NCBI GenBank assembly: GCA_026709365.1
Contig: JAPOTD010000062.1
Coordinates: 66,326-121,825, forward strand
Direction of reading: 5' to 3'
Length of the DNA: 55,500 nucleotides
DNA from: Gammaproteobacteria bacterium
GTDB lineage: Bacteria; Pseudomonadota; Gammaproteobacteria; Pseudomonadales; Azotimanducaceae
Shown here: one piece after another, positions 1-55,500 of the stretch
Layout: each line of letters begins with the position of its first letter
How positions within the stretch are numbered: the stretch's first letter is position 1
The notes under the pieces: model-generated
Seen by the model: only the letters and a program-made list of their open reading frames with translations
What the model was told of the DNA's origin: nothing
Database searches by the model: none
Program-made: the position numbers and the translations under genes

Positions 1-48
1 AGGATAACTACGGTATCCTTGGTGATTTAACACATTCAATCTCACTCT

Positions 49-135
49 ATGGCTGGCGCGTTGGCGCAGAAAGCCAAGGGCGCCCTGGAGGAAGGCGCCA
101 AGGGCGCCGCATCGGAAAACGCCCAGGCGGCCTGA
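49..135 (+). CDS. Possible 3' end of rplT (ribosomal protein L20), partial
   Basis: An open frame ending in TGA at 133-135 encodes a short Ala/Lys/Glu-rich tail (ALAQKAKGALEEGAKGA...). The ALxxKAKGAL part resembles the C-terminus of ribosomal protein L20, and rplT is the usual gene just upstream of pheS in proteobacteria, so position supports the call. The frame is closed by TAA at 28-30, and the first 48 bases are AT-rich and unlike the rest of the window, so the body of L20 is not joined to this tail here. Either the window edge carries foreign or misassembled bases, or this is not rplT. Weak call resting mainly on gene order. Confidence 0.33.
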   Translation: MAGALAQKAKGALEEGAKGAASENAQAA

Positions 136-3581
<3,446 letters not shown>

Positions 3582-3726
3582 TCGGCAGGACGGCGGGGGC
3601 ACTGGCGCGGCAGCGACGAGGCAAGGCCCGCCCGCAAGCATTCGGTGCGGCTGACATCTGGCGACAAAGGAGAAGACCAGCCATGGGACTGTTCCCAAAT
3701 GGCTGATGCAAGGGAGGCTTGGCACT

Positions 3727-4029
3727 TTGGGAGCGCTGACAAAAGCGCAGATGGCCGAAAGGCTGTTTGAGGAATTCGGGCTCAACAAGCGCGAAGCCAA
3801 GGAGATTGTTGAGACTTTCTTCGAGGAGTTGACCGAATGCCTCGAACGCAACGAGCAGGTCAAGCTGTCCAGCTTCGGCAACTTCGGCCTGCGGGACAAA
3901 CGCGCCCGGCCGGGCCGAAATCCCAAGTCCGGCGAGGAGATCCCGGTCTCCGCGCGGCGGGTCGTCACTTTCCATGCAGGCCAGAAGCTGAAGGCCAGGG
4001 TGGGTGCGCATGTCGGTCCCGATCCCTAG
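3727..4029 (+). CDS. ihfA: Integration host factor alpha subunit
   Basis: Subunit of the heterodimeric DNA-bending protein IHF. The sequence [28 protein letters not shown] and the arm motif [20 protein letters not shown] are diagnostic. An ATG lies at 3706, but TTG at 3727 is preferred: it has an AGGGAGG ribosome-binding site at 3711-3717 with nine bases of spacing, gives the canonical N-terminus (f)MGALTKA, and yields the family-typical 100 residues. The ATG at 3706 sits upstream of that SD and would add seven residues not found in the family. The position after pheT is the conserved gammaproteobacterial order. The stop codon abuts a palindromic element. Confidence 0.95.
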
Positions 4030-4286
4030 GGAGCCTCTGATCAAGTGCCGGAAGTTCAGAGCGGCCTGTGGGGTGCGCTGGCAAGGCACGGCGAAGCCGT
4101 GTGGCAGGCCCCCGCACAATGAGCCGCAACGCCGCCAGCGCAGCCCACAGGCGCTCCCGAAGGGCGCTTCACGGCGCTTGGGCCCGAGTTCCGCTCCGCC
4201 TGCGGACAGGGAGCTGCTCCCGGCGGGGCCGCTTCGGCCCTCAAGCAGTGAAGCGCTGAATGAACGGGACTTGATCAGAGGCTCCC
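4029..4286. mobile_element. 258-bp MITE-like element with 18-bp perfect terminal inverted repeats
   Basis: The left end at 4029-4046 reads GGGAGCCTCTGATCAAGT and the right end at 4269-4286 is its exact reverse complement. The complementarity continues imperfectly inward (CCG and TTCAG blocks). The interior has several small hairpins, such as CACGGC-GAA-GCCGTG, and no convincing gene. It fills nearly all of the ihfA-merR gap and starts on the last base of the ihfA stop codon. This fits a non-autonomous transposon relic or MITE. No clear target-site duplication was found, and the parent transposase family is unknown. Confidence 0.75.
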
Positions 4287-4358
4287 CCGACGCCCGCAAC
4301 CCGCATAACGCCAGTCAGTCAGTGCGCCTGCCTCCTTGACCTTTCGACGTTGCCAAGC

Positions 4359-4781
4359 ATGACCGGACAATCCCTGCAACCGCCTGCCCCTGAAAACGGC
4401 CAGTTCGAGTTTTCGCTCCCGCCGCCCAAGGCTGCGGCTCCGAGCCGCAAGTCGCCGCCCCTTCCCAGGAAGCGCTACCTGACCATCGGCGAGGTCAGCA
4501 AGCACTTCAAGGTAGCTCCCCACGTGCTGCGCTACTGGGAGAAGGAGTTTCCCCAACTCGGCCCCATCAAGCGGCGCGGCAACCGGCGTTTCTACGAGCA
4601 GCGGGACGTCCTGCTGATCGCGCGCATCAACTCGTTGCTGAAGGAGCAGGGGCTCACCATCGCCGGGGCGAGGAAAGTGTTGGACAGCGACGGCGCCCAG
4701 GAGGACCAAGCACAGTCAAAGGCTCTGACAAGGCAGTTGATCGGGGAGCTTGAGGAATTGCTGCAGGCGATCAAGGCCTAA
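4359..4781 (+). CDS. MerR-family transcriptional regulator next to ihfA
   Basis: A 140-residue protein with a Pro-rich N-terminal extension of about 40 residues, followed by a MerR-type winged-helix DNA-binding domain: YLTIGEVSKHFKVAPHVLRYWEKEFPQL, then RRGNRRFYEQRDVLLIARINSLLKEQGLTIAGARKVL. It ends in a short coiled coil (LTRQLIGELEELLQAIKA), the dimerisation helix. There is no C-terminal ligand domain and no metal-binding Cys cluster. Genes of this type follow ihfA in many gammaproteobacteria; their target is generally unknown. ATG at 4359 is chosen over an in-frame TTG at 4350. Confidence 0.9.
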   Translation: MTGQSLQPPAPENGQFEFSLPPPKAAAPSRKSPPLPRKRYLTIGEVSKHFKVAPHVLRYWEKEFPQLGPIKRRGNRRFYEQRDVLLIARINSLLKEQGLTIAGARKVLDSDGAQEDQAQSKALTRQLIGELEELLQAIKA

Positions 4782-4813
4782 TGAGCCAAAACTCAAGGCC
4801 CCAAGCATGCGGG

Positions 4814-4898
4814 TTCAAAAGCACTTCGAAACCTGACCCCCGCGTAATGGGAGCGGAGTTTCGCGCCAGCGAAACTGCAATGCGAACCAAAGGTTCGC
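4814..4898 (+). repeat. Dispersed box-plus-hairpin repeat, copy A
   Basis: The box TTCGAAACCTGACCC at about 4825-4839 is followed by hairpin 1 (GGAGTTTCGC at 4855-4864, loop GCCA, GCGAAACTGC at 4869-4878, 9 of 10 pairs). Hairpin 2 is GCGAACC-AAA-GGTTCGC at 4882-4898, with a stem sequence unlike copies B to E. It ends 15 bases before the ATG of the next gene and has the same orientation. Confidence 0.7.
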
Positions 4899-4913
4899 AC
4901 GGGCTCGCCCTGC

Positions 4914-5327
4914 ATGACTGATCCCACCGGCCTGCGCGCCCGGCTGAAACCGGTGCTCGAGGACATGGTGAAGCGGTCTGCCGTGGCTGGGCGATTCGTG
5001 CATCGGGACACCTACCGCATCATGCTCGCCACCCTGTGGGCCAATCTGGTGCTCAAACCCGAAGATGCCGGCATTGGGGAGGCCGACCTGGAGGCGGCCC
5101 ACGACATCCTGAGCACCGAGGCGCAAGCCGTGCTCGGCGACGGCGAGGACCTGACCGCCTGCTTCGCCTTCCTCAACAGCAAGCCGGGCGAGGCGGCCAT
5201 GCAGGAGGCAAGGCTCTCCAAGACGCACAAGGACTTGCTGCTCTACTTCTGCTCCATGATACTCGACCCGGACGGCCACCGAAAGTGGATGGAGCGGATG
5301 CGCGAGAGCGCCACGCAAGGCTTGTGA
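4914..5327 (+). CDS. Conserved-looking hypothetical protein, 137 aa
   Basis: I do not recognise this protein. It is soluble, probably all-helical, with no signal peptide or membrane segment. Notable stretches are DTYRIMLATLWANLVLKPEDAG, LSTEAQAVLGDGEDLTACFAFLNSKPGE and a C-terminal MERMRESATQ. Codon use matches its neighbours. It starts at ATG 4914 just after repeat copy A and runs convergently towards the minus-strand operon, from which it is separated by 65 bases. The same-strand neighbour upstream is the merR-like gene, about 130 bases away. Confidence 0.7.
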   Translation: MTDPTGLRARLKPVLEDMVKRSAVAGRFVHRDTYRIMLATLWANLVLKPEDAGIGEADLEAAHDILSTEAQAVLGDGEDLTACFAFLNSKPGEAAMQEARLSKTHKDLLLYFCSMILDPDGHRKWMERMRESATQGL

Positions 5328-5392
5328 CTTCGTTCAGCAATCATCCATGCCGCTGATCGGCATCGAACAGGCGGCTTGGCGAGCCGCTCGGG

Positions 5393-7216
5393 TCAGGGCT
5401 TGTTCCGGTCGCCGTGGAAGCGCCGTTGGGCGTCTCCGAACAGCGCCGCCGCCTGCCGGGCTTGAGCCATGTCCGGCTCATCCAGCATGAGCGATTCGCC
5501 GTCGTAGCGCCAACCGAGGAGCCCGCCGCCCCGCGCCAGCACGGTCAGGTGCCTGCGTCCGAGCACGCCGATGTGGTAGTCCTCCTCCGCCGGGGCCAAC
5601 TGGTCCTCTCCCGACAGCAAGCTGCGCCCATAGAAGCGTTCCGTGGACGCAACGCCGAGCAGGTCGAGCAGCGTCACCGGCAGGCTCATGGTGGAGCCCG
5701 TGGCCGCCATGGCCTGCGGCGCCAATCGGGCCGGGTTGTAGAACACTAGGGGGACCCGGAAGTTGTTGGCCGGCAGCAAGGTCGGACCCGGCCTCAACGG
5801 CCCATGGTCGGCCACAATGACCAGCAGCGTGTCCTCAAACCAAGGACGGCGCTGGGCTTCGCGAACGAACTTGCCAAGCGCCCAGTCGGCGTAGGCCAAG
5901 GCGTAGTCCTGACGGCGCTGGTCATTGGGGAAAGGCACCCGGCCCGCCGGAAAGTCAAAGGGATGGTGATTGGTCACCGTCAGGGTACACAGCATCACCC
6001 GGCCATGGCGTTCGGTGCGGCGGTCCATTTCGACCAGCACCCGGTCAAGCAGAATCTCGTCCGCCACCCCCCAACTGGTCTCGAACCAAGGATCCGGGAA
6101 ATCGTAGCGGCTCAGCATGGCATCGAAGCCGATGCGGCGCCAGTAGTCGAAGAAGTTGGTGAAGTCGGGCCAGCCGCCGTAAACGAACGCCGTGTGAAAC
6201 CCGGCCCCAGCCAGAACTCTGGGCAGCGAGGGCAGCCGCTCGACGCCATCCCTTTGGGGCGTGGCCAAGCCGGGCAGCGGCGGATAGCCGTGCAGGATGG
6301 CCTCCATGCCCCGGAGGGTGTGGGCGCCGGTCGCGTAAACCCGGTCGAAATGGATGCCCTTGGGGGCAATCGCGGCCAGCTGCGGCGCGTACTTGCGCCG
6401 CAGCTCCGAGTTCCACCAAGCCTGACCGCCGAAGGATTCCTCGATGACCAGCAGCAGATGCTTGAATTCAGCAGGCGGCGGCGCGACGGGAGCCTGCGGG
6501 ACAGGAGTCGGCGCGACAGGACTCGGCGCGACAGGACTCGCGGGCAAGGACGGCAGCTCAGGCCGCTCCGGCTGCCAGTAGGCATCCTCCCACCGGCTTT
6601 GGTCAAAGCTGGCCGCGTGCAGCATCTCCAGCCAGCCGTTGCTCGCCAAGTGGTTGAGCGAACGCTCCGGGGTGATCGGGCCCCGGTAACCGCCATCGCT
6701 GGCCACAAGAACGGCGGTGAGGGCCAGCAAGGCCAAGAAGCCCCTTCGGTCCCCCCCGCTGAAGGCCGGAGGAAGCCAGCCACTCATCCACCGCGCCGCC
6801 GCCCAACCCGCAGCCGCCAACGGCACGAGGAGGAAGGCAAAGCCCACCATCTCGTGCAAAAAGGCCAACACCTCCAATGGATGGCGGATGTAGCGGACGA
6901 CCACGATTCCGGCTCGGGCAAAAAAAGTCATCCAGTACAGAAGCTCACCGACCATAACCAAGGCCACTGCCGTCATGGTCAGCCCTATCCACCAAACGGC
7001 GAGTCGGCGGCCCAGCAGAAAGCCCGCACCAAGCCAGCCGCAGATCAGCGTCCCGGCTTGGGCGTCGCTCAGGACGCCAAAGAGGAAGGTTTGCAACCAA
7101 TCGCCAATCGAGGGGGCAACGAAGGATCCGGCCGGGGTCAACCACGCCATGGCCAGCCGCAAAGCCAACCCCAGCGCCATCCAAAGCGCCGCCAGACGCA
7201 GCCAGAAGCCGATCAT
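5393..7216 (-). CDS. LtaS-like membrane-anchored sulfatase-superfamily enzyme
   Basis: A 607-residue protein with about five transmembrane segments in the first 175 residues, a Pro/Ala linker (VAPSPVAPTPVPQAPVAP, encoded by a 15-bp tandem repeat), then an alkaline phosphatase-fold catalytic domain. Signals are HLLLVIEESFGG (first metal site), the probable nucleophile Thr in TGAHTLRGMEAILHG, and the metal ligands in IVADHGPLRPG. This is the architecture of lipoteichoic acid synthase-like and phosphoglycerol/phosphoethanolamine transferases, which act on the periplasmic side. In a Gram-negative it probably modifies glycans or lipids; the substrate is unknown. Its ATG overlaps the stop of the MMPL gene (ATGA), making it the last gene of the operon. 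Confidence 0.85.
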   Translation of the reverse strand: MIGFWLRLAALWMALGLALRLAMAWLTPAGSFVAPSIGDWLQTFLFGVLSDAQAGTLICGWLGAGFLLGRRLAVWWIGLTMTAVALVMVGELLYWMTFFARAGIVVVRYIRHPLEVLAFLHEMVGFAFLLVPLAAAGWAAARWMSGWLPPAFSGGDRRGFLALLALTAVLVASDGGYRGPITPERSLNHLASNGWLEMLHAASFDQSRWEDAYWQPERPELPSLPASPVAPSPVAPTPVPQAPVAPPPAEFKHLLLVIEESFGGQAWWNSELRRKYAPQLAAIAPKGIHFDRVYATGAHTLRGMEAILHGYPPLPGLATPQRDGVERLPSLPRVLAGAGFHTAFVYGGWPDFTNFFDYWRRIGFDAMLSRYDFPDPWFETSWGVADEILLDRVLVEMDRRTERHGRVMLCTLTVTNHHPFDFPAGRVPFPNDQRRQDYALAYADWALGKFVREAQRRPWFEDTLLVIVADHGPLRPGPTLLPANNFRVPLVFYNPARLAPQAMAATGSTMSLPVTLLDLLGVASTERFYGRSLLSGEDQLAPAEEDYHIGVLGRRHLTVLARGGGLLGWRYDGESLMLDEPDMAQARQAAALFGDAQRRFHGDRNKP

Positions 7217-9786
7217 GCAGCAGGTCGGCGGCGCACCGCGGGCGCCGGTTCGGACATCCAGGACAGCAGGACCGGCAGCAGGAACAAGGTGAAGGCCAGC
7301 AGCAGCGAAATCGCCACGGCCAGCAAAGAGCCGATGGATGCGGTGCCGGCGTGGGGCGACAGCGACAGCGCGGCGAAAGCGCCCACGGTGGTCAGGGCGC
7401 TGAGCACCACCGCCCGGGGCGTGCTCGAATGCATCAGATGGGCAACGCCGCCCTCGCCTCGATAGCGCTCCACCACGTGCACCCCGCCATCGACGCCCAA
7501 GCCAAAAATCAGCGGCATGACCAAAATGTTGGCCATGTTGAGGGGCGCATCGAGCAGCACCCCAAGGGCAAGGGTGAACAGCACCGCCAAGCCCAAGGGC
7601 ACCAGCACCAGCACGGCATGGCGCAGGCTGCCCAGCATGACGAGCAGCACAATGAAAATGGTCGCCAATGCGAAGGCCATGGCCTGCTGGAAGCTGGCCA
7701 CCACCACGCCGCCAACGCCCCGTTCGATGACCGGGCGCCCGGTGGCGCTTGGCGAGATGGCCTGCACGGCGTCAATGAAGCGATTCATCGTCCCCACGTC
7801 GGCAACGTCCTCGACTGGCAGGACGATGCTCAGGCGTTCTCCCGACTCGCTGGTGAGCCGGTTGCGAACTTCGGCCGGCACCGCCGCCTCCGTGACCGGG
7901 CCAACCTGCAACGCCCGGCGCAGCCAATCAAGCTCCTCGACCAAGCTCGCAACCACACCCTGCTGCCAGACCAGCAACTGCGGCACCGGACCATTGGCCA
8001 ACTCCCGCAGAGCGGCCTCCAAGCCAGCGAAGCGGCTGCGTTCGTCACTGGCTTCAATGGCCTCAAGCAGGCTGCGGAGGCTGGCCAGCAGTTCCCGGTC
8101 GGTCGGTGGGTCGAGCTGCCGCAGCGGCGCCAGGGCGCTGGCCAGCATCCACTGCAGATCCTCCAGCACATAGAGCTTGTCCGGCTGGTCGTCCGGCACG
8201 AAGTCCGCCAAAGTGATGATCGAGCCAACCTCCGGCAACGCCGCCAAGCGCTCGATGGTCTGGGCGTCCTTCCCCAGCAGCAAAAGCGCGTAGTCCGTCG
8301 CCTCCCCGTCGCGCTGCAGGCGGCGCAGGGTGCGCATGGAGTCGGTGGCCGGGTCCTTGAGCGCCAGCACGCTGTAGTCGAAGCGCGACTGGCTGGCGAG
8401 GGCCAAGGCCATCAGGGCGGTGACGATGATGAGGCCCAACACCAGGCGGCGATTGGCGATGAGGGCCTCAACCATGCGCTGGCCCGACGGCAACGGCAGC
8501 ACGTGGGGCTTGATCGGCCCCGTCACGGCGAAGAACGCCGGCAACAGGGTGACGGCGAGGATGCCAGCGATGGCCATGCCGCCGGCGGAGATGATGCCGA
8601 GGTCGGCCAAGCCGCGGTAGTCGGTAGGCCAGAAGCCCAGGAAGCCCAGGCCGGTGGTCAGGGTGCAGATGAAAATCGCGCCGCCGACGCTGCGGGTGGT
8701 TGAGTCCAAGGCCCGCACCGCATCGCCGGCGCCGACGTTGACCGCCTCCTGGTAACGCAGCGAGAAATGGATCGCAAAGTCCACGCCCAGGCCGAAGAAC
8801 ATCACCACGAACACCACCGAGAGGGTGTTGTACTCGCCCACGGTCAGCATGGCGTAGGCGGCGGTCATGCTGATGCCGACCGCCAGCATGGCGAAGGTGG
8901 CAATGATGATCTTCAGCGAGCGCACGCCGACCACCAGCACGACCGCCAGCAGGGCCAAGGCCAGCCAACCGGCCAGCTGCACGCCGCCGACCGCCGCTTC
9001 GATCTCCTCAAAGGCCAGCGCCGCCTCCCCGGTAATGCCTACGCGAACCTCCGGCGGCGCGCCAACCTGGGCCACGATGGCACGCAACTCGGCCACCATT
9101 TCGGCATTGGCGAGCGTCTCGCCCACATCGATATTGCTCTTCACCGAAATGACGCGGTGCCAAGTCCCATCGGCGCTGAAGAACTCGTTGGCCCAATGCA
9201 CGGTGGGGTCATCACCCGCCAACAGCGCCGCCGCCGATTCCTCGAACAGCGCCACCACGTCGTCGAACCCGCTCGGCGGCTCGTTCCCAATGCCTTCTTC
9301 CAGCAGGCCGAGCAAGCCGCGCAGGCTGGGATCCTCGGCGACCGCGGTCAGCCAGGGCTGCGCTTCGGCCAAGTTGGCGGCCACTTCGTCAACGTCCTCC
9401 ACATCGGCATAGAGCAGCGCATGGTCGCGAAAGAACGGATGGCTGCCGCCAGCGTAAACCGCCCGAAAGCGATCCGGGCGGCGGCGCAACTCGGCCTCGA
9501 TCTGGCGCGCCACGTCCTCCACCTGCTTGAAACCGCTGCCGGAAACCACGACGACGGCAGTTTTCACGTGATCGGGGAAAGCCGCCTTAAAACGGTCGAA
9601 GTCATCTCGCCAAGACGAATCTTGGTTAATCAGGTCGCCGAGGTCGGCGTTCATTCGATGCCGGTCAACCGCCACCCAGGCGGAGGCGCAGGCCAGCAGG
9701 GCCAAGACTGCCAGCACCGGCCAAGCGTGGCGGGCAACCCAACCCACCCACCTGGCCAGCGCCAGGATCAGCCAGCGTTCGATCAT
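7213..9786 (-). CDS. hpnN: MMPL/RND-superfamily lipid exporter, HpnN-like
   Basis: An 857-residue inner-membrane transporter with two RND/MMPL halves. Each half is a first membrane helix, a large periplasmic domain, then a five-helix bundle. The N-terminal helix is followed by MNADLGDLINQDSSWRDDFD and the FRAVYAGGSHPFFRDHALLY region, which resembles HpnN, the hopanoid-associated transporter that moves lipids to the outer membrane. The helix-4-type motif GLGVDFAIHF and its counterpart GLGVDGGVHV in the second half are clear. No hopanoid synthesis genes are visible in the window, so the cargo could be another lipid. It is encoded between MlaA and the LtaS-like enzyme. Confidence 0.85.
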   Translation of the reverse strand: MIERWLILALARWVGWVARHAWPVLAVLALLACASAWVAVDRHRMNADLGDLINQDSSWRDDFDRFKAAFPDHVKTAVVVVSGSGFKQVEDVARQIEAELRRRPDRFRAVYAGGSHPFFRDHALLYADVEDVDEVAANLAEAQPWLTAVAEDPSLRGLLGLLEEGIGNEPPSGFDDVVALFEESAAALLAGDDPTVHWANEFFSADGTWHRVISVKSNIDVGETLANAEMVAELRAIVAQVGAPPEVRVGITGEAALAFEEIEAAVGGVQLAGWLALALLAVVLVVGVRSLKIIIATFAMLAVGISMTAAYAMLTVGEYNTLSVVFVVMFFGLGVDFAIHFSLRYQEAVNVGAGDAVRALDSTTRSVGGAIFICTLTTGLGFLGFWPTDYRGLADLGIISAGGMAIAGILAVTLLPAFFAVTGPIKPHVLPLPSGQRMVEALIANRRLVLGLIIVTALMALALASQSRFDYSVLALKDPATDSMRTLRRLQRDGEATDYALLLLGKDAQTIERLAALPEVGSIITLADFVPDDQPDKLYVLEDLQWMLASALAPLRQLDPPTDRELLASLRSLLEAIEASDERSRFAGLEAALRELANGPVPQLLVWQQGVVASLVEELDWLRRALQVGPVTEAAVPAEVRNRLTSESGERLSIVLPVEDVADVGTMNRFIDAVQAISPSATGRPVIERGVGGVVVASFQQAMAFALATIFIVLLVMLGSLRHAVLVLVPLGLAVLFTLALGVLLDAPLNMANILVMPLIFGLGVDGGVHVVERYRGEGGVAHLMHSSTPRAVVLSALTTVGAFAALSLSPHAGTASIGSLLAVAISLLLAFTLFLLPVLLSWMSEPAPAVRRRPAA

Positions 9787-9869
9787 TCGCAGCCCTCAGC
9801 CCGCCCCGCAACGGCGCGTCGCTGATGCCCAACAAGCAACATGTCTGTCCTCGAACTGCTTTCGATGGT

Positions 9870-10625
9870 TCATGGCGGGCCGTCGGTCTCGTCAAAGAAG
9901 TCGTCGAAGTCGTCCAAAGGCGGATCACCGTCAAAGATTTGGAACTGGCGACGCTGGTAGTAGGCCTCGCGGGTGAAGGCGTAGCGATCCAAGGCAGCGG
10001 CGTCACGGGCATCGGTAAGCGCAAGCGCATCCGCCCGGGTGGCCAACACATCGATGCCGGATGCCCAAATCGGATAGCCGCCGCCCACCAGCAGCCGCGG
10101 CGCAAAGGCGCGGATGGCCATGCTCGGCAGGTCCCGCAGCGTCGATGGCCCCACCAAGGGCACATAGACGTAGCGGCTGTTGCGCCAGCCCCAAACCGCC
10201 AGCGTCTGGCCGAAGTCCTCGTTCTGGGCGGCGAACCCGGCCGGCGTGGCCACGTCGAACAGCCCGGCGACGCCAACGGTGCTGTTGAGCAGCAAACGCA
10301 TCATGTCGGTGCCGCCGCGCTTCGGCTTGCCTTGCAGAAAGCCGTTTATGGAACTGTCCACGGTGCGCAGGTTGGCGAAGAAATTGACCACCCCGGCCTC
10401 CACCGGCCGCGGCACGAGATCCAGGTATCCGCGCGCCACCGGCTCAAGCAACTTGTTGTCCAACGCTTCGGACAGCTCGAAGGAGGCCCGGTTGAAGCCC
10501 GGCGCCCGGTCATAGGCGCCATGGTCCGACCCCTCCAAGCCAGCGCAGGCGGTCTGCAGCACCAGGATGCCGGCAGTGGCCAAGATCCTGAACGCCCTAG
10601 GCCGGGACGGTAATGAGGCGTGCAT
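9870..10625 (-). CDS. mlaA: MlaA/VacJ-family outer-membrane lipoprotein
   Basis: A 251-residue lipoprotein with a lipobox-like LQTAC near residue 27. The MlaA core is clear: PGFNRASFELSEALDNKLLEPVARGY, NFFANLRTVDSSINGFLQGK, LLLNSTVGVAGLFDVA, and NEDFGQTLAVWGWRNSRYVYVPLVGPSTLRD. MlaA sits with porins in the outer membrane and removes mislocalised phospholipid from the outer leaflet. Here it is beside an MlaC-like carrier and an MMPL pump rather than the MlaFEDB ABC transporter. It is separated from the MMPL gene by 83 bases with no visible feature. Confidence 0.93.
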   Translation of the reverse strand: MHASLPSRPRAFRILATAGILVLQTACAGLEGSDHGAYDRAPGFNRASFELSEALDNKLLEPVARGYLDLVPRPVEAGVVNFFANLRTVDSSINGFLQGKPKRGGTDMMRLLLNSTVGVAGLFDVATPAGFAAQNEDFGQTLAVWGWRNSRYVYVPLVGPSTLRDLPSMAIRAFAPRLLVGGGYPIWASGIDVLATRADALALTDARDAAALDRYAFTREAYYQRRQFQIFDGDPPLDDFDDFFDETDGPP

Positions 10626-10646
10626 GGCTGCTCTCCCGATTGAGTT

Positions 10647-11231
10647 TCAGTGCCAAAGTTCGGCGATGCTGGCCTCGATGTCGGCCACCAGTCCGTCATG
10701 GCCCGCCGCGCGAATGATGCCCGCGTAGTCCGCGCGGCGCAGGGACAGGTCGCTGACCCCATCGGCGACCACGTTGAACGCCTTGCCGCCGCGGAAGTAG
10801 TAATCGAGATTGACCGGCTCGTCGTTGCTGCGGTTCAGCAGGGTCTTGACCACCGGCCCGGTGCTGGCCGTCACGGTTTCCGCTCGAACGAAACTCTGGC
10901 CGCTGTAGCTGTCGAAGCGGTCGGCGTAGGTGGCCGTGATGAGCCGGCGCATCAGATCCACGAATGCCGAACGGCGCTCTTCCGCCAAGGACCGCCAAGA
11001 GGCGCCTAAGCTGATGCGGGCGACGGCTTCGAGGTCAAAAAATGCGGTCACCGCAGGCTCAAGCAGGGCCGCTCGTTGCGCAAAGCCCTGGGTTTGCATC
11101 GCGTCAAGCAAAACGGCATGGAAGGCGTCCACCGAAGCGGCCACCTCGCCGCCCGCCGGATTGGCCCAGGCGGCAGGCCCTGGCAGGCCGGCAAGGCCGC
11201 AGAGCGCAAGGCCGGTCAGCAGGCGCTTCAT
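10647..11231 (-). CDS. MlaC/Ttg2D-like periplasmic lipid-binding protein
   Basis: A 194-residue protein starting at the ATG that overlaps the DctM stop (ATGA), with signal peptide MKRLLTGLALCGLAGLPGPAAWA. The rest follows the MlaC/Ttg2D fold, which carries phospholipid across the periplasm: FDLEAVARISLGASWRSLAEERRSAF, ATYADRFDSYSGQSF, and the later strands VNLDYYFRGGKAFNVVADGVSDLSLRRADYAGIIR. A homologous protein (HpnM) accompanies HpnN in hopanoid clusters, so this could equally be HpnM-like. It lies between the TRAP permease and mlaA in one operon. Confidence 0.88.
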   Translation of the reverse strand: MKRLLTGLALCGLAGLPGPAAWANPAGGEVAASVDAFHAVLLDAMQTQGFAQRAALLEPAVTAFFDLEAVARISLGASWRSLAEERRSAFVDLMRRLITATYADRFDSYSGQSFVRAETVTASTGPVVKTLLNRSNDEPVNLDYYFRGGKAFNVVADGVSDLSLRRADYAGIIRAAGHDGLVADIEASIAELWH

Positions 11232-12541
11232 CGCACCAGCGCCAAGCTGAACCAAGGCACGTAGGTGATGACCAGCAGCGCCAGCAGCAGCACCACCATG
11301 AACGGCCAGCAGGCGGCATAGAGCGTCAGCACCGGCTTCTTGAACCGGTAGCTGGCAATGAACAGGTTCATCCCCACCGGGGGCGTGAAGTAGCCAATCT
11401 GCATGTTCGCCAAAAACACAATGCCCAAGTGAACCGGATCGATGCCGTAGCCCACCGCCACCGGCAGAATCAGGGGCACCATGATGACCAACGCGGCGAA
11501 GATGTCCAACAGGGCGCCCAAGGCCAGCAGCAGGATGTTCAACAGCGCCAGAAAGGCAATTGGGCTTTCGATGTGCGCCTGCATGAAGTCAAACAGGCGC
11601 TGCGGCACTTCGGCGTCAACCAGGAAGTTGGTGAACGCCAGGGCGACGCCGAGAATCAGCAGAATGCCGCCCACCATCACCATGGCCTTGACCGCCACTG
11701 CGGGCAAGTCGCGCAGCTTGAGGTCACGGTACAGCAGCGTCTGGGCGATGGTGACGTACGCCGCAGTCACCGCCGCCGCCTCGGAGATGGCGAAGTAGCC
11801 GGAGTAGATGCCGCCGAGCACCACCACCGGCAGCGGCAGCTCCCAACGCGCCGCCACCAGCGCCGCCCGGATGCGAGCGCCGTCAAGGCCTGCGGTGCGG
11901 CCGTGACTTGGACCGGCAAGCGGCCGCGCCGCGTTGGCCGCGCCGCGCCGCGCCCATAGCGTCCAGCCGATCAGGCAGCCCAGCATGAGCAGCAGGGGCA
12001 TGAGGCCCGCCTTGAACAGATCGACGATGGTGAACGAGGGGCCCACGTCGATCTGCTGGGCAACAACCCCGTAGAGGATCAACGGCACCGACGGGGCCAG
12101 CAGCAGCCCTAGGCTGCCGGAACTGGTGACCAAACCCAAGCTGAAACGTTCGCCGTAGCCGGCCTGCCGCAGCGCCGGCAGCAGCAGCGCCCCAAGCGCC
12201 ACGATGGTGACGCCGGAGGCGCCCGTCAAGGCGGTGAACAGGGCGCAGGCGGTTAAGCTGACGATGGCCAGGCCACTCGGCAGCCAGCCGAAGAGGCTTT
12301 CGACCAAGGCCAGCAGCCGTTGCGACGTGTTGGCCTGCGCCAGCACGTAGCCCGCATAGGTGAACAGCGGCAAAGCCACCAGCAGCGGGGTGTCAACAAT
12401 GCGGTAAACCTCAATCGGCACCGCCGCCAAGTCAATGCCCGAGGCCAGAAAGCCGAGCATGGCGGCGCCCATGAGCACGGCGACCAGCGGCGCGCCCGCC
12501 AAGGCGGCTGCCAGCAGCACAGCGATGCCCAGGGCGGTCAT
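11228..12541 (-). CDS. dctM: TRAP transporter large permease (DctM)
   Basis: A 437-residue polytopic inner-membrane protein of about 12 helices, the ion-driven translocation subunit of a TRAP transporter. Typical segments include PLLVALPLFTYAGYVLAQA, SLTACALFTALTGASGVTIVA, and GIVFLANMQIGYFTPPVGMNLFIAS, the conserved DctM C-terminal region. The ATG at 12541 overlaps the DctQ stop, which fixes the start; the frame is open further upstream but inside dctQ. The gene is coupled to the MlaC-like gene downstream by another ATGA. Confidence 0.95.
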   Translation of the reverse strand: MTALGIAVLLAAALAGAPLVAVLMGAAMLGFLASGIDLAAVPIEVYRIVDTPLLVALPLFTYAGYVLAQANTSQRLLALVESLFGWLPSGLAIVSLTACALFTALTGASGVTIVALGALLLPALRQAGYGERFSLGLVTSSGSLGLLLAPSVPLILYGVVAQQIDVGPSFTIVDLFKAGLMPLLLMLGCLIGWTLWARRGAANAARPLAGPSHGRTAGLDGARIRAALVAARWELPLPVVVLGGIYSGYFAISEAAAVTAAYVTIAQTLLYRDLKLRDLPAVAVKAMVMVGGILLILGVALAFTNFLVDAEVPQRLFDFMQAHIESPIAFLALLNILLLALGALLDIFAALVIMVPLILPVAVGYGIDPVHLGIVFLANMQIGYFTPPVGMNLFIASYRFKKPVLTLYAACWPFMVVLLLALLVITYVPWFSLALVR

Positions 12542-13002
12542 GGCGGATCGAGGGCGTACAAAAGGTAGCGCAGGCCGATCACCGCGGCGCCCACGGGCAG
12601 CACGGCTTCGCAGGCCCAAGCCGGCACCGAGGCGAAGGCGATGGTTTCGTCCTCATACTCAAAGCGGACGAATCGAGCGCTGTGCCAGGCGAAAACGCCC
12701 ATCACCGCGCAGGTGAAGGCGTTGGCGAAACGCTTCAGCGGCCGCTGCCAGCGGGGCGGCGCAAATCGGGCCAAAACATCGATGCGGATGTGGTCGTCGT
12801 TGCGGGAGGCCACCATGGCGCCGATCAGGGCCACCCAAATCACCAGCACCCGCACGAGGGCGTCGCCCCAAAGCAGGCCGGTGTCGAACAGGTTGCGAGC
12901 GATCACCTGATAGGCCGCCAAGGCGATCATCGCCGCCAGAATCAGCGCCAGCATCCCATCCTCAATGCGCCGCAGCACCTTCAGAACAGGCTCCAAAGGC
13001 AT
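12538..13002 (-). CDS. dctQ: TRAP transporter small permease (DctQ)
   Basis: A 154-residue protein with four membrane helices, partner of DctM. The pattern MLALILAAMIALAAYQVIARN, then LLWGDALVRVLVIWVALIGAMVASRNDDHIRIDVLAR, is typical of DctQ, including the W...E/D...R motif and the DHIRID loop. The start at ATG 13002 gives the usual length and lies seven bases after the dctP stop. The reading frame continues open upstream but would run inside dctP. Confidence 0.93.
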   Translation of the reverse strand: MPLEPVLKVLRRIEDGMLALILAAMIALAAYQVIARNLFDTGLLWGDALVRVLVIWVALIGAMVASRNDDHIRIDVLARFAPPRWQRPLKRFANAFTCAVMGVFAWHSARFVRFEYEDETIAFASVPAWACEAVLPVGAAVIGLRYLLYALDPP

Positions 13003-13009
13003 GGCCCCG

Positions 13010-14044
13010 TCAATCCGAGGAGGCGTTCGGGCGGCCCGCCCTGAAGTCGCGCAGATGCCCTTGCAATGCATCGTAAAGGCCGACGGACACGTACTCCTCC
13101 TCGACCAGGCGCATGGTGGCCCGCTCGGCCAGCCGACGCCACTCCGCCAGTTCCCCATCCGAGGCGCTGCGCCATTCGAGGCCCTGGTTGGCGAGCGCCG
13201 ACGAGGCCTGTTCGTGGTCGCGGCGGCTGCGCGCGTTGACCTGCCCGACCACCTCGCCCATGACCCGGCGCACCACCGCTTGGTCCGGTTCGGCTAGCCG
13301 GTCAAAGCGCCGTTTGTCCAAGGCGAACAGGCCATAGACGTAGATCAGCGGCACGTCCAGGACATGCGACACCCGCGTATGCCACTGCAGGGCCACGGCA
13401 CCGACCGGCGGGGCGGCGACGCAGTCGATCAGTCCGGTCTGCAGGCCGCCGAGCACATCGACAATGGGCAGCGGAATGGGTGCTACGCCGAACGCCTGCA
13501 GCGCTCGGGCCGAGCCTGGGTCGTTGTCCGGCACCCAGACCTTGCGCATTCTGACGTCGGCAACGCTGCTCACCGGCTCCTGCGTCATGGCGTAGGCGAA
13601 GCCAACCTCAGCCAGTCCCAAGGCCACAAAGCCCTTGGCCTCCAAGCCGGCCAGCAACTCGGCGTCCAGGCGCTGGCGCACGTAGTCCACCTCAGCGCCG
13701 GAGCGAAACGCCATGGGCAGGTTGTACAGGCCAATGTCAGGATAAACCTGCACCAAGGCGCCGGCCGTCACCACCGCGCCGTGCAGCTGGCCAATGCGAA
13801 TCTTGCGCAGCACCGCCTTGTCGTCGCCCATCACCCCGCCTGGGTAGAACTTGAAGGACACGCGGCCCTCAGTTTCCGCCGCCACGCGGGCGCCGCCCTC
13901 GCGCAGCATGTCCATCCAAACCGAGCCTTCAGGGGAGAGCGCCCCGATCTTGAGCGCCTGCGCGCCGCAAATGGCGCTCCACAATCCAAGCAGCAGCGTC
14001 AAAGCCGCCCTCAAGCCGGTTGCTCCCAAACTAAAAGTACGCAT
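13010..14044 (-). CDS. dctP: TRAP transporter substrate-binding protein (DctP)
   Basis: A 344-residue periplasmic binding protein with signal peptide (LRAALTLLLGLWSAICGAQA). DctP features: LKIGALSPEGSVWMDMLREGGARVAAETEGRVSFKFYPGGVMGDD, the IRIGQLHGAVVTAGALVQVYPDIGLYNLPM segment, and MRKVWVPDNDPGSARALQAFGVAPIPLPIVDVLGGLQTGLIDCVAAPP. The Arg that usually binds a substrate carboxylate would lie in the VRMRKVWVP region. DctP proteins paired with TatT tend to serve hydrophobic carboxylates, so a lipid-like acid is a reasonable guess. The start overlaps the tatT gene by 14 bases. Confidence 0.93.
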   Translation of the reverse strand: MRTFSLGATGLRAALTLLLGLWSAICGAQALKIGALSPEGSVWMDMLREGGARVAAETEGRVSFKFYPGGVMGDDKAVLRKIRIGQLHGAVVTAGALVQVYPDIGLYNLPMAFRSGAEVDYVRQRLDAELLAGLEAKGFVALGLAEVGFAYAMTQEPVSSVADVRMRKVWVPDNDPGSARALQAFGVAPIPLPIVDVLGGLQTGLIDCVAAPPVGAVALQWHTRVSHVLDVPLIYVYGLFALDKRRFDRLAEPDQAVVRRVMGEVVGQVNARSRRDHEQASSALANQGLEWRSASDGELAEWRRLAERATMRLVEEEYVSVGLYDALQGHLRDFRAGRPNASSD

Positions 14045-14894
14045 CGGCGGTTTCCAGCAGGCTTTGGGCGCGCCGCTTGGCGACGGCGTTGAGGAGGATC
14101 AGTTCCGGCGCATCGACTTCGGCGGCCAGCACTTCGTTGAGCAGTTCGTCATGCAGGGGGCGGTCAAAGACCAGCCGGGCGTACTGCTCGGCAAACATGA
14201 CCTGGGTGAGCAAGTGCCGACCCTCGGCGAGCGCCAAGGCGCGCTCGAAGTGAAAGCGGCCAACTTCGGGCCGCCCCCCCAAGGCGGGGGGCACCAAGGT
14301 CTCGAAGACGCCTAGGTACAGGTGCGGCCCGCCGTGGTCATGGCTCTCGTGCAGTTCGGCGATGCGGCTCATCAAGAGCTTCACTTTTCCCAAGTCAGCT
14401 ACGGCGTTGAAGTCATCGCTGTTGGCCTGCATCCAAGCCGACCAAGCGGTCGCCAAGCCATAGGCCAGCGGCACGTCCGCCTTGGTGAGCGCGGCGGTCC
14501 ATTGCTCAAACGCCTCGAAGGGCCTTGCGGCAATGCCGCAACTGTCCTGCCGCTCCACGCACAGCGCCCGTTCGGCCAGCGCCCGGCCCTTAGCCGCCAG
14601 CAGCCGCGCCCGCTCGCCGTCGGCGACGAAGGCCCCGGCGTAGGCGGAGTTCAGCAGCGCCGCCTGGGAGAGCAGGACCGGGTTGTCGGGACTGCTCTTG
14701 AGCAATCCGTCGATCAACAGCAGGAAGGCCGGCGCACCATCGCGCACCATGTCCACGTCCGGGTTTTCAAGGATCGCCGCCGACAGGTCGCCGGCCAAGC
14801 CCTCCACCGCCGAGGACATCAGCGACGCGCAGCCGGCCAGCGAAGCGGGCAGCGCCAGCCACAACGCCGCCCGCGCAATCAACCTGCCGCCCAT
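14031..14894 (-). CDS. TRAP-associated TatT-type lipoprotein
   Basis: A 287-residue lipoprotein. The ATG at 14894 gives MGGRLIARAALWLALPASLAGC with a good lipobox (LAGC, Cys22). The body is helical, TPR-like: PAFLLLIDGLLKSSPDNPVLLSQAALLNSAYAGAFV..., and HGGPHLYLGVFETLVPPALGGRPEVGRFHFERAL. This matches the TatT (TRAP-associated extracytoplasmic) family, which in Treponema forms a trimer that docks DctP and is thought to pass hydrophobic ligands. The frame is open upstream to 15173, but that part overlaps the peroxiredoxin gene and is shadow. It is the second gene of the operon. Confidence 0.88.
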   Translation of the reverse strand: MGGRLIARAALWLALPASLAGCASLMSSAVEGLAGDLSAAILENPDVDMVRDGAPAFLLLIDGLLKSSPDNPVLLSQAALLNSAYAGAFVADGERARLLAAKGRALAERALCVERQDSCGIAARPFEAFEQWTAALTKADVPLAYGLATAWSAWMQANSDDFNAVADLGKVKLLMSRIAELHESHDHGGPHLYLGVFETLVPPALGGRPEVGRFHFERALALAEGRHLLTQVMFAEQYARLVFDRPLHDELLNEVLAAEVDAPELILLNAVAKRRAQSLLETADAYF

Positions 14895-14904
14895 CGCCCG
14901 CCGG

Positions 14905-15477
14905 TCAACCCCCGGGAGAAGCGCCCACCGCCTCAAGGACCGCCTCCATGGGCGGCCGCCGACGATAGCCGGGCACCGCAAGCTTGGCGGCAATGACCCC
15001 ATTCGGGTCAATGTGCAGCACGCCCGGGTGGGCGACGCCGTAGGCGAAGTCCCCTGGCTTGTAGTTCTCGTTGAGAACGTTGAAGGCGACGGCGTGCTTG
15101 GCGTCCTCATCGGCAAGCAGCGGGTAGCCCAACTGCCGTTCGGCATGAAAGGCGGCCAGCACCTCAGGGCCATCGTAGGTCATGGCCGCCACCTTGAGGC
15201 CGACCGCCTCGAATTGCGAACGCCACTCCTCCAGTTGAACCAACTGGTGTTTGCAAAAGGGTCACCAGTCGGCCGAGCGGACCAGGAACAGCAGCAGGCC
15301 CCGCTCGCCCGCCAAGGAATCCAGGCTGCGCCGCGCGCCGCTCTGGTCCTGGGCGGCAATGGCCGGCGCCAAGGCGCCCACGGGCAAGCTCCAGCCATCG
15401 GCGTACTCATCGGCCAGCGCCGCCGGGGTCCACCCGGCCATGACGATGGCCGCAAGGGCACACATCAGTCGTTTCAT
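14905..15477 (-). CDS. Secreted peroxiredoxin-like protein with in-frame UGA (probable selenocysteine)
   Basis: Two same-frame segments separated by one TGA (15262-15264) make a single 190-residue protein if UGA is read as selenocysteine (codon 72). The start at ATG 15477 gives a signal peptide, MKRLMCALAAIVMAGWTPAALA. The redoxin fold follows: GERGLLLFLVRSADW-U-PFCKHQL, then VGLKVAAMTYDGPEVLAAF and GYPLLADEDAKHAVAFNVLN. Cys homologues in this AhpC/TSA-like family have SADWCPxCxxQL, so Sec replaces the peroxidatic/N-terminal Cys and Cys75 would be its UxxC partner. A SECIS-like hairpin lies directly after the UGA. A pseudogene is less likely because the frame is intact on both sides and conserved. 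First gene of the operon; probably detoxifies peroxides in the periplasm. Confidence 0.88.
15231..15264 (-). promoter_or_regulatory. Bacterial SECIS-like hairpin after the in-frame UGA
   Basis: On the coding strand the UGA at 15264-15262 is followed, after 14 bases, by CCAGTTG-GTT-CAACTGG (15247-15231), a perfect 7-bp stem with a 3-base loop. The loop begins with G, 22 bases after the UGA. This fits the published bacterial SECIS pattern: apical loop about 16-37 bases downstream of UGA and a G among the first two loop bases. SelB binding would recode this UGA. Confidence 0.75.
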
Positions 15478-15552
15478 GCGATCACTCCGATCAATCGACT
15501 CATCAAGGGTGCGCATCGTCGGAGGCATGGGGTATGCTTGTCAAGGTGCCTG

Positions 15553-15636
15553 CGCGCCCGCGAGGCGGGCGCGTTGGAGTTTCGCTGCGCGAAACTCGGC
15601 TTCCGTTGTGTGGGTCGGGTTCCGACATGTTTCTGA
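15553..15636 (-). repeat. Dispersed box-plus-hairpin repeat, copy B
   Basis: Minus-strand copy: the box (TCGGAACCCGACCC) at about 15612-15625, hairpin 1 GAGTTTCGC-TGC-GCGAAACTC at 15577-15597 as written on the plus strand (nine perfect pairs), and hairpin 2 with a 9-bp GC stem (15553-15561 with 15565-15573). It lies in the 296-bp gap between the divergent selenoprotein operon and alpha/beta hydrolase gene, and points towards the operon, ending 75 bases from its ATG. A TTGACA at about 15538-15543 (minus strand) follows hairpin 2, but no good -10 is seen at normal spacing. Confidence 0.75.
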
Positions 15637-15773
15637 GCTCGCACAACGGCGACAGCCATGGATGACTTAACGGTCGTCATAGACCTCGCCAAAGCGCAGC
15701 CAACGCTTGTGGAGCGGCTTCGGGAGAAGCTGCTAACATTCGCCGCTTTCCGACTGGCCGCCGCACATTCGAC

Positions 15774-16664
15774 ATGCCCAGATTCCGCCACGCCGACTTG
15801 GACATCCACTATGAGCAGTGGGGTGCGCGGGCCGACCCTCCGCTGCTGCTGCTGCACGGCCTGTCGTGCCAGATCATTCACTGGCCGCAGAGGCTCATCG
15901 ACCGCCTCACGCAGGCGGGGTACCGCGTCATCGCGATGGACAATCGAGACATGGGACTGTCCTCCAAGGTGTCCGCGCCGGCGCCGAAGGTCGCCGACAT
16001 CCTGGCCGCCATGGACGACCTCTCCCGCTATCCGCCCCCCTACACCTTGAGCGACATGGCCGACGACGCCGCGGCCCTGCTCGACCACCTCGGCCAAGCC
16101 GGCGCCCACGTCATCGGCCTGTCGATGGGCGGCATGATCGCCCAGACGTTGGCCATCGAGCATCCCGAGCGGACCTTCAGCCTGACCTCGATCATGTCCA
16201 ACACCGGCAATCCCGATCTGCCGCCGGGCGAGCCGGAGGCGCTGGCCGCCTTCATCGCCGACCGGCCCGAGGAACGGGATGCGGCGATCGCCCAATACCA
16301 AATTGGGTGGGACACGGTGGCTGGGCCGCACTTCAACTCGCTCACCGAGGGCCTGGCGCGGTTTTCCGAACAAGCGGTGGACCGGGGCTTTTCGGCGGCG
16401 GGCTTCGCCCGCCAATTGCTGGCCATCTTTCACCAGCCGGACCGCCGCCAGGCATTGGCCAAGGTGGCGGCGCCCGGCCTCGTCATCCACGGCGGCGCCG
16501 ACCCGCTGGTGCCGCTGGCCGCCGGCGAGGATACGGCCCAAGCCTTGCCGAAAGGCCAGCTCAAGGTCTTCGACAAGATGGGCCACGACCTGCCGGAGCC
16601 CCTGCTGGCCGACCTCGCCGCCACCATCATCGACCACATCAATGCCGCGCCGAACGCACGATAG
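15774..16664 (+). CDS. Alpha/beta hydrolase
   Basis: A 296-residue cytoplasmic hydrolase. The oxyanion-hole region LLLLHGLSCQIIHW, the nucleophile elbow GLSMGGM (Ser at the centre), the acid in IHGGADPLVPL and the catalytic His in MGHDLPEPL are all present, so it should be an active esterase, lipase or related C-C or epoxide hydrolase. The DNRDMGLSSK motif after the first strands is common in the alpha/beta hydrolase family 1. Substrate cannot be told. It is divergent from the selenoprotein operon and separated from the next gene by a palindromic element. Confidence 0.92.
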   Translation: MPRFRHADLDIHYEQWGARADPPLLLLHGLSCQIIHWPQRLIDRLTQAGYRVIAMDNRDMGLSSKVSAPAPKVADILAAMDDLSRYPPPYTLSDMADDAAALLDHLGQAGAHVIGLSMGGMIAQTLAIEHPERTFSLTSIMSNTGNPDLPPGEPEALAAFIADRPEERDAAIAQYQIGWDTVAGPHFNSLTEGLARFSEQAVDRGFSAAGFARQLLAIFHQPDRRQALAKVAAPGLVIHGGADPLVPLAAGEDTAQALPKGQLKVFDKMGHDLPEPLLADLAATIIDHINAAPNAR

Positions 16665-16713
16665 CCACGCAAAACCGCCGACGGAACCTCCTGTCAACCG
16701 AACCCTCGATGAA

Positions 16714-16893
16714 GTAGTGGCTCAGTTTGACTCACGTCATCGTCGTGATTCGGTCGAGGGCGGGAAGCCCTTGCTCCGGGGATCCCGCCTGAAGCGGGCG
16801 TTTCGCCTCGGAGCAAGGGCATCTTGCCCTCGCAGCGGCGCTCGTCAGGGCGCCAGCCGCTAAAGCCGAGCTAAAGTCAAGCTGAGCCACTAC
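16714..16893. mobile_element. 180-bp MITE-like element with 18-bp terminal inverted repeats
   Basis: The left end GTAGTGGCTCAGTTTGAC (16714-16731) and the reverse complement of the right end (16876-16893) match at 17 of 18 positions. Inside is a second nested palindrome: about 16757-16779 (GAGGGCGGGAAGCCC...) pairs with about 16813-16835, and a small CCCGC...GCGGG hairpin is near the centre. No ORF. The ends differ from those of the 4.0-kb element, so this is a separate family. It separates the hydrolase from the crotonase gene. Confidence 0.72.
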
Positions 16894-16910
16894 CCCCATT
16901 GACCGACCCA

Positions 16911-17816
16911 ATGACCGACTCCCTGGTTTTGATCGAACGCCACCACGCCGTTGCCGTGGTGACGCTCAACCGGCCCGAAGCCCTGAACGCCCTGTCGAGC
17001 GCCCTGCGCAGGCGCATCAGCGAGACGTTTGCCGAACTGTCCGAAGACCGCGGCACCGAGGCCATCATCCTGACCGGTGCCGGCCGCGCCTTCACGGTCG
17101 GTTTGGACCTCAAGGAACTCGGCGGTGAAGGCGCCGCGAGCCGGGGTGCGCGAGGGGGAACCCCTCGCATGAAAGAAGCGAGCCGGGGTGCGCGAGGGGC
17201 AACCCCTTCCATGGAACAAGCCAGCCAAGGTACGCACGGGATGCCCCCTCGCCAAGAACAAGCCAACCCGCATTTGGGCGGCGCCGACCTCAGCGACGCA
17301 TTGGCAGCGACGCCGCAGCCGATCATCGCCGCAGTCAACGGCTACGCCATCACCGGCGGCTTCGAGCTGGCGCTGATGTGCGACTTCATCATCGCCGCGC
17401 CCGAAGCCCGATTCGCGGATACCCATGCCCGGGTGGGCGTGGTGCCCGGCTGGGGCCTGTCGCAACGGCTACCGCGGCTGATCGGCATCAACCGGGCTAA
17501 GGAGCTTTCGCTGACCGGCAACTATCTCGACGCCGAGACCGCCTGCGCTTGGGGTCTGGTGAACCGGGTGGTTCCAGCGGCGGAACTGCTGCCCGTTTGC
17601 CTAAGCCTGGCCAAGGACATCGCCAGCACCCACCGCCCGACCCGAGATGAGATAAAGCGCATCATGGACTCCGGCTGGCAGGCCACGCTCGCCGAGGGGC
17701 TGGCGATCGAGGACGCCGCCAGCCGCGCCCACGCCAAGGCGGAAGTGCGCCCGGAAAAAGTCGCCCAGCGCCGCGCCGCCGTGCAAGCCCGAGGGCGGGA
17801 GCAAGGGAACCTCTGA
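16911..17816 (+). CDS. Enoyl-CoA hydratase/isomerase (crotonase) with an internal repeat insert
   Basis: A crotonase-fold protein of 301 residues, about 40 longer than usual. Core signals: VAVVTLNRPEALNALSSALR, the first oxyanion-hole region GAGRAFTVGLDLKEL, and the second, NGYAITGGFELALMCDFIIAAPEARFADTHARVGVVPGWG, with an acidic residue (Asp in FADTHA) near the usual catalytic position. The extra length is a block of three 14-residue repeats between these two regions, in the loop after the first oxyanion strand. ATG at 16911 is chosen; an in-frame TTG at 16899 would overlap nothing but adds four residues. It probably hydrates an acyl-CoA; the substrate is unknown. Confidence 0.92.
   Translation: MTDSLVLIERHHAVAVVTLNRPEALNALSSALRRRISETFAELSEDRGTEAIILTGAGRAFTVGLDLKELGGEGAASRGARGGTPRMKEASRGARGATPSMEQASQGTHGMPPRQEQANPHLGGADLSDALAATPQPIIAAVNGYAITGGFELALMCDFIIAAPEARFADTHARVGVVPGWGLSQRLPRLIGINRAKELSLTGNYLDAETACAWGLVNRVVPAAELLPVCLSLAKDIASTHRPTRDEIKRIMDSGWQATLAEGLAIEDAASRAHAKAEVRPEKVAQRRAAVQARGREQGNL
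17136..17261 (+). repeat. Three in-frame 42-bp tandem repeats inside the crotonase
   Basis: Units are 17136-17177, 17178-17219 and 17220-17261, encoding ASRGARGGTPRMKE, ASRGARGATPSMEQ and ASQGTHGMPPRQEQ. Units 1 and 2 differ at only a few bases; unit 3 has diverged. Each unit carries a palindrome of the type GCGAGGG...CCCCTCGC. The insert is a multiple of three and keeps the reading frame. Confidence 0.9.
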
Positions 17817-18085
17817 CCAAGCCCCTGCCTCGATGGGAGCGGAGCGGCAACTTCGGCATCCGCGTCGAGTGGCAGCCACAAAGGGCCGATGTCCCACAAG
17901 TCCTGCGGATTTGGCCTGCACATTTCGAGTGACGTTGCTGGCATCGTGAGCCATCCCAACGCAAGCGGTCCCAAAGTTGGCCCCGACAACCCGAAGGCCG
18001 ACCCGCCACAGCAGCCCCTTACCGCGACGGTGGGCCTATGCTAGTGTGCCGGGCACGGATCCGCAGCATCTCCAAGGAGCCCGCC

Positions 18086-18787
18086 ATGCGCCAAGCCCAA
18101 CGGTCCAGCAGCCCCGCCCCGCCAAGGCCAGCGCCCAAAGCGCTGCGGGCGGAAGCCCCCGTCCACTACCCGGAGTCGGACGGTAGGCCGATGGCCGAGA
18201 CCCCCGCCCACTGGCACGCCATGGTGGGCTTCGCCAGCCCCCTGCACGGCTTTTTCAAGGATCGGCCAGACGCCTACGTGGGCAGCAACATGCTGATGTA
18301 CCACGCAGAGGGCGACAACCGGCGCAGCGTGTCGCCGGACGTGTTCGTGGCCTTCGGGGTGCCGAAGCTGCCGGAGCGGCGGGTGTGGCTGGTCTGGGAG
18401 GAGGGCAAGGCGGCGGACTTCGTTCTGGAGGTGACCTCCCGCTCGACCCGCCGGGAGGACGAGGTGGGCAAGAAGGCGCTCTATGCGCGCCTGGAGGTTC
18501 GGGAGTACTGGCAGTTCGACCCGTTGGGGGAGTGCCTGGACCCGCGGCTGAGGGGCTGCGTTCTCGGCGCGGACGGGAAGTACCGGCAGGTCGATCTTGA
18601 GGAGCGTGGCGGCGCGCTCTGCCACGACAGCCTGCTGGGGGTGACCCTTAGGCTGGAGGACGGGCGGCTGCGACTGCACGACCCCACGCGCGGCGAGTAC
18701 CTGCTGACCCACGCGGAGGAGCGCGAGGCCCGGCGCTTGGCGGAGGTGCGGCTGGCGGAATTGGAGCGGCGCCTGCCCGGTGCGTGA
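18086..18787 (+). CDS. Uma2-family (DUF820) putative endonuclease
   Basis: A 233-residue protein. The restriction-endonuclease-like Uma2 fold is indicated by RRSVSPDVFVAFGVPK (acidic residue of the PD site), KAADFVLEVTSRSTRREDEVGKKALYARLEVREYWQFDP (E-x-T...K motif), and a C-terminal helix LTHAEEREARRLAEVRLAELERRL. Members occur in many copies in cyanobacteria and some environmental bacteria; their role is unresolved and some are linked to transposons. The start ATG at 18086 has AAGGAG about nine bases upstream; the frame is open to 18038. The 269 bases upstream, back to the crotonase, hold no gene that I can see. Confidence 0.88.
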   Translation: MRQAQRSSSPAPPRPAPKALRAEAPVHYPESDGRPMAETPAHWHAMVGFASPLHGFFKDRPDAYVGSNMLMYHAEGDNRRSVSPDVFVAFGVPKLPERRVWLVWEEGKAADFVLEVTSRSTRREDEVGKKALYARLEVREYWQFDPLGECLDPRLRGCVLGADGKYRQVDLEERGGALCHDSLLGVTLRLEDGRLRLHDPTRGEYLLTHAEEREARRLAEVRLAELERRLPGA

Positions 18788-18827
18788 GGCGCTGCCGACC
18801 CCAATCCCCGCCCGCAACTGCTTGAAT

Positions 18828-18985
18828 TCAGAAATATATCGAACCTGACCCACGCAACAGGCACGGAGTTTCGCGTCAGCGACCCTACGACGAACCGGAG
18901 GTTCACTGCGGTCGCCAGGTCCCGTAGGCCCAACGTCGCGGAGTTTCGCGCAGCGAAACTCCAACCGCGCCCGCTTTGCGGGCGC
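18828..18985 (+). repeat. Dispersed box-plus-hairpin repeat, copy C (longest, composite)
   Basis: The box (ATCGAACCTGACCC) at 18838-18851 is followed by a degenerate A-like unit (GAGTTTCGCGTCAGCGA, then GAACC-GGA-GGTTC), then a full unit: hairpin 1 GGAGTTTCGC-GCA-GCGAAACTCC at 18940-18962 (ten perfect pairs) and hairpin 2 GCGCCCGC-TTT-GCGGGCGC at 18967-18985. It looks like two repeat units in tandem. It ends 68 bases before the cfa start and points the same way. Confidence 0.78.
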
Positions 18986-19053
18986 GCAGGTGCTTCTAAG
19001 ACTCGGCAAACATCTGCTAAATTCCCGCCCATCAAGCCGAAGAACGCTGGGCA

Positions 19054-20232
19054 GTGAATCTGCGCTTACTGGAAAAGTTCATTCACCAGGGCCGGTTGAC
19101 GGTGATCGGCCCTGACGGTCGGGAGCGGGCCTTCGGCGAGGGCGAGCCGAGGGCGTCCTGGCGCCTGAACCGGCCTTCGACCTTCCCGCGCATCCTGCGC
19201 AATCCGCCGCTCAACTTGGGCGAGACCTACATGGACGGCGAGTGGGACGTGGGAGAAGGCACCCTGCACGACCTGCTGACCATCCTGCGCATCAACCTAG
19301 AGCCGGAGATCCCGCGCCGCGGCTGGCCCAGGCCGCTGCGGGCGGTGCTGCGTTCCTGGAACGGCCTAGCGGCGAGCCGCCGCAACGTCAGCCACCACTA
19401 CGACCTCGACGAACCCCTGTTCCGTGCCTGCCTCGACGCCGACATGCACTACTCCTGCGCCTACTTCACCGCCCCCCTTGCAAGCCTGGAGGACGCCCAA
19501 GCGGCCAAGTGCCGCCACATCGCCGCCAAGCTGAACCTCGAGCCCGGGCAGAAGGTGCTCGACATCGGCAGCGGCTGGGGGAGCCTGGCCATGCACTTGG
19601 CGGAGCAACACGGCGTGGCCGTGACCGGCCTCACCCTATCCGCCGAACAATTGCGGGTGGCCCGGGAGGCCGCCCGGCAGCGCGGGCTTGCAGGCAAGGT
19701 GGAGTTTCGCTTGGAGGACTACCGGGAGCATGCGGGCACCTATGACCGCATCGTCTCCGTCGGCATGTTCGAGCACGTCGGCAAGCCCCGCTATGCGGCA
19801 TTCTTCGACACGTTGGCCGCCAGCTTGGCCACCGACGGCGTGGCCCTGCTGCACACCATCGCCAGCAAGGCGCCACCCGAACCGCTCAATCCCTGGATTC
19901 GACGCCACATCTTTCCCGGCGGCCACATCCCCTCCTTGTCGGAAATCGCGCCCTTCGTGGAGCGGGCAGGGCTCATGAGCGCCGACATCGAGGTGCTGCG
20001 CACTCACTACGCGCTCACCCTCAAGGCTTGGAGCCAGCGCTTTCAGCATGCCCGCCAGCAGTTCGTTGACAGCAAGGGCGAACGGTTCTGCCGCATGTGG
20101 GAGTTCTATCTGGCGATTTCCCAAACGGCCTTCGAGGTCGGCGGCCTAGTCGTGCTGCAATGGCAGCTCACCAAGCACAACCAAGCGGCGCCGATCACCC
20201 GGGACTATCTTCACCCCTCGAACTTGGACTAG
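19054..20232 (+). CDS. cfa: Cyclopropane-fatty-acyl-phospholipid synthase
   Basis: A 392-residue SAM-dependent enzyme that adds a methylene bridge to unsaturated phospholipid acyl chains at the membrane. The N-terminal lipid-binding part (about 1-120, with NPPLNLGETYMDGEWDV) precedes the methyltransferase domain: VSHHYDLDEPLFRACLDADMHYSCAYF, the SAM loop KVLDIGSGWGSLAMHLAE, VSVGMFEHVGKPRYAAFF, and RRHIFPGGHIPSLSEI. Starts at GTG 19054 after repeat copy C. It is convergent with pspF and overlaps its end by four bases. Membrane-modifying function fits the nearby phage-shock locus. Confidence 0.96.
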   Translation: MNLRLLEKFIHQGRLTVIGPDGRERAFGEGEPRASWRLNRPSTFPRILRNPPLNLGETYMDGEWDVGEGTLHDLLTILRINLEPEIPRRGWPRPLRAVLRSWNGLAASRRNVSHHYDLDEPLFRACLDADMHYSCAYFTAPLASLEDAQAAKCRHIAAKLNLEPGQKVLDIGSGWGSLAMHLAEQHGVAVTGLTLSAEQLRVAREAARQRGLAGKVEFRLEDYREHAGTYDRIVSVGMFEHVGKPRYAAFFDTLAASLATDGVALLHTIASKAPPEPLNPWIRRHIFPGGHIPSLSEIAPFVERAGLMSADIEVLRTHYALTLKAWSQRFQHARQQFVDSKGERFCRMWEFYLAISQTAFEVGGLVVLQWQLTKHNQAAPITRDYLHPSNLD

Positions 20233-21221
20233 CCGCCACCTTTAAGGATGTCGTACTTCTTCAGGTAGCCGCGCAACTGGTGGTAGGTGAGCGAGAGCTG
20301 CTCGGCGGCTTTGCGCTGGTTGTGCCGGGAGGCGTCAAGGGCGCGCCGGATGGTGGCGACCTCAAAGTCCCGCACGGCGCTCTTAAGGTCCAAGGGGAAG
20401 GCGGGCGGGCGCACGGCACCCTGGGCTTTGGGGGCGCCGCCGGGCCGGTAGGGCGACTCGAATGGATCCAGGACGATCTCGGCAACCGGCTGGCCCGCTC
20501 GGGTTCGATAGACGCAGCGCTCGACCACGTTCTTCAGTTCGCGAATGTTGCCCGGCCAGTCGTGGGCGAGCAGGCGGCGGACGGCATCGCCGGAGAAGCC
20601 GGGAAACACTTCACGGCCCAGCTCCCTGCACATGTCTATGGCGAAGCGTTCGGCCAGCAGCAGGATGTCGTCGCGCCGTTCGCGCAGGGGCGGCAGGGTG
20701 ATGACATCGAAGGCCAACCGGTCAAGCAGGTCGCTGCGGAACTTGCCCGCGGCCGCCAACCGCGGCAGGTCTTCGTTGGTGGCGGCAATCAAGCGCACGT
20801 CGCAGGCCAAGGTCCTGCTGCCGCCGACCCGCTCAAACTCACCGTACTCAATGACGCGCAGCAGCTTTTCCTGAACCAGCGGCGAGGTGGTGGCCAGTTC
20901 GTCAAGAAACAGCGTACCGCCATCAGCGCGTTCAAACCGTCCGTGATGGGTCCGCGAGGCGCCGGTGAAGGCGCCTGCCTCGTGGCCGAACAGCTCACTC
21001 TCAAGCAGGGCGTCGGATATAGCGGCGCAGTTCATCTTCAGGACGGCTTGGGCGGAGCGCTCGGAGAGCAGGTGCAGCCGGTCAGCAATCAGTTCCTTGC
21101 CGGTGCCGCGCTCGCCGACGATCAGCGCGGGCTTCTCCAGCGGCGCGATCCGAGAGGTGGCCTCAAGCACTTCGAGGAAGGCGGGCGACTCGCCGATTGG
21201 TGTTTCGGGGCCGGTCATCAT
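20229..21221 (-). CDS. pspF: Psp operon transcriptional activator (sigma-54 dependent)
   Basis: A 330-residue bacterial enhancer-binding protein without a receiver domain, as in PspF. Walker A GERGTGKE, the sigma-54 contact loop GAFTGASRTH, the Walker B-like DGGTLFLDELAT, VGGSRTLACDVRLIAATNEDLP, and the C-terminal Fis-type helix-turn-helix HNQRKAAEQLSLTYHQLRGYLKKYDI closely match E. coli PspF. The frame is open to 21404 but family alignment places the start at one of the adjacent ATGs, 21221 or 21218. It is divergent from pspA, so the 200-base gap should hold both promoters and its binding sites. PspA is expected to inhibit it. Confidence 0.95.
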   Translation of the reverse strand: MMTGPETPIGESPAFLEVLEATSRIAPLEKPALIVGERGTGKELIADRLHLLSERSAQAVLKMNCAAISDALLESELFGHEAGAFTGASRTHHGRFERADGGTLFLDELATTSPLVQEKLLRVIEYGEFERVGGSRTLACDVRLIAATNEDLPRLAAAGKFRSDLLDRLAFDVITLPPLRERRDDILLLAERFAIDMCRELGREVFPGFSGDAVRRLLAHDWPGNIRELKNVVERCVYRTRAGQPVAEIVLDPFESPYRPGGAPKAQGAVRPPAFPLDLKSAVRDFEVATIRRALDASRHNQRKAAEQLSLTYHQLRGYLKKYDILKGGG

Positions 21222-21339
21222 GGCTAGCAATTTAACCAAATGTTGGCCATATCCGCCAACATTCTGTGGGGGCAAACCAGCGACCATCAGCCGAGCATTC
21301 GATAACCCTTTCAAACCAAAGGAAAAAATGCCTTTTGCA

Positions 21340-21371
21340 AATCTGGCGCGGAATCTGGCACGGAATCTGAG
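21340..21371 (+). promoter_or_regulatory. Candidate sigma-54 promoter and 12-bp direct repeats upstream of pspA
   Basis: TGGCACGG at 21356-21363 matches the -24 element; at the expected distance the -12 region reads CTGA (21367-21370) instead of TTGC, so the match is incomplete. It is embedded in direct repeats of AATCTGGCRCGG (21340-21351, 21352-21363) followed by AATCTGAG. Repeats and promoter cannot be separated by eye. The location upstream of pspA, which is sigma-54 driven in enterics, is the main support. Confidence 0.4.
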
Positions 21372-21421
21372 TAAACCGGAGCAACAGCCCAACCGGGCAT
21401 GCAAACGGAGGCTAATCGCTC

Positions 21422-22108
21422 ATGACCATCTTTTCGCGGATGACCGACATCATCAACTCCAACCTCAACGCCCTGCTCGACAAGGCCGAGAACCCGGAGA
21501 AGCTGGTGCGGCTGATCATCAAGGAAATGGAGGACACCCTGGTGGAGGTGCGCTCGACCGCCGCCCGGGCCATCGCCGACCGCAAGGAGCTGATGCGGCG
21601 CCGGGATTGGCTGGCCGGCGAGGCCGACGAGTGGCAGCGCAAGGCGGAGGTCGCGGTGGGCAAGGACCGCGACGACCTTGCCCGGCGCGCCTTGGCCGAA
21701 CGGAACAAGGCCCGGGAAGCCGTTGAGTCGCTAGCCGACGAACTGGACCAGCTCGGCGAAACCCTCGACAAGCTGAACGGCGACCTCAGCGCCCTGCAGG
21801 CCAAGATCAAGGATGCCAAGGCCCACCAGAACGCCATCATCATGCGCAGCAAGGCGGCCAAGACCCGGCTGGGCGTGCGCCGGCAGCTCAACGATCACAA
21901 CGTCGATGAGGCCATGCGCCGCTTCGAGGCTTATGAGCGTAAGATGGACGATCTCGAAGGGCAGGCTGAGGCCTACGACATGGGCCAGAAGACCTTGGCG
22001 GATGAAATCGCCGATCTGGAGAAGGGCGAGCAGCTCGACGGCCAGCTCGACGAACTCAAGGCCGGGCTGGCGGTGCGCCGCTCCGGTCCCGAAAAAGCCG
22101 ACGGCTAA
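21422..22108 (+). CDS. pspA: Phage shock protein A
   Basis: A 228-residue peripheral inner-membrane protein that stabilises stressed membranes and restrains PspF. N-terminal helix MTIFSRMTDIINSNLNALLDKAENPEKLVRLIIKEMEDTLVEVRS is characteristic, followed by long coiled coils (residues about 25-185). The length fits the PspA/IM30 family with no Vipp1-like tail. ACGGAGG at 21405-21411 is a good ribosome-binding site ten bases from the ATG. First gene of pspABC and the small fourth ORF. Confidence 0.97.
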   Translation: MTIFSRMTDIINSNLNALLDKAENPEKLVRLIIKEMEDTLVEVRSTAARAIADRKELMRRRDWLAGEADEWQRKAEVAVGKDRDDLARRALAERNKAREAVESLADELDQLGETLDKLNGDLSALQAKIKDAKAHQNAIIMRSKAAKTRLGVRRQLNDHNVDEAMRRFEAYERKMDDLEGQAEAYDMGQKTLADEIADLEKGEQLDGQLDELKAGLAVRRSGPEKADG

Positions 22109-22117
22109 GGAGTTGCC

Positions 22118-22369
22118 ATGAGCGGCATGGCCGTCGCCTTCTTCGTGCCAGCGGTCGTCTTCCTGACCTGCGTCGCGCCGATTTGGATCATCATGCACTA
22201 CCGCAGCAAGCAGAAGGCCCAAGCGGCGCTCTCGGAGGATGAGCGCGAGGAGCTGGAAAGCCTCATCGAGCGGCTTGAGGGCATGACCGCGCGCATCGAG
22301 ACCCTGGAGGCCATTCTCGATGCCGAGACGCCGGGCTGGCGGCGGCGCGCCGACGAGGCGTCACGATGA
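22118..22369 (+). CDS. pspB: Phage shock protein B
   Basis: An 83-residue inner-membrane protein: an N-terminal helix (VAFFVPAVVFLTCVAPIWIIMHYRSK) then a cytoplasmic coiled coil (EDEREELESLIERLEGMTARIETLEAILD). This is the PspB layout; it works with PspC to relieve PspA inhibition of PspF. The gene starts nine bases after pspA and overlaps pspC by four bases (ATGA). Confidence 0.93.
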   Translation: MSGMAVAFFVPAVVFLTCVAPIWIIMHYRSKQKAQAALSEDEREELESLIERLEGMTARIETLEAILDAETPGWRRRADEASR

Positions 22370-22809
22370 GCGGCGATGCGGCAAGCGGGCGGATGAAGCC
22401 TGACAGGACGTTCAAGCGGCCTCGGCTGCGCGGCTTGCATCGTGGCCGAAAGGCCAAGATCGCGGGCGTGTGCAGCGGCATTGCCGAGTACTACGGCGCT
22501 GAACCCTGGGTCGTTCGCTGCATCGCGCTGACGGGGCTGATCTTCATGACCAGCGTGGTTTTCATGGGCTACTGGATCCTGTACTTCCTCATGGAGGATC
22601 CGCCGTCGGGCGAGGCGGAGCAACCGTCCCAACCGCCTATCGGCCATAGCGGGGAAACGCCCGCCGGCCTGCCGCCGAGGCGTAGCCTGCGCGCCGCCCG
22701 AGCCCATCTCGCCCAAGCGGAGCTGCGCCTGCGGCGCATGGAGCACCACGTCACCTCGGGGCAACACGAGCTGCATCGGGAGTTCAATCGGATCGAAACC
22801 AACCCTTAA
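22366..22809 (+). CDS. pspC: Phage shock protein C
   Basis: A 147-residue membrane protein with the PspC domain: LHRGRKAKIAGVCSGIAEYYGAEPWVVRCIALTGLIFMTSVVFMGYWILYFLMED. One hydrophobic hairpin or long helix at about residues 45-78, then a cytoplasmic or periplasmic helical tail (SLRAARAHLAQAELRLRRMEHHVTS). It signals envelope stress together with PspB. A 20-residue Arg/Lys-rich N-terminal extension precedes the domain. Confidence 0.95.
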   Translation: MSGDAASGRMKPDRTFKRPRLRGLHRGRKAKIAGVCSGIAEYYGAEPWVVRCIALTGLIFMTSVVFMGYWILYFLMEDPPSGEAEQPSQPPIGHSGETPAGLPPRRSLRAARAHLAQAELRLRRMEHHVTSGQHELHREFNRIETNP

Positions 22810-22879
22810 GTCCCTCCCCGGCGCCAGCCCACTGACTCAAGGCAAAACCAAAGAGCAACAACGAGGACAAGGAAAGCCA

Positions 22880-23122
22880 ATGGACGTGTTCACCATGGTG
22901 ACCATCATCGTGATTGTCGGCTGCGCGACCGGCGTGGCCACCGAGTACTTCAAAAGCCGCGCCAAGGCCGTCGGCAAGCAGGACCCAGCACTGCGGCAGG
23001 AGGTGCAGGAGTTGCGCAAGCGGGTGGAGGTGCTGGAGGAGATCGTCACCGACGACCAGTACGATCTGGCCAAGGAGATCAACCGCCTCGACGGCCGTGA
23101 GGGCCAGAGATCGAGCGCCTAG
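22880..23122 (+). CDS. Small PspB-like membrane/coiled-coil protein in the psp operon
   Basis: An 80-residue protein: membrane helix (MVTIIVIVGCATGVATEYF) then a coiled coil (LRQEVQELRKRVEVLEEIVTDDQYDLAKEINRL). It resembles PspB in layout but not closely in sequence. The LEEIVTDDxYDL ending recurs in small proteins near psp genes. It begins 70 bases after pspC with AAGGAAAGCC upstream of the ATG, and is probably co-transcribed. It may be a fourth Psp component such as a second PspB-type subunit. Its last four bases overlap the convergent GDPD gene. Confidence 0.82.
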   Translation: MDVFTMVTIIVIVGCATGVATEYFKSRAKAVGKQDPALRQEVQELRKRVEVLEEIVTDDQYDLAKEINRLDGREGQRSSA

Positions 23123-23811
23123 CCACTGATCAAAAGGTCCGGATGGTCGGTGAAGACGCCAGTGGCTCCCCAATCGATTAAGCGGTCAGCGGTCGGCCGA
23201 TCGTTGACGGTGTAGATCAGCGTCGCAAGCCCCCGCTCGCCCGCCTCCTCAACCAGCCGCCTCGATGCGGTCCGCAAGGACAGGTTCACCGACCAGGCTC
23301 GAAGCGCCCGGGCCACCCGCCAGCCGTCCCCCGGCCAGCGCCGGAACAGCGGGGCAATCCTAAGCGCGGAGCCGCCCAAGGCCGCGGCGCGGCCCAACTC
23401 GTCAAGATCGAAGGATGAGATCAGCAGGTCGCGCCCCCGGGCCATCTCGGCTGCCGCCAAGGGCACGGCCAGTTCCGCGGTGCCGCGCCCCTTGAGCTCG
23501 ACGTTGACGCCCACGTTGACCGGCAAGGCCGCAAAGACCTCTTGAAGCAGCGGCACGCGCTGGCCGCCGCCGGCGTCCAGGCGGCGCAGGGCGGCCAAGC
23601 TTTGCGCCCGCAGCGGACCCCGGCCGGAGGTGGTCCTATCCAAGGCGTCGTCATGGATCACGACCACTGCGCCGTCCAGCGCATGCACGTCCAGTTCCAC
23701 GGCGTCCACCCCGAGCGCCGCGGCCCGGCGAAAGCCGTCCAGCGTGTTCTCGGGGGCGAGCCCGGCGGCGCCCCGATGGCCAATGACCAGATTCGTTCCG
23801 GCAAAGCCCAA
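23119..23811 (-). CDS. Glycerophosphodiester phosphodiesterase
   Basis: A 230-residue GDPD-family enzyme that cleaves glycerophosphodiesters to glycerol 3-phosphate and an alcohol. The metal and catalytic motifs are VIGHRGAAGLAPENT (two His/Glu region), VDAVELDVHALDGAVVVIHDD and VNVELKG, and the C-terminal TLIYTVNDRPTADRLIDWGATGVFTDHPDLL is typical. No signal peptide, so it resembles the cytoplasmic UgpQ type. The start appears to be TTG at 23811, with GAGGGCGAGA just upstream; no ATG lies before the HRG motif. Divergent from dnaX, 42 bases apart. Confidence 0.93.
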   Translation of the reverse strand: MGFAGTNLVIGHRGAAGLAPENTLDGFRRAAALGVDAVELDVHALDGAVVVIHDDALDRTTSGRGPLRAQSLAALRRLDAGGGQRVPLLQEVFAALPVNVGVNVELKGRGTAELAVPLAAAEMARGRDLLISSFDLDELGRAAALGGSALRIAPLFRRWPGDGWRVARALRAWSVNLSLRTASRRLVEEAGERGLATLIYTVNDRPTADRLIDWGATGVFTDHPDLLISG

Positions 23812-23853
23812 GTCTCGCCCTCAGGCAAGGACATTGCGGCTAGAATAGGGTCA

Positions 23854-25506
23854 ATGAGCTACCAGGTACTAGCCCGGAAGCTGCGCCCGGCGGACTTCGC
23901 CAGCCTCGTGGGCCAGGATCACATCGTCCGGGCACTGCGGCATGGCCTCGATTCAGGGCGCCTGCACCATGCGTACCTGTTCACTGGCACCCGGGGCGTC
24001 GGCAAGACCACCATCGCCCGCATCCTCGCCAAGTGCCTCAACTGCGAAGCGGGCGTCAGCGCATCGCCTTGCGGGGAATGCTCGGTCTGCCGGGAGCTGC
24101 AGGAGAACCGCTTCGTTGACCTGATCGAGGTGGATGCCGCCTCGCGCACCCGGGTCGATGACACGCGCGAACTGCTCGACAACGCGCAGTACCTGCCGAC
24201 CCGTGGACGCTACAAGATCTACCTGATCGACGAAGTGCACATGCTCTCCGCCTCAAGCTTCAACGCCCTGCTCAAGACCTTGGAGGAGCCTCCGGAGCAC
24301 GTCAAGTTCCTGCTCGCCACCACCGATCCGAAGAAAGTTCCGATCACGGTCCTTTCCCGGTGCCTGCAGTTCCAGTTGAAGAACATATCCCGAGAACGGA
24401 TTGCCGCCTACTTGGCCGAAGCCATGGCGGATGAAGGCGTTGAATTTGAAGCCGAGGCCCTTGCCATCATTGCCAAGGCCGCCAGGGGCAGCATGCGCGA
24501 CGCCCTCTCGGTTACTGATCAGGCCATCGCCTTCGGCCAGGGCCGCTTGGCCGAGCAGGACGTCGCGGAACTGCTTGGCGCGGTCGGCAGGGACGAGGTC
24601 TCCTCGGCGCTCGACGCCATCGAAAGCGGCGATCCCCAAGCCGTGGTGCGCATCAGCGCCGAGCTGGCCGAACGGGCTGCGGACTTCGAGGCCACCCTGG
24701 CCGAAGTGCTGCAGGCGCTGCACGACATCGCCGTGGCCAAGGCCCTCGGCCAAGCCGACGCCCGCCCGGCGCTCAGTACTGAGGCGGTGCAGCTTTACTA
24801 CCAAATCGCGTTGACCGGCTACCGGGACCTGCGGGTGGGACCGGATCCCAAGACGGTCTTCGAGATGACCCTGCTGCGCATGCTGGCCTTCGCACCCGAT
24901 GCCTCGGGCGCCGAGTCCGTGCCGCCCGCAGCGCCCCGCGCCGAGTCGGCGCCTGACGCGAAGCCCAACCCCGAATCCGGCGAGCCCGAGCCCCCAAGCC
25001 CGGCCATTGATCGTTCCGCCGTGCCTTCAGCGCCAGCTATCCCGCCGCCCGCCAGTGCCGGCGCGGCGCCGAAGCCCGCCAGCCCACCGCAGCAGCCAAG
25101 CCAGCCCGGCAATGGCTCGCAAACGCTGGCAGCCCAGTGGCTGGAGTTGTTCGAGCGGTTGGACCTGTCCGGGCCAAGCCGCGCCATCGCCGAGCATTCG
25201 GTGCTTCTGGGCACGGAAGGAAACCGTTATCGCCTGCGCCTTGACGAAGCCCAGGAGGCGCTGTTCTGCGGGGCAAGCAACCCCGAAATCGAGCAGGCGC
25301 TCACCAAGGCGCTGGGGCGCCAAGTCGAGGTGCGCATTGAAACCGGCGCACTGGCCGCCGAGTCCCCGGCCAAGCACCAGGCGCGGCTGAAGGCGGAGCG
25401 GCAGGCGGCAGCGCGGCAGCAGCTCGAGCAGGACCAGGTCGTGCAGTCGTTGATCAGTAAGTTCGACGGCCACCTAGTGGACGCAAGGCATTTGGCGAAC
25501 CCCTGA
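23854..25506 (+). CDS. dnaX: DNA polymerase III tau subunit
   Basis: A 550-residue clamp-loader ATPase. N-terminal [25 protein letters not shown], Walker [10 protein letters not shown], the zinc-binding Cys set ([19 protein letters not shown]), Walker [10 protein letters not shown], and sensor 2-side [13 protein letters not shown]. After a Pro/Ala-rich linker (about residues 345-415) comes a short domain V-like C-terminus that would bind the polymerase. E. coli tau has 643 residues, so the linker and domain IV are reduced. I see no A-AAA-AAG-type slippery site, so a frameshifted gamma product is unlikely. A TAGAAT at 23841-23846 lies eight bases before the ATG and could drive a leaderless transcript. 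Confidence 0.95.
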
Positions 25507-25556
25507 CGACCAGCATCATACGATCGGCATCTTATCGGCACCAAAAAGGACAGCGC

Positions 25557-25886
25557 ATGAAGAAAATCAGCGGTCTCGGCGACCTCCTCGGCCAAGCACA
25601 GCAGATGCAGGCGCACATGCAGCAACTGCAATCGGAAATCGCCAAAACCGAAATCGTCGGCGAAAGCGGCGCCGGACTGGTCCGCTTGACCATGAACGGC
25701 GCCCACGAGGTGCTCAAGGTCAGCATCGACCCCAGCCTGATGAAGCCGGAGGATTGCGGGATTCTGGAGGAGCTCATTGCCGCCGCCGCCAACGACGCCG
25801 TCCGCCGGGTGGAGGAGGCGCAACGGCGGAAGATGTCGGAGGTGGCCGGCGGCCTCGGCGGCCTAGCCCGCAAGCTGTCCGGCTAG
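25557..25886 (+). CDS. ybaB: YbaB/EbfC-family nucleoid-associated protein
   Basis: A 109-residue DNA-binding protein forming dimers. [56 protein letters not shown] and [30 protein letters not shown] are the family signature. The order dnaX-ybaB-recR is conserved across many bacteria. The ribosome-binding site AAAAAGGAC precedes the ATG. Confidence 0.96.
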
Positions 25887-25940
25887 CCGTCCCCGACTTC
25901 GTCTCAACGGACCCGTGAAGCACACTTCCCAACGGCCCGC

Positions 25941-25959
25941 CAAGTTGCGCAGCAACTTG
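25941..25959. repeat. Short perfect hairpin upstream of recR
   Basis: CAAGTTGC-GCA-GCAACTTG, eight pairs with a GCA loop, 20 bases before the recR ATG. The loop and AGTT...AACT design resemble hairpin 1 of the dispersed repeat, but the conserved box is absent. No T-run follows. Confidence 0.55.
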
Positions 25960-25978
25960 ATCGCGTGCTTGCGCGCGC

Positions 25979-26575
25979 ATGTTCAGCCCGCTGCTTGAAC
26001 GACTCATCGGCGCGTTGCAGGCGCTGCCCGGCGTGGGTCCGAAGAGCGCCCAGCGCATGGCTTTCCATCTGCTGCAGCGGAACCGGGAGGGCGGGCAGCG
26101 GCTCGCCGAAACCCTCGCCAAGGCGGTCTCCGAGGTCGGCTGGTGCGCGGACTGCCGCACCCTGACCGAGACCGGCCGCTGCCGCATCTGCGCCAACGCC
26201 AAGCGGGATGACGCGCTGCTTTGCGTGGTCGAGTCACCAGCCGACATCGTCGCCATCGAGCAGGCCGGTGGCTACAGCGGGCGCTACTTCGTGCTGCACG
26301 GGCGCCTGTCGCCCATCGACGGGGTGGGGCCTGAGGAGCTGGGCTTAAGCCAACTCGCCGCCAAGGTGCGCGAAAGGCGGCCCGAGGAGGTGATTCTGGC
26401 CACCAATCCCACGGTCGAAGGCGAAGCCACCGCGTTCTACATCTCCGACCTCATCAAGGACGACGTGGGACGCATCACCCGCATCGCCCACGGCGTCCCC
26501 ATCGGCGGCGAGTTGGAGTACGTCGATGGCGGCACCATCATGCACGCCCTGCAAGGCCGCCGCAGCCTCACCTAG
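25979..26575 (+). CDS. recR: Recombination mediator RecR
   Basis: A 198-residue protein of the RecFOR pathway that loads RecA at gaps. Helix-hairpin-helix [20 protein letters not shown], the zinc finger [16 protein letters not shown], and the Toprim domain [43 protein letters not shown] are present, followed by [15 protein letters not shown] and the Walker B-like end. Normal length. Confidence 0.97.
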
Positions 26576-26586
26576 CGCAAGTCGAA

Positions 26587-27681
26587 GTGCCCAAGCACCA
26601 ATGGATCGACTCCAATGCGCGGCTGGCGGATGCCGCCGGGCGCTGGCGCGGCATCATCGGGCTGGACACGGAGTTTCAGCGCACCGACACCTTCCACCCC
26701 ATTGCCGGGCTGTACCAGCTGGTGGCGGACGCCGAAATCTGGCTGATCGACCCGTTGGCCATCGACGACTGGCGCCCGCTGACGCAGGCGCTGGAAGACC
26801 CGGCAACAGTCAAGATCATGCACTCCTGCTCCGAGGACCTTGAGTTGATCGCCCATCACCTCGGCGCGCGGCCCGCCAACCTGTTCGACACCCAAATAGC
26901 CTACGCCTTCGTTTCCGAGCATCTCAGCATCAGCTACGCCAATCTGGTCAAGGCCCTGCTCGGCCTGCTGCTGCCGAAGCAGCAGGTGCGCTCCAACTGG
27001 CTGCGCCGGCCGCTTTCGGATGCGCAGGTCAGCTACGCCTGCGCCGACGTGGCCTCCCTGCCCGCGCTGCATCAGCTGCTCAGCGATGAGCTCCAGGCCA
27101 AGGGCCGCTGGCATTGGTTTCGGGAGGACATGGCGCTGCGCGAGGCCGCGAGGGGCATTGAACCGGAGCGCTACTACCTGGGCGTCAAGGGCGCTTGGCG
27201 CCTGAACGGCACCCAACTCGGGGCGCTCAAGGCCCTTTGCGCTTGGCGCGAGCGCCGAGCCATGTCGGAGGACAAGCCCCGCAATCGGGTGGTCTGGGAC
27301 GAGCACCTGCTAAAGTTCGCCCGCCATGCGGACTTGGCGCCGGCGCTGGTTGAGGAGCACCTGCCGCGACGGCTGGCCCAGCGCTACGGCGATGCGTTGG
27401 TCGCCGCCCACCGCAAAGGCCGGGCCGCGCCGGTCGCGGCCACTGTCCCCCGGCCGCTGAGCGGCAGCCAAAACGCATTGATCAAGCAGCTGCGGGCCGT
27501 CGGCGGCGAGCGGGCGGCGAGCTTGGGGCTGGCGCCGGAACTGCTGTCGAGGCGGCGGGACTTGGAGGCCTGCCTTCGCCATCACGCCTCGACCGGCGAG
27601 CTGCCGGCCACCTACCGAGGTTGGCGCGGCGCCCTGGTGGGCAGCGACTTCGCCGCCCTGCTCAACGCTCAAGCCTCGTGA
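26587..27681 (+). CDS. rnd: Ribonuclease D
   Basis: A 364-residue 3'-5' exoribonuclease trimming tRNA and other stable RNAs. DEDDy catalytic motifs are intact: LDTEFQRTDTF (Exo I), IMHSCSEDLELI (Exo II) and VSYACADVASL (Exo III, Tyr type). The HRDC-type helical region follows (LKALCAWRERRAMSEDKPRNRVVWDEHLL). It starts at GTG 26587, eleven bases after recR, so is probably in the same transcript. Confidence 0.95.
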   Translation: MPKHQWIDSNARLADAAGRWRGIIGLDTEFQRTDTFHPIAGLYQLVADAEIWLIDPLAIDDWRPLTQALEDPATVKIMHSCSEDLELIAHHLGARPANLFDTQIAYAFVSEHLSISYANLVKALLGLLLPKQQVRSNWLRRPLSDAQVSYACADVASLPALHQLLSDELQAKGRWHWFREDMALREAARGIEPERYYLGVKGAWRLNGTQLGALKALCAWRERRAMSEDKPRNRVVWDEHLLKFARHADLAPALVEEHLPRRLAQRYGDALVAAHRKGRAAPVAATVPRPLSGSQNALIKQLRAVGGERAASLGLAPELLSRRRDLEACLRHHASTGELPATYRGWRGALVGSDFAALLNAQAS

Positions 27682-27700
27682 ACCCCCGACGCAGCCGCCC

Positions 27701-28060
27701 ATGAGCGAGCAAATCGCCTGGACCGTCGCGCTGGCCGCCGCCCTGCTCGTCTTCGTCGGCATCTACGCGCTGACGCGCCCCCTGCGCGGCCGCTTCCTGC
27801 GCGCTTGGCTGCGCGCCTTGAGCCTCGCCCTGATGCTCACCCCGGCGCCGGTGCCGAACTTTGCGGGCTACTACGCCCCCGCCGCCATCGTTGCGCTTTT
27901 TGAAGCCGCCTTCCAGCGCCAGGGCGAGCCCGCCCAGTCCCTGAAGCTGCTGCTGGCCACCGGCCTGCTGGCCACCGTCGCAGCGGCTCTGTGGTCATGG
28001 CTGGGGCCGCGCCGACGTCAAGCGAAGGCATCAGGCGGAAAGGGTCGGCAGCCGGAATAG
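27701..28060 (+). CDS. Small inner-membrane protein of unknown function next to rnd
   Basis: A 119-residue protein with about three membrane helices: VALAAALLVFVGIYALT, a central segment LRALSLALMLTPAPVPNFAGYYAPAAIVALFEAAFQ, and LLLATGLLATVAAALWSWLG, with a basic tail. The P-A-P-V-P-x-F/Y-x-G-x-Y-A-P motif recurs in a conserved gammaproteobacterial membrane family often found near rnd. Function unknown. It starts 19 bases after rnd, so is probably co-transcribed. Confidence 0.83.
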   Translation: MSEQIAWTVALAAALLVFVGIYALTRPLRGRFLRAWLRALSLALMLTPAPVPNFAGYYAPAAIVALFEAAFQRQGEPAQSLKLLLATGLLATVAAALWSWLGPRRRQAKASGGKGRQPE

Positions 28061-28136
28061 GACAAGAGCCTACGCAGGAGAGTGTCCGTGAGTGTCGGTA
28101 GGAGTGGGGGATGTGAAAATGCAGTGTTGTGCGGTT

Positions 28137-28201
28137 TCAGAACATACCGAATCTGACCCGTGCAACAGGCGCGCCCGCTTCGCGGGCGCGCCTGTTGCAC
28201 G
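28137..28201 (+). repeat. Dispersed box-plus-hairpin repeat, copy D (20-bp perfect stem)
   Basis: The box (CCGAATCTGACCC, 28147-28159) runs directly into a perfect palindrome: 28159-28178 pairs with 28182-28201, twenty base pairs around the loop TTC. Hairpin 1 is absent in this copy. The stem contains the GCGCCCGC core of copies B and C, extended on both sides. Co-oriented with the secreted-protein gene, ending 49 bases before its ATG. No T-run follows, so it is not a standard intrinsic terminator. Confidence 0.85.
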
Positions 28202-28250
28202 TTCACGCAAGATCGTGAACAATCCCGGCACCTTAACCGCGAGAACCAAG

Positions 28251-28598
28251 ATGGGAATTTCAAAGTACGGACTGATCGCGTTCGCCGCTTCGTTGACTTT
28301 GGCGTCGGGCACCGCCTTCGCCCAGCTGAGCGCCCCCTCCAGTGCCACGGCCATTACCGACGACGACTGCGTCGCCGCTTGGAGCCGGGCGGCCGCCAGC
28401 TCCTCCTGCACGACCGTGGTGCTCAATGCCGAAGCGGACTACCCGGGCGGCAGCTTGGTGAACAGGTGCGCCATCAAGGCCAATTGCGCCTCCGTGCCCG
28501 ATGGGGCCCACGACACCTTCAGCGACTACCATGGCGGGCCTGAGGGGGCCGAGACGCTGGTTAACTGCAGCGGAACGCTGAGCTTGACGAGCTGCTGA
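28251..28598 (+). CDS. Small secreted cysteine-rich protein, unknown function
   Basis: A 115-residue protein with signal peptide MGISKYGLIAFAASLTLASGTAFA, leaving a mature domain of about 90 residues with six cysteines (DDDCVAAW, SSSCTTVV, VNRCAIKANC, VNCSGTLSLTSC), an even number that suggests three disulfides. The domain has no recognisable enzyme motif. Ending in NCSGTL...C and the Cys spacing recall small lectin-like beta folds, but the similarity is too weak to name. ATG 28251 is used; the frame is open to 28092 through repeat D, which is not coding. It stands alone between the rnd operon and the efflux operon. Confidence 0.72.
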   Translation: MGISKYGLIAFAASLTLASGTAFAQLSAPSSATAITDDDCVAAWSRAAASSSCTTVVLNAEADYPGGSLVNRCAIKANCASVPDGAHDTFSDYHGGPEGAETLVNCSGTLSLTSC

Positions 28599-28755
28599 GC
28601 CCATCCTAGTGCCTCTTCGTACCTTGGCAAGGCGCGGCAATGCCTTGCGGCCGGCCCCGCATCGCATTTTGCCGGGGGCGAGGGGACCACGAGCAATCAT
28701 GCGATTCAGCCGGACAGGACGCTAGGCGGCCGCCGAAGCCACGGCCCGCGCCAAG

Positions 28756-30306
28756 GTGCCTTCGAAAGCAATGGGATTGTCCGGCATCGCACCTCCCAAG
28801 GCGCTGGCGGCCGGGACGGTCATCGGGTTGCTGGCGCTGCTCGCAGCCAGCCCATGCCGTTCGGATTCCACGCAACCCGAACCCATTGACCTCACGGTGC
28901 GCGAGGTGATCGTCCTGGCCCTGCGCCACAGCCGCTCGCTGGAGAACGCCAGGCTCAACCGGGCGGTTGAACGCTTCGCGCTGCGCATCGCCGAGGATGA
29001 GTTTCGGCCCAGGGTCACCTTGGACGCCTACACCGAGCGCAACGCCACGGATCGCGTGAACGAGACCGCCGGGGTTGGCTCCGCGGTCCGGCTGCGCATT
29101 CCCACCGGCGGCGAGCTCGCGGTCGCCTCCCGGGTAGCCGACCTCGGCGACGGCGCGCCGGCCTTCGCCTCCCACGCCGGCACGGTGGAACTCACCTTCG
29201 TCCAGCCGCTGCTGCGCGGCGCCGGGTTCGGCGTGGCCCGGGCGGCGCTGCGCACAGCAAGGGTCGGCGAGCAAATCAACATCCTTGCGTTCGAAGGCGC
29301 AGTGATCGACCTGACGTCGCAGGCCATCAGGGCCTATCGAGCCTACGTGCAGGCCGGGCGCCGGAACGAGATCGCTGAGCGCTCGCTGGAGCGGGCGCAG
29401 GACTTGCTGGAGGTCAACCGCTTGCTGGTCAAGGCCGGGCGCATGGCGGAACGCGACATCATCCAGACCGAAGCCGACATCGCCCGCCGGGAACTCGACG
29501 TGGTCGCCGCGCGCGGCGGCCTGGACGCGGCGCGGCTGCGCCTGATCGACCTCCTGGACCTCGACACCGGCACCGACTTCAAGCTGGCGGAGGAGCTGGG
29601 CGCCGACCAAGCGGAAACGGACCAGATCGACGTGCCGACCGCGCTGGAGCTCGCCTTGGCCAACCGACCGGACCACCACATCGGCCTGCTCAGCGTCGAA
29701 AACGCCGAAATCCAAGCGCTGGTGGCCCGCAACCAGCGGCTTTGGGATCTTTCCCTCACCTTGGGCAGAACCTTCATGGGCTCCGGCGACGACGCCGATG
29801 CCGCGCTCGGCGGCCTGGACCTCACCGGCAATCGGGTGAGCCTGGACCTCAGCGTTCCCGTCGGCCGGAGCGCCGCAGGCCAAGCCCAACTGGCCCATCG
29901 GCGGGCCGTCGCCAACCTCCAGGCGCAGCGCAATCGCCTTGACGACCTGCGCCAACGCATCGGCATCGAGGTCCGCAACGCCGTGCGCGACGTCCAACTG
30001 GCTGAGCAGCGGATGGAGCTGGCGCGCCGGGCAAAGTCGCTCTCCTTGCGCAAGACCGAGATCGAACGCGAGAAGCTGAACCTAGGCGTCACCACCAACT
30101 TTCAGATCGTCACCTTCGAGAGCGATCTGGTCAACGCCGAAAACGCCGAGCTTGATGCGCTGGTCGATCACCTCAACGCGGCCACGGCGCTGGACGTCAC
30201 GCTGGGCACGACCTTGCAGCGCTGGGGCATCGAGATCGACCGGGTGGAGCAAAGCGCCGACCGGGCCGAGCGCTTCGGGGTTGGCGGCAGCGGCGGGCCC
30301 CGATGA
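28756..30306 (+). CDS. TolC-family outer-membrane efflux protein
   Basis: A 516-residue outer-membrane factor with a signal peptide (TVIGLLALLAASPCRS) and two OEP repeats. The helical regions VREVIVLALRHSRSLENARLNRAVERFALRIAEDEFRPRV and QTEADIARRELDVVAARGGLDAARLRLIDLLDLD and the C-terminal GVTTNFQIVTFESDLVNAEN are typical. It forms the exit duct for the pump encoded by the next three genes. The start may be GTG 28756 or ATG 28771. It overlaps the adaptor gene by ATGA. The 157 bases before it hold no feature that I can identify. Confidence 0.92.
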   Translation: MPSKAMGLSGIAPPKALAAGTVIGLLALLAASPCRSDSTQPEPIDLTVREVIVLALRHSRSLENARLNRAVERFALRIAEDEFRPRVTLDAYTERNATDRVNETAGVGSAVRLRIPTGGELAVASRVADLGDGAPAFASHAGTVELTFVQPLLRGAGFGVARAALRTARVGEQINILAFEGAVIDLTSQAIRAYRAYVQAGRRNEIAERSLERAQDLLEVNRLLVKAGRMAERDIIQTEADIARRELDVVAARGGLDAARLRLIDLLDLDTGTDFKLAEELGADQAETDQIDVPTALELALANRPDHHIGLLSVENAEIQALVARNQRLWDLSLTLGRTFMGSGDDADAALGGLDLTGNRVSLDLSVPVGRSAAGQAQLAHRRAVANLQAQRNRLDDLRQRIGIEVRNAVRDVQLAEQRMELARRAKSLSLRKTEIEREKLNLGVTTNFQIVTFESDLVNAENAELDALVDHLNAATALDVTLGTTLQRWGIEIDRVEQSADRAERFGVGGSGGPR

Positions 30307-32105
30307 GCGCCACCGGGGAAGACCGGCCGGACAGCGGCGCACCGCCGGCGGAGGCGCTGCACGAGGCCATCCTCCAGACTTTGGCCAGCGCCGTGATCTC
30401 GCTTCGTCCGGACGGCGTGATCACGACCTTCAACGCCGCCGCCGCGGCGGTCACCGGCCTGACCCCAGCCGCCGTGGTCCAGCGCACGTTTGCCGAAGTC
30501 TTCCTCGGCATCGAGGACGCCGAGGACTTTGCGCAGGCGGTCCTGGACGCGGTTTACAAAGGCCCCTTGGTCAGGCAGCGGGTGATCGAGGCCGACTTCG
30601 GCGGCGGCGCCCGGGACCTGTCCATGAGCGTCTCCCGCATCGCCAGCGACGACGAGGCCGATGCCGGCGTCGCGGTGGTGTTCGAGGACATCACCGAAAT
30701 CCGGGAACTGCGCGCCAAGGAGCTCGCCCTGGCCCAGGAAGTCGAAGCGCAGCACAAGGAGCTGCGCAGCGCCTACCTGCGCCTTGAGGAGCGCAACCGC
30801 ACTCTTGCGGAGGCCAATCGGCAGACCCGGTTCGCGCGCATCATCGGCTTGGGCGCGGTGGTCGTGCTGCTCAGCGTGGCGGGCTTCTACGTTCTGGACC
30901 TTCGGCCCCAGGCGGGCAACGACGCTGCGGAGACGCCGGCAGCGGCGCCGACGCCCGACGAAGCCGTGGTGCTGACCGTGGCGCCGCAGGCCATGAACCG
31001 GACCATCACCTTGACCGGCCAGCTCGCCCCGCGCCGCGAGGTGGACATCACCAGCCCCATCAGCGGCAAGATCGCGGCCGTCCACGTGCGCTACGGCGCA
31101 CGGGTGGAGGCGGGCCAAGCGCTCGTTGAGCTCGATCCCACCGACATGCGCATCGACCACCGCGACGCCCAAGCGCGCCACATCAAGGCGGTCGAGCGGC
31201 TCGCCGAAGTCGAAAACTGGAACGACGGCGTCGAGGCGTCCCGGGCGCGGCGCAGCGTCGCCAGGGCGAAACTGGACCTTGAGGACAGCAGGGCGCGGCT
31301 TGAGGAGACCGCCTTCCTGTTGGAGCGCGGCGTCATCCCGAGTTCCGAGCACACCGCCGCCCAGCGCGGATTCACCAGCCGTCAGCTTGATCTCGAGGCG
31401 GCGGAGCAGGATCTCGCCAGCGTGATGCACAAGGGAGCCGCCGAAGTTCGGGTGGCGCAGCTGGAGCTTGCGAACGCCCGCGCCCGGCTCGACGAGCTCA
31501 CCGAAAACCTGCGCCTCTCCGTGCTCAAGGCGCCGGTCGCCGGCGTGGTGATGCGGCCGCCGGCCGCCGAGGGCGGGGGCGGCGGCGGGCGTGACGGCCG
31601 GCTCGCCAGCGGCGATGCCGTCACCCAGGGCGAACGCCTGATGATTGTCGGCGACCTTGAGGGACTGGCAGTGGACGGCCGCATCGATGAGGTGGACATC
31701 ATCAACGTCTCGGTCGGCAACGAAGTGCGGGTCAGCGGCGACGCCTTCCCCAACACCGTGCTGCTGGGCACGCTCGAACGGGTTTCGTCCGAAGCTACGG
31801 CGGCCTCGCGCTCGCTGCCGTTCTTTGAGGTCACCGCGGTTGTGCCGAGCCTCACCCCAAGCCAGCGCGCCGCCGTGCGCATCGGCATGTCCGCCGTGTT
31901 GGAAGTGGTCATCCGCCGGGAGGCCGAAGCCCTGCTCGTGCCGCTCGCCGCCATCGCGCTGGTCGGTAGCCAGCCGACCGTTCATCGGGTCGGCGACGAC
32001 GGCCCCATTCCCGTTCCGGTGGTGGTTGGCGAAACCACGGTCGGGCAGATCGAGATTCTTGAAGGCGTAGCACCCGGCGACCGGATTCTGGTGATGGAGC
32101 GCTAG
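30303..32105 (+). CDS. PAS domain fused to a membrane-fusion (MacA/HlyD-type) efflux adaptor
   Basis: A 600-residue fusion. Residues about 21-135 form a PAS domain with PAC end (LQTLASAVISLRPDGVITTFNAAAAAVTGL ... GVAVVFEDITEIRELRAKE). A coiled coil follows (about 138-178), then one membrane helix (about 179-200, RIIGLGAVVVLLSVAGFYVL). The rest is a periplasmic adaptor: TLTGQLAPRREVDITSPISGKIAAVHVRYGARVEAGQALVELDP, a long helical hairpin (about 290-400), the second lipoyl half (LRLSVLKAPVAGVVMRP) with a Gly-rich loop, and beta-barrel/MP domains. Normal MacA-type adaptors have only a short cytoplasmic tail. The PAS domain would lie in the cytoplasm and could gate or tether the pump. Two bases separate it from the ATPase gene. 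Confidence 0.92.
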   Translation: MSATGEDRPDSGAPPAEALHEAILQTLASAVISLRPDGVITTFNAAAAAVTGLTPAAVVQRTFAEVFLGIEDAEDFAQAVLDAVYKGPLVRQRVIEADFGGGARDLSMSVSRIASDDEADAGVAVVFEDITEIRELRAKELALAQEVEAQHKELRSAYLRLEERNRTLAEANRQTRFARIIGLGAVVVLLSVAGFYVLDLRPQAGNDAAETPAAAPTPDEAVVLTVAPQAMNRTITLTGQLAPRREVDITSPISGKIAAVHVRYGARVEAGQALVELDPTDMRIDHRDAQARHIKAVERLAEVENWNDGVEASRARRSVARAKLDLEDSRARLEETAFLLERGVIPSSEHTAAQRGFTSRQLDLEAAEQDLASVMHKGAAEVRVAQLELANARARLDELTENLRLSVLKAPVAGVVMRPPAAEGGGGGGRDGRLASGDAVTQGERLMIVGDLEGLAVDGRIDEVDIINVSVGNEVRVSGDAFPNTVLLGTLERVSSEATAASRSLPFFEVTAVVPSLTPSQRAAVRIGMSAVLEVVIRREAEALLVPLAAIALVGSQPTVHRVGDDGPIPVPVVVGETTVGQIEILEGVAPGDRILVMER

Positions 32106-32107
32106 CC

Positions 32108-32971
32108 ATGAACGTCTTGGCAACCGCCCGTCGGCAAGCGGCGCGAGGCGCCCGAATGGTCCGCACCGCCCTCCACGCCGGTTCCGGCCTTGCGCGCCGG
32201 AAGGGGGGCCAACGCAGCCGCCAGGCAGCGCCCATTGACGGCGGGCCGCTGCTGCGCCTTTCCGGGGTGGTCAAGCGCTATGCCATTGGACCGGTGGAAA
32301 CGGAGGTGCTCAGGGGCGTTGACCTCGACGTGGGCGCCGGCGGCCTGCTCTCAATCATGGGCGAATCCGGTTCCGGCAAGTCCACGCTGCTGAACATCAT
32401 GGGCCTGCTCGACCGCCCGACGGCGGGTTCCATCCAAGTGGCCGGCCGCAACGTCTCGGCAATGAGCGACGATGAGCTGTCCGACACGCGCAATCAAAGC
32501 ATCGGATTCGTGTTTCAGGCGTTCCGCCTGCTGCCGCGCCTGACCGCCTTGGAGAACGTCGCGCTGCCGCTCACCTACCAAGGGATCGACGGCGTCGAGG
32601 CTCGAGAGCGGGCGCAAGGCATGCTGCGCAAGGTGGCGATGGGCAATCGCTCGGATCACCGCCCGGACCAGCTATCCGGCGGCCAGCAGCAGCGCGTCGC
32701 CATCGCGCGGGCGCTGGTGGCGTCACCCGCCCTAGTGCTTGCGGATGAGCCGACGGGCGCCTTGGATCCGAACACCGGCCGCGAGATCATGCAGTTGTTT
32801 CGCGAACTGAACGAATCCGACGGCATCGCCGTGGTGATCATCACCCATGACCGAGCCGTGGCCCGCCAATGCGCCGAGAACGTGGATCTCGTGGATGGCC
32901 GCATCACGGCTGCCGGTGGCGTCGCCCCTGCATCCGCATCGCCGGAAACGGCCGAGGGGGCTGGGGAATGA
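32108..32971 (+). CDS. MacB-type ABC transporter ATPase
   Basis: A 287-residue ATPase of the MacB/LolD class. Walker A GESGSGKST (residues 85-93), Q-loop FVFQAFRLLPRLTALENVALPL, signature LSGGQQQRVAIARAL, Walker B LVLADEPTGALD, and H-loop VIITHD are all intact. It has an unusual N-terminal basic extension of about 45 residues (ARRQAARGARMVRTALHAG...) before the domain. The C-terminal tail is Ala/Pro-rich. The stop overlaps the permease start. Confidence 0.95.
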   Translation: MNVLATARRQAARGARMVRTALHAGSGLARRKGGQRSRQAAPIDGGPLLRLSGVVKRYAIGPVETEVLRGVDLDVGAGGLLSIMGESGSGKSTLLNIMGLLDRPTAGSIQVAGRNVSAMSDDELSDTRNQSIGFVFQAFRLLPRLTALENVALPLTYQGIDGVEARERAQGMLRKVAMGNRSDHRPDQLSGGQQQRVAIARALVASPALVLADEPTGALDPNTGREIMQLFRELNESDGIAVVIITHDRAVARQCAENVDLVDGRITAAGGVAPASASPETAEGAGE

Positions 32972-34161
32972 CCATGCCCGCCGCCACCCATGCCCGCGAG
33001 GCCGCCCGCAGCCTGCGCGCCGCCGGACAGCGAACGCTGCTGGCCCTGACCGGGATCGTCATCGGCATTGGCGCCGTGATTGCGCTGCTCACCGTCGGGG
33101 ACATCGCCAAGTCGGAGGCGCACAGACAGTTTCAGTCACTCGGCACGGACATGCTGTCGCTGGTTGACGTCACGCGACACCGGAACTCACTCAAGCTGAC
33201 GGACATGCTCGATGCGACCGATGTCGCCGATCTGGAGCGGTTGCCGACCATCAAGGCGGCGGCCCCGTTCACGATGGATTCGACGGAACTCAACCTGGGC
33301 GGCCGACCGCAACAGTCCATTCAGCGCATTGGGGTGACCGCCGCATTCCGCAGCATGTACGACGTCGAGTTGACGGCCGGGCGCTTCATCACGCCGTTCG
33401 ACAACCGCCAACCCTTCGCCGTGCTGGGCGCCAACGTCGCCAGAACCCTGCTGGAGAGCGGCATGGCACCCGAGGTCGGCATGCGGCTCCAGCTCGGCGA
33501 AGGCATCTTCACGGTCGTCGGAACGCTCGCCACCGCCCATTCCGGCCCGCTCGGCACCCGGCTGGATGACAACGTGCTCATCCCCCTGGAGTTGGCGCTG
33601 CGCGAGCTGGCCACCAAGAGGCTGCAGGGCATCACGCTGCGCACGGCCCCGGACGTTCACTACTTGGCGGCCACCCGGGAGATCCAGGACCACTTCCGAT
33701 TCACCGCTCCCGACCTGAGCGTCCGCGTGGACAGCCCGGTGCCGATCATCGAGCAGATGGAGGCGCAGATGCGGCTGTTCGCGCTGCTGCTCGGCGCGGT
33801 TGGCGGCATCTCGCTGGTGGTGGGCGGGTTCGGGGTGATGAACGCCATGCTGGCATCGGTTGCGGAACGCCGGCTGGAGATCGGCATCCGGCGCGCCCTG
33901 GGCGCGAGGCGCAGCGACGTGCAGCGGCAGTTTCTGGCCGAAGCCGTGCTTCTGTGCCTGGTGGGGGGCATGCTCGGCGCACTGCTCGGCGTCGGCGCTG
34001 CGGCCATCATCAGCGCCGTGGCCAATTGGACTTGGCAATGGTCAGCCACCGCTGTGGTTCTGGGGGTCGGCACAGCCTGTGCGGCGGGCCTGTTCTTCGG
34101 CCTGTACCCGGCCAGGCAAGCCGCCCTGCTGGACCCGATCGCCGCCATGCGCGACCGCTGA
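32968..34161 (+). CDS. MacB-like ABC transporter permease (FtsX domain)
   Basis: A 397-residue inner-membrane permease with the MacB layout: helix 1 (LLALTGIVIGIGAVIALLTVG), a periplasmic core domain (about 45-260), and three C-terminal helices (LFALLLGAVGGISLVVGGFGVMNAML, CLVGGMLGALLGVGAAAIISAV, ATAVVLGVGTACAAGLFFGLYPARQAALLDPIAAMR). The GxRRALGARRxDVxxQFLAEA coupling loop is present. ATG 32968 overlaps the ATPase stop; the open frame upstream lies in the ATPase gene. With TolC and the PAS-adaptor it makes a complete tripartite mechanotransmission pump, whose cargo could be an antibiotic, lipid or peptide. Confidence 0.95.
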   Translation: MTMPAATHAREAARSLRAAGQRTLLALTGIVIGIGAVIALLTVGDIAKSEAHRQFQSLGTDMLSLVDVTRHRNSLKLTDMLDATDVADLERLPTIKAAAPFTMDSTELNLGGRPQQSIQRIGVTAAFRSMYDVELTAGRFITPFDNRQPFAVLGANVARTLLESGMAPEVGMRLQLGEGIFTVVGTLATAHSGPLGTRLDDNVLIPLELALRELATKRLQGITLRTAPDVHYLAATREIQDHFRFTAPDLSVRVDSPVPIIEQMEAQMRLFALLLGAVGGISLVVGGFGVMNAMLASVAERRLEIGIRRALGARRSDVQRQFLAEAVLLCLVGGMLGALLGVGAAAIISAVANWTWQWSATAVVLGVGTACAAGLFFGLYPARQAALLDPIAAMRDR

Positions 34162-34483
34162 CCGCCCGGAATGTCCCGCGGTCGCAACCGGTCGCATCCA
34201 CGCCACGCGACTCCTGCCGCTCGACAACCTCGATCCACCTAGCCGCCGTCCGGGATCAGAAAATCGTAGCTTTCCGTTGCCCTCAAAAGCCTTGCCGTTG
34301 CTGGCTTTCCGGCCAAGGCACCCATCTCAGTCTCCCTACCTGTACCACTTCCAGAACCGGCGCCACGCGCCATGACCCGACGGTTTTTGGGGTGTTGTGC
34401 GGTGTGGGCGAAAGATAAGGGCGTCAGCCCGAGTGTTGCACCAACGTGGTTAAGGAACGGCGGACAGTTCTCGGACTTAGGAG
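34162..34483. other. Intergenic stretch after the efflux operon, no supported gene
   Basis: 322 bases. I see no convincing gene. On the minus strand a possible 28-codon frame follows AGGGAG (about 34325, MGALAGKPATARLLRA...) but has no family support. Composition is lower in G+C than the neighbours, as is the rest of the gap (34664-34896), consistent with decayed foreign DNA around the small phage-like ORF. Confidence 0.4.
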
Positions 34484-34663
34484 CTAGCCAGTGGGAAAGA
34501 AAAGCCGGACAACCGCCAATGTAATCAATGCGGCGGAAACCATACCACCCACCACACCTCCCAGAACCCATGCCTTGGTTGCCATGTGCTCCATATGTGC
34601 TTCCAATCGGGTGACTCGGCCCGCAAGGTCGTCACTTCGGATTGCTGTTGGCTCTTGGGCCAT
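34484..34663 (-). CDS. Small phage-like (XhlA-type) membrane/coiled-coil protein, 59 aa
   Basis: A 59-codon frame from ATG 34663 to TAG at 34484-34486. The protein has a heptad-like head (DDLAGRVTRLEAHMEHMATK) and one membrane helix (AWVLGGVVGGMVSAALITLAVVRLFF). This coiled coil plus anchor layout is that of XhlA-like proteins found beside phage holins. A ribosome-binding site (AGGAAG or GGAG) precedes the ATG. The opposite-strand frame is composition shadow. It stands alone in a 735-base gap, so is probably a phage remnant or a domesticated small membrane protein. Confidence 0.6.
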   Translation of the reverse strand: MAQEPTAIRSDDLAGRVTRLEAHMEHMATKAWVLGGVVGGMVSAALITLAVVRLFFPTG

Positions 34664-34896
34664 GACTCCGGCTTCCTGTTGGTGTGACTAATCGCTACTG
34701 TATCAAAGGAGTGTGCGGGCGCAAACTCAATAGCTGACTTTCCCTTCCCACGCGCTTGATTAACTGTGCTTGATTAACCCCGGCAGGCTCCATTAAAGTG
34801 CCGGCTTTGCAACGCTGGTGCTGACGGTGCCGCTCCGCTGCGGCGCTTCGGGCGTTTCGCGTCGCCTCCACTTCGAGAGAACCCAAGGGAAGTCCC

Positions 34897-35745
34897 ATGA
34901 TTTTTGACAGCACCGACACCTACATTTCCACCGACGAGCTGAGCATGGCCGTGGACGCGGCGGTCAAGCTTGAACGCCCCCTGCTGGTCAAGGGGGAGCC
35001 CGGCACCGGCAAGACCATGCTGGCGGAGGAGGTCGCCAAGACCTTGGGGCTGCGGCTCATTCAGTGGCACATCAAGTCGAGCACCAAGGCAATCAATGGC
35101 CTCTACGAGTACGACGCCGTCTCCCGGCTGCGCGATTCACAGCTCGGCGACGAGCGGGTCGGGGACATCCGCAACTACATCAAGAAGGGCAAGCTGTGGG
35201 AGGCGTTCGAGTCCGAGGAGCGGGTGGTGCTGCTGATCGACGAGATCGACAAAGCCGACATCGAGTTTCCCAACGACCTGCTGCAGGAGCTCGACCGCAT
35301 GGAGTTCTTCGTTTACGAGCTCTCCGAGACCATCACGGCCAAGCATCGGCCCATCGTGGTGATCACCTCCAACAACGAGAAGGAGCTGCCTGACGCCTTC
35401 CTGCGACGCTGCTTCTTCCACTACATCAACTTTCCCGACCGGGAGACGATGCACGACATCATCGAGGTCCACTTCCCGTCCATCAAGAACGAGCTGGTCA
35501 AGGAGGCGATGGAGATCTTCTTCGACGTGCGCAAGGTTCCCGGCTTGAAGAAGAAGCCCTCCACATCGGAGCTGATCGACTGGCTCAAGCTCCTGATGGC
35601 GGATGACATCCCCGACGAGATCCTGACCAACCGGGACGCCAGCAAGGCCATCCCGCCCCTGTACGGCGCGTTGGTCAAGAACGAGCAGGACGTCCACCTG
35701 CTTGAGCGGCTCGCCTTCATGAACCGCCGCGACGCCCGCGGCTGA
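34897..35745 (+). CDS. MoxR-family AAA+ ATPase
   Basis: A 282-residue AAA+ protein. Walker A VKGEPGTGKT (residues 31-40), HIKSSTKAINGLYEYDAVSRLRDSQ (MoxR-type insert), Walker B VVLLIDEIDKADIEFPNDLLQELDRMEF, sensor 1 VVITSNNEKELPDAFLRRCFFHYINFPD with the arginine finger. These ATPases act with a von Willebrand A partner as chaperones for metal or cofactor insertion or enzyme activation. The partner is the next gene, 24 bases downstream. Which client they serve is not evident here. Confidence 0.93.
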   Translation: MIFDSTDTYISTDELSMAVDAAVKLERPLLVKGEPGTGKTMLAEEVAKTLGLRLIQWHIKSSTKAINGLYEYDAVSRLRDSQLGDERVGDIRNYIKKGKLWEAFESEERVVLLIDEIDKADIEFPNDLLQELDRMEFFVYELSETITAKHRPIVVITSNNEKELPDAFLRRCFFHYINFPDRETMHDIIEVHFPSIKNELVKEAMEIFFDVRKVPGLKKKPSTSELIDWLKLLMADDIPDEILTNRDASKAIPPLYGALVKNEQDVHLLERLAFMNRRDARG

Positions 35746-35769
35746 GCGGCGCCCGCGCCGGCCACCCCC

Positions 35770-36933
35770 ATGCTGATCAACCTCTTCCTCACCCTGCGCA
35801 AGTACCAAGTGCCGGTCACCATCCGCGAGCTCATGGACCTGCTCGCCGCCCTCAAGCACCGCTTGGTCTATGCCGATCTCGACGACTTCTACCTGCTCAC
35901 CCGCACTTGCCTGGTGAAGGACGAGAAGAACTACGACAAGTTCGACCGCGCCTTCAGCGCCTACTTCCGGGGCCTCGAGGACCTGCACGGCATGCTGGAG
36001 TCGCTGATCCCCGACGAATGGCTGCGCCGGGAGTTCGAGAAGTCGCTGACGGCCGAGGATCTCAAGCGAATCGAATCCCTGGGCGGCCTGGAGAAGCTGA
36101 TCGAGGCCTTCCGCGAGGCCAAGGAGCAGGCCGAGGCGGAGCAGGCCAAGCAGGCCAAGGAGGGCCAGGAGGGCGACGATCCCAACCGAACCGGGGGCAA
36201 AGGCCCCGGCGGCATGGGCAAGGGCAAGAAGCGCAAGGCCAAGAAGGTCTGGGACGAGCGCCAGTACAGGAACCTTGACGACTCCGTGGAACTCGGCACC
36301 CGCAACATCAAGATGGCCTTGCGGCGGCTGCGCAAGTTCGCCCGCACCGGCCAGGCGGAGGAGCTGGACATGGACAACACCATCCGCTCCACCGCCCACA
36401 ACGGCGGCATGCTGGACATCAAGATGCAGGCGGAGCGCAGGAACACGGTCAAGGTGCTGCTGTTCCTGGACATCGGCGGCTCCATGGATGCCCACGTCAA
36501 GATTTGCGAGGAGCTGTTCTCCGCCACCCGCACCGAGTTCAAGCACATGGAGAGCTTCTACTTCCACAACTTCATCTACGAATCGGTGTGGCGGGACAAC
36601 CGCCGCCGCATGACCGAGCGCATCCCCACTTGGGAGGTGCTGAACAAGTACGCCCAGGACTACAAGGTGGTCTTCGTCGGCGACGCCACCATGGCGCCCT
36701 ATGAGATCACCCACGCCGGCGGCAGCGTCGAGCACTGGAACGAGGAGCCCGGCACCCACTGGATGGCCCGCTTCACGGCGTTGTACGACAAGCTGGTGTG
36801 GATCAATCCCACCCCCCAGGAGACCTGGGAGTACTCCACCTCGGTGGGCATGACCCAGAAGCTGGTCAACGGCGCCATGTATCCGCTGACCATCCGCGGG
36901 CTCGAAGAGGGCATGAACACCCTGTCCAAGTAG
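35770..36933 (+). CDS. VWA-domain protein, CoxE/MoxR partner type
   Basis: A 387-residue protein. An N-terminal helical region (LFLTLRKYQVPVTIRELMDLLAALKHRLVYADLDDFY) is followed by a charged linker (EAKEQAEAEQAKQAKEGQEGDDPNRTGG, GKGKKRKAKK) and a C-terminal von Willebrand A domain. Its metal-adhesion site is DIGGSMDAH at about residues 233-241, in the form DxGxS, with VVFVGDATMAPYEI downstream. Fits the CoxE-like group paired with MoxR ATPases. Probably one operon with the gene before; hrpA starts 20 bases after. Confidence 0.9.
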   Translation: MLINLFLTLRKYQVPVTIRELMDLLAALKHRLVYADLDDFYLLTRTCLVKDEKNYDKFDRAFSAYFRGLEDLHGMLESLIPDEWLRREFEKSLTAEDLKRIESLGGLEKLIEAFREAKEQAEAEQAKQAKEGQEGDDPNRTGGKGPGGMGKGKKRKAKKVWDERQYRNLDDSVELGTRNIKMALRRLRKFARTGQAEELDMDNTIRSTAHNGGMLDIKMQAERRNTVKVLLFLDIGGSMDAHVKICEELFSATRTEFKHMESFYFHNFIYESVWRDNRRRMTERIPTWEVLNKYAQDYKVVFVGDATMAPYEITHAGGSVEHWNEEPGTHWMARFTALYDKLVWINPTPQETWEYSTSVGMTQKLVNGAMYPLTIRGLEEGMNTLSK

Positions 36934-36953
36934 CGACCGACGCGGTCAGCCCG

Positions 36954-39900
36954 ATGCCCAACGCAACCGCGGCGCCCACCACGAGGCGGGCTTGGAGGCC
37001 AGCCATCGACTTTCCCGGCGAGTTGCCGATCAGTCGGCACGTGGCGGAAATCGAGGACGCGCTGAGGCTTCGCCAAGTGGTGATCGTGGCTGGCGAAACC
37101 GGCTCCGGCAAGACCACCCAACTGCCGAAAGTCTGCTTGCGGGCGGGCTTGGGCCGCCAGGCCCTGATCGGCCACACCCAACCCAGGCGCATTGCCGCCC
37201 GCACCACCGCGGCGCGCATCGCCCACGAGCTCAAGGTCGAGCTCGGCCAGGAGGTTGGCTTTGCGGTGCGCTTCACCGACCGGGTGGCGGATTCGACCGC
37301 CATCAAGGTGATGACCGACGGCTTGCTGCTCAGCGAGGTCCGCAGTGACCGCAGGCTTTCCCGGTACGAGGCCATCATCGTGGACGAGGCCCACGAGCGC
37401 AGCCTGAACATCGACTTCCTGCTCGGCTACCTGAAGCAACTGCTGCCCAAGCGCCGGGACCTAAGGCTCATCATCACCAGCGCAACCATTGACGTGGACC
37501 GCTTCGCGCAGCACTTTGGCGATGCCCCGGTCATCAAGGTGAGCGGCCGCGGCCATCCGGTCGAGACCCGCCACTTGGAACCGGGCGAGGATGAGCAGGC
37601 CGACCTGCTCCGGGCCATCAAGGCCATTGAGGCAGCGCCCCGGCGCGCCGCCCAGGACCTGCTCGTCTTCCAGACCGGCGAGCGGGAGATATTCGAGTCC
37701 GCCAAGTTTCTGCGCAAGGCGCTGGCCGGCCGCTTTGAGATTCTGCCGCTCTACGCCCGGCTTTCCGCGAACGACCAGCAGCGGGTGTTCCAACCGGGCG
37801 CCGCGCGGCGCATCGTGCTCGCCACCAACGTCGCGGAGACCTCGATCACCGTGCCCAACATCGGCTTCGTCGTGGACCCCGGCAAGGCGCGCGTCAACCG
37901 CTACAGCTACCGCTCCAAGCTGCAGCAGCTGCCCATCGAGCCCATCTCCCAGGCCAGCGCCGACCAGCGCCGAGGCCGTTGCGGACGCCTCGGGCCGGGG
38001 CTCTGCATTCGCCTCTACGCCGAGGCGGACCACGCGGGACGCCCGGCCTACGCCGACCCGGAAATCAAGCGGGTGAACCTCGCCTCGGTGGTGCTGCAAA
38101 TGCGGGCGTTCGGCCTCGGCGACATCGAGCGCTTCCCGTTTCTCGATCCTCCCGAACCCAAGGCGATCAAGGATGCCCTGACGCTGCTGCACGAACTCGG
38201 CGCCCTGATCGACGGCAAGCTCACCGCCGAGGGCCGCGCTATGGCGCGCTTCCCGCTGGACCCGCGCCTTGGCCGCATGCTCATCGCCGCCGCCCGGTTC
38301 GGGGCGCTGCGCGAGGTCGGCATCATCGCCGCGGCGCTGGCCGTCCCCGACCCGCGGGAGCGGCCGTTGAACGCCAGCGCCCGAGCGGATCAGGCCCACG
38401 CCGCCTTCGCCGACAAGCGCTCCGACTTCATGGCCACCCTCAACCTGTGGGCTTGGCTGGAGCAGACCCGCCAAGGCAGCACCCGACGCGGTTTCACGGC
38501 GGCGCTGAAAGCGGCCTTCCTCAGCCCCGCGCGAGTCAGGGAGTGGCGCGAGGTGCATCGCCAACTGCTGACGGTGCAACAGCAGCTGGGGCTGCGGCTC
38601 AACCCAAAGGCCGCCGACTACGCTGACATCCACCGGGCTCTGCTGCAGGGCGCCTTAAGCCTCGTGGCCCGCCATGAGGAGCGCGGCGCCTACCTGGGCG
38701 CGCGCCATCTGAAGCTGCGGATATTTCCGGGCTCCTGCTTGGCCGGACGCACGCCGCCGTGGATCATGGCGGCGCAAGTGAGCGAAACCCAAAGGGTCTA
38801 TGCCCGCAACGCCGCCATCATTGAGGCGCGCTGGCTGGAGACGGCCGCCAGCCACCTGCTGCGCCGCACCTACAGCGACCCGCATTGGAGCGCCAAGCGC
38901 GGCGAGGCGATGGCCTTTGAGACGGTGCTGCTCTACGGCCTGAGGATCGTCGAGCGCCGTCCGGTGCGCTACGCCCCCATTGACGGGGTGGCGGCTCGGC
39001 AAATGCTCATTCGCGACGGCTTGGTCGGCGGCGGCTTGGGCGAGGGCGCCCCCCTCCCCTTCCTGGAGCACAACCGGCGCTTGGCCGCCGAGATTCTCGA
39101 TTGGGAGGAGCAGGGAAGGCGACGGGACCTGCTGGCATCCGAGGCCGATCAATGCGCCTTCTACGAGCAGCGGCTGCCGACGCGCGTGACCGGCCTTCGG
39201 TCACTGCAAAACTGGCTCGACCAAGGCGGCGAGGGCGCCGACGGCAGCTTGAGAATGGCCCGCGACGACCTGCTGAGCGGCAACGCCGGGCCCGCACCTG
39301 ACGACTATCCGGCCCGGCTCCAGCTGGCCGGAACCGAACTGCGCCTGCACTACCGCTTCGCACCGGGCGAGGCCGACGACGGCGTCAACGTGGACGTGCC
39401 CTTGGGCATCCTGCAAGCCATCGACGAGGAGGCCTTGGAATGGACGGTGCCGGGTTTCCTGCCGAGGCTGGTGGAGGCTTGGCTGCGCAGCCTGCCCAAG
39501 GCGATGCGCCGACAGCTTGCCCCCATCGCCCAAGCCGCGCAGCGAATCACGCCCGTTCTGGCGGCGCCGGGCTGCTACCGCCAAAGCCCCTTTCGAGCGG
39601 CGCTGGCCGACGTCATCGCGCGCCAGCTTGGCCTGCGCATCGCACCGTCGGCTTGGAGCCGGGCGCAGGTTCCGGCGCATTTGCTGATGAACGTTCGCGT
39701 CATCGACGAGCGCGGCGCGCTGCTCGCCCAAGGCCGGGAACTGGCGGCCCTGCAGCGGCGGTTTCTCAAGCAGGCACGGTCGCAGGTTGCCCAAGGGTTC
39801 GCCCGCCAGTTCGAACGCGACGGCCTCACCGCCTTCCCCGATCAGGGCGTACCCGCTGAGGCGGCGCTGGGCGCTGGCGCCTTGGCGGGCTTTCCAGCGC

Positions 39901-40679
39901 TCGTTGACCGGGGCGATGCGGTGGACTTGCGCCTATGCGCCACCCGCACTGAGCAAGCCGAGGCCAACCGAGCCGGCTATCCACGCCTGGCTTGGCTCGT
40001 GCTGGGCAAGCCGCGGCGTTTCTTCGAGCGCGAGGTGCTCAAGGCGCCGGTCCTCGTGGCGCAGGCCCGGGCGATGGGCGGAACCCGCCAACTGGTCGAT
40101 TCCGTGATGCTGGCGGCGGCTTGGCGCTGCTATTTTGAGAACCGGCCCCTGCCCGCCGCAAAGGCAGCCTACGACGCGCTGCTCAAGGCCGAGCGGCCAA
40201 GGCTCGCCGATGCCTTCAGCGAGACCGTCAGCGACCTTGGGAACATCCTGCAAGCCCGAGCCCAAGTCATCGCGCGGGCGCAAGGCTTGACCTCCCCCGC
40301 CTTCCGCGACGCCCGCGACGATGTGATCGGCCAAGTGCAGGCGCTGACGCCCCCCGACCTGCTGCAGCGCACCCCCAGCCCGCGGCTGCCCGATCTGGCG
40401 CGGTTCCTTCGGGCCGCCGACCATCGCCTGGCTAAACTCCAGGGCCATGCGCAACGCGATGCCGAGCGCATGGCCCAAGTCAAGGCCTTCGCGGCGCGCC
40501 TTTCCCAGCTTGGCGAATCAAAACGCCACCCCGAGGGGAAGTGGCGCGAACTGCACTTCGACCTCGAGGAGTTGCGGGTGGCGCTGTTCGCCGAGGCACT
40601 GGCAAAAAAAGGCGTGATTTCGGTGGCAAAGATGGAGCGGCGCCTATTTGCAGCGGAAACGGAGGCCGGACTGCGCTGA
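36954..40679 (+). CDS. hrpA: ATP-dependent RNA helicase HrpA
   Basis: A 1241-residue DEAH-box helicase. Motif I AGETGSGKTT (residues 46-55), motif II VDEAHERSLN, motif III ITSATID, motif V ATNVAETSITVPNIGFVVDPG, motif VI QASADQRRGRCGRLGPG. The long C-terminal DUF3418-type region (to the end) is intact, which separates HrpA from the shorter HrpB. ATG 36954 is chosen; the frame is open to 36798, but that overlaps the VWA gene. HrpA helps rescue stalled ribosomes. Confidence 0.96.
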   Translation: MPNATAAPTTRRAWRPAIDFPGELPISRHVAEIEDALRLRQVVIVAGETGSGKTTQLPKVCLRAGLGRQALIGHTQPRRIAARTTAARIAHELKVELGQEVGFAVRFTDRVADSTAIKVMTDGLLLSEVRSDRRLSRYEAIIVDEAHERSLNIDFLLGYLKQLLPKRRDLRLIITSATIDVDRFAQHFGDAPVIKVSGRGHPVETRHLEPGEDEQADLLRAIKAIEAAPRRAAQDLLVFQTGEREIFESAKFLRKALAGRFEILPLYARLSANDQQRVFQPGAARRIVLATNVAETSITVPNIGFVVDPGKARVNRYSYRSKLQQLPIEPISQASADQRRGRCGRLGPGLCIRLYAEADHAGRPAYADPEIKRVNLASVVLQMRAFGLGDIERFPFLDPPEPKAIKDALTLLHELGALIDGKLTAEGRAMARFPLDPRLGRMLIAAARFGALREVGIIAAALAVPDPRERPLNASARADQAHAAFADKRSDFMATLNLWAWLEQTRQGSTRRGFTAALKAAFLSPARVREWREVHRQLLTVQQQLGLRLNPKAADYADIHRALLQGALSLVARHEERGAYLGARHLKLRIFPGSCLAGRTPPWIMAAQVSETQRVYARNAAIIEARWLETAASHLLRRTYSDPHWSAKRGEAMAFETVLLYGLRIVERRPVRYAPIDGVAARQMLIRDGLVGGGLGEGAPLPFLEHNRRLAAEILDWEEQGRRRDLLASEADQCAFYEQRLPTRVTGLRSLQNWLDQGGEGADGSLRMARDDLLSGNAGPAPDDYPARLQLAGTELRLHYRFAPGEADDGVNVDVPLGILQAIDEEALEWTVPGFLPRLVEAWLRSLPKAMRRQLAPIAQAAQRITPVLAAPGCYRQSPFRAALADVIARQLGLRIAPSAWSRAQVPAHLLMNVRVIDERGALLAQGRELAALQRRFLKQARSQVAQGFARQFERDGLTAFPDQGVPAEAALGAGALAGFPALVDRGDAVDLRLCATRTEQAEANRAGYPRLAWLVLGKPRRFFEREVLKAPVLVAQARAMGGTRQLVDSVMLAAAWRCYFENRPLPAAKAAYDALLKAERPRLADAFSETVSDLGNILQARAQVIARAQGLTSPAFRDARDDVIGQVQALTPPDLLQRTPSPRLPDLARFLRAADHRLAKLQGHAQRDAERMAQVKAFAARLSQLGESKRHPEGKWRELHFDLEELRVALFAEALAKKGVISVAKMERRLFAAETEAGLR

Positions 40680-40694
40680 GACCATCCTGCAGGC

Positions 40695-40784
40695 TCAGAA
40701 ACACTCCGAACCTGACCTAAGCGACGAGCGCGGAGTTTCGCGCAGCGAAACTCCAACCGCCTCTCGCCCTCTGGGCGAGAGGCG
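40695..40784 (+). repeat. Dispersed box-plus-hairpin repeat, copy E
   Basis: The box (TCCGAACCTGACCT) is at 40704-40717. Hairpin 1 GGAGTTTCGC-GCA-GCGAAACTCC, ten perfect pairs, is at 40732-40754. Hairpin 2 has a 12-bp stem, CGCCTCTCGCCC (40758-40769) with GGGCGAGAGGCG (40773-40784) around TCT, a stem sequence unrelated to those of copies A to D. It lies between hrpA and the tRNA-Glu promoter. Confidence 0.8.
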
Positions 40785-40793
40785 CATGTGCAA

Positions 40794-40822
40794 TTGACGC
40801 CCCCACACCTGTTCACTAGAAT
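40794..40822 (+). promoter_or_regulatory. Sigma-70 promoter of tRNA-Glu
   Basis: TTGACG at 40794-40799, a 17-base spacer, then TAGAAT at 40817-40822, 17 bases before the mature tRNA 5' end. Five of six consensus matches at each box. Confidence 0.8.
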
Positions 40823-40839
40823 GCGCATCTCGCTGCGAA

Positions 40840-40915
40840 GTCCCCTTCGTCTAGAGGCCTAGGACTCCAGGTTTTCATCCTGGCAACAGGGGTTCGACTC
40901 CCCTAGGGGACGCCA
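40840..40915 (+). tRNA. tRNA-Glu (anticodon TTC)
   Basis: 76 bases including an encoded CCA (40913-40915). Acceptor GTCCCCT pairs with AGGGGAC. The anticodon stem CCAGG/CCTGG holds the loop TTTTCAT with anticodon TTC at 40874-40876, and the T arm is CAGGGGTTCGACTCCCCT-like. A strong promoter and repeat copy E precede it. Downstream lies an integrase stub, so this gene was probably an attachment site. Confidence 0.97.
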
Positions 40916-40966
40916 TACATGAATCATAACATTCTGATATGTAAAACGATTTTTTCTTGATCCGGA
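40916..40966 (+). terminator. Possible terminator after tRNA-Glu
   Basis: A weak AT-rich hairpin (ACATGAATCATAACATTC...TGATATGT, discontinuous) followed by a run of six Ts (about 40951-40956). The stem is short, but this is the only place in the window with a T-run at a gene end. Confidence 0.35.
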
Positions 40967-41054
40967 TAGCGACCCCCCATACGTTCCCACTGCATTGCAC
41001 ATCAACCAAGCTCCTTCGCCCTAGTCGATCTTCCACGCAACCGGGACACTGCAG

Positions 41055-41256
41055 GTGAGGTTTGTCGGCGTTGACCTTGCCGCCCAACCTGCCCGCACGA
41101 GTCTTTGTGTTCTGAACTGGAAGGCAACACCCCGCGTCGAAGCTGTACACAGGCCCGCGAGTGACGAGTGCATCATCCGCATGGTCGAAACCGCGGCGGC
41201 CATCGGCCTCGACAGCCCCTTCGGCTGGCCAACTGCCTTCGTGTCTTTCGTCCAGC
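41055..41256 (+). pseudogene. DUF429-family gene remnant (N-terminal third)
   Basis: From GTG 41055, about 67 residues match the start of the DUF429 family (predicted RNase H-like nuclease): MRFVGVDLAAQPARTSLCVLNWKATPRVEAVHRP, ASDECIIRMVETAAAIGLDSPFGWPTAFVSFV. After this the frame continues only as unrelated sequence and ends at 41324. The usual protein is over 200 residues, so the gene is truncated. It abuts the integrase stub on the opposite strand, so a deletion or rearrangement joined the two. Confidence 0.7.
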
Positions 41257-41271
41257 TGCCACTCTGGGTAG

Positions 41272-41448
41272 TTCGATTACGTCGCCGACCTTGCGGTCAA
41301 GGTACCGCGCCCAAGACTCCATGAGCGCCCGGCGCTTCTCGAAGAGGTCCGAACGGGCATATGCCTGCTCCACGACGTATCCCACCTTGTGGCCGAGGGC
41401 CGCCTCCGCCACCTCGCGTGGCGCGTTGGTCATTTCGCCGCGCCAGCA
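41272..41448 (-). pseudogene. C-terminal stub of a tyrosine (P4-type) integrase
   Basis: On the minus strand about 59 residues read like the end of a phage or island integrase: GEMTNAPREVAEAALGHKVG, then VVEQAYARSDLFEKRRALMESWARYL. The GH pair and the AYARSDLFEKRR Tyr, the presumed nucleophile, are kept, but the rest of the catalytic domain (Arg and His boxes) and the N-terminus are missing. It lies 360 bases from tRNA-Glu, the sort of gene such integrases use. Remnant of an island that has been lost. Confidence 0.72.
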
Positions 41449-41476
41449 GGACTGGGAAACGCTGCCCAGCGCCTCC

Positions 41477-41926
41477 TCACCCCGCCATCGCCAGTTCCAT
41501 GATGTCGCGATTGCCACGCTGCCACAAAAGCTTGAGGGTCACCGCGTTGATCAGCCAGCGGCCCTTGGTCCGCGACAGCTGGTCCACGTAGTAGCCGCCG
41601 ATGGCATAGAGGGAGCTGCCCCGCTCGTTCTTCAGGAAGTGCTCTGCGGTCATGTGCATGCGGCACTGCGCCGCATCGCCTTGGATGTCGATGATTGGGT
41701 TGGTCATGACGTGGTGGGTGGCGTCCAAGCCATCGAACAACCGCCGGCATCCGGCAACCCAGTCGTCGGCGTCTAGGGTGGCGGGGGCTTGGCCGCTGTA
41801 GTCCTGGAAGTCCATGGTGATCCGGTCGGTGAACACGGAGCGCAGCAGCGCGTAGTCCCGGGTGTCAATGCCTAGGGCGTACTCGTATCGGCGGCGGGCG
41901 ATTTCGGTGTGGTCGGAAAAGTTCAC
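41477..41926 (-). CDS. SnoaL/NTF2-like fold protein
   Basis: A 149-residue protein of the SnoaL-like polyketide cyclase/ring-modifying group: EIARRRYEYALGIDTRDYALLRSVFTDRITMDFQDYSG, ATHHVMTNPIIDIQGDAAQCRMHMTAEHFL, and YAIGGYYVDQLSRTKGRWLINAVTLKLLWQRGN. In catabolic clusters such proteins act as dehydratases, isomerases or dioxygenase-like partners. GTG 41926 is chosen because CAAGGAG lies ten bases upstream; the frame is open to 42019. It diverges from the sulfurtransferase gene. Confidence 0.85.
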   Translation of the reverse strand: MNFSDHTEIARRRYEYALGIDTRDYALLRSVFTDRITMDFQDYSGQAPATLDADDWVAGCRRLFDGLDATHHVMTNPIIDIQGDAAQCRMHMTAEHFLKNERGSSLYAIGGYYVDQLSRTKGRWLINAVTLKLLWQRGNRDIMELAMAG

Positions 41927-42017
41927 GGGCTCAAGCTCCTTGGGGCAGGCGATGGCGCCGAAGTGGCGAAAACGTTGGGGAAACGCATAATAGCCACCAA
42001 ACCGGGGAGTTGAACCC

Positions 42018-42878
42018 ATGTCCTATGCCCATCCCGAATACCTGATCTCACCCGCCGAACTGGCCGCGGACTTGGACGGCCGGCGCGTTCTCGATGCAAC
42101 GGTGTTTCTCAGTCCGGCGCCCAAGGGCGGCTATCGGGCCGAGTCGGGGCTGGCGCGATTCCAAGAGGGACACATCCCCGGCGCGCTGTTTCTCGATCTC
42201 ATTGGGGATGCGTCCGACACTTCCACCGGCTTGGGCTTCACCTTGCCGCCGGTTGCGCAGCTGGAGCGGCTGTTCGCCCGCCTGGGCATCCGCAACGACA
42301 CCGAAGTCGTGCTCTACAGCAGCGGGCACCTCATGTGGGCCACCCGCGCCTGGTGGCTGCTGCGCTACTGCGGGCACCGACGGGCACGGGTGCTCAACGG
42401 CGGCCTGAAGGCTTGGCGGGACGACGGACACCCCCTGTCAACGGCCGCGGCGAGCCATCCCCAAGGAACCTTCAAGGCCATTCCCGATGCGTCGGCATTT
42501 GCGGATCGCGATGCGGTGCTCGCCGTCCTGGGCGATGGCGATGTCTGCACAGTCAATGCCCTCTCGCCGGAGGTGTACGCCGGCGAGGGCGACTTCAGCT
42601 ACGGGCGCAAGGGTCACATCGCCGGAAGCATCAACCTGCACTATGAGGACCTGCTCGAAGACGGCTGCTTCAAGGACGGCGAGGCCCTGCGCAGGGCACT
42701 GAACGCCAAGGGCCTGCTCACGGCGCCCCAAGTGGTCGCCTATTGCGGCGGCGGCATCTCCGCCACCATCGATGCCTTCGCCTGCCTGCTGTGCGGCAAG
42801 GAGGAAGTGGCAGTGTACGACGGCTCAATGGCGGAATGGGTGCGCAATGAGTCCCTGCCGATGGAAACCGGGCCATAA
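42018..42878 (+). CDS. sseA: Sulfurtransferase, two rhodanese domains (3-mercaptopyruvate/thiosulfate type)
   Basis: A 286-residue tandem rhodanese. The first, inactive domain has FQEGHIPGALFLDLIGDASD; the second has GRKGHIAGSINLHYEDLLEDG and the active loop YCGGGISAT with the catalytic Cys at about residue 243. The CGGGIS loop is closer to the mercaptopyruvate type (CGxGV/IT) than to thiosulfate CRKGV. It transfers sulfur to acceptors such as cyanide or thiols. The gene starts close to the divergent SnoaL-like gene. Confidence 0.9.
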   Translation: MSYAHPEYLISPAELAADLDGRRVLDATVFLSPAPKGGYRAESGLARFQEGHIPGALFLDLIGDASDTSTGLGFTLPPVAQLERLFARLGIRNDTEVVLYSSGHLMWATRAWWLLRYCGHRRARVLNGGLKAWRDDGHPLSTAAASHPQGTFKAIPDASAFADRDAVLAVLGDGDVCTVNALSPEVYAGEGDFSYGRKGHIAGSINLHYEDLLEDGCFKDGEALRRALNAKGLLTAPQVVAYCGGGISATIDAFACLLCGKEEVAVYDGSMAEWVRNESLPMETGP

Positions 42879-42913
42879 CCTTGGGCGGCTGCTGATCGGC
42901 GAGCCAACCCCCG

Positions 42914-43633
42914 TTGTCCAGCCCCGTCGGCATCGGCGAACTGAACGAGCGGTCCCTGCACCGCACCCTTAAGGCGCTGTACGCGGCGCCGGGCAGCCTG
43001 AGCGAGCAGCTCATCGACGGCTACGTGGTCGATGTGCTCACCGGCGCGCGAATCATCGAAATCCACACTGGCGGCTTCTCGCGTTTGAAACGGAAACTGC
43101 CACGCCTGCTTGAAAGCCGCTCCGTCACCTTGGTGCACCCGATCGCCAAGGATCGTTTCATCATCAAACGGACCGATCCGGCGGGGGACATCAAACGGAC
43201 CGATCCGGCGGGGGACGGCGCAACCCGCCGCAAATCCCCGAAGCACGGCTCCGTATTCAGCGTCTTCGCTGGCCTGACCAGCATTCCCAAGCTCCTTGCC
43301 CATCCCAACTTCACATTGGAGGCCGTCATCACCGTCGAAGAGGAGATCCGCGTCCCCAACCCGCGCCGCAACCGGGGCCGGGGGGGCTGGACCGCGATCG
43401 ACCGCCGGCTGGTTGAGGTGCTGGAAACCCACCGCATCGAGTCCATGGGTGACCTGTTCGCCATGCTCGACGCCTGCCTGCCGGCGGCCTTCACCACCGC
43501 CGACTTGGCATCCGCCATGCACGCCCCTCGGCGTCTGGGCCAGCAGGCGGCCTTCTGCCTGCGCGAAGCAGGCCTTGTGGAAATTTGCGGCAAGACTGGC
43601 AACGCGCTGCAGTACCGGCGCTGCAAGCGCTGA
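42914..43633 (+). CDS. Hypothetical protein, possibly nuclease-like
   Basis: A 239-residue protein I cannot place firmly. IGELNERSLHRTLKALYA, GYVVDVLTGARIIEIHTGGFSRLKRKLPRLLESRSVTLVHPIAKDRFI, and a winged-helix-like C-terminal half (RRLVEVLETHRIESMGDLFAMLD, LASAMHAPRRLGQQAAFCLREAGLVEI) suggest an E-x-Q/H-T nuclease-like domain plus a DNA-binding domain. A TTG at 42914 is the best start; no strong ribosome-binding site. A 27-bp duplication lies in the middle (43163-43216). Confidence 0.7.
   Translation: MSSPVGIGELNERSLHRTLKALYAAPGSLSEQLIDGYVVDVLTGARIIEIHTGGFSRLKRKLPRLLESRSVTLVHPIAKDRFIIKRTDPAGDIKRTDPAGDGATRRKSPKHGSVFSVFAGLTSIPKLLAHPNFTLEAVITVEEEIRVPNPRRNRGRGGWTAIDRRLVEVLETHRIESMGDLFAMLDACLPAAFTTADLASAMHAPRRLGQQAAFCLREAGLVEICGKTGNALQYRRCKR
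43163..43216 (+). repeat. Exact 27-bp tandem duplication in a coding region
   Basis: Units 43163-43189 and 43190-43216 are identical and encode IKRTDPAGD twice. The frame is kept. The lack of any difference suggests a recent duplication. Confidence 0.92.
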
Positions 43634-43716
43634 GCTTTTTCCCGTGCGGGCTTCCCGTTCGGCCCGGAATCGGTTAAAACAACCACCGTCGAAGGAAATC
43701 CGCTTGGGGGGAGTTG

Positions 43717-44157
43717 ATGCGGAGCATCGCGGACCAGATTCCAATTGCGCAAGGGCTGTTCACTTGGCCGTCCAACGACCCGCGCCTGCTCGGCAGCAAG
43801 TGCCTCGATTGCGGGGTGGTCACTTTCCCCGCCCAGTCCGGGTGCCCGGCCTGCTGCGGGGAGAACACCGAAATCATTGAACTGGAGCGCAGGGGCAAGC
43901 TTTGGACCTGGACCATTCAGGGCTTCCTGCCCAATCGCCCGCCCTACGAAGGCCCGGAGACGCCGGAGACCTTCAAGCCCTTCGGCGTCGGCTACGTGGA
44001 ACTGCCAAACCAGGTGCGCGTCGAAACCCGTATCCAAACCGAGGACATCTCCAGGCTGCGCATCGGCATGGAGATGGACTTGGTGGTCGAGAAGTTCATT
44101 GAGCGCGACGGCAAGGACATCATCGCCTATTTCTTCCGGCCAGCGGACGAGAGCTGA
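43717..44157 (+). CDS. Zn-ribbon/OB-fold (DUF35-type) acyl-CoA-associated protein
   Basis: A 146-residue protein with a rubredoxin-like zinc ribbon (CLDCGVVTFP...CPACCG) and an OB-fold (KLWTWTIQGFLPNRPPY ... FGVGYVELPNQVRVETRI). DUF35 proteins bind acyl-CoA and accompany thiolases or ketosteroid-type aldolases, such as the partners of SCP2-thiolase-like enzymes in sterol side-chain breakdown. It sits right before a thiolase-like gene. ATG 43717 is used, with GGGGGGAG upstream; a TTG at 43714 also begins the frame. Confidence 0.9.
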   Translation: MRSIADQIPIAQGLFTWPSNDPRLLGSKCLDCGVVTFPAQSGCPACCGENTEIIELERRGKLWTWTIQGFLPNRPPYEGPETPETFKPFGVGYVELPNQVRVETRIQTEDISRLRIGMEMDLVVEKFIERDGKDIIAYFFRPADES

Positions 44158-44229
44158 CCTATGGCGCCTTTTCCTGACCCAAGACTGACCTACAACCAAC
44201 CCATGACCAACTCTTGAAGGAGCACACTA

Positions 44230-45372
44230 GTGGACGTAGCAATCATCGGCATCGGCATCCATCCCTTCGGCCGCACCGAAGGCGTCACCGGCCTTGAGCA
44301 AGGCGTGCATGCGGCCCGGGAGGCACTCAAGGACGTGGGCCTCGACTGGAACGACATGGAGTTCGCCTACGGCGGCTCGTCGGCGGCCGGCAACGCCGAT
44401 TCGATGGTCTCCAAGCTGGGCCTGACGGGCTTGCAGTTCATCAACGTCTCCAACGGCTGCGCCACCGGCGGCAGCGCCCTGCAGTCCGCCTACATGGCCA
44501 TTCAGTCCGGCATGTTCGACATCGGCATGGCGGTTGGCTTTGACAAGCACCCCCGAGGCGCCTTCACCGTCAACCCGGAGGCCAGCGGGCTCGGCAAGTG
44601 GTACGGCGACGTCGGCATGGCGCTGACGCCGCAATTCTTCGGCATGAAGATCCAGCGCTACATGCATGAGTACGACATCAGCGAGGACACGCTGATTCGG
44701 GTCGCCGTCAAGAACTTCAGGAACGGCGCCAAGAACCCCAACGCCTGGCGGCGCAACGCCTTCAGCTATGACGACGTGGCGCAGTCCCAGATGGTGTGCC
44801 ATCCGTTGCGCAAGTACATGTTCTGCTCCCCCGCCGAAGGCGGCTGCGCCATGATCCTGTGCCGCGCCGACAAGGCCAGGCAACACGCCTCCAACCCCGT
44901 GTTCCTGAAGGCCGTGGCGGTGAAGACGCGGCAGTTCGGCTCCTTCGAGGTGTTCTCCCAGTCCCAAGCCCTCGAACGGGCGCCGGCGCCGACGGTGCAG
45001 GCCGCCACGGCGGCCTTCGAGATGGCCGGCATCGGCCCGGAGGACATCGACGTGGCGCAATTGCAGGACACGGAGTCCGGCGCCGAAGTCATGCACATGG
45101 CCGAGAACGGCTTTTGCGCCGACGGCGACCAGGAGCAGTGGCTGCGCGAGGGCCACACGGAAATCGACGGCAAGCTGCCGGTCAACACCGACGGCGGCTG
45201 CCTGGCCAACGGCGAGCCGGTGGGCGCCTCCGGCTTGCGCCAAGTCTATGAAATCTGCCTGCAACTGCGCGGCGAGGCGGGCGAGCGGCAAGTGCCGAAC
45301 AACCCGAAAACCGGCTACACCCATGTTTACGGCGCACCAGGGCTGAGCGGCGTCACCATCATGGCGGCTTAA
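44230..45372 (+). CDS. Thiolase-like acetyl-CoA acetyltransferase (SCP-x/lipid-transfer type)
   Basis: A 380-residue thiolase-fold protein. N-terminal VDVAIIGIGIHPFGRT, nucleophile Cys77 in VSNGCATGGSAL, and C-terminal GGCLANGEPVGASGLRQVYEICLQLRGEA fit non-decarboxylating thiolase-like proteins of the SCP2-thiolase type. These need a DUF35 partner, which is the previous gene. It could be a retro-aldolase or thiolase acting on branched or cyclic acyl-CoA. GTG 44230 follows GAAGGAG. The 72 bases between the two genes hold no other feature. Confidence 0.92.
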   Translation: MDVAIIGIGIHPFGRTEGVTGLEQGVHAAREALKDVGLDWNDMEFAYGGSSAAGNADSMVSKLGLTGLQFINVSNGCATGGSALQSAYMAIQSGMFDIGMAVGFDKHPRGAFTVNPEASGLGKWYGDVGMALTPQFFGMKIQRYMHEYDISEDTLIRVAVKNFRNGAKNPNAWRRNAFSYDDVAQSQMVCHPLRKYMFCSPAEGGCAMILCRADKARQHASNPVFLKAVAVKTRQFGSFEVFSQSQALERAPAPTVQAATAAFEMAGIGPEDIDVAQLQDTESGAEVMHMAENGFCADGDQEQWLREGHTEIDGKLPVNTDGGCLANGEPVGASGLRQVYEICLQLRGEAGERQVPNNPKTGYTHVYGAPGLSGVTIMAA

Positions 45373-45418
45373 GGCGAGGCAGCGCTGAACAGGTCGCCCG
45401 GTCGGCTGAGGTCATCGA

Positions 45419-46210
45419 ATGGCCAGCACTGAAGCCACGCTCTACGAAGTGCGCAAGGGCGCGGCCTGGATCACGCTGAACCGGCCCGAAAGCCGCAATG
45501 CGCTCTCGGCGCTGCTGGTCAACGAGCTGTTCGAGCACATCCAAGGCGCACTGGCGGACGATGCGGTGCGCAGCATCGTCATCACCGGCGCAGCACCCGC
45601 CTTCTGCGCCGGCGCGGACCTCAAGAGCCCGCCGGGCCAAATCATCGACGGGCAGCGGGCAGTTCCGTACACCGACGTGATAGGCGCCATTCTGGAAAGC
45701 CCCAAGCCGGTCATCGCCGCGGTCAACGGCGCTGCGTTTGCGGGGGGCTTGGGCTTGGTCGGCGCCGCCGACATCGTCGTCATCGCCGAGGAGGCGCAGT
45801 GCAGCTTCAGCGAAGTGCGCATCGGCGTGATTCCGGCGGTGATCTCCGTGGTCTGCCTGCCCAAGCTCGGCGTCCACCATGGCATGAAGCTGTTCCTGAC
45901 CGGCGAGCGCTTCAACGGCGACCAGGCCGTGACGATGGGCTTGGCGCACCGGGCGGTGCCGCGGGCGCAGCTCGCCGAGGCGGTTCAGGAGGAAGTCGAA
46001 ATGATCAACCTGGGCGGACCCATCGCGGTGGGCGAATGCAAGAAGCTGGTGCGCCGGGTGCCGGAGCTTTCGGTTGAGGAAGGGTTCAAGGTGACCGGCG
46101 AATGGAGCGGACGCATGTTCCGCTCCGAGGAAGCCGCCGAGGGCATGGCGGCGTTCCGGGAGAAGCGCAAGCCCGGTTGGGTGGGCAGCGCCCCGCCTGC
46201 GGCGGGGTGA
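45419..46210 (+). CDS. Enoyl-CoA hydratase family protein, LiuC/AtuE-like
   Basis: A 263-residue crotonase. Oxyanion segments are GAAPAFCAGADLKSPPG and NGAAFAGGLGLVGAADIVV; the later FSEVRIGVIPAVISVVCLPKLG is close to methylglutaconyl-CoA and isohexenylglutaconyl-CoA hydratases of leucine and terpene breakdown. Its location just before atuA supports such a role, although no carboxylase or acyl-CoA dehydrogenase genes are present here. The exact substrate is unproven. Confidence 0.88.
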   Translation: MASTEATLYEVRKGAAWITLNRPESRNALSALLVNELFEHIQGALADDAVRSIVITGAAPAFCAGADLKSPPGQIIDGQRAVPYTDVIGAILESPKPVIAAVNGAAFAGGLGLVGAADIVVIAEEAQCSFSEVRIGVIPAVISVVCLPKLGVHHGMKLFLTGERFNGDQAVTMGLAHRAVPRAQLAEAVQEEVEMINLGGPIAVGECKKLVRRVPELSVEEGFKVTGEWSGRMFRSEEAAEGMAAFREKRKPGWVGSAPPAAG

Positions 46211-46230
46211 TCGAGTTGCTGGCGCAACTC
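46211..46230. repeat. Short hairpin between the crotonase and atuA
   Basis: CGAGTTGC-TGGC-GCAACTCG, eight pairs, starting right after the crotonase stop. It resembles the hairpin at 25941 (AGTTGC/GCAACT core) but lacks the dispersed box. Confidence 0.5.
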
Positions 46231-46276
46231 GGGAGCTATGGCGGACGAAGATCAAGTTGGGAGGGGATCGGCAAGC

Positions 46277-48052
46277 ATGAGCGACATTATTCGCATCGGC
46301 AATTGCAGCGGGTACTACGGCGACCGGCTTGCGGCGGCGCGGGAGCTGATCGACGGCGGCCCCATCGATGTGCTGACCGGCGACTATCTCGCTGAGCTCA
46401 CCATGTCCATCCTGCACAACCAGCGCACCAACCGCGGCGGTCACTTGGGCTACGTTGGCACCTTCCTCAAGCAGGTGCGGGCAGTGGCCGCCGATTGCGC
46501 GGCCCGGGGCATCAAGATCGTCTCCAACGCCGGCGGCCTCAACCCGAAGGGCATGGCCGAAGAGGTGGAGAAGATGCTGGCGGAGTTGGGGGTGGAGGCC
46601 AAGGTCGCCTACGTTGACGGCGACGACCTGCTCGGCGACCTCGATGCGCTCCAAGCCAAAGGACAGGCGTTCACCAATCTCGACACCGGCATCGCCTTGG
46701 CCGACTCCGGCCAGCAGGCGCTCACCGCCAACGTCTATTTCGGCGCTTGGGGCATCAAGGAGGCCTTGGACCAGGGCGCGGACATCGTCATCTGTCCGCG
46801 CGTGACCGACGCCGCCGTGGTCATCGGACCTGCGGCCTGGAAGTTCAACTGGCGGCGCAACGACTACGATGCCCTGGCCGGGGCCTTGGCGGCCGGGCAC
46901 ATCATCGAGTGCGGCACCCAATGCTGCGGCGGCAACTACTCATTCTTCGAGGAGGTGCCCTCGTTCCTCAACATGGGCTACCCGATTGCCGAGATCGCAG
47001 CGGACGGCAGCTTCGCCATCACCAAGCACCCCGGCACCGGCGGGCTGGTGTCAGTGGGCACGGTGACCGCCCAACTGCTCTACGAAATTTCCGCCCCGGC
47101 CTACATCAACCCCGACGTCATCGCCCATTTCGAGACCATGGCGGTCGAGCAGGACGGCGAAGATCGGGTGCGCGTCAGCGGCGTGCGCGGCAGCAGTCCG
47201 CCGCCAACCCACAAGGTCTGCTTCAACACCTTGGGTCCGCACAAGCAGACCGCCGAAGTGTTGCTTACGGGCCTCGACATCGAACGCAAGGCCGAGATCC
47301 ACGTCGATCAGATGCTGCACAATCTCGGCGGACGCGAGCAGTTCGACGAGGTGGACGTTCAACTGATCCGCACCGACCACGAGGACCCAAGCTGCAACGA
47401 GGCCGCCCATGCCATCCTGCGCATGACCGTGACCACCCAGGATCCGGCCAAGTTGGGGCGCTTGTTCGACGCCAAGGTCATCGAACTCGCCCTGGCCGCG
47501 GTGCCGGGCAACGCCGGCGCGGGCGGCGGCGGCTTCAAGGGCGGGCGCGCCACCATCCACTGGCCCGCCGTCATCGACAGCGAATGGGTCACCGAGCGGG
47601 TGCATTGCGGCGGCAGGACCACGGAGGTGCTGCCCACCCAGCGCTTGGGCCTGGAGGAAATCCACTACCAGCAACCGCTGGCCGACATCGGCCCGCCCCC
47701 CGGCGGAGAAGTCGCCAAGCTGCCGTTCGGGCGCCTGTTCGGCACCCGCTCCGGGGACAAGGGCGGCAACGCCAACTGCGGCGTCTGGGCGCGCAGCGAC
47801 GCAGCCTACGGCTTCCTGCACAACTACCTGACCGTGGCGGAGTTCAAGCGCCTGCTGCCGGACATGGCGCCCTACGAGGTGGAGCGCTACGAGCTGCCCA
47901 ACCTGCGCGCCCTGAACTTCCACATTCGGGGCGTGCTCGGCACCGGCGCAGCCTCCAACCACCGCATCGACAAGCAGGCCAAGTCGCTCGGCGAATACCT
48001 GCGGGCCAAGCACATTGCAGTGCCGCAGTCTCTGGCGCAAACTGCTTCCTGA
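46277..48052 (+). CDS. atuA: AtuA-family acyclic terpene utilisation protein
   Basis: A 591-residue protein of the AtuA (DUF1446) family. Signals: IRIGNCSGYYGDRLAAARELIDGGPIDVLTGDYLAELTMSIL, IKIVSNAGGLNPKG, ADIVICPRVTDAAVVIGPA, GHIIECGTQCCGGNYSFF, and the C-terminal ferredoxin-like AtuA domain (LPFGRLFGTRSGDKGGNANCGVWARSD). In Pseudomonas, atuA is the first gene of the citronellol/geraniol catabolic operon, yet its reaction is unknown. ATG 46277 follows GGGAGGGG; the frame is open to 46238. Confidence 0.9.
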   Translation: MSDIIRIGNCSGYYGDRLAAARELIDGGPIDVLTGDYLAELTMSILHNQRTNRGGHLGYVGTFLKQVRAVAADCAARGIKIVSNAGGLNPKGMAEEVEKMLAELGVEAKVAYVDGDDLLGDLDALQAKGQAFTNLDTGIALADSGQQALTANVYFGAWGIKEALDQGADIVICPRVTDAAVVIGPAAWKFNWRRNDYDALAGALAAGHIIECGTQCCGGNYSFFEEVPSFLNMGYPIAEIAADGSFAITKHPGTGGLVSVGTVTAQLLYEISAPAYINPDVIAHFETMAVEQDGEDRVRVSGVRGSSPPPTHKVCFNTLGPHKQTAEVLLTGLDIERKAEIHVDQMLHNLGGREQFDEVDVQLIRTDHEDPSCNEAAHAILRMTVTTQDPAKLGRLFDAKVIELALAAVPGNAGAGGGGFKGGRATIHWPAVIDSEWVTERVHCGGRTTEVLPTQRLGLEEIHYQQPLADIGPPPGGEVAKLPFGRLFGTRSGDKGGNANCGVWARSDAAYGFLHNYLTVAEFKRLLPDMAPYEVERYELPNLRALNFHIRGVLGTGAASNHRIDKQAKSLGEYLRAKHIAVPQSLAQTAS

Positions 48053-48079
48053 CGCCTCGCCCGCCCAAGCGACAAACCC

Positions 48080-50038
48080 ATGCAATCCATGACGTCCCCT
48101 GCCATCGCCATCATGCTGGCCACCTCCTTGCTGCCGCTCGGCGGCTGCGAACCGAGCGGCCCGCCGACGGCGGAGCCACCCCGGGTTGAGTCAGCTTCCA
48201 GCCCAGACCCCAACAACACCGCGCAGTCGAATCTCCAACTGGTGCAGGCCAGGCAGGCGATGCCTGGGCGGCCGATCTACGAGGCGGCTTGCGCGAGCTG
48301 CCACGAAGGCGCGGTGAGGAAGGCCCCGCATCGGGACATGATCGGGCTGATGCCCCCGGAGGCCATCCTGCGCTCCATGGAGGAGGGCGTCATGCAGGAG
48401 GAGGCGTCGGGGCTGACCCCGGAGGAGCGCGTGCTGGTCGCCGAGTTCCTGGCCGGAGCCACAATGGGCACGATCGCCGCCAGCGACCTGCCGGCCTGTG
48501 CGGACGACGTGCCGCCGCCGGACTTCAGCACGGCGCCGGACGTGATCAACTGGGGCTTGGAGCCCACCAACAGCCGCCACATCCCTGCCGCCGCGGCGGG
48601 GATTTCGGCGCAACAGCTGCCCGCCCTCAAGCCGCGCCTGGCCGTCCGCTTTCCGAGCGCCAACCGCGCCCGCTCCCAACCCACCTTCGCCGGCGGCGCC
48701 ATCCTGGTCGGCTCCCACAGCGGCAAGGTCTATGCCCTCGATCAGGAGAGCGGCTGCGCCCATTGGTCCTACCAAGCCTCTTCGGAGGTGCGCACCGGCA
48801 TCGTCATCGGGCGTTTGTCGGCGGATGGGCGCGCAGCCACCACCGCGGCGTTCTTCGGCGACCTGCTCGGGCACGTGTACGCCGTCAACGCCGGCACGGG
48901 CGAGGAGCTGTGGCGGCAACGGGCGGACGACCACCCCAACGCCACCATCACCGGAACGCCCTCCCTGCACGACGGCGTGCTCTACGCCCCGGTGTCAAGC
49001 CTGGAGGTGAACCTGGCGCTGGACCCCCACTACGAATGCTGCACGTTCCGCGGTTCCGTGGCCGCCTACGCGGCGGACACCGGCAAACTGCTCTGGCAGA
49101 CCTTCACAATCGAAGAACCCGCAACGGTGCAGTACCAGAACCGGGCCGAAACCGACATGCTGGGGCCGTCCGGGGCGGTCATCTGGAACAGTCCGGCCAT
49201 TGACGCGAAGCGCAATCAGCTCTACGTGGCCACCGGCGAGAACATGTCCTCCCCCGCCACCTTGACCAGCGACGCCATCTTTGCCATGGACCTTGACGAC
49301 GGCACGGTGAACTGGGTGTTCCAAGCCACGGCCAACGATGTCTGGAACGTCGCCTGCGACACCGAGAACGACCACAGCTGCCCGCCGGAAGGCGGGCCGG
49401 ACTTCGACTTCGGGGCAGCCACCATGCTGTTGACCGCCAGCGACGGGCGGGAATTCGTGGTCGGCGGCCAGAAGTCAGGCATCGTCCATGCCGTCAACCC
49501 CGACGACGGCAGCGTGGTCTGGCAAACCCGAGTCGGGCGCGGCGGCATCCAAGGGGGCGTGCATTTCGGGATGGCAGCTGCCGGCGACCGGCTGTTCGTG
49601 CCCATCTCGGACATGGCCGACGGCCGCGAATACCCAGACCCGGCGCGCCCCGGCCTGCATGCCTTGGACATCCGCACGGGCGACATTCTCTGGTCGGCCC
49701 TCAATCCCGACGCCTGCAACGGCCGCGACTTCTGCCATCCGGGCATCTCCCAGGCCGTGACCGCAGCGGGCGGCGTGGTTTACGCTGGCGCCATGGACGG
49801 TGTGCTGCGTGTACACGACATGGAGACCGGCGCGGTGCTTTGGGAAATCGACACCACCGAGGAGTTCACCACCATCACTGGCGAAACCACCCACGGCGGC
49901 TCCTTCGGCGGCGCCGCCGGCCCCATCATCCACAACGGCGACTTGGCGCTCAGCTCCGGATACGGCATCTACAACCACATGGCCGGCAACCTGCTGCTGG
50001 TGCTCTCGGCATCGGAACCCGCTCCCCCAGAAGGGTGA
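48080..50038 (+). CDS. Lipoprotein: cytochrome c domain plus PQQ beta-propeller dehydrogenase
   Basis: A 652-residue exported lipoprotein (lipobox LGGC, Cys23). A haem c site CASCH (71-75) begins a small cytochrome c domain (to about 140), followed by an eight-bladed PQQ-type propeller (about 180-640; repeats such as GKVYALDQESGCAHWSYQ, GHVYAVNAGTGEELWRQ, VHAVNPDDGSVVWQTRVG, LRVHDMETGAVLWEID). Vicinal Cys in HYECCTFRG match the CC pair of PQQ enzymes. The order cytochrome then propeller is like polyvinyl-alcohol dehydrogenase rather than alcohol dehydrogenases with C-terminal haem. Likely a periplasmic alcohol oxidase feeding electrons to the respiratory chain. Cofactor binding is inferred. 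Confidence 0.88.
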   Translation: MQSMTSPAIAIMLATSLLPLGGCEPSGPPTAEPPRVESASSPDPNNTAQSNLQLVQARQAMPGRPIYEAACASCHEGAVRKAPHRDMIGLMPPEAILRSMEEGVMQEEASGLTPEERVLVAEFLAGATMGTIAASDLPACADDVPPPDFSTAPDVINWGLEPTNSRHIPAAAAGISAQQLPALKPRLAVRFPSANRARSQPTFAGGAILVGSHSGKVYALDQESGCAHWSYQASSEVRTGIVIGRLSADGRAATTAAFFGDLLGHVYAVNAGTGEELWRQRADDHPNATITGTPSLHDGVLYAPVSSLEVNLALDPHYECCTFRGSVAAYAADTGKLLWQTFTIEEPATVQYQNRAETDMLGPSGAVIWNSPAIDAKRNQLYVATGENMSSPATLTSDAIFAMDLDDGTVNWVFQATANDVWNVACDTENDHSCPPEGGPDFDFGAATMLLTASDGREFVVGGQKSGIVHAVNPDDGSVVWQTRVGRGGIQGGVHFGMAAAGDRLFVPISDMADGREYPDPARPGLHALDIRTGDILWSALNPDACNGRDFCHPGISQAVTAAGGVVYAGAMDGVLRVHDMETGAVLWEIDTTEEFTTITGETTHGGSFGGAAGPIIHNGDLALSSGYGIYNHMAGNLLLVLSASEPAPPEG

Positions 50039-50039
50039 T

Positions 50040-50219
50040 ATCCGTGCGCTGCTTTCGGAGACGCACACGGACATTGGCGCTTTGCGCTCGCAGATGCATG
50101 CGCAGGGGCAGGAGCGATCGAACCAAATCAAGGATCTTCAACAACGGGTGGCTCGCATTGAAGGGCTGCTCGAAGGCCTTTCGCCTGCGCTGGCCAGCAG
50201 CGCAACACCGCCCACATAG
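50040..50219 (+). pseudogene. Possible remnant of a small coiled-coil protein gene
   Basis: The frame after the dehydrogenase stop reads DIRALLSETHTDIGALRSQMHAQ... NQIKDLQQRVARIEGLLEGL and ends at TAG 50217-50219. It is a good heptad coiled coil with no start codon at the beginning; only an internal ATG (50093, 41 codons) is available. It could be the 3' end of a lost gene or a very small ORF. The 77 bases to the SDR gene end hold nothing else. Confidence 0.4.
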
Positions 50220-50296
50220 CCGCGGCAGCATAGGTTGCCACTTCCTTAAACCGCACGCTCGGCAATCAACAGCAGCCAGCAAGCTTCCGCTGACCC

Positions 50297-51061
50297 TCAA
50301 TGGTTCCACCAAGGCCGGTCGGAGAACGACCGCAGGTCGATCTCGAAGGTCCAAGTGGAGCGGTGCTGCTGGGCAAGGTGGTAGTAGGTCTCGGCGATCT
50401 TGGCCGGCAGCATCAGCCCGTCATGGACCGTGCCGCGATTCTCCCTGAGTTGCTGGAACCTCTCCGGGCCGAGCAGCTTGCCCAAGGTGTCCGGCGCATC
50501 CACCGCGCCGTCGATCAGAACGTGGGCCACATGGATGCCCTTGGGGCCGAACTCCGCGTTCAACGACTGGCAGAGCAGGCGCCGTCCGCCCATTGCCGCC
50601 GCGTGGGAGTGCTGTCCCTTGTTGCCGCGAACCGCGGCAGTCGCCGAGGTGGCCAGCAGGACGCCCTTGCCGCGCGCCGCCATCAGGGGACAGACCGCCG
50701 ACGCCAGGCGGAACAGGCCGAAGGTGCCGAGCCGCCAACCCAACTCGAAAGCCCGGTGGCTGGTTTCCGCAAGCGCCCGGTCGCCGATCTGGGCGCCGAG
50801 GTTGTAAACCGCCACCTCGATGGGGCCCACATCGGCCTCAATCGCCGCCACCCGCTCCTCGATGGCGTTTTCGGCCACGGCGTTGAGCAGGAAGCCCGAG
50901 GCTGAGCCACCTTCAGCCTCAATGCCATCCACGAGCCGCTTCAGGCCCTCCTCATCACTGCGGCGGCAAAGGCAGGCATGGTAGCCCGCAGCGGCAAAGC
51001 GGCGGCCCACATTGCCGCCGATGCCGGCGCCGGCGCCGATCACTAAGCAAACTGGTTTCAT
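50297..51061 (-). CDS. SDR-family oxidoreductase with a degenerate active site
   Basis: A 254-residue Rossmann protein. The nucleotide site is intact (VIGAGAGIGGNVGRRFA; YNLGAQ for the NAG motif), Ser in LATSATAAV is present, but the YxxxK position reads QHSHAAAMGGRR, with neither Tyr nor Lys in register. The end QSLNAEFGPKGIHVAHVLIDGAVDAP is shared with a divergent SDR group in which the Tyr is often Phe. It may bind NAD(P)H without standard catalysis, or use other residues. First gene, at right, is the lipocalin-like gene on the same strand. Confidence 0.87.
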   Translation of the reverse strand: MKPVCLVIGAGAGIGGNVGRRFAAAGYHACLCRRSDEEGLKRLVDGIEAEGGSASGFLLNAVAENAIEERVAAIEADVGPIEVAVYNLGAQIGDRALAETSHRAFELGWRLGTFGLFRLASAVCPLMAARGKGVLLATSATAAVRGNKGQHSHAAAMGGRRLLCQSLNAEFGPKGIHVAHVLIDGAVDAPDTLGKLLGPERFQQLRENRGTVHDGLMLPAKIAETYYHLAQQHRSTWTFEIDLRSFSDRPWWNH

Positions 51062-51120
51062 GACCTAAAGACCTCCATTTCGATTGGCGATACGAACCCC
51101 ATCGGCGACCAAGCCCTACG

Positions 51121-52263
51121 CTATCCGGAAGAGCCGTCCAGCAAGGCGGTGAAGCCGGACGGGGCGTGCGGTCCGATGACGACCTGCTCCACCACGCCAA
51201 TGCCCTCGCCCATGTCATCCCGGGCGCGCACCACCTGCTGCACGTGCAGATTTTCCGGGGCAAGCAGATCCAAGCCGTTGGCGTCGAAGGCGTCGTGACC
51301 GGTGGCCAATTCGCCCTGCCAAGCGCCCTGAAGCCACTTGGGGTGTCCGTAGCCGAGCCCCTTCATCTGAAAGCGCAGCATCGGCTCCAGGATGATGTTG
51401 CGGGTTTCGCCGACGAGATTGCCGAGATCGAGTTCGACGCGCTCAGCCAGCCGGGTGCCGGCTTGATAGCGGATGCGGTGCGCGGCGGCGGCCATGCGCT
51501 CGACGCCCTCGTCCGCAACGGCCGGCACCGCGCCTTCGTCAGCATGGAGGGGCGCGGTGAGCGCTTCGCGCACCAATGCCTCCCCCCTCGGTCCATCGAA
51601 GAAGATCGCGTGGGAGACATGGTCCCCCCGGGCATGGCCTTGCCAAAACAGCGGCGCCCACAGGAAAAAGAAGCTGCCCGGCGCTTGGGGCGCACCGCCA
51701 ACTTCCGGTTCGCCTACCGCGCGAACGCCCCAGGAGCGGTCCTTGGTGGCCCGGCATTCGATCGCCTGCACGGCGATGTCCCCATCCGGGGTGCGCACCG
51801 CCCCGCTCCAGGCGCCGAACTGGGCAAAGCGGGTGGCGTCCATCACTCGGCGGGCGCCGCGCCACAGGGTCTGCCGACCCTCCTGGATCGCGCCCGTGCG
51901 CGCCGAGAACAGTAGGTCGCAGCCAAGGCCGCTGTCGTTGTCGTCCAGCGTCACCCGCGCCCGCCGCATCGGTTCGAGCACCTCGATGCGCATCGGGCCG
52001 ACCTGCATCTCCGTGCGCTCCCGGGGCGCCCGCCGCGATGCGAAGAAGCAGCGCTGCAGGCCGCCGGGACGCACCACGCTGAAGGCGCAGTCGAGCACGC
52101 CGCGATGGGGGTACACCGCCATGCCGATGCCGAAGTAGTAGCTGCCGTCCGCGGCATAGCCGTTGTACCAGGTGCGGTCGTAGGCATTGCGGTCGCTCGT
52201 GGCCGGGTGGGCGAGCGGCTCCGGCGTCTGGTGGACCGGGTAGTCGTCGAGCTTGTTGAGCAT
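51121..52263 (-). CDS. Conserved hypothetical, lipocalin-like (CrtC/AttH-like) protein
   Basis: A 380-residue protein. DRTWYNGYAADGSYYFGIGMAVYPHRGVLDCAFSVVRPGG and the repeated short beta-strand pattern, with EVLEPMRRARVTLDDNDSGLGCDLLF and APLFWQGHARGDHVSHAIFFDG, resemble hydroxyneurosporene synthase/AttH-like double lipocalins. No signal peptide. Such proteins are found in terpenoid and steroid gene sets, with undefined reactions. It lies between the SDR and the LLM gene on the same strand, 23 and 59 bases apart, probably one operon. Confidence 0.72.
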   Translation of the reverse strand: MLNKLDDYPVHQTPEPLAHPATSDRNAYDRTWYNGYAADGSYYFGIGMAVYPHRGVLDCAFSVVRPGGLQRCFFASRRAPRERTEMQVGPMRIEVLEPMRRARVTLDDNDSGLGCDLLFSARTGAIQEGRQTLWRGARRVMDATRFAQFGAWSGAVRTPDGDIAVQAIECRATKDRSWGVRAVGEPEVGGAPQAPGSFFFLWAPLFWQGHARGDHVSHAIFFDGPRGEALVREALTAPLHADEGAVPAVADEGVERMAAAAHRIRYQAGTRLAERVELDLGNLVGETRNIILEPMLRFQMKGLGYGHPKWLQGAWQGELATGHDAFDANGLDLLAPENLHVQQVVRARDDMGEGIGVVEQVVIGPHAPSGFTALLDGSSG

Positions 52264-52286
52264 GCTCCCTCCTCCGAGTCGATGAA

Positions 52287-53387
52287 CTAGGCGGGCCGGT
52301 TGGTCCGCTCGGCGAAGCGCCCATCGGGCCTGATCCGCTCGTACTCGCGCAGCACCGGGGCGAACTCCTCCGGGGTGCTGGCATGAACGATGATGCCGTC
52401 AGCGCCCGCCTCGAACTCGTCCAGCCAGCGCGCGGCGCAGGTCCTGGCGTCGCCCACCGCCGCTGGCCGCCAAGATTCCGGCAGGAGCTTCTCCACGGCG
52501 GCGATTTGCGCAAGCGAGGCGACGCTGTCGATCAGTCCGGGCATGGCCCGCACCGTCGCATCGGCCCGAAACCGCTCCAGGACGTCCGCATCCCAACCGT
52601 TGACCGACACCAGCATTTCGCCGTAGCCCGGAATCTGCAGATAGGAGGCCAGCCGCGCCACGATGAGCCGCAAGTAGCGCTCCTCGGAGGCATCGCAAGC
52701 GGTGGCCAGAACCGACCATACCTTGACCGTGCCCGGAGCCCGGCCAGCCTCCCGCTCGCCCTGCCGCACTTGGGCCACCGCCTGGCTCAGGGCCCGGTCG
52801 CCCATGAAGGTGTGCAGGTGAACGCCATCGTAGATGCGCCCGGCATTGACCAGGCTCTTCGGTCCAAAGCCGACATAGAGGATGGGAATGTCCTCGTCGA
52901 TGTAGGAGGCTAGGCCGAGCTGGCCGAAATCGCCGAGTTCGCCTTGATGGCCGCGGATGGTCTCGCCCTGCCAAAGGCGGCGCAGCAGGCCAATGAACTC
53001 CCGTTCCCTAGCGTAGGTGGGGAAGTCGAGGCCCAACGCCCGCCACCGCATGGCCACCCCCTTGGCAAGGCCAAGCGCGAAGCGGCCGTTGGAGAGCCGA
53101 TTGAGGGTGGAGCCCATGGAGGCCGTGACCAGTGGATGGCGCAGATTGAGGTTGGTTGCCGAGGTGCCGATGCTGATGGTCTCGGTGACCGCAGCGCAGG
53201 CGCCGCAGATGGCGGCAATCTCCTTGTAGTCGGCCCGCTCCGAGATCATCAGGTTGCCGATGCCAAGCGCCTCCGCATCGCGCGCCTGCCGCAGAATGTC
53301 CCTCGGCGCGCGGGTGTGGCCCGGCAGGCCGTAGAAGCCGAGTTCCGGAAACTTCGAGCGGTGCATGGGGTAGGCCTGTCCGGGCAT
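52287..53387 (-). CDS. LLM-class flavin-dependent oxidoreductase
   Basis: A 366-residue luciferase-like monooxygenase (FMN- or F420-linked). LGFYGLPGHTRAPRDILRQARDAEALGIGNLMISERADYKEIAAICGACAAVTETISIGTSATNLNLRHPLVTASMGSTLNRLSNGRFALGLAKG is the family core; DIPILYVGFGPKSLVNAGRIYDGVHLHTFMG follows. It probably oxidises a small hydrophobic substrate. The start could be ATG 53387 or the ATG 21 bases later (53366). Divergent from the phosphotransferase gene; first gene of the three-gene minus operon. Confidence 0.92.
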   Translation of the reverse strand: MPGQAYPMHRSKFPELGFYGLPGHTRAPRDILRQARDAEALGIGNLMISERADYKEIAAICGACAAVTETISIGTSATNLNLRHPLVTASMGSTLNRLSNGRFALGLAKGVAMRWRALGLDFPTYAREREFIGLLRRLWQGETIRGHQGELGDFGQLGLASYIDEDIPILYVGFGPKSLVNAGRIYDGVHLHTFMGDRALSQAVAQVRQGEREAGRAPGTVKVWSVLATACDASEERYLRLIVARLASYLQIPGYGEMLVSVNGWDADVLERFRADATVRAMPGLIDSVASLAQIAAVEKLLPESWRPAAVGDARTCAARWLDEFEAGADGIIVHASTPEEFAPVLREYERIRPDGRFAERTNRPA

Positions 53388-53398
53388 GGGGCTTCCTG

Positions 53399-54532
53399 AT
53401 GGAAATTAGGCGCATGATAGTATCAACCGCCTCCGCAATCCCCCAAGCCGCCGAAGCAATGCCGTCCTCCAAGGCACCGGTCCTGTCCAGCCCGGATCAA
53501 GTGACTCCGGCCGAGCTAACGGCCATCCTCAACCAAGTCGGCTTGGCCGGCACGGTCGAGTCCGTGCGCTGGCAGCGCATCGGCGCCGGCCAGGTGGGGC
53601 AGAACGCCCGCTTCACGCTGTCGGCGGACGGCGCCCTGCCGCAGACATTGGTGGGAAAGTTTCCGGCCACTGATCCCATCAGTCGGCAGACCGGCGTGCT
53701 GCTGCGGAACTATGAACGGGAGGCGTTCTTCTACTCCGCCCTAGCCGCCACGGTGGACATCCGCACCCCGGCAATCCTGGCGGTCCAGTTCGATCCGGAC
53801 ACCCACGAGTTCATGCTGCTGATGGAGGATTTGGCGCCGGGCTTCCAGATCGACCAGCGTTCGGAATGCAGCACCGACCAGGCCGCCCTAGCCTTGGAGG
53901 AGCTCGCCAAGCTGCAGGGTCCGCGCTGGGGCGATGCCGCCCTCGCCCAGCATGAACTGCTGCTTCGCCCGCCGCCCGATCCCGGCGAAGCGCCGATCTA
54001 CAACACGACCCAGCAGGGTTTCACCGAGCGCTACGCGGACCGGCTCAGCGACGCCGAACTGAACGCCGTTCTCCGTTTCGGCGAGGTGCAGGCCGCCTAC
54101 CTCAACCACGAGGTCCCCCGGACCCTGATCCACATCGACTACCGGCTCGACAACATGATCTTCGGCGAGGCCGGCGAGAGCCCGCCACGTCCGCTCACGG
54201 TGTTCGACTGGCAGTCCATAGGACTCGGCTGCGCGCTCAATGACGCAAGCTACTTCCTGGGCACCTCGCTGGCGCCGGAGCATCGCGCCAAGGCGGAGCG
54301 CGGGCTGCTCAAGCACTACCTGGAGGTGCTGCGCAGCTACGGCATCGATCTGGGCTGGGACGCCTGCTGGAAGCTGTACCGCCAACATGCGCCCGCCGGG
54401 CTGCACATGGCCGTGGTCGCCTCCATGATCGTCGGCGAAACCGAACGCGGCAACGACATGTTCATGACCATGGCCAAACGCAGCATCGCGATGTGCGAGG
54501 ACTTGGAGAGTCTCGACCTGTTGAGCGGCTGA
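53399..54532 (+). CDS. Phosphotransferase (APH/EcKL-like kinase fold)
   Basis: A 377-residue kinase-fold protein. QRIGAGQVGQNARFTL (Gly-rich region), TLVGKFPA (ATP Lys), EREAFFYSAL (partner Glu), catalytic loop HIDYRLDNMIFG (Asp at about residue 246) and the metal Asp in VFDWQSIGLG are intact, so it should be an active small-molecule kinase. The family includes aminoglycoside, choline and ecdysteroid kinases; in this kind of cluster it may phosphorylate an alcohol of the catabolic substrate, such as a terpenoid or sterol. Starts 11 bases from the divergent LLM gene. The 169 bases after it hold nothing obvious. Confidence 0.9.
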   Translation: MEIRRMIVSTASAIPQAAEAMPSSKAPVLSSPDQVTPAELTAILNQVGLAGTVESVRWQRIGAGQVGQNARFTLSADGALPQTLVGKFPATDPISRQTGVLLRNYEREAFFYSALAATVDIRTPAILAVQFDPDTHEFMLLMEDLAPGFQIDQRSECSTDQAALALEELAKLQGPRWGDAALAQHELLLRPPPDPGEAPIYNTTQQGFTERYADRLSDAELNAVLRFGEVQAAYLNHEVPRTLIHIDYRLDNMIFGEAGESPPRPLTVFDWQSIGLGCALNDASYFLGTSLAPEHRAKAERGLLKHYLEVLRSYGIDLGWDACWKLYRQHAPAGLHMAVVASMIVGETERGNDMFMTMAKRSIAMCEDLESLDLLSG

Positions 54533-54701
54533 CCCGGAGAATTTGTTGAGCCACAACACGGGCCGATTTCCCACAGGGATTGGAGAGACTGCCCATATCG
54601 TCGAATCTCGTCGGCCTGTAGCCTCGTCACCCAAGGAAGCGGCAGTGGGCGCCTAAGCCCCAACCGCGATGACGGGATTGGACGTGATAGGATGAACAGC
54701 G

Positions 54702-55478
54702 GTGACTGAGACCCACTCGAAAACCGAACGCTTCTTCAACACTTCCGGGCCTGTGGTTGCGGCGGACCACTACTGCATCCCGCCGCTTGAGCGCCTTGAA
54801 CTCGATGAGGTGCTGCGGCTGATCCGGCAGAAGCGCTACTTCGTGCTGCACGCGCCGCGCCAGACCGGCAAGACCTCGTCGCTGCTGGCGCTCCGTAACC
54901 TGCTGAACGACGGCGGCGAACACCGCTGCCTGTATGCCAACGTGGAGACCGGGCAAGCCGCCCGCGGTGACGTGGCCGCCGGAATGCAGGCAATTCTCGC
55001 CGAACTGAGCATCCGCGCGCGCGCCACCTTTCCCAACAGCGGCTTGGATGACGCCACGCAGGGCACGCTGGAGAGCGCGGGGCCCTTGAGCGCCTTGCGC
55101 GAGACCTTGGTGCGCTGGTCCACTGCGGACGCCAAGCCGCTGGTGCTGCTGATCGACGAAATCGACGCACTGGTGGGCGACACGCTGATCTCGGTGCTGC
55201 GCCAGCTTCGCGCGGGGTACGACATGCGTCCGGCCGCTTTCCCGCAGAGCGTCATCCTGTGCGGCATCCGGGACGTGCGCGACTACCGCATCCATTCGGA
55301 GACGGAGGGCGACATCATCACTGGCGGCAGCGCCTTCAACATCAAGGCCGCGTCACTGCGGCTAGGCGACTTGGATGAGGCCGAGCTACGCGCCCTGCTC
55401 CGCCAGCACACGGCACAGACCGGGCAAGCGTTCACGGAAGGCGCCCTAGTGTCCTGTGCCAAAAATGGGTTGAATTAA
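54702..55478 (+). pseudogene. AAA-type ATPase gene, truncated near the window end
   Basis: A 258-residue protein: FFNTSGPVVAADHYCIPPLERL, Walker A FVLHAPRQTGKTSSLL, Walker B-like VLLIDEIDALVGD, sensor SVILCGIRDVRDYR. This is the AAA-like (PF14516-type) group of environmental bacteria, normally 400 residues or more with a nuclease-like or unknown C-terminus. The homology ends at AQTGQAFTEGALV; the last few codons (SCAKNGLN, then TAA) lie in AT-rich sequence beginning about 55448. This looks like disruption by an inserted element that continues past the window. It may be a pseudogene; the left part is otherwise intact. Confidence 0.7.
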
Positions 55479-55500
55479 TGATTGGCTTCCTGGACCTCCG
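55448..55500. mobile_element. Possible left end of an insertion element
   Basis: AGTGTCCTGTGCCAAAAATG and the following bases are clearly lower in G+C than the gene they interrupt, and stop it within ten codons. It has the look of an IS terminal repeat, but the other end lies outside the window, so neither the inverted repeat nor a target duplication can be tested. Confidence 0.4.

Follow-up and report, generated by a model that had tools for sequence, protein, structure and literature searches.

A probable Sec-Cys redox selenoprotein with a peroxiredoxin-like fold, encoded ahead of TatT-type TRAP transporter genes in a gammaproteobacterial genome

A gene on the minus strand of the window (the whole 55,500-nucleotide stretch of DNA analyzed here) very probably encodes a true selenoprotein, in which UGA at codon 72 is decoded as selenocysteine (Sec) by way of a SECIS-like hairpin and the product is most likely a Sec-Cys redox enzyme, probably of the periplasm. 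Read from 15477 to 14905, the frame extends over 190 codons, with codon 72 at 15264-15262 as its sole internal TGA, and is terminated by a further TGA at 14907-14905 (Table 1). When the internal TGA is translated as a residue, the protein begins MKRLMCALAAIVMAGWTPAALADEY... and the Sec lies in the context ...RSADW-U-PFCKHQ.... A standard table 11 reading cuts the gene in two, an 88-residue piece that starts at an ATG at 15528 and a second piece of 112 residues. This ATG lies in frame upstream of 15477, and the nearest relative, L107, has the same upstream stretch; either 15477 or 15528 may be the start codon. The first-pass annotation had described an otherwise intact frame split by one TGA, in DNA where TGA is the ordinary stop. 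Both statements were borne out: a read-through of 190 codons is far beyond chance, and 8 of the 13 genes checked, the selenoprotein gene included, end in TGA. As had also been noted, the N-terminus of the read-through translation is signal-like by eye (residues 1 to ~22), suggesting that the protein is exported. A crude hydropathy rule, which accepts any hydrophobic 12-mer upstream of the domain and ignores the start codon, flags 84/97 loci of the TGA form and all 12 of the Cys form.

Table 1. Positions of the selenoprotein gene, its recoding elements, and the genes that follow it in the window
Feature	Coordinates	Strand	Evidence
Predicted Sec-containing peroxiredoxin-like (AhpC/TSA) protein, 190 residues, Sec at 72	14905..15477	minus	PF00578 E 8.2e-24, alignment
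In-frame TGA, predicted to be read as selenocysteine; residue 72, first of UxxC	15262..15264	minus	conserved codon
Cys75 codon, second residue of UxxC pair	15253..15255	minus	invariant in 39/39 aligned rows
SECIS-like hairpin: 7 base pairs, 3-nt loop GUU, 14 nt after TGA	15231..15247	minus	folding, covariation
TatT-like lipoprotein, TRAP T-component; ATG 10 nt after selenoprotein stop	14031..14894	minus	PF16811 E 2.5e-68
TRAP substrate-binding protein DctP	13010..14044	minus	profile search
TRAP small permease DctQ (start approximate)	12538..13008	minus	profile search
TRAP large permease DctM	11228..12619	minus	profile search
MlaC/HpnM-like protein (start approximate)	10647..11234	minus	HpnM 139.8 bits (cut-off 160.1), PF05494 E 1.3e-29
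MlaA lipoprotein	9870..10625	minus	PF04333 E 1.7e-58
HpnN-like RND (MMPL) transporter	7213..9786	minus	TIGR03480 727.4 bits (cut-off 751.85)

The gene was compared codon by codon with that of L107, a Pseudomonadales metagenome-assembled genome (MAG) in which 156 of 190 residues are identical. With the signal region and the last four codons left out, codons 23-71 gave a dN/dS of 0.088/0.40 and codons 73-186 one of 0.081/0.48; whole-codon differences came to 12 silent and 13 replacing changes ahead of the TGA, and 24 and 21 after it. The low dN/dS past codon 72 shows that selection maintains the protein sequence there too, and purifying selection acts on both sides of the codon. Decay elsewhere in the frame, which the first-pass annotation had named as grounds for abandoning a selenoprotein, was thus looked for and not seen.

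When 293 genomes of the order were searched with the protein, 29 loci were recovered in 28 genomes, the window's included. Seventeen of these (16 genomes, again with the window's) carry one TGA, each on codon 72, and the other 12, in 12 genomes, have the Cys codon TGC or TGT at that place; the alignment with Cys homologues proposed in the first-pass annotation sets both forms on the same codon. A DNA pattern scan around W-TGA-P-[FY]-C in the named-genome collection, from which about one chance match was expected by our own arithmetic, returned at least 118 stretches, and all 118 are relatives with TGA on codon 72 (tblastn E 3e-102 to 1e-11). As four accession sets occur twice, these stretches represent no more than 114 assemblies. 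Both searches together give TGA on codon 72 in at least 135 loci (17 + 118), with at least three genomes counted twice (L066, L158, and L171 are, by length, the same contigs as G200, G081, and G003). By their record titles, nearly all pattern loci are MAGs, from Acidobacteria, gamma-, alpha-, and deltaproteobacteria, Planctomycetes, Verrucomicrobia, Gemmatimonadetes, Armatimonadetes, Acidimicrobiia, and Dormiibacterota, as titled; one locus, L152, bears a strain name, Tautonia sociabilis GM2012.

Of 398 genomes sampled evenly across the phylum, nine held a relative at E 1e-25: three with one TGA (including the window's), five without a stop, and one with TAA. The TAA, reported inside the match of G570:C1:1153788-1154276, could be a plain end or an oddity. 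Two gene copies stand in tandem in L118 (5477-6022 and 6117-6623), and G039 has two copies on separate contigs, C48 and C55. In L084 (1693-2173), a relative with the Sec site, the match goes on in another frame, perhaps through a frameshift. A quick tree of 108 relatives, from which the short row L067 was dropped and to which L142-L179 do not belong, needs two Sec/Cys changes; because most of its rows were chosen for TGA, the number and direction of such switches are not interpretable.

The source genome is 95.7% complete and holds selA, selB, selC (tRNA-Sec), and selD. The first three lie together on contig C17 (L009 coordinates: selA, 10080-11438; selB, 11435-13312; tRNA-Sec, 13347-13439) and selD on contig C87, with profile scores of 496 bits for selA (cut-off 268), 413 for selB (242), and 258 for selD (125). 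A near-complete genome without sel genes, another finding that had been said to count against Sec, is accordingly not what we have here. Upstream of selA-selB-selC on C17 are XdhC- and MobA-type molybdenum-enzyme-like genes, named by eye (L009 7045-8043 and 8100-8792). Across the order, selA was found in 16/16 genomes with the TGA form, in 5/12 with the Cys form only, and in 3/20 without a relative, the last being 20 of the 265 genomes without a match and not a random draw (Fisher P value of 7e-7 for 16/16 versus 8/32 and of 7e-4 for 16/16 versus 5/12). A second selenoprotein gene is present in the same genome, a SelW-like gene (PF10262) with one TGA in a CGIU motif (L212; G000:C44:8722-8931). 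A search of the whole genome with an Fdh-alpha model found no formate dehydrogenase above the cut-off, the best match reaching 281.9 of 666 bits.

Downstream of the TGA lies a hairpin in which, counted from the T of the TGA, positions 18-24 pair with 28-34 around a loop at 25-27. Its small apical loop beginning with G and its place just after the TGA are those of a bacterial SECIS element. Among the 17 TGA sequences from the protein search, which were picked by no DNA pattern, pair 18-34 is Watson-Crick in 16, in four types (GC, CG, TA, and AT); pair 21-31 is Watson-Crick in 16 with one G-U; pair 22-30 is kept in all 17, as CG or TA; and every one of the 17 loops starts with G. Of the 96 distinct TGA sequences first examined, 92 form the five core pairs (19-33 to 23-29) and 96 have a G-first loop, versus 2/12 and 3/12, respectively, in the Cys sequences, a small sample from one order; the hairpin is missing in 10 of these 12 Cys relatives. 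Once the model had been fixed, a held-out set of 33 further distinct TGA sequences showed the core pairs in 33/33 and the G-first loop in 32/33. The innermost pair, 24-28, is poorly kept (6/17 and 51/96).

The pairing covaries. In a permutation test, pairs 21-31, 22-30, and 23-29 each gave 0/2000 permutations as good as the observed, pair 24-28 was not beyond permutation (320/2000 as good), and pairs 19-33 and 20-32 hardly vary and so say nothing on covariation. When codons were shuffled synonymously, all six pairs formed in 8.4 sequences on average and in 19 at most, versus 51 observed. These statistics draw on relatives that are not mutually independent, and columns 19-21 are not independent evidence in the 118 pattern loci, which were selected for TGA plus C-A-R there. 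The energy of the hairpin alone is mildly unusual (z of -1.98; 5/200 shuffles fold as well), and three longer stretches after the TGA are no more stable than their shuffles, of which 44, 74, and 137 of 200 fold as well. The loop, GUN (window 15238-15240, residue 80), codes for Val in 93/96 Sec forms and 1/12 Cys forms; the SECIS hairpin thus seems to fix a Val residue of the protein.

The read-through protein matches PF00578 (AhpC-TSA) at 84.4 bits (cut-off 26) and PF08534 (Redoxin) at 45.5 bits (E 8.4e-12; cut-off 26.6). Its AlphaFold model (pLDDT of 95.3, pTM of 0.91) has AhpE of Mycobacterium tuberculosis as its best solved fold match (TM of 0.80). In a 39-row alignment, made of the window and 38 relatives hand-picked from 108 others, with 4 Cys forms and numbers shifted by 23, the invariant positions are Arg67, Trp71, Sec/Cys72, Cys75, Gln78, Leu82, Asp102, Asp123, Gly152, and Arg174, so that the UxxC motif, with U or C at 72 and C at 75, is present in every row. 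Once the presumed signal peptide is set aside, the protein contains no Sec or Cys other than Sec72 and Cys75. No NCBIfam model, peroxiredoxin models included, reaches its cut-off on the window protein; a SelL-related model scores 39.2 bits against a cut-off of 120, and all 39 rows match it at E 0.001.

Peroxiredoxins have a Thr or Ser three residues before the peroxidatic Cys, plus a catalytic Arg. Aligned with two PrxQ-type proteins (2cx3 and 2ywn) and with AhpE, the window protein has Cys75 at the peroxidatic Cys and Sec72 at the Thr/Ser three residues before it. Pro151 falls on the catalytic Arg of 2cx3 and 2ywn and on the Ala of the AhpE R116A mutant; in the 5enu alignment, the Arg lies one column off, beside a gap. 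In the 2cx3, 2ywn, and AhpE alignments, both residues that mark a peroxiredoxin proper are thus replaced, and Pro151 presumably recalls the cis-Pro of thioredoxins. The first-pass annotation had put the TGA at the redox Cys of the family. Relatives do have Cys at codon 72, but Sec is the first residue of the UxxC pair, and the place of the peroxidatic Cys is that of Cys75. The protein therefore resembles AhpE and PrxQ in fold and in the position of Cys75, and differs from them in lacking the active-site Thr/Ser and Arg and in having Sec three residues before the Cys. With TlpA/ResA it shares a WCxxC-type site and probably export, the first Cys of the ResA motif WCPHC aligning with Sec72; unlike them, it has Sec for that Cys, and it scores 31.2 bits with the curated ResA model, whose cut-off is 170. 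Sequence searches do list ResA; the 50 best fold matches are mostly peroxiredoxins, without ResA. Overall, the fold looks peroxiredoxin-like and the active site thioredoxin-like.

The selenoprotein gene leads a minus-strand run of TatT, DctP, DctQ, DctM, HpnM/MlaC-like, MlaA, and HpnN-like genes (Table 1); a promoter scan upstream of the selenoprotein gene found none. The head of an operon for TRAP and lipid transport had been proposed for it. The lead position stands and the TRAP part is conserved, but the lipid part mostly is not. Among the 11 other family genomes that carry the gene, TatT-DctP-DctQ-DctM follow it on the same strand in 7 (G039, G105, G133, G157, G179, G200, and G279), with TatT within ~0.4 kb; the set is absent behind the gene in G076, G220, G240, and G260 and behind the second G039 copy. 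Eight wide loci representing the order's other families, 4 of the TGA form and 4 of the Cys form, all lack the set behind the gene. Among the at least 118 pattern loci, with stretches of at most 8 kb and many of them too short, TatT lies behind the gene in 11 (L066, on the G200 contig, L076, L085, L103, L107, L116, L118, L122, L155, L161, and L178); most of the relatives inspected have no TRAP genes next to it. TatT itself is common in the order without the selenoprotein: of the 293 genomes, 77 have a match at E 0.001 and 68 have one over the cut-off. Because the link is absent in many relatives and TatT is common without the selenoprotein, the TRAP link is a lineage trait and not a requirement of either. 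Lipid-transport genes also come after the TRAP set in L085 (HpnM and MlaA) and L116 (HpnM, MlaA, and HpnN). However, no HpnM/MlaA-like gene was found behind DctM in any of the seven family loci (3.0-5.4 kb behind DctM, E 1e-3); the lipid-transport genes are not part of a conserved unit.

A TatT disulfide was considered as a specific substrate. In all 16 loci where TatT stands next to the selenoprotein gene (counting the window; L043 and L066 are the same contig), it has two Cys spaced five or six residues apart. The pair is not diagnostic, being present also in 25/26 TatT loci of the order without a selenoprotein in their ~1.5-kb flanks (drawn from the 30 best of 79 matches, 4 of the 30 being linked), and this candidate was rejected. 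A Cys pair with a spacing of about six residues, as in the window TatT, is common to 29 of the 30 best of 79 TatT matches in the order. TatT next to DctP, DctQ, and DctM, the arrangement that defines a TPAT transporter, is found in the window. The same adjacency is described in the sections available of the reports on Treponema TatT-TatP (PMC5812351) and BstC (PMC10942540), which depict TatT-type TRAP systems with hydrophobic pores and clefts and an undetermined substrate; unlike these, going by the same sections, the window set is led by a selenoprotein gene.

Two explanations of the TGA do without selenium. It could be a nonsense mutation or a misread Cys codon, as might be supposed from a window known from one draft genome and from the Cys at this site in 12 of 29 relatives. 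Against this, the sel genes are present, selection is similar before and after the TGA, and the same codon is TGA in at least 135 loci from several phyla by record titles, which makes sequencing error very unlikely; we regard a pseudogene or an error as scarcely credible. Readthrough with another amino acid, by a near-cognate tRNA for Trp or Cys, would likewise agree with Cys in the 12 relatives. It leaves unexplained the presence of selA in all 16 TGA-form genomes of the order and a hairpin kept in TGA forms and missing in most Cys forms, and it sits poorly with a codon that ends most of the genes checked. This is a slightly better prospect than decay or error, and still a very improbable one.

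A more substantial rival accepts the selenoprotein and makes it chiefly a peroxidase, with Cys75 or Sec72 reducing hydroperoxides, perhaps of envelope lipids. The peroxiredoxin fold, the match of Cys75 to the peroxidatic position in PrxQ-type proteins and in AhpE, and the lipid-transport neighbors in the window all speak for it. Against it are the replacement of Thr/Ser and Arg by Sec72 and Pro151 in the 2cx3, 2ywn, and AhpE alignments, the failure of every NCBIfam peroxiredoxin model to reach its cut-off on the window protein, and the poor conservation of those neighbors. We hold a mainly peroxidatic role to be possible, and somewhat improbable. Given a thioredoxin-like site with the sole Sec and Cys of the protein, a Sec-Cys selenenylsulfide cycle is favored. 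On this view, SelB and tRNA-Sec would read the UGA at codon 72 as selenocysteine, with the hairpin 14 nt downstream, inside the coding sequence, serving as the bacterial SECIS element, and the product with its signal-like N-terminus would probably go to the periplasm. There, Sec72 of Sec72-Pro-Phe-Cys75 would most likely attack the substrate, a protein disulfide or a peroxide; Cys75 would resolve the intermediate through an internal selenenylsulfide, which a periplasmic reductant would then reduce. In this lineage, the selenoprotein is probably made together with the TatT-type TRAP transporter.

As the first-pass annotation stated, Sec-containing AhpC/TSA-like proteins are already known. Prx-like UxxC selenoproteins appear, in the parts of the reports available, in the Sargasso Sea set of 2005 with 22 sequences (PMC1088965) and in the GOS set of 2008 as Prx-like 1 (225 marine sequences, PF00578) and Prx-like 3 (68, PF08534) (PMC2398784). 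A 2026 table, as excerpted, lists a Prx-like thiol:disulfide oxidoreductase and a Redoxin family protein as predicted with high confidence and not among the known ones (PMC13188914). The window gene fits this kind: by their published descriptions, these proteins share with it an AhpC/TSA or Redoxin domain, Sec first in UxxC, and Cys relatives, and the same excerpts mention no TRAP/TatT neighborhood for them. The recurrent place before a TatT-type TRAP transporter may be new. A limited search, judged by titles and abstract openings, showed no account of a TRAP transporter tied to a selenoprotein; among the papers listed, PMC11422209, which reviews selenium cycling in soil, contains both words.

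The TGA form occurs at 118 or more pattern loci and goes without an NCBIfam model at cut-off, as judged on the window protein. One idea is that the selenoprotein acts in the periplasm as a dedicated redox partner of the TatT-type TRAP transporter, coupled in some lineages to hopanoid or phospholipid traffic. We consider this unlikely, the more so because lipid-transport genes are absent behind the TRAP set in 7/7 family loci. If it were true, the selenoprotein would keep a transporter component or a hydrophobic cargo reduced, and envelope transport would be selenium-dependent. The TRAP/TatT linkage offers a handle on the role of the Prx-like UxxC selenoprotein class.
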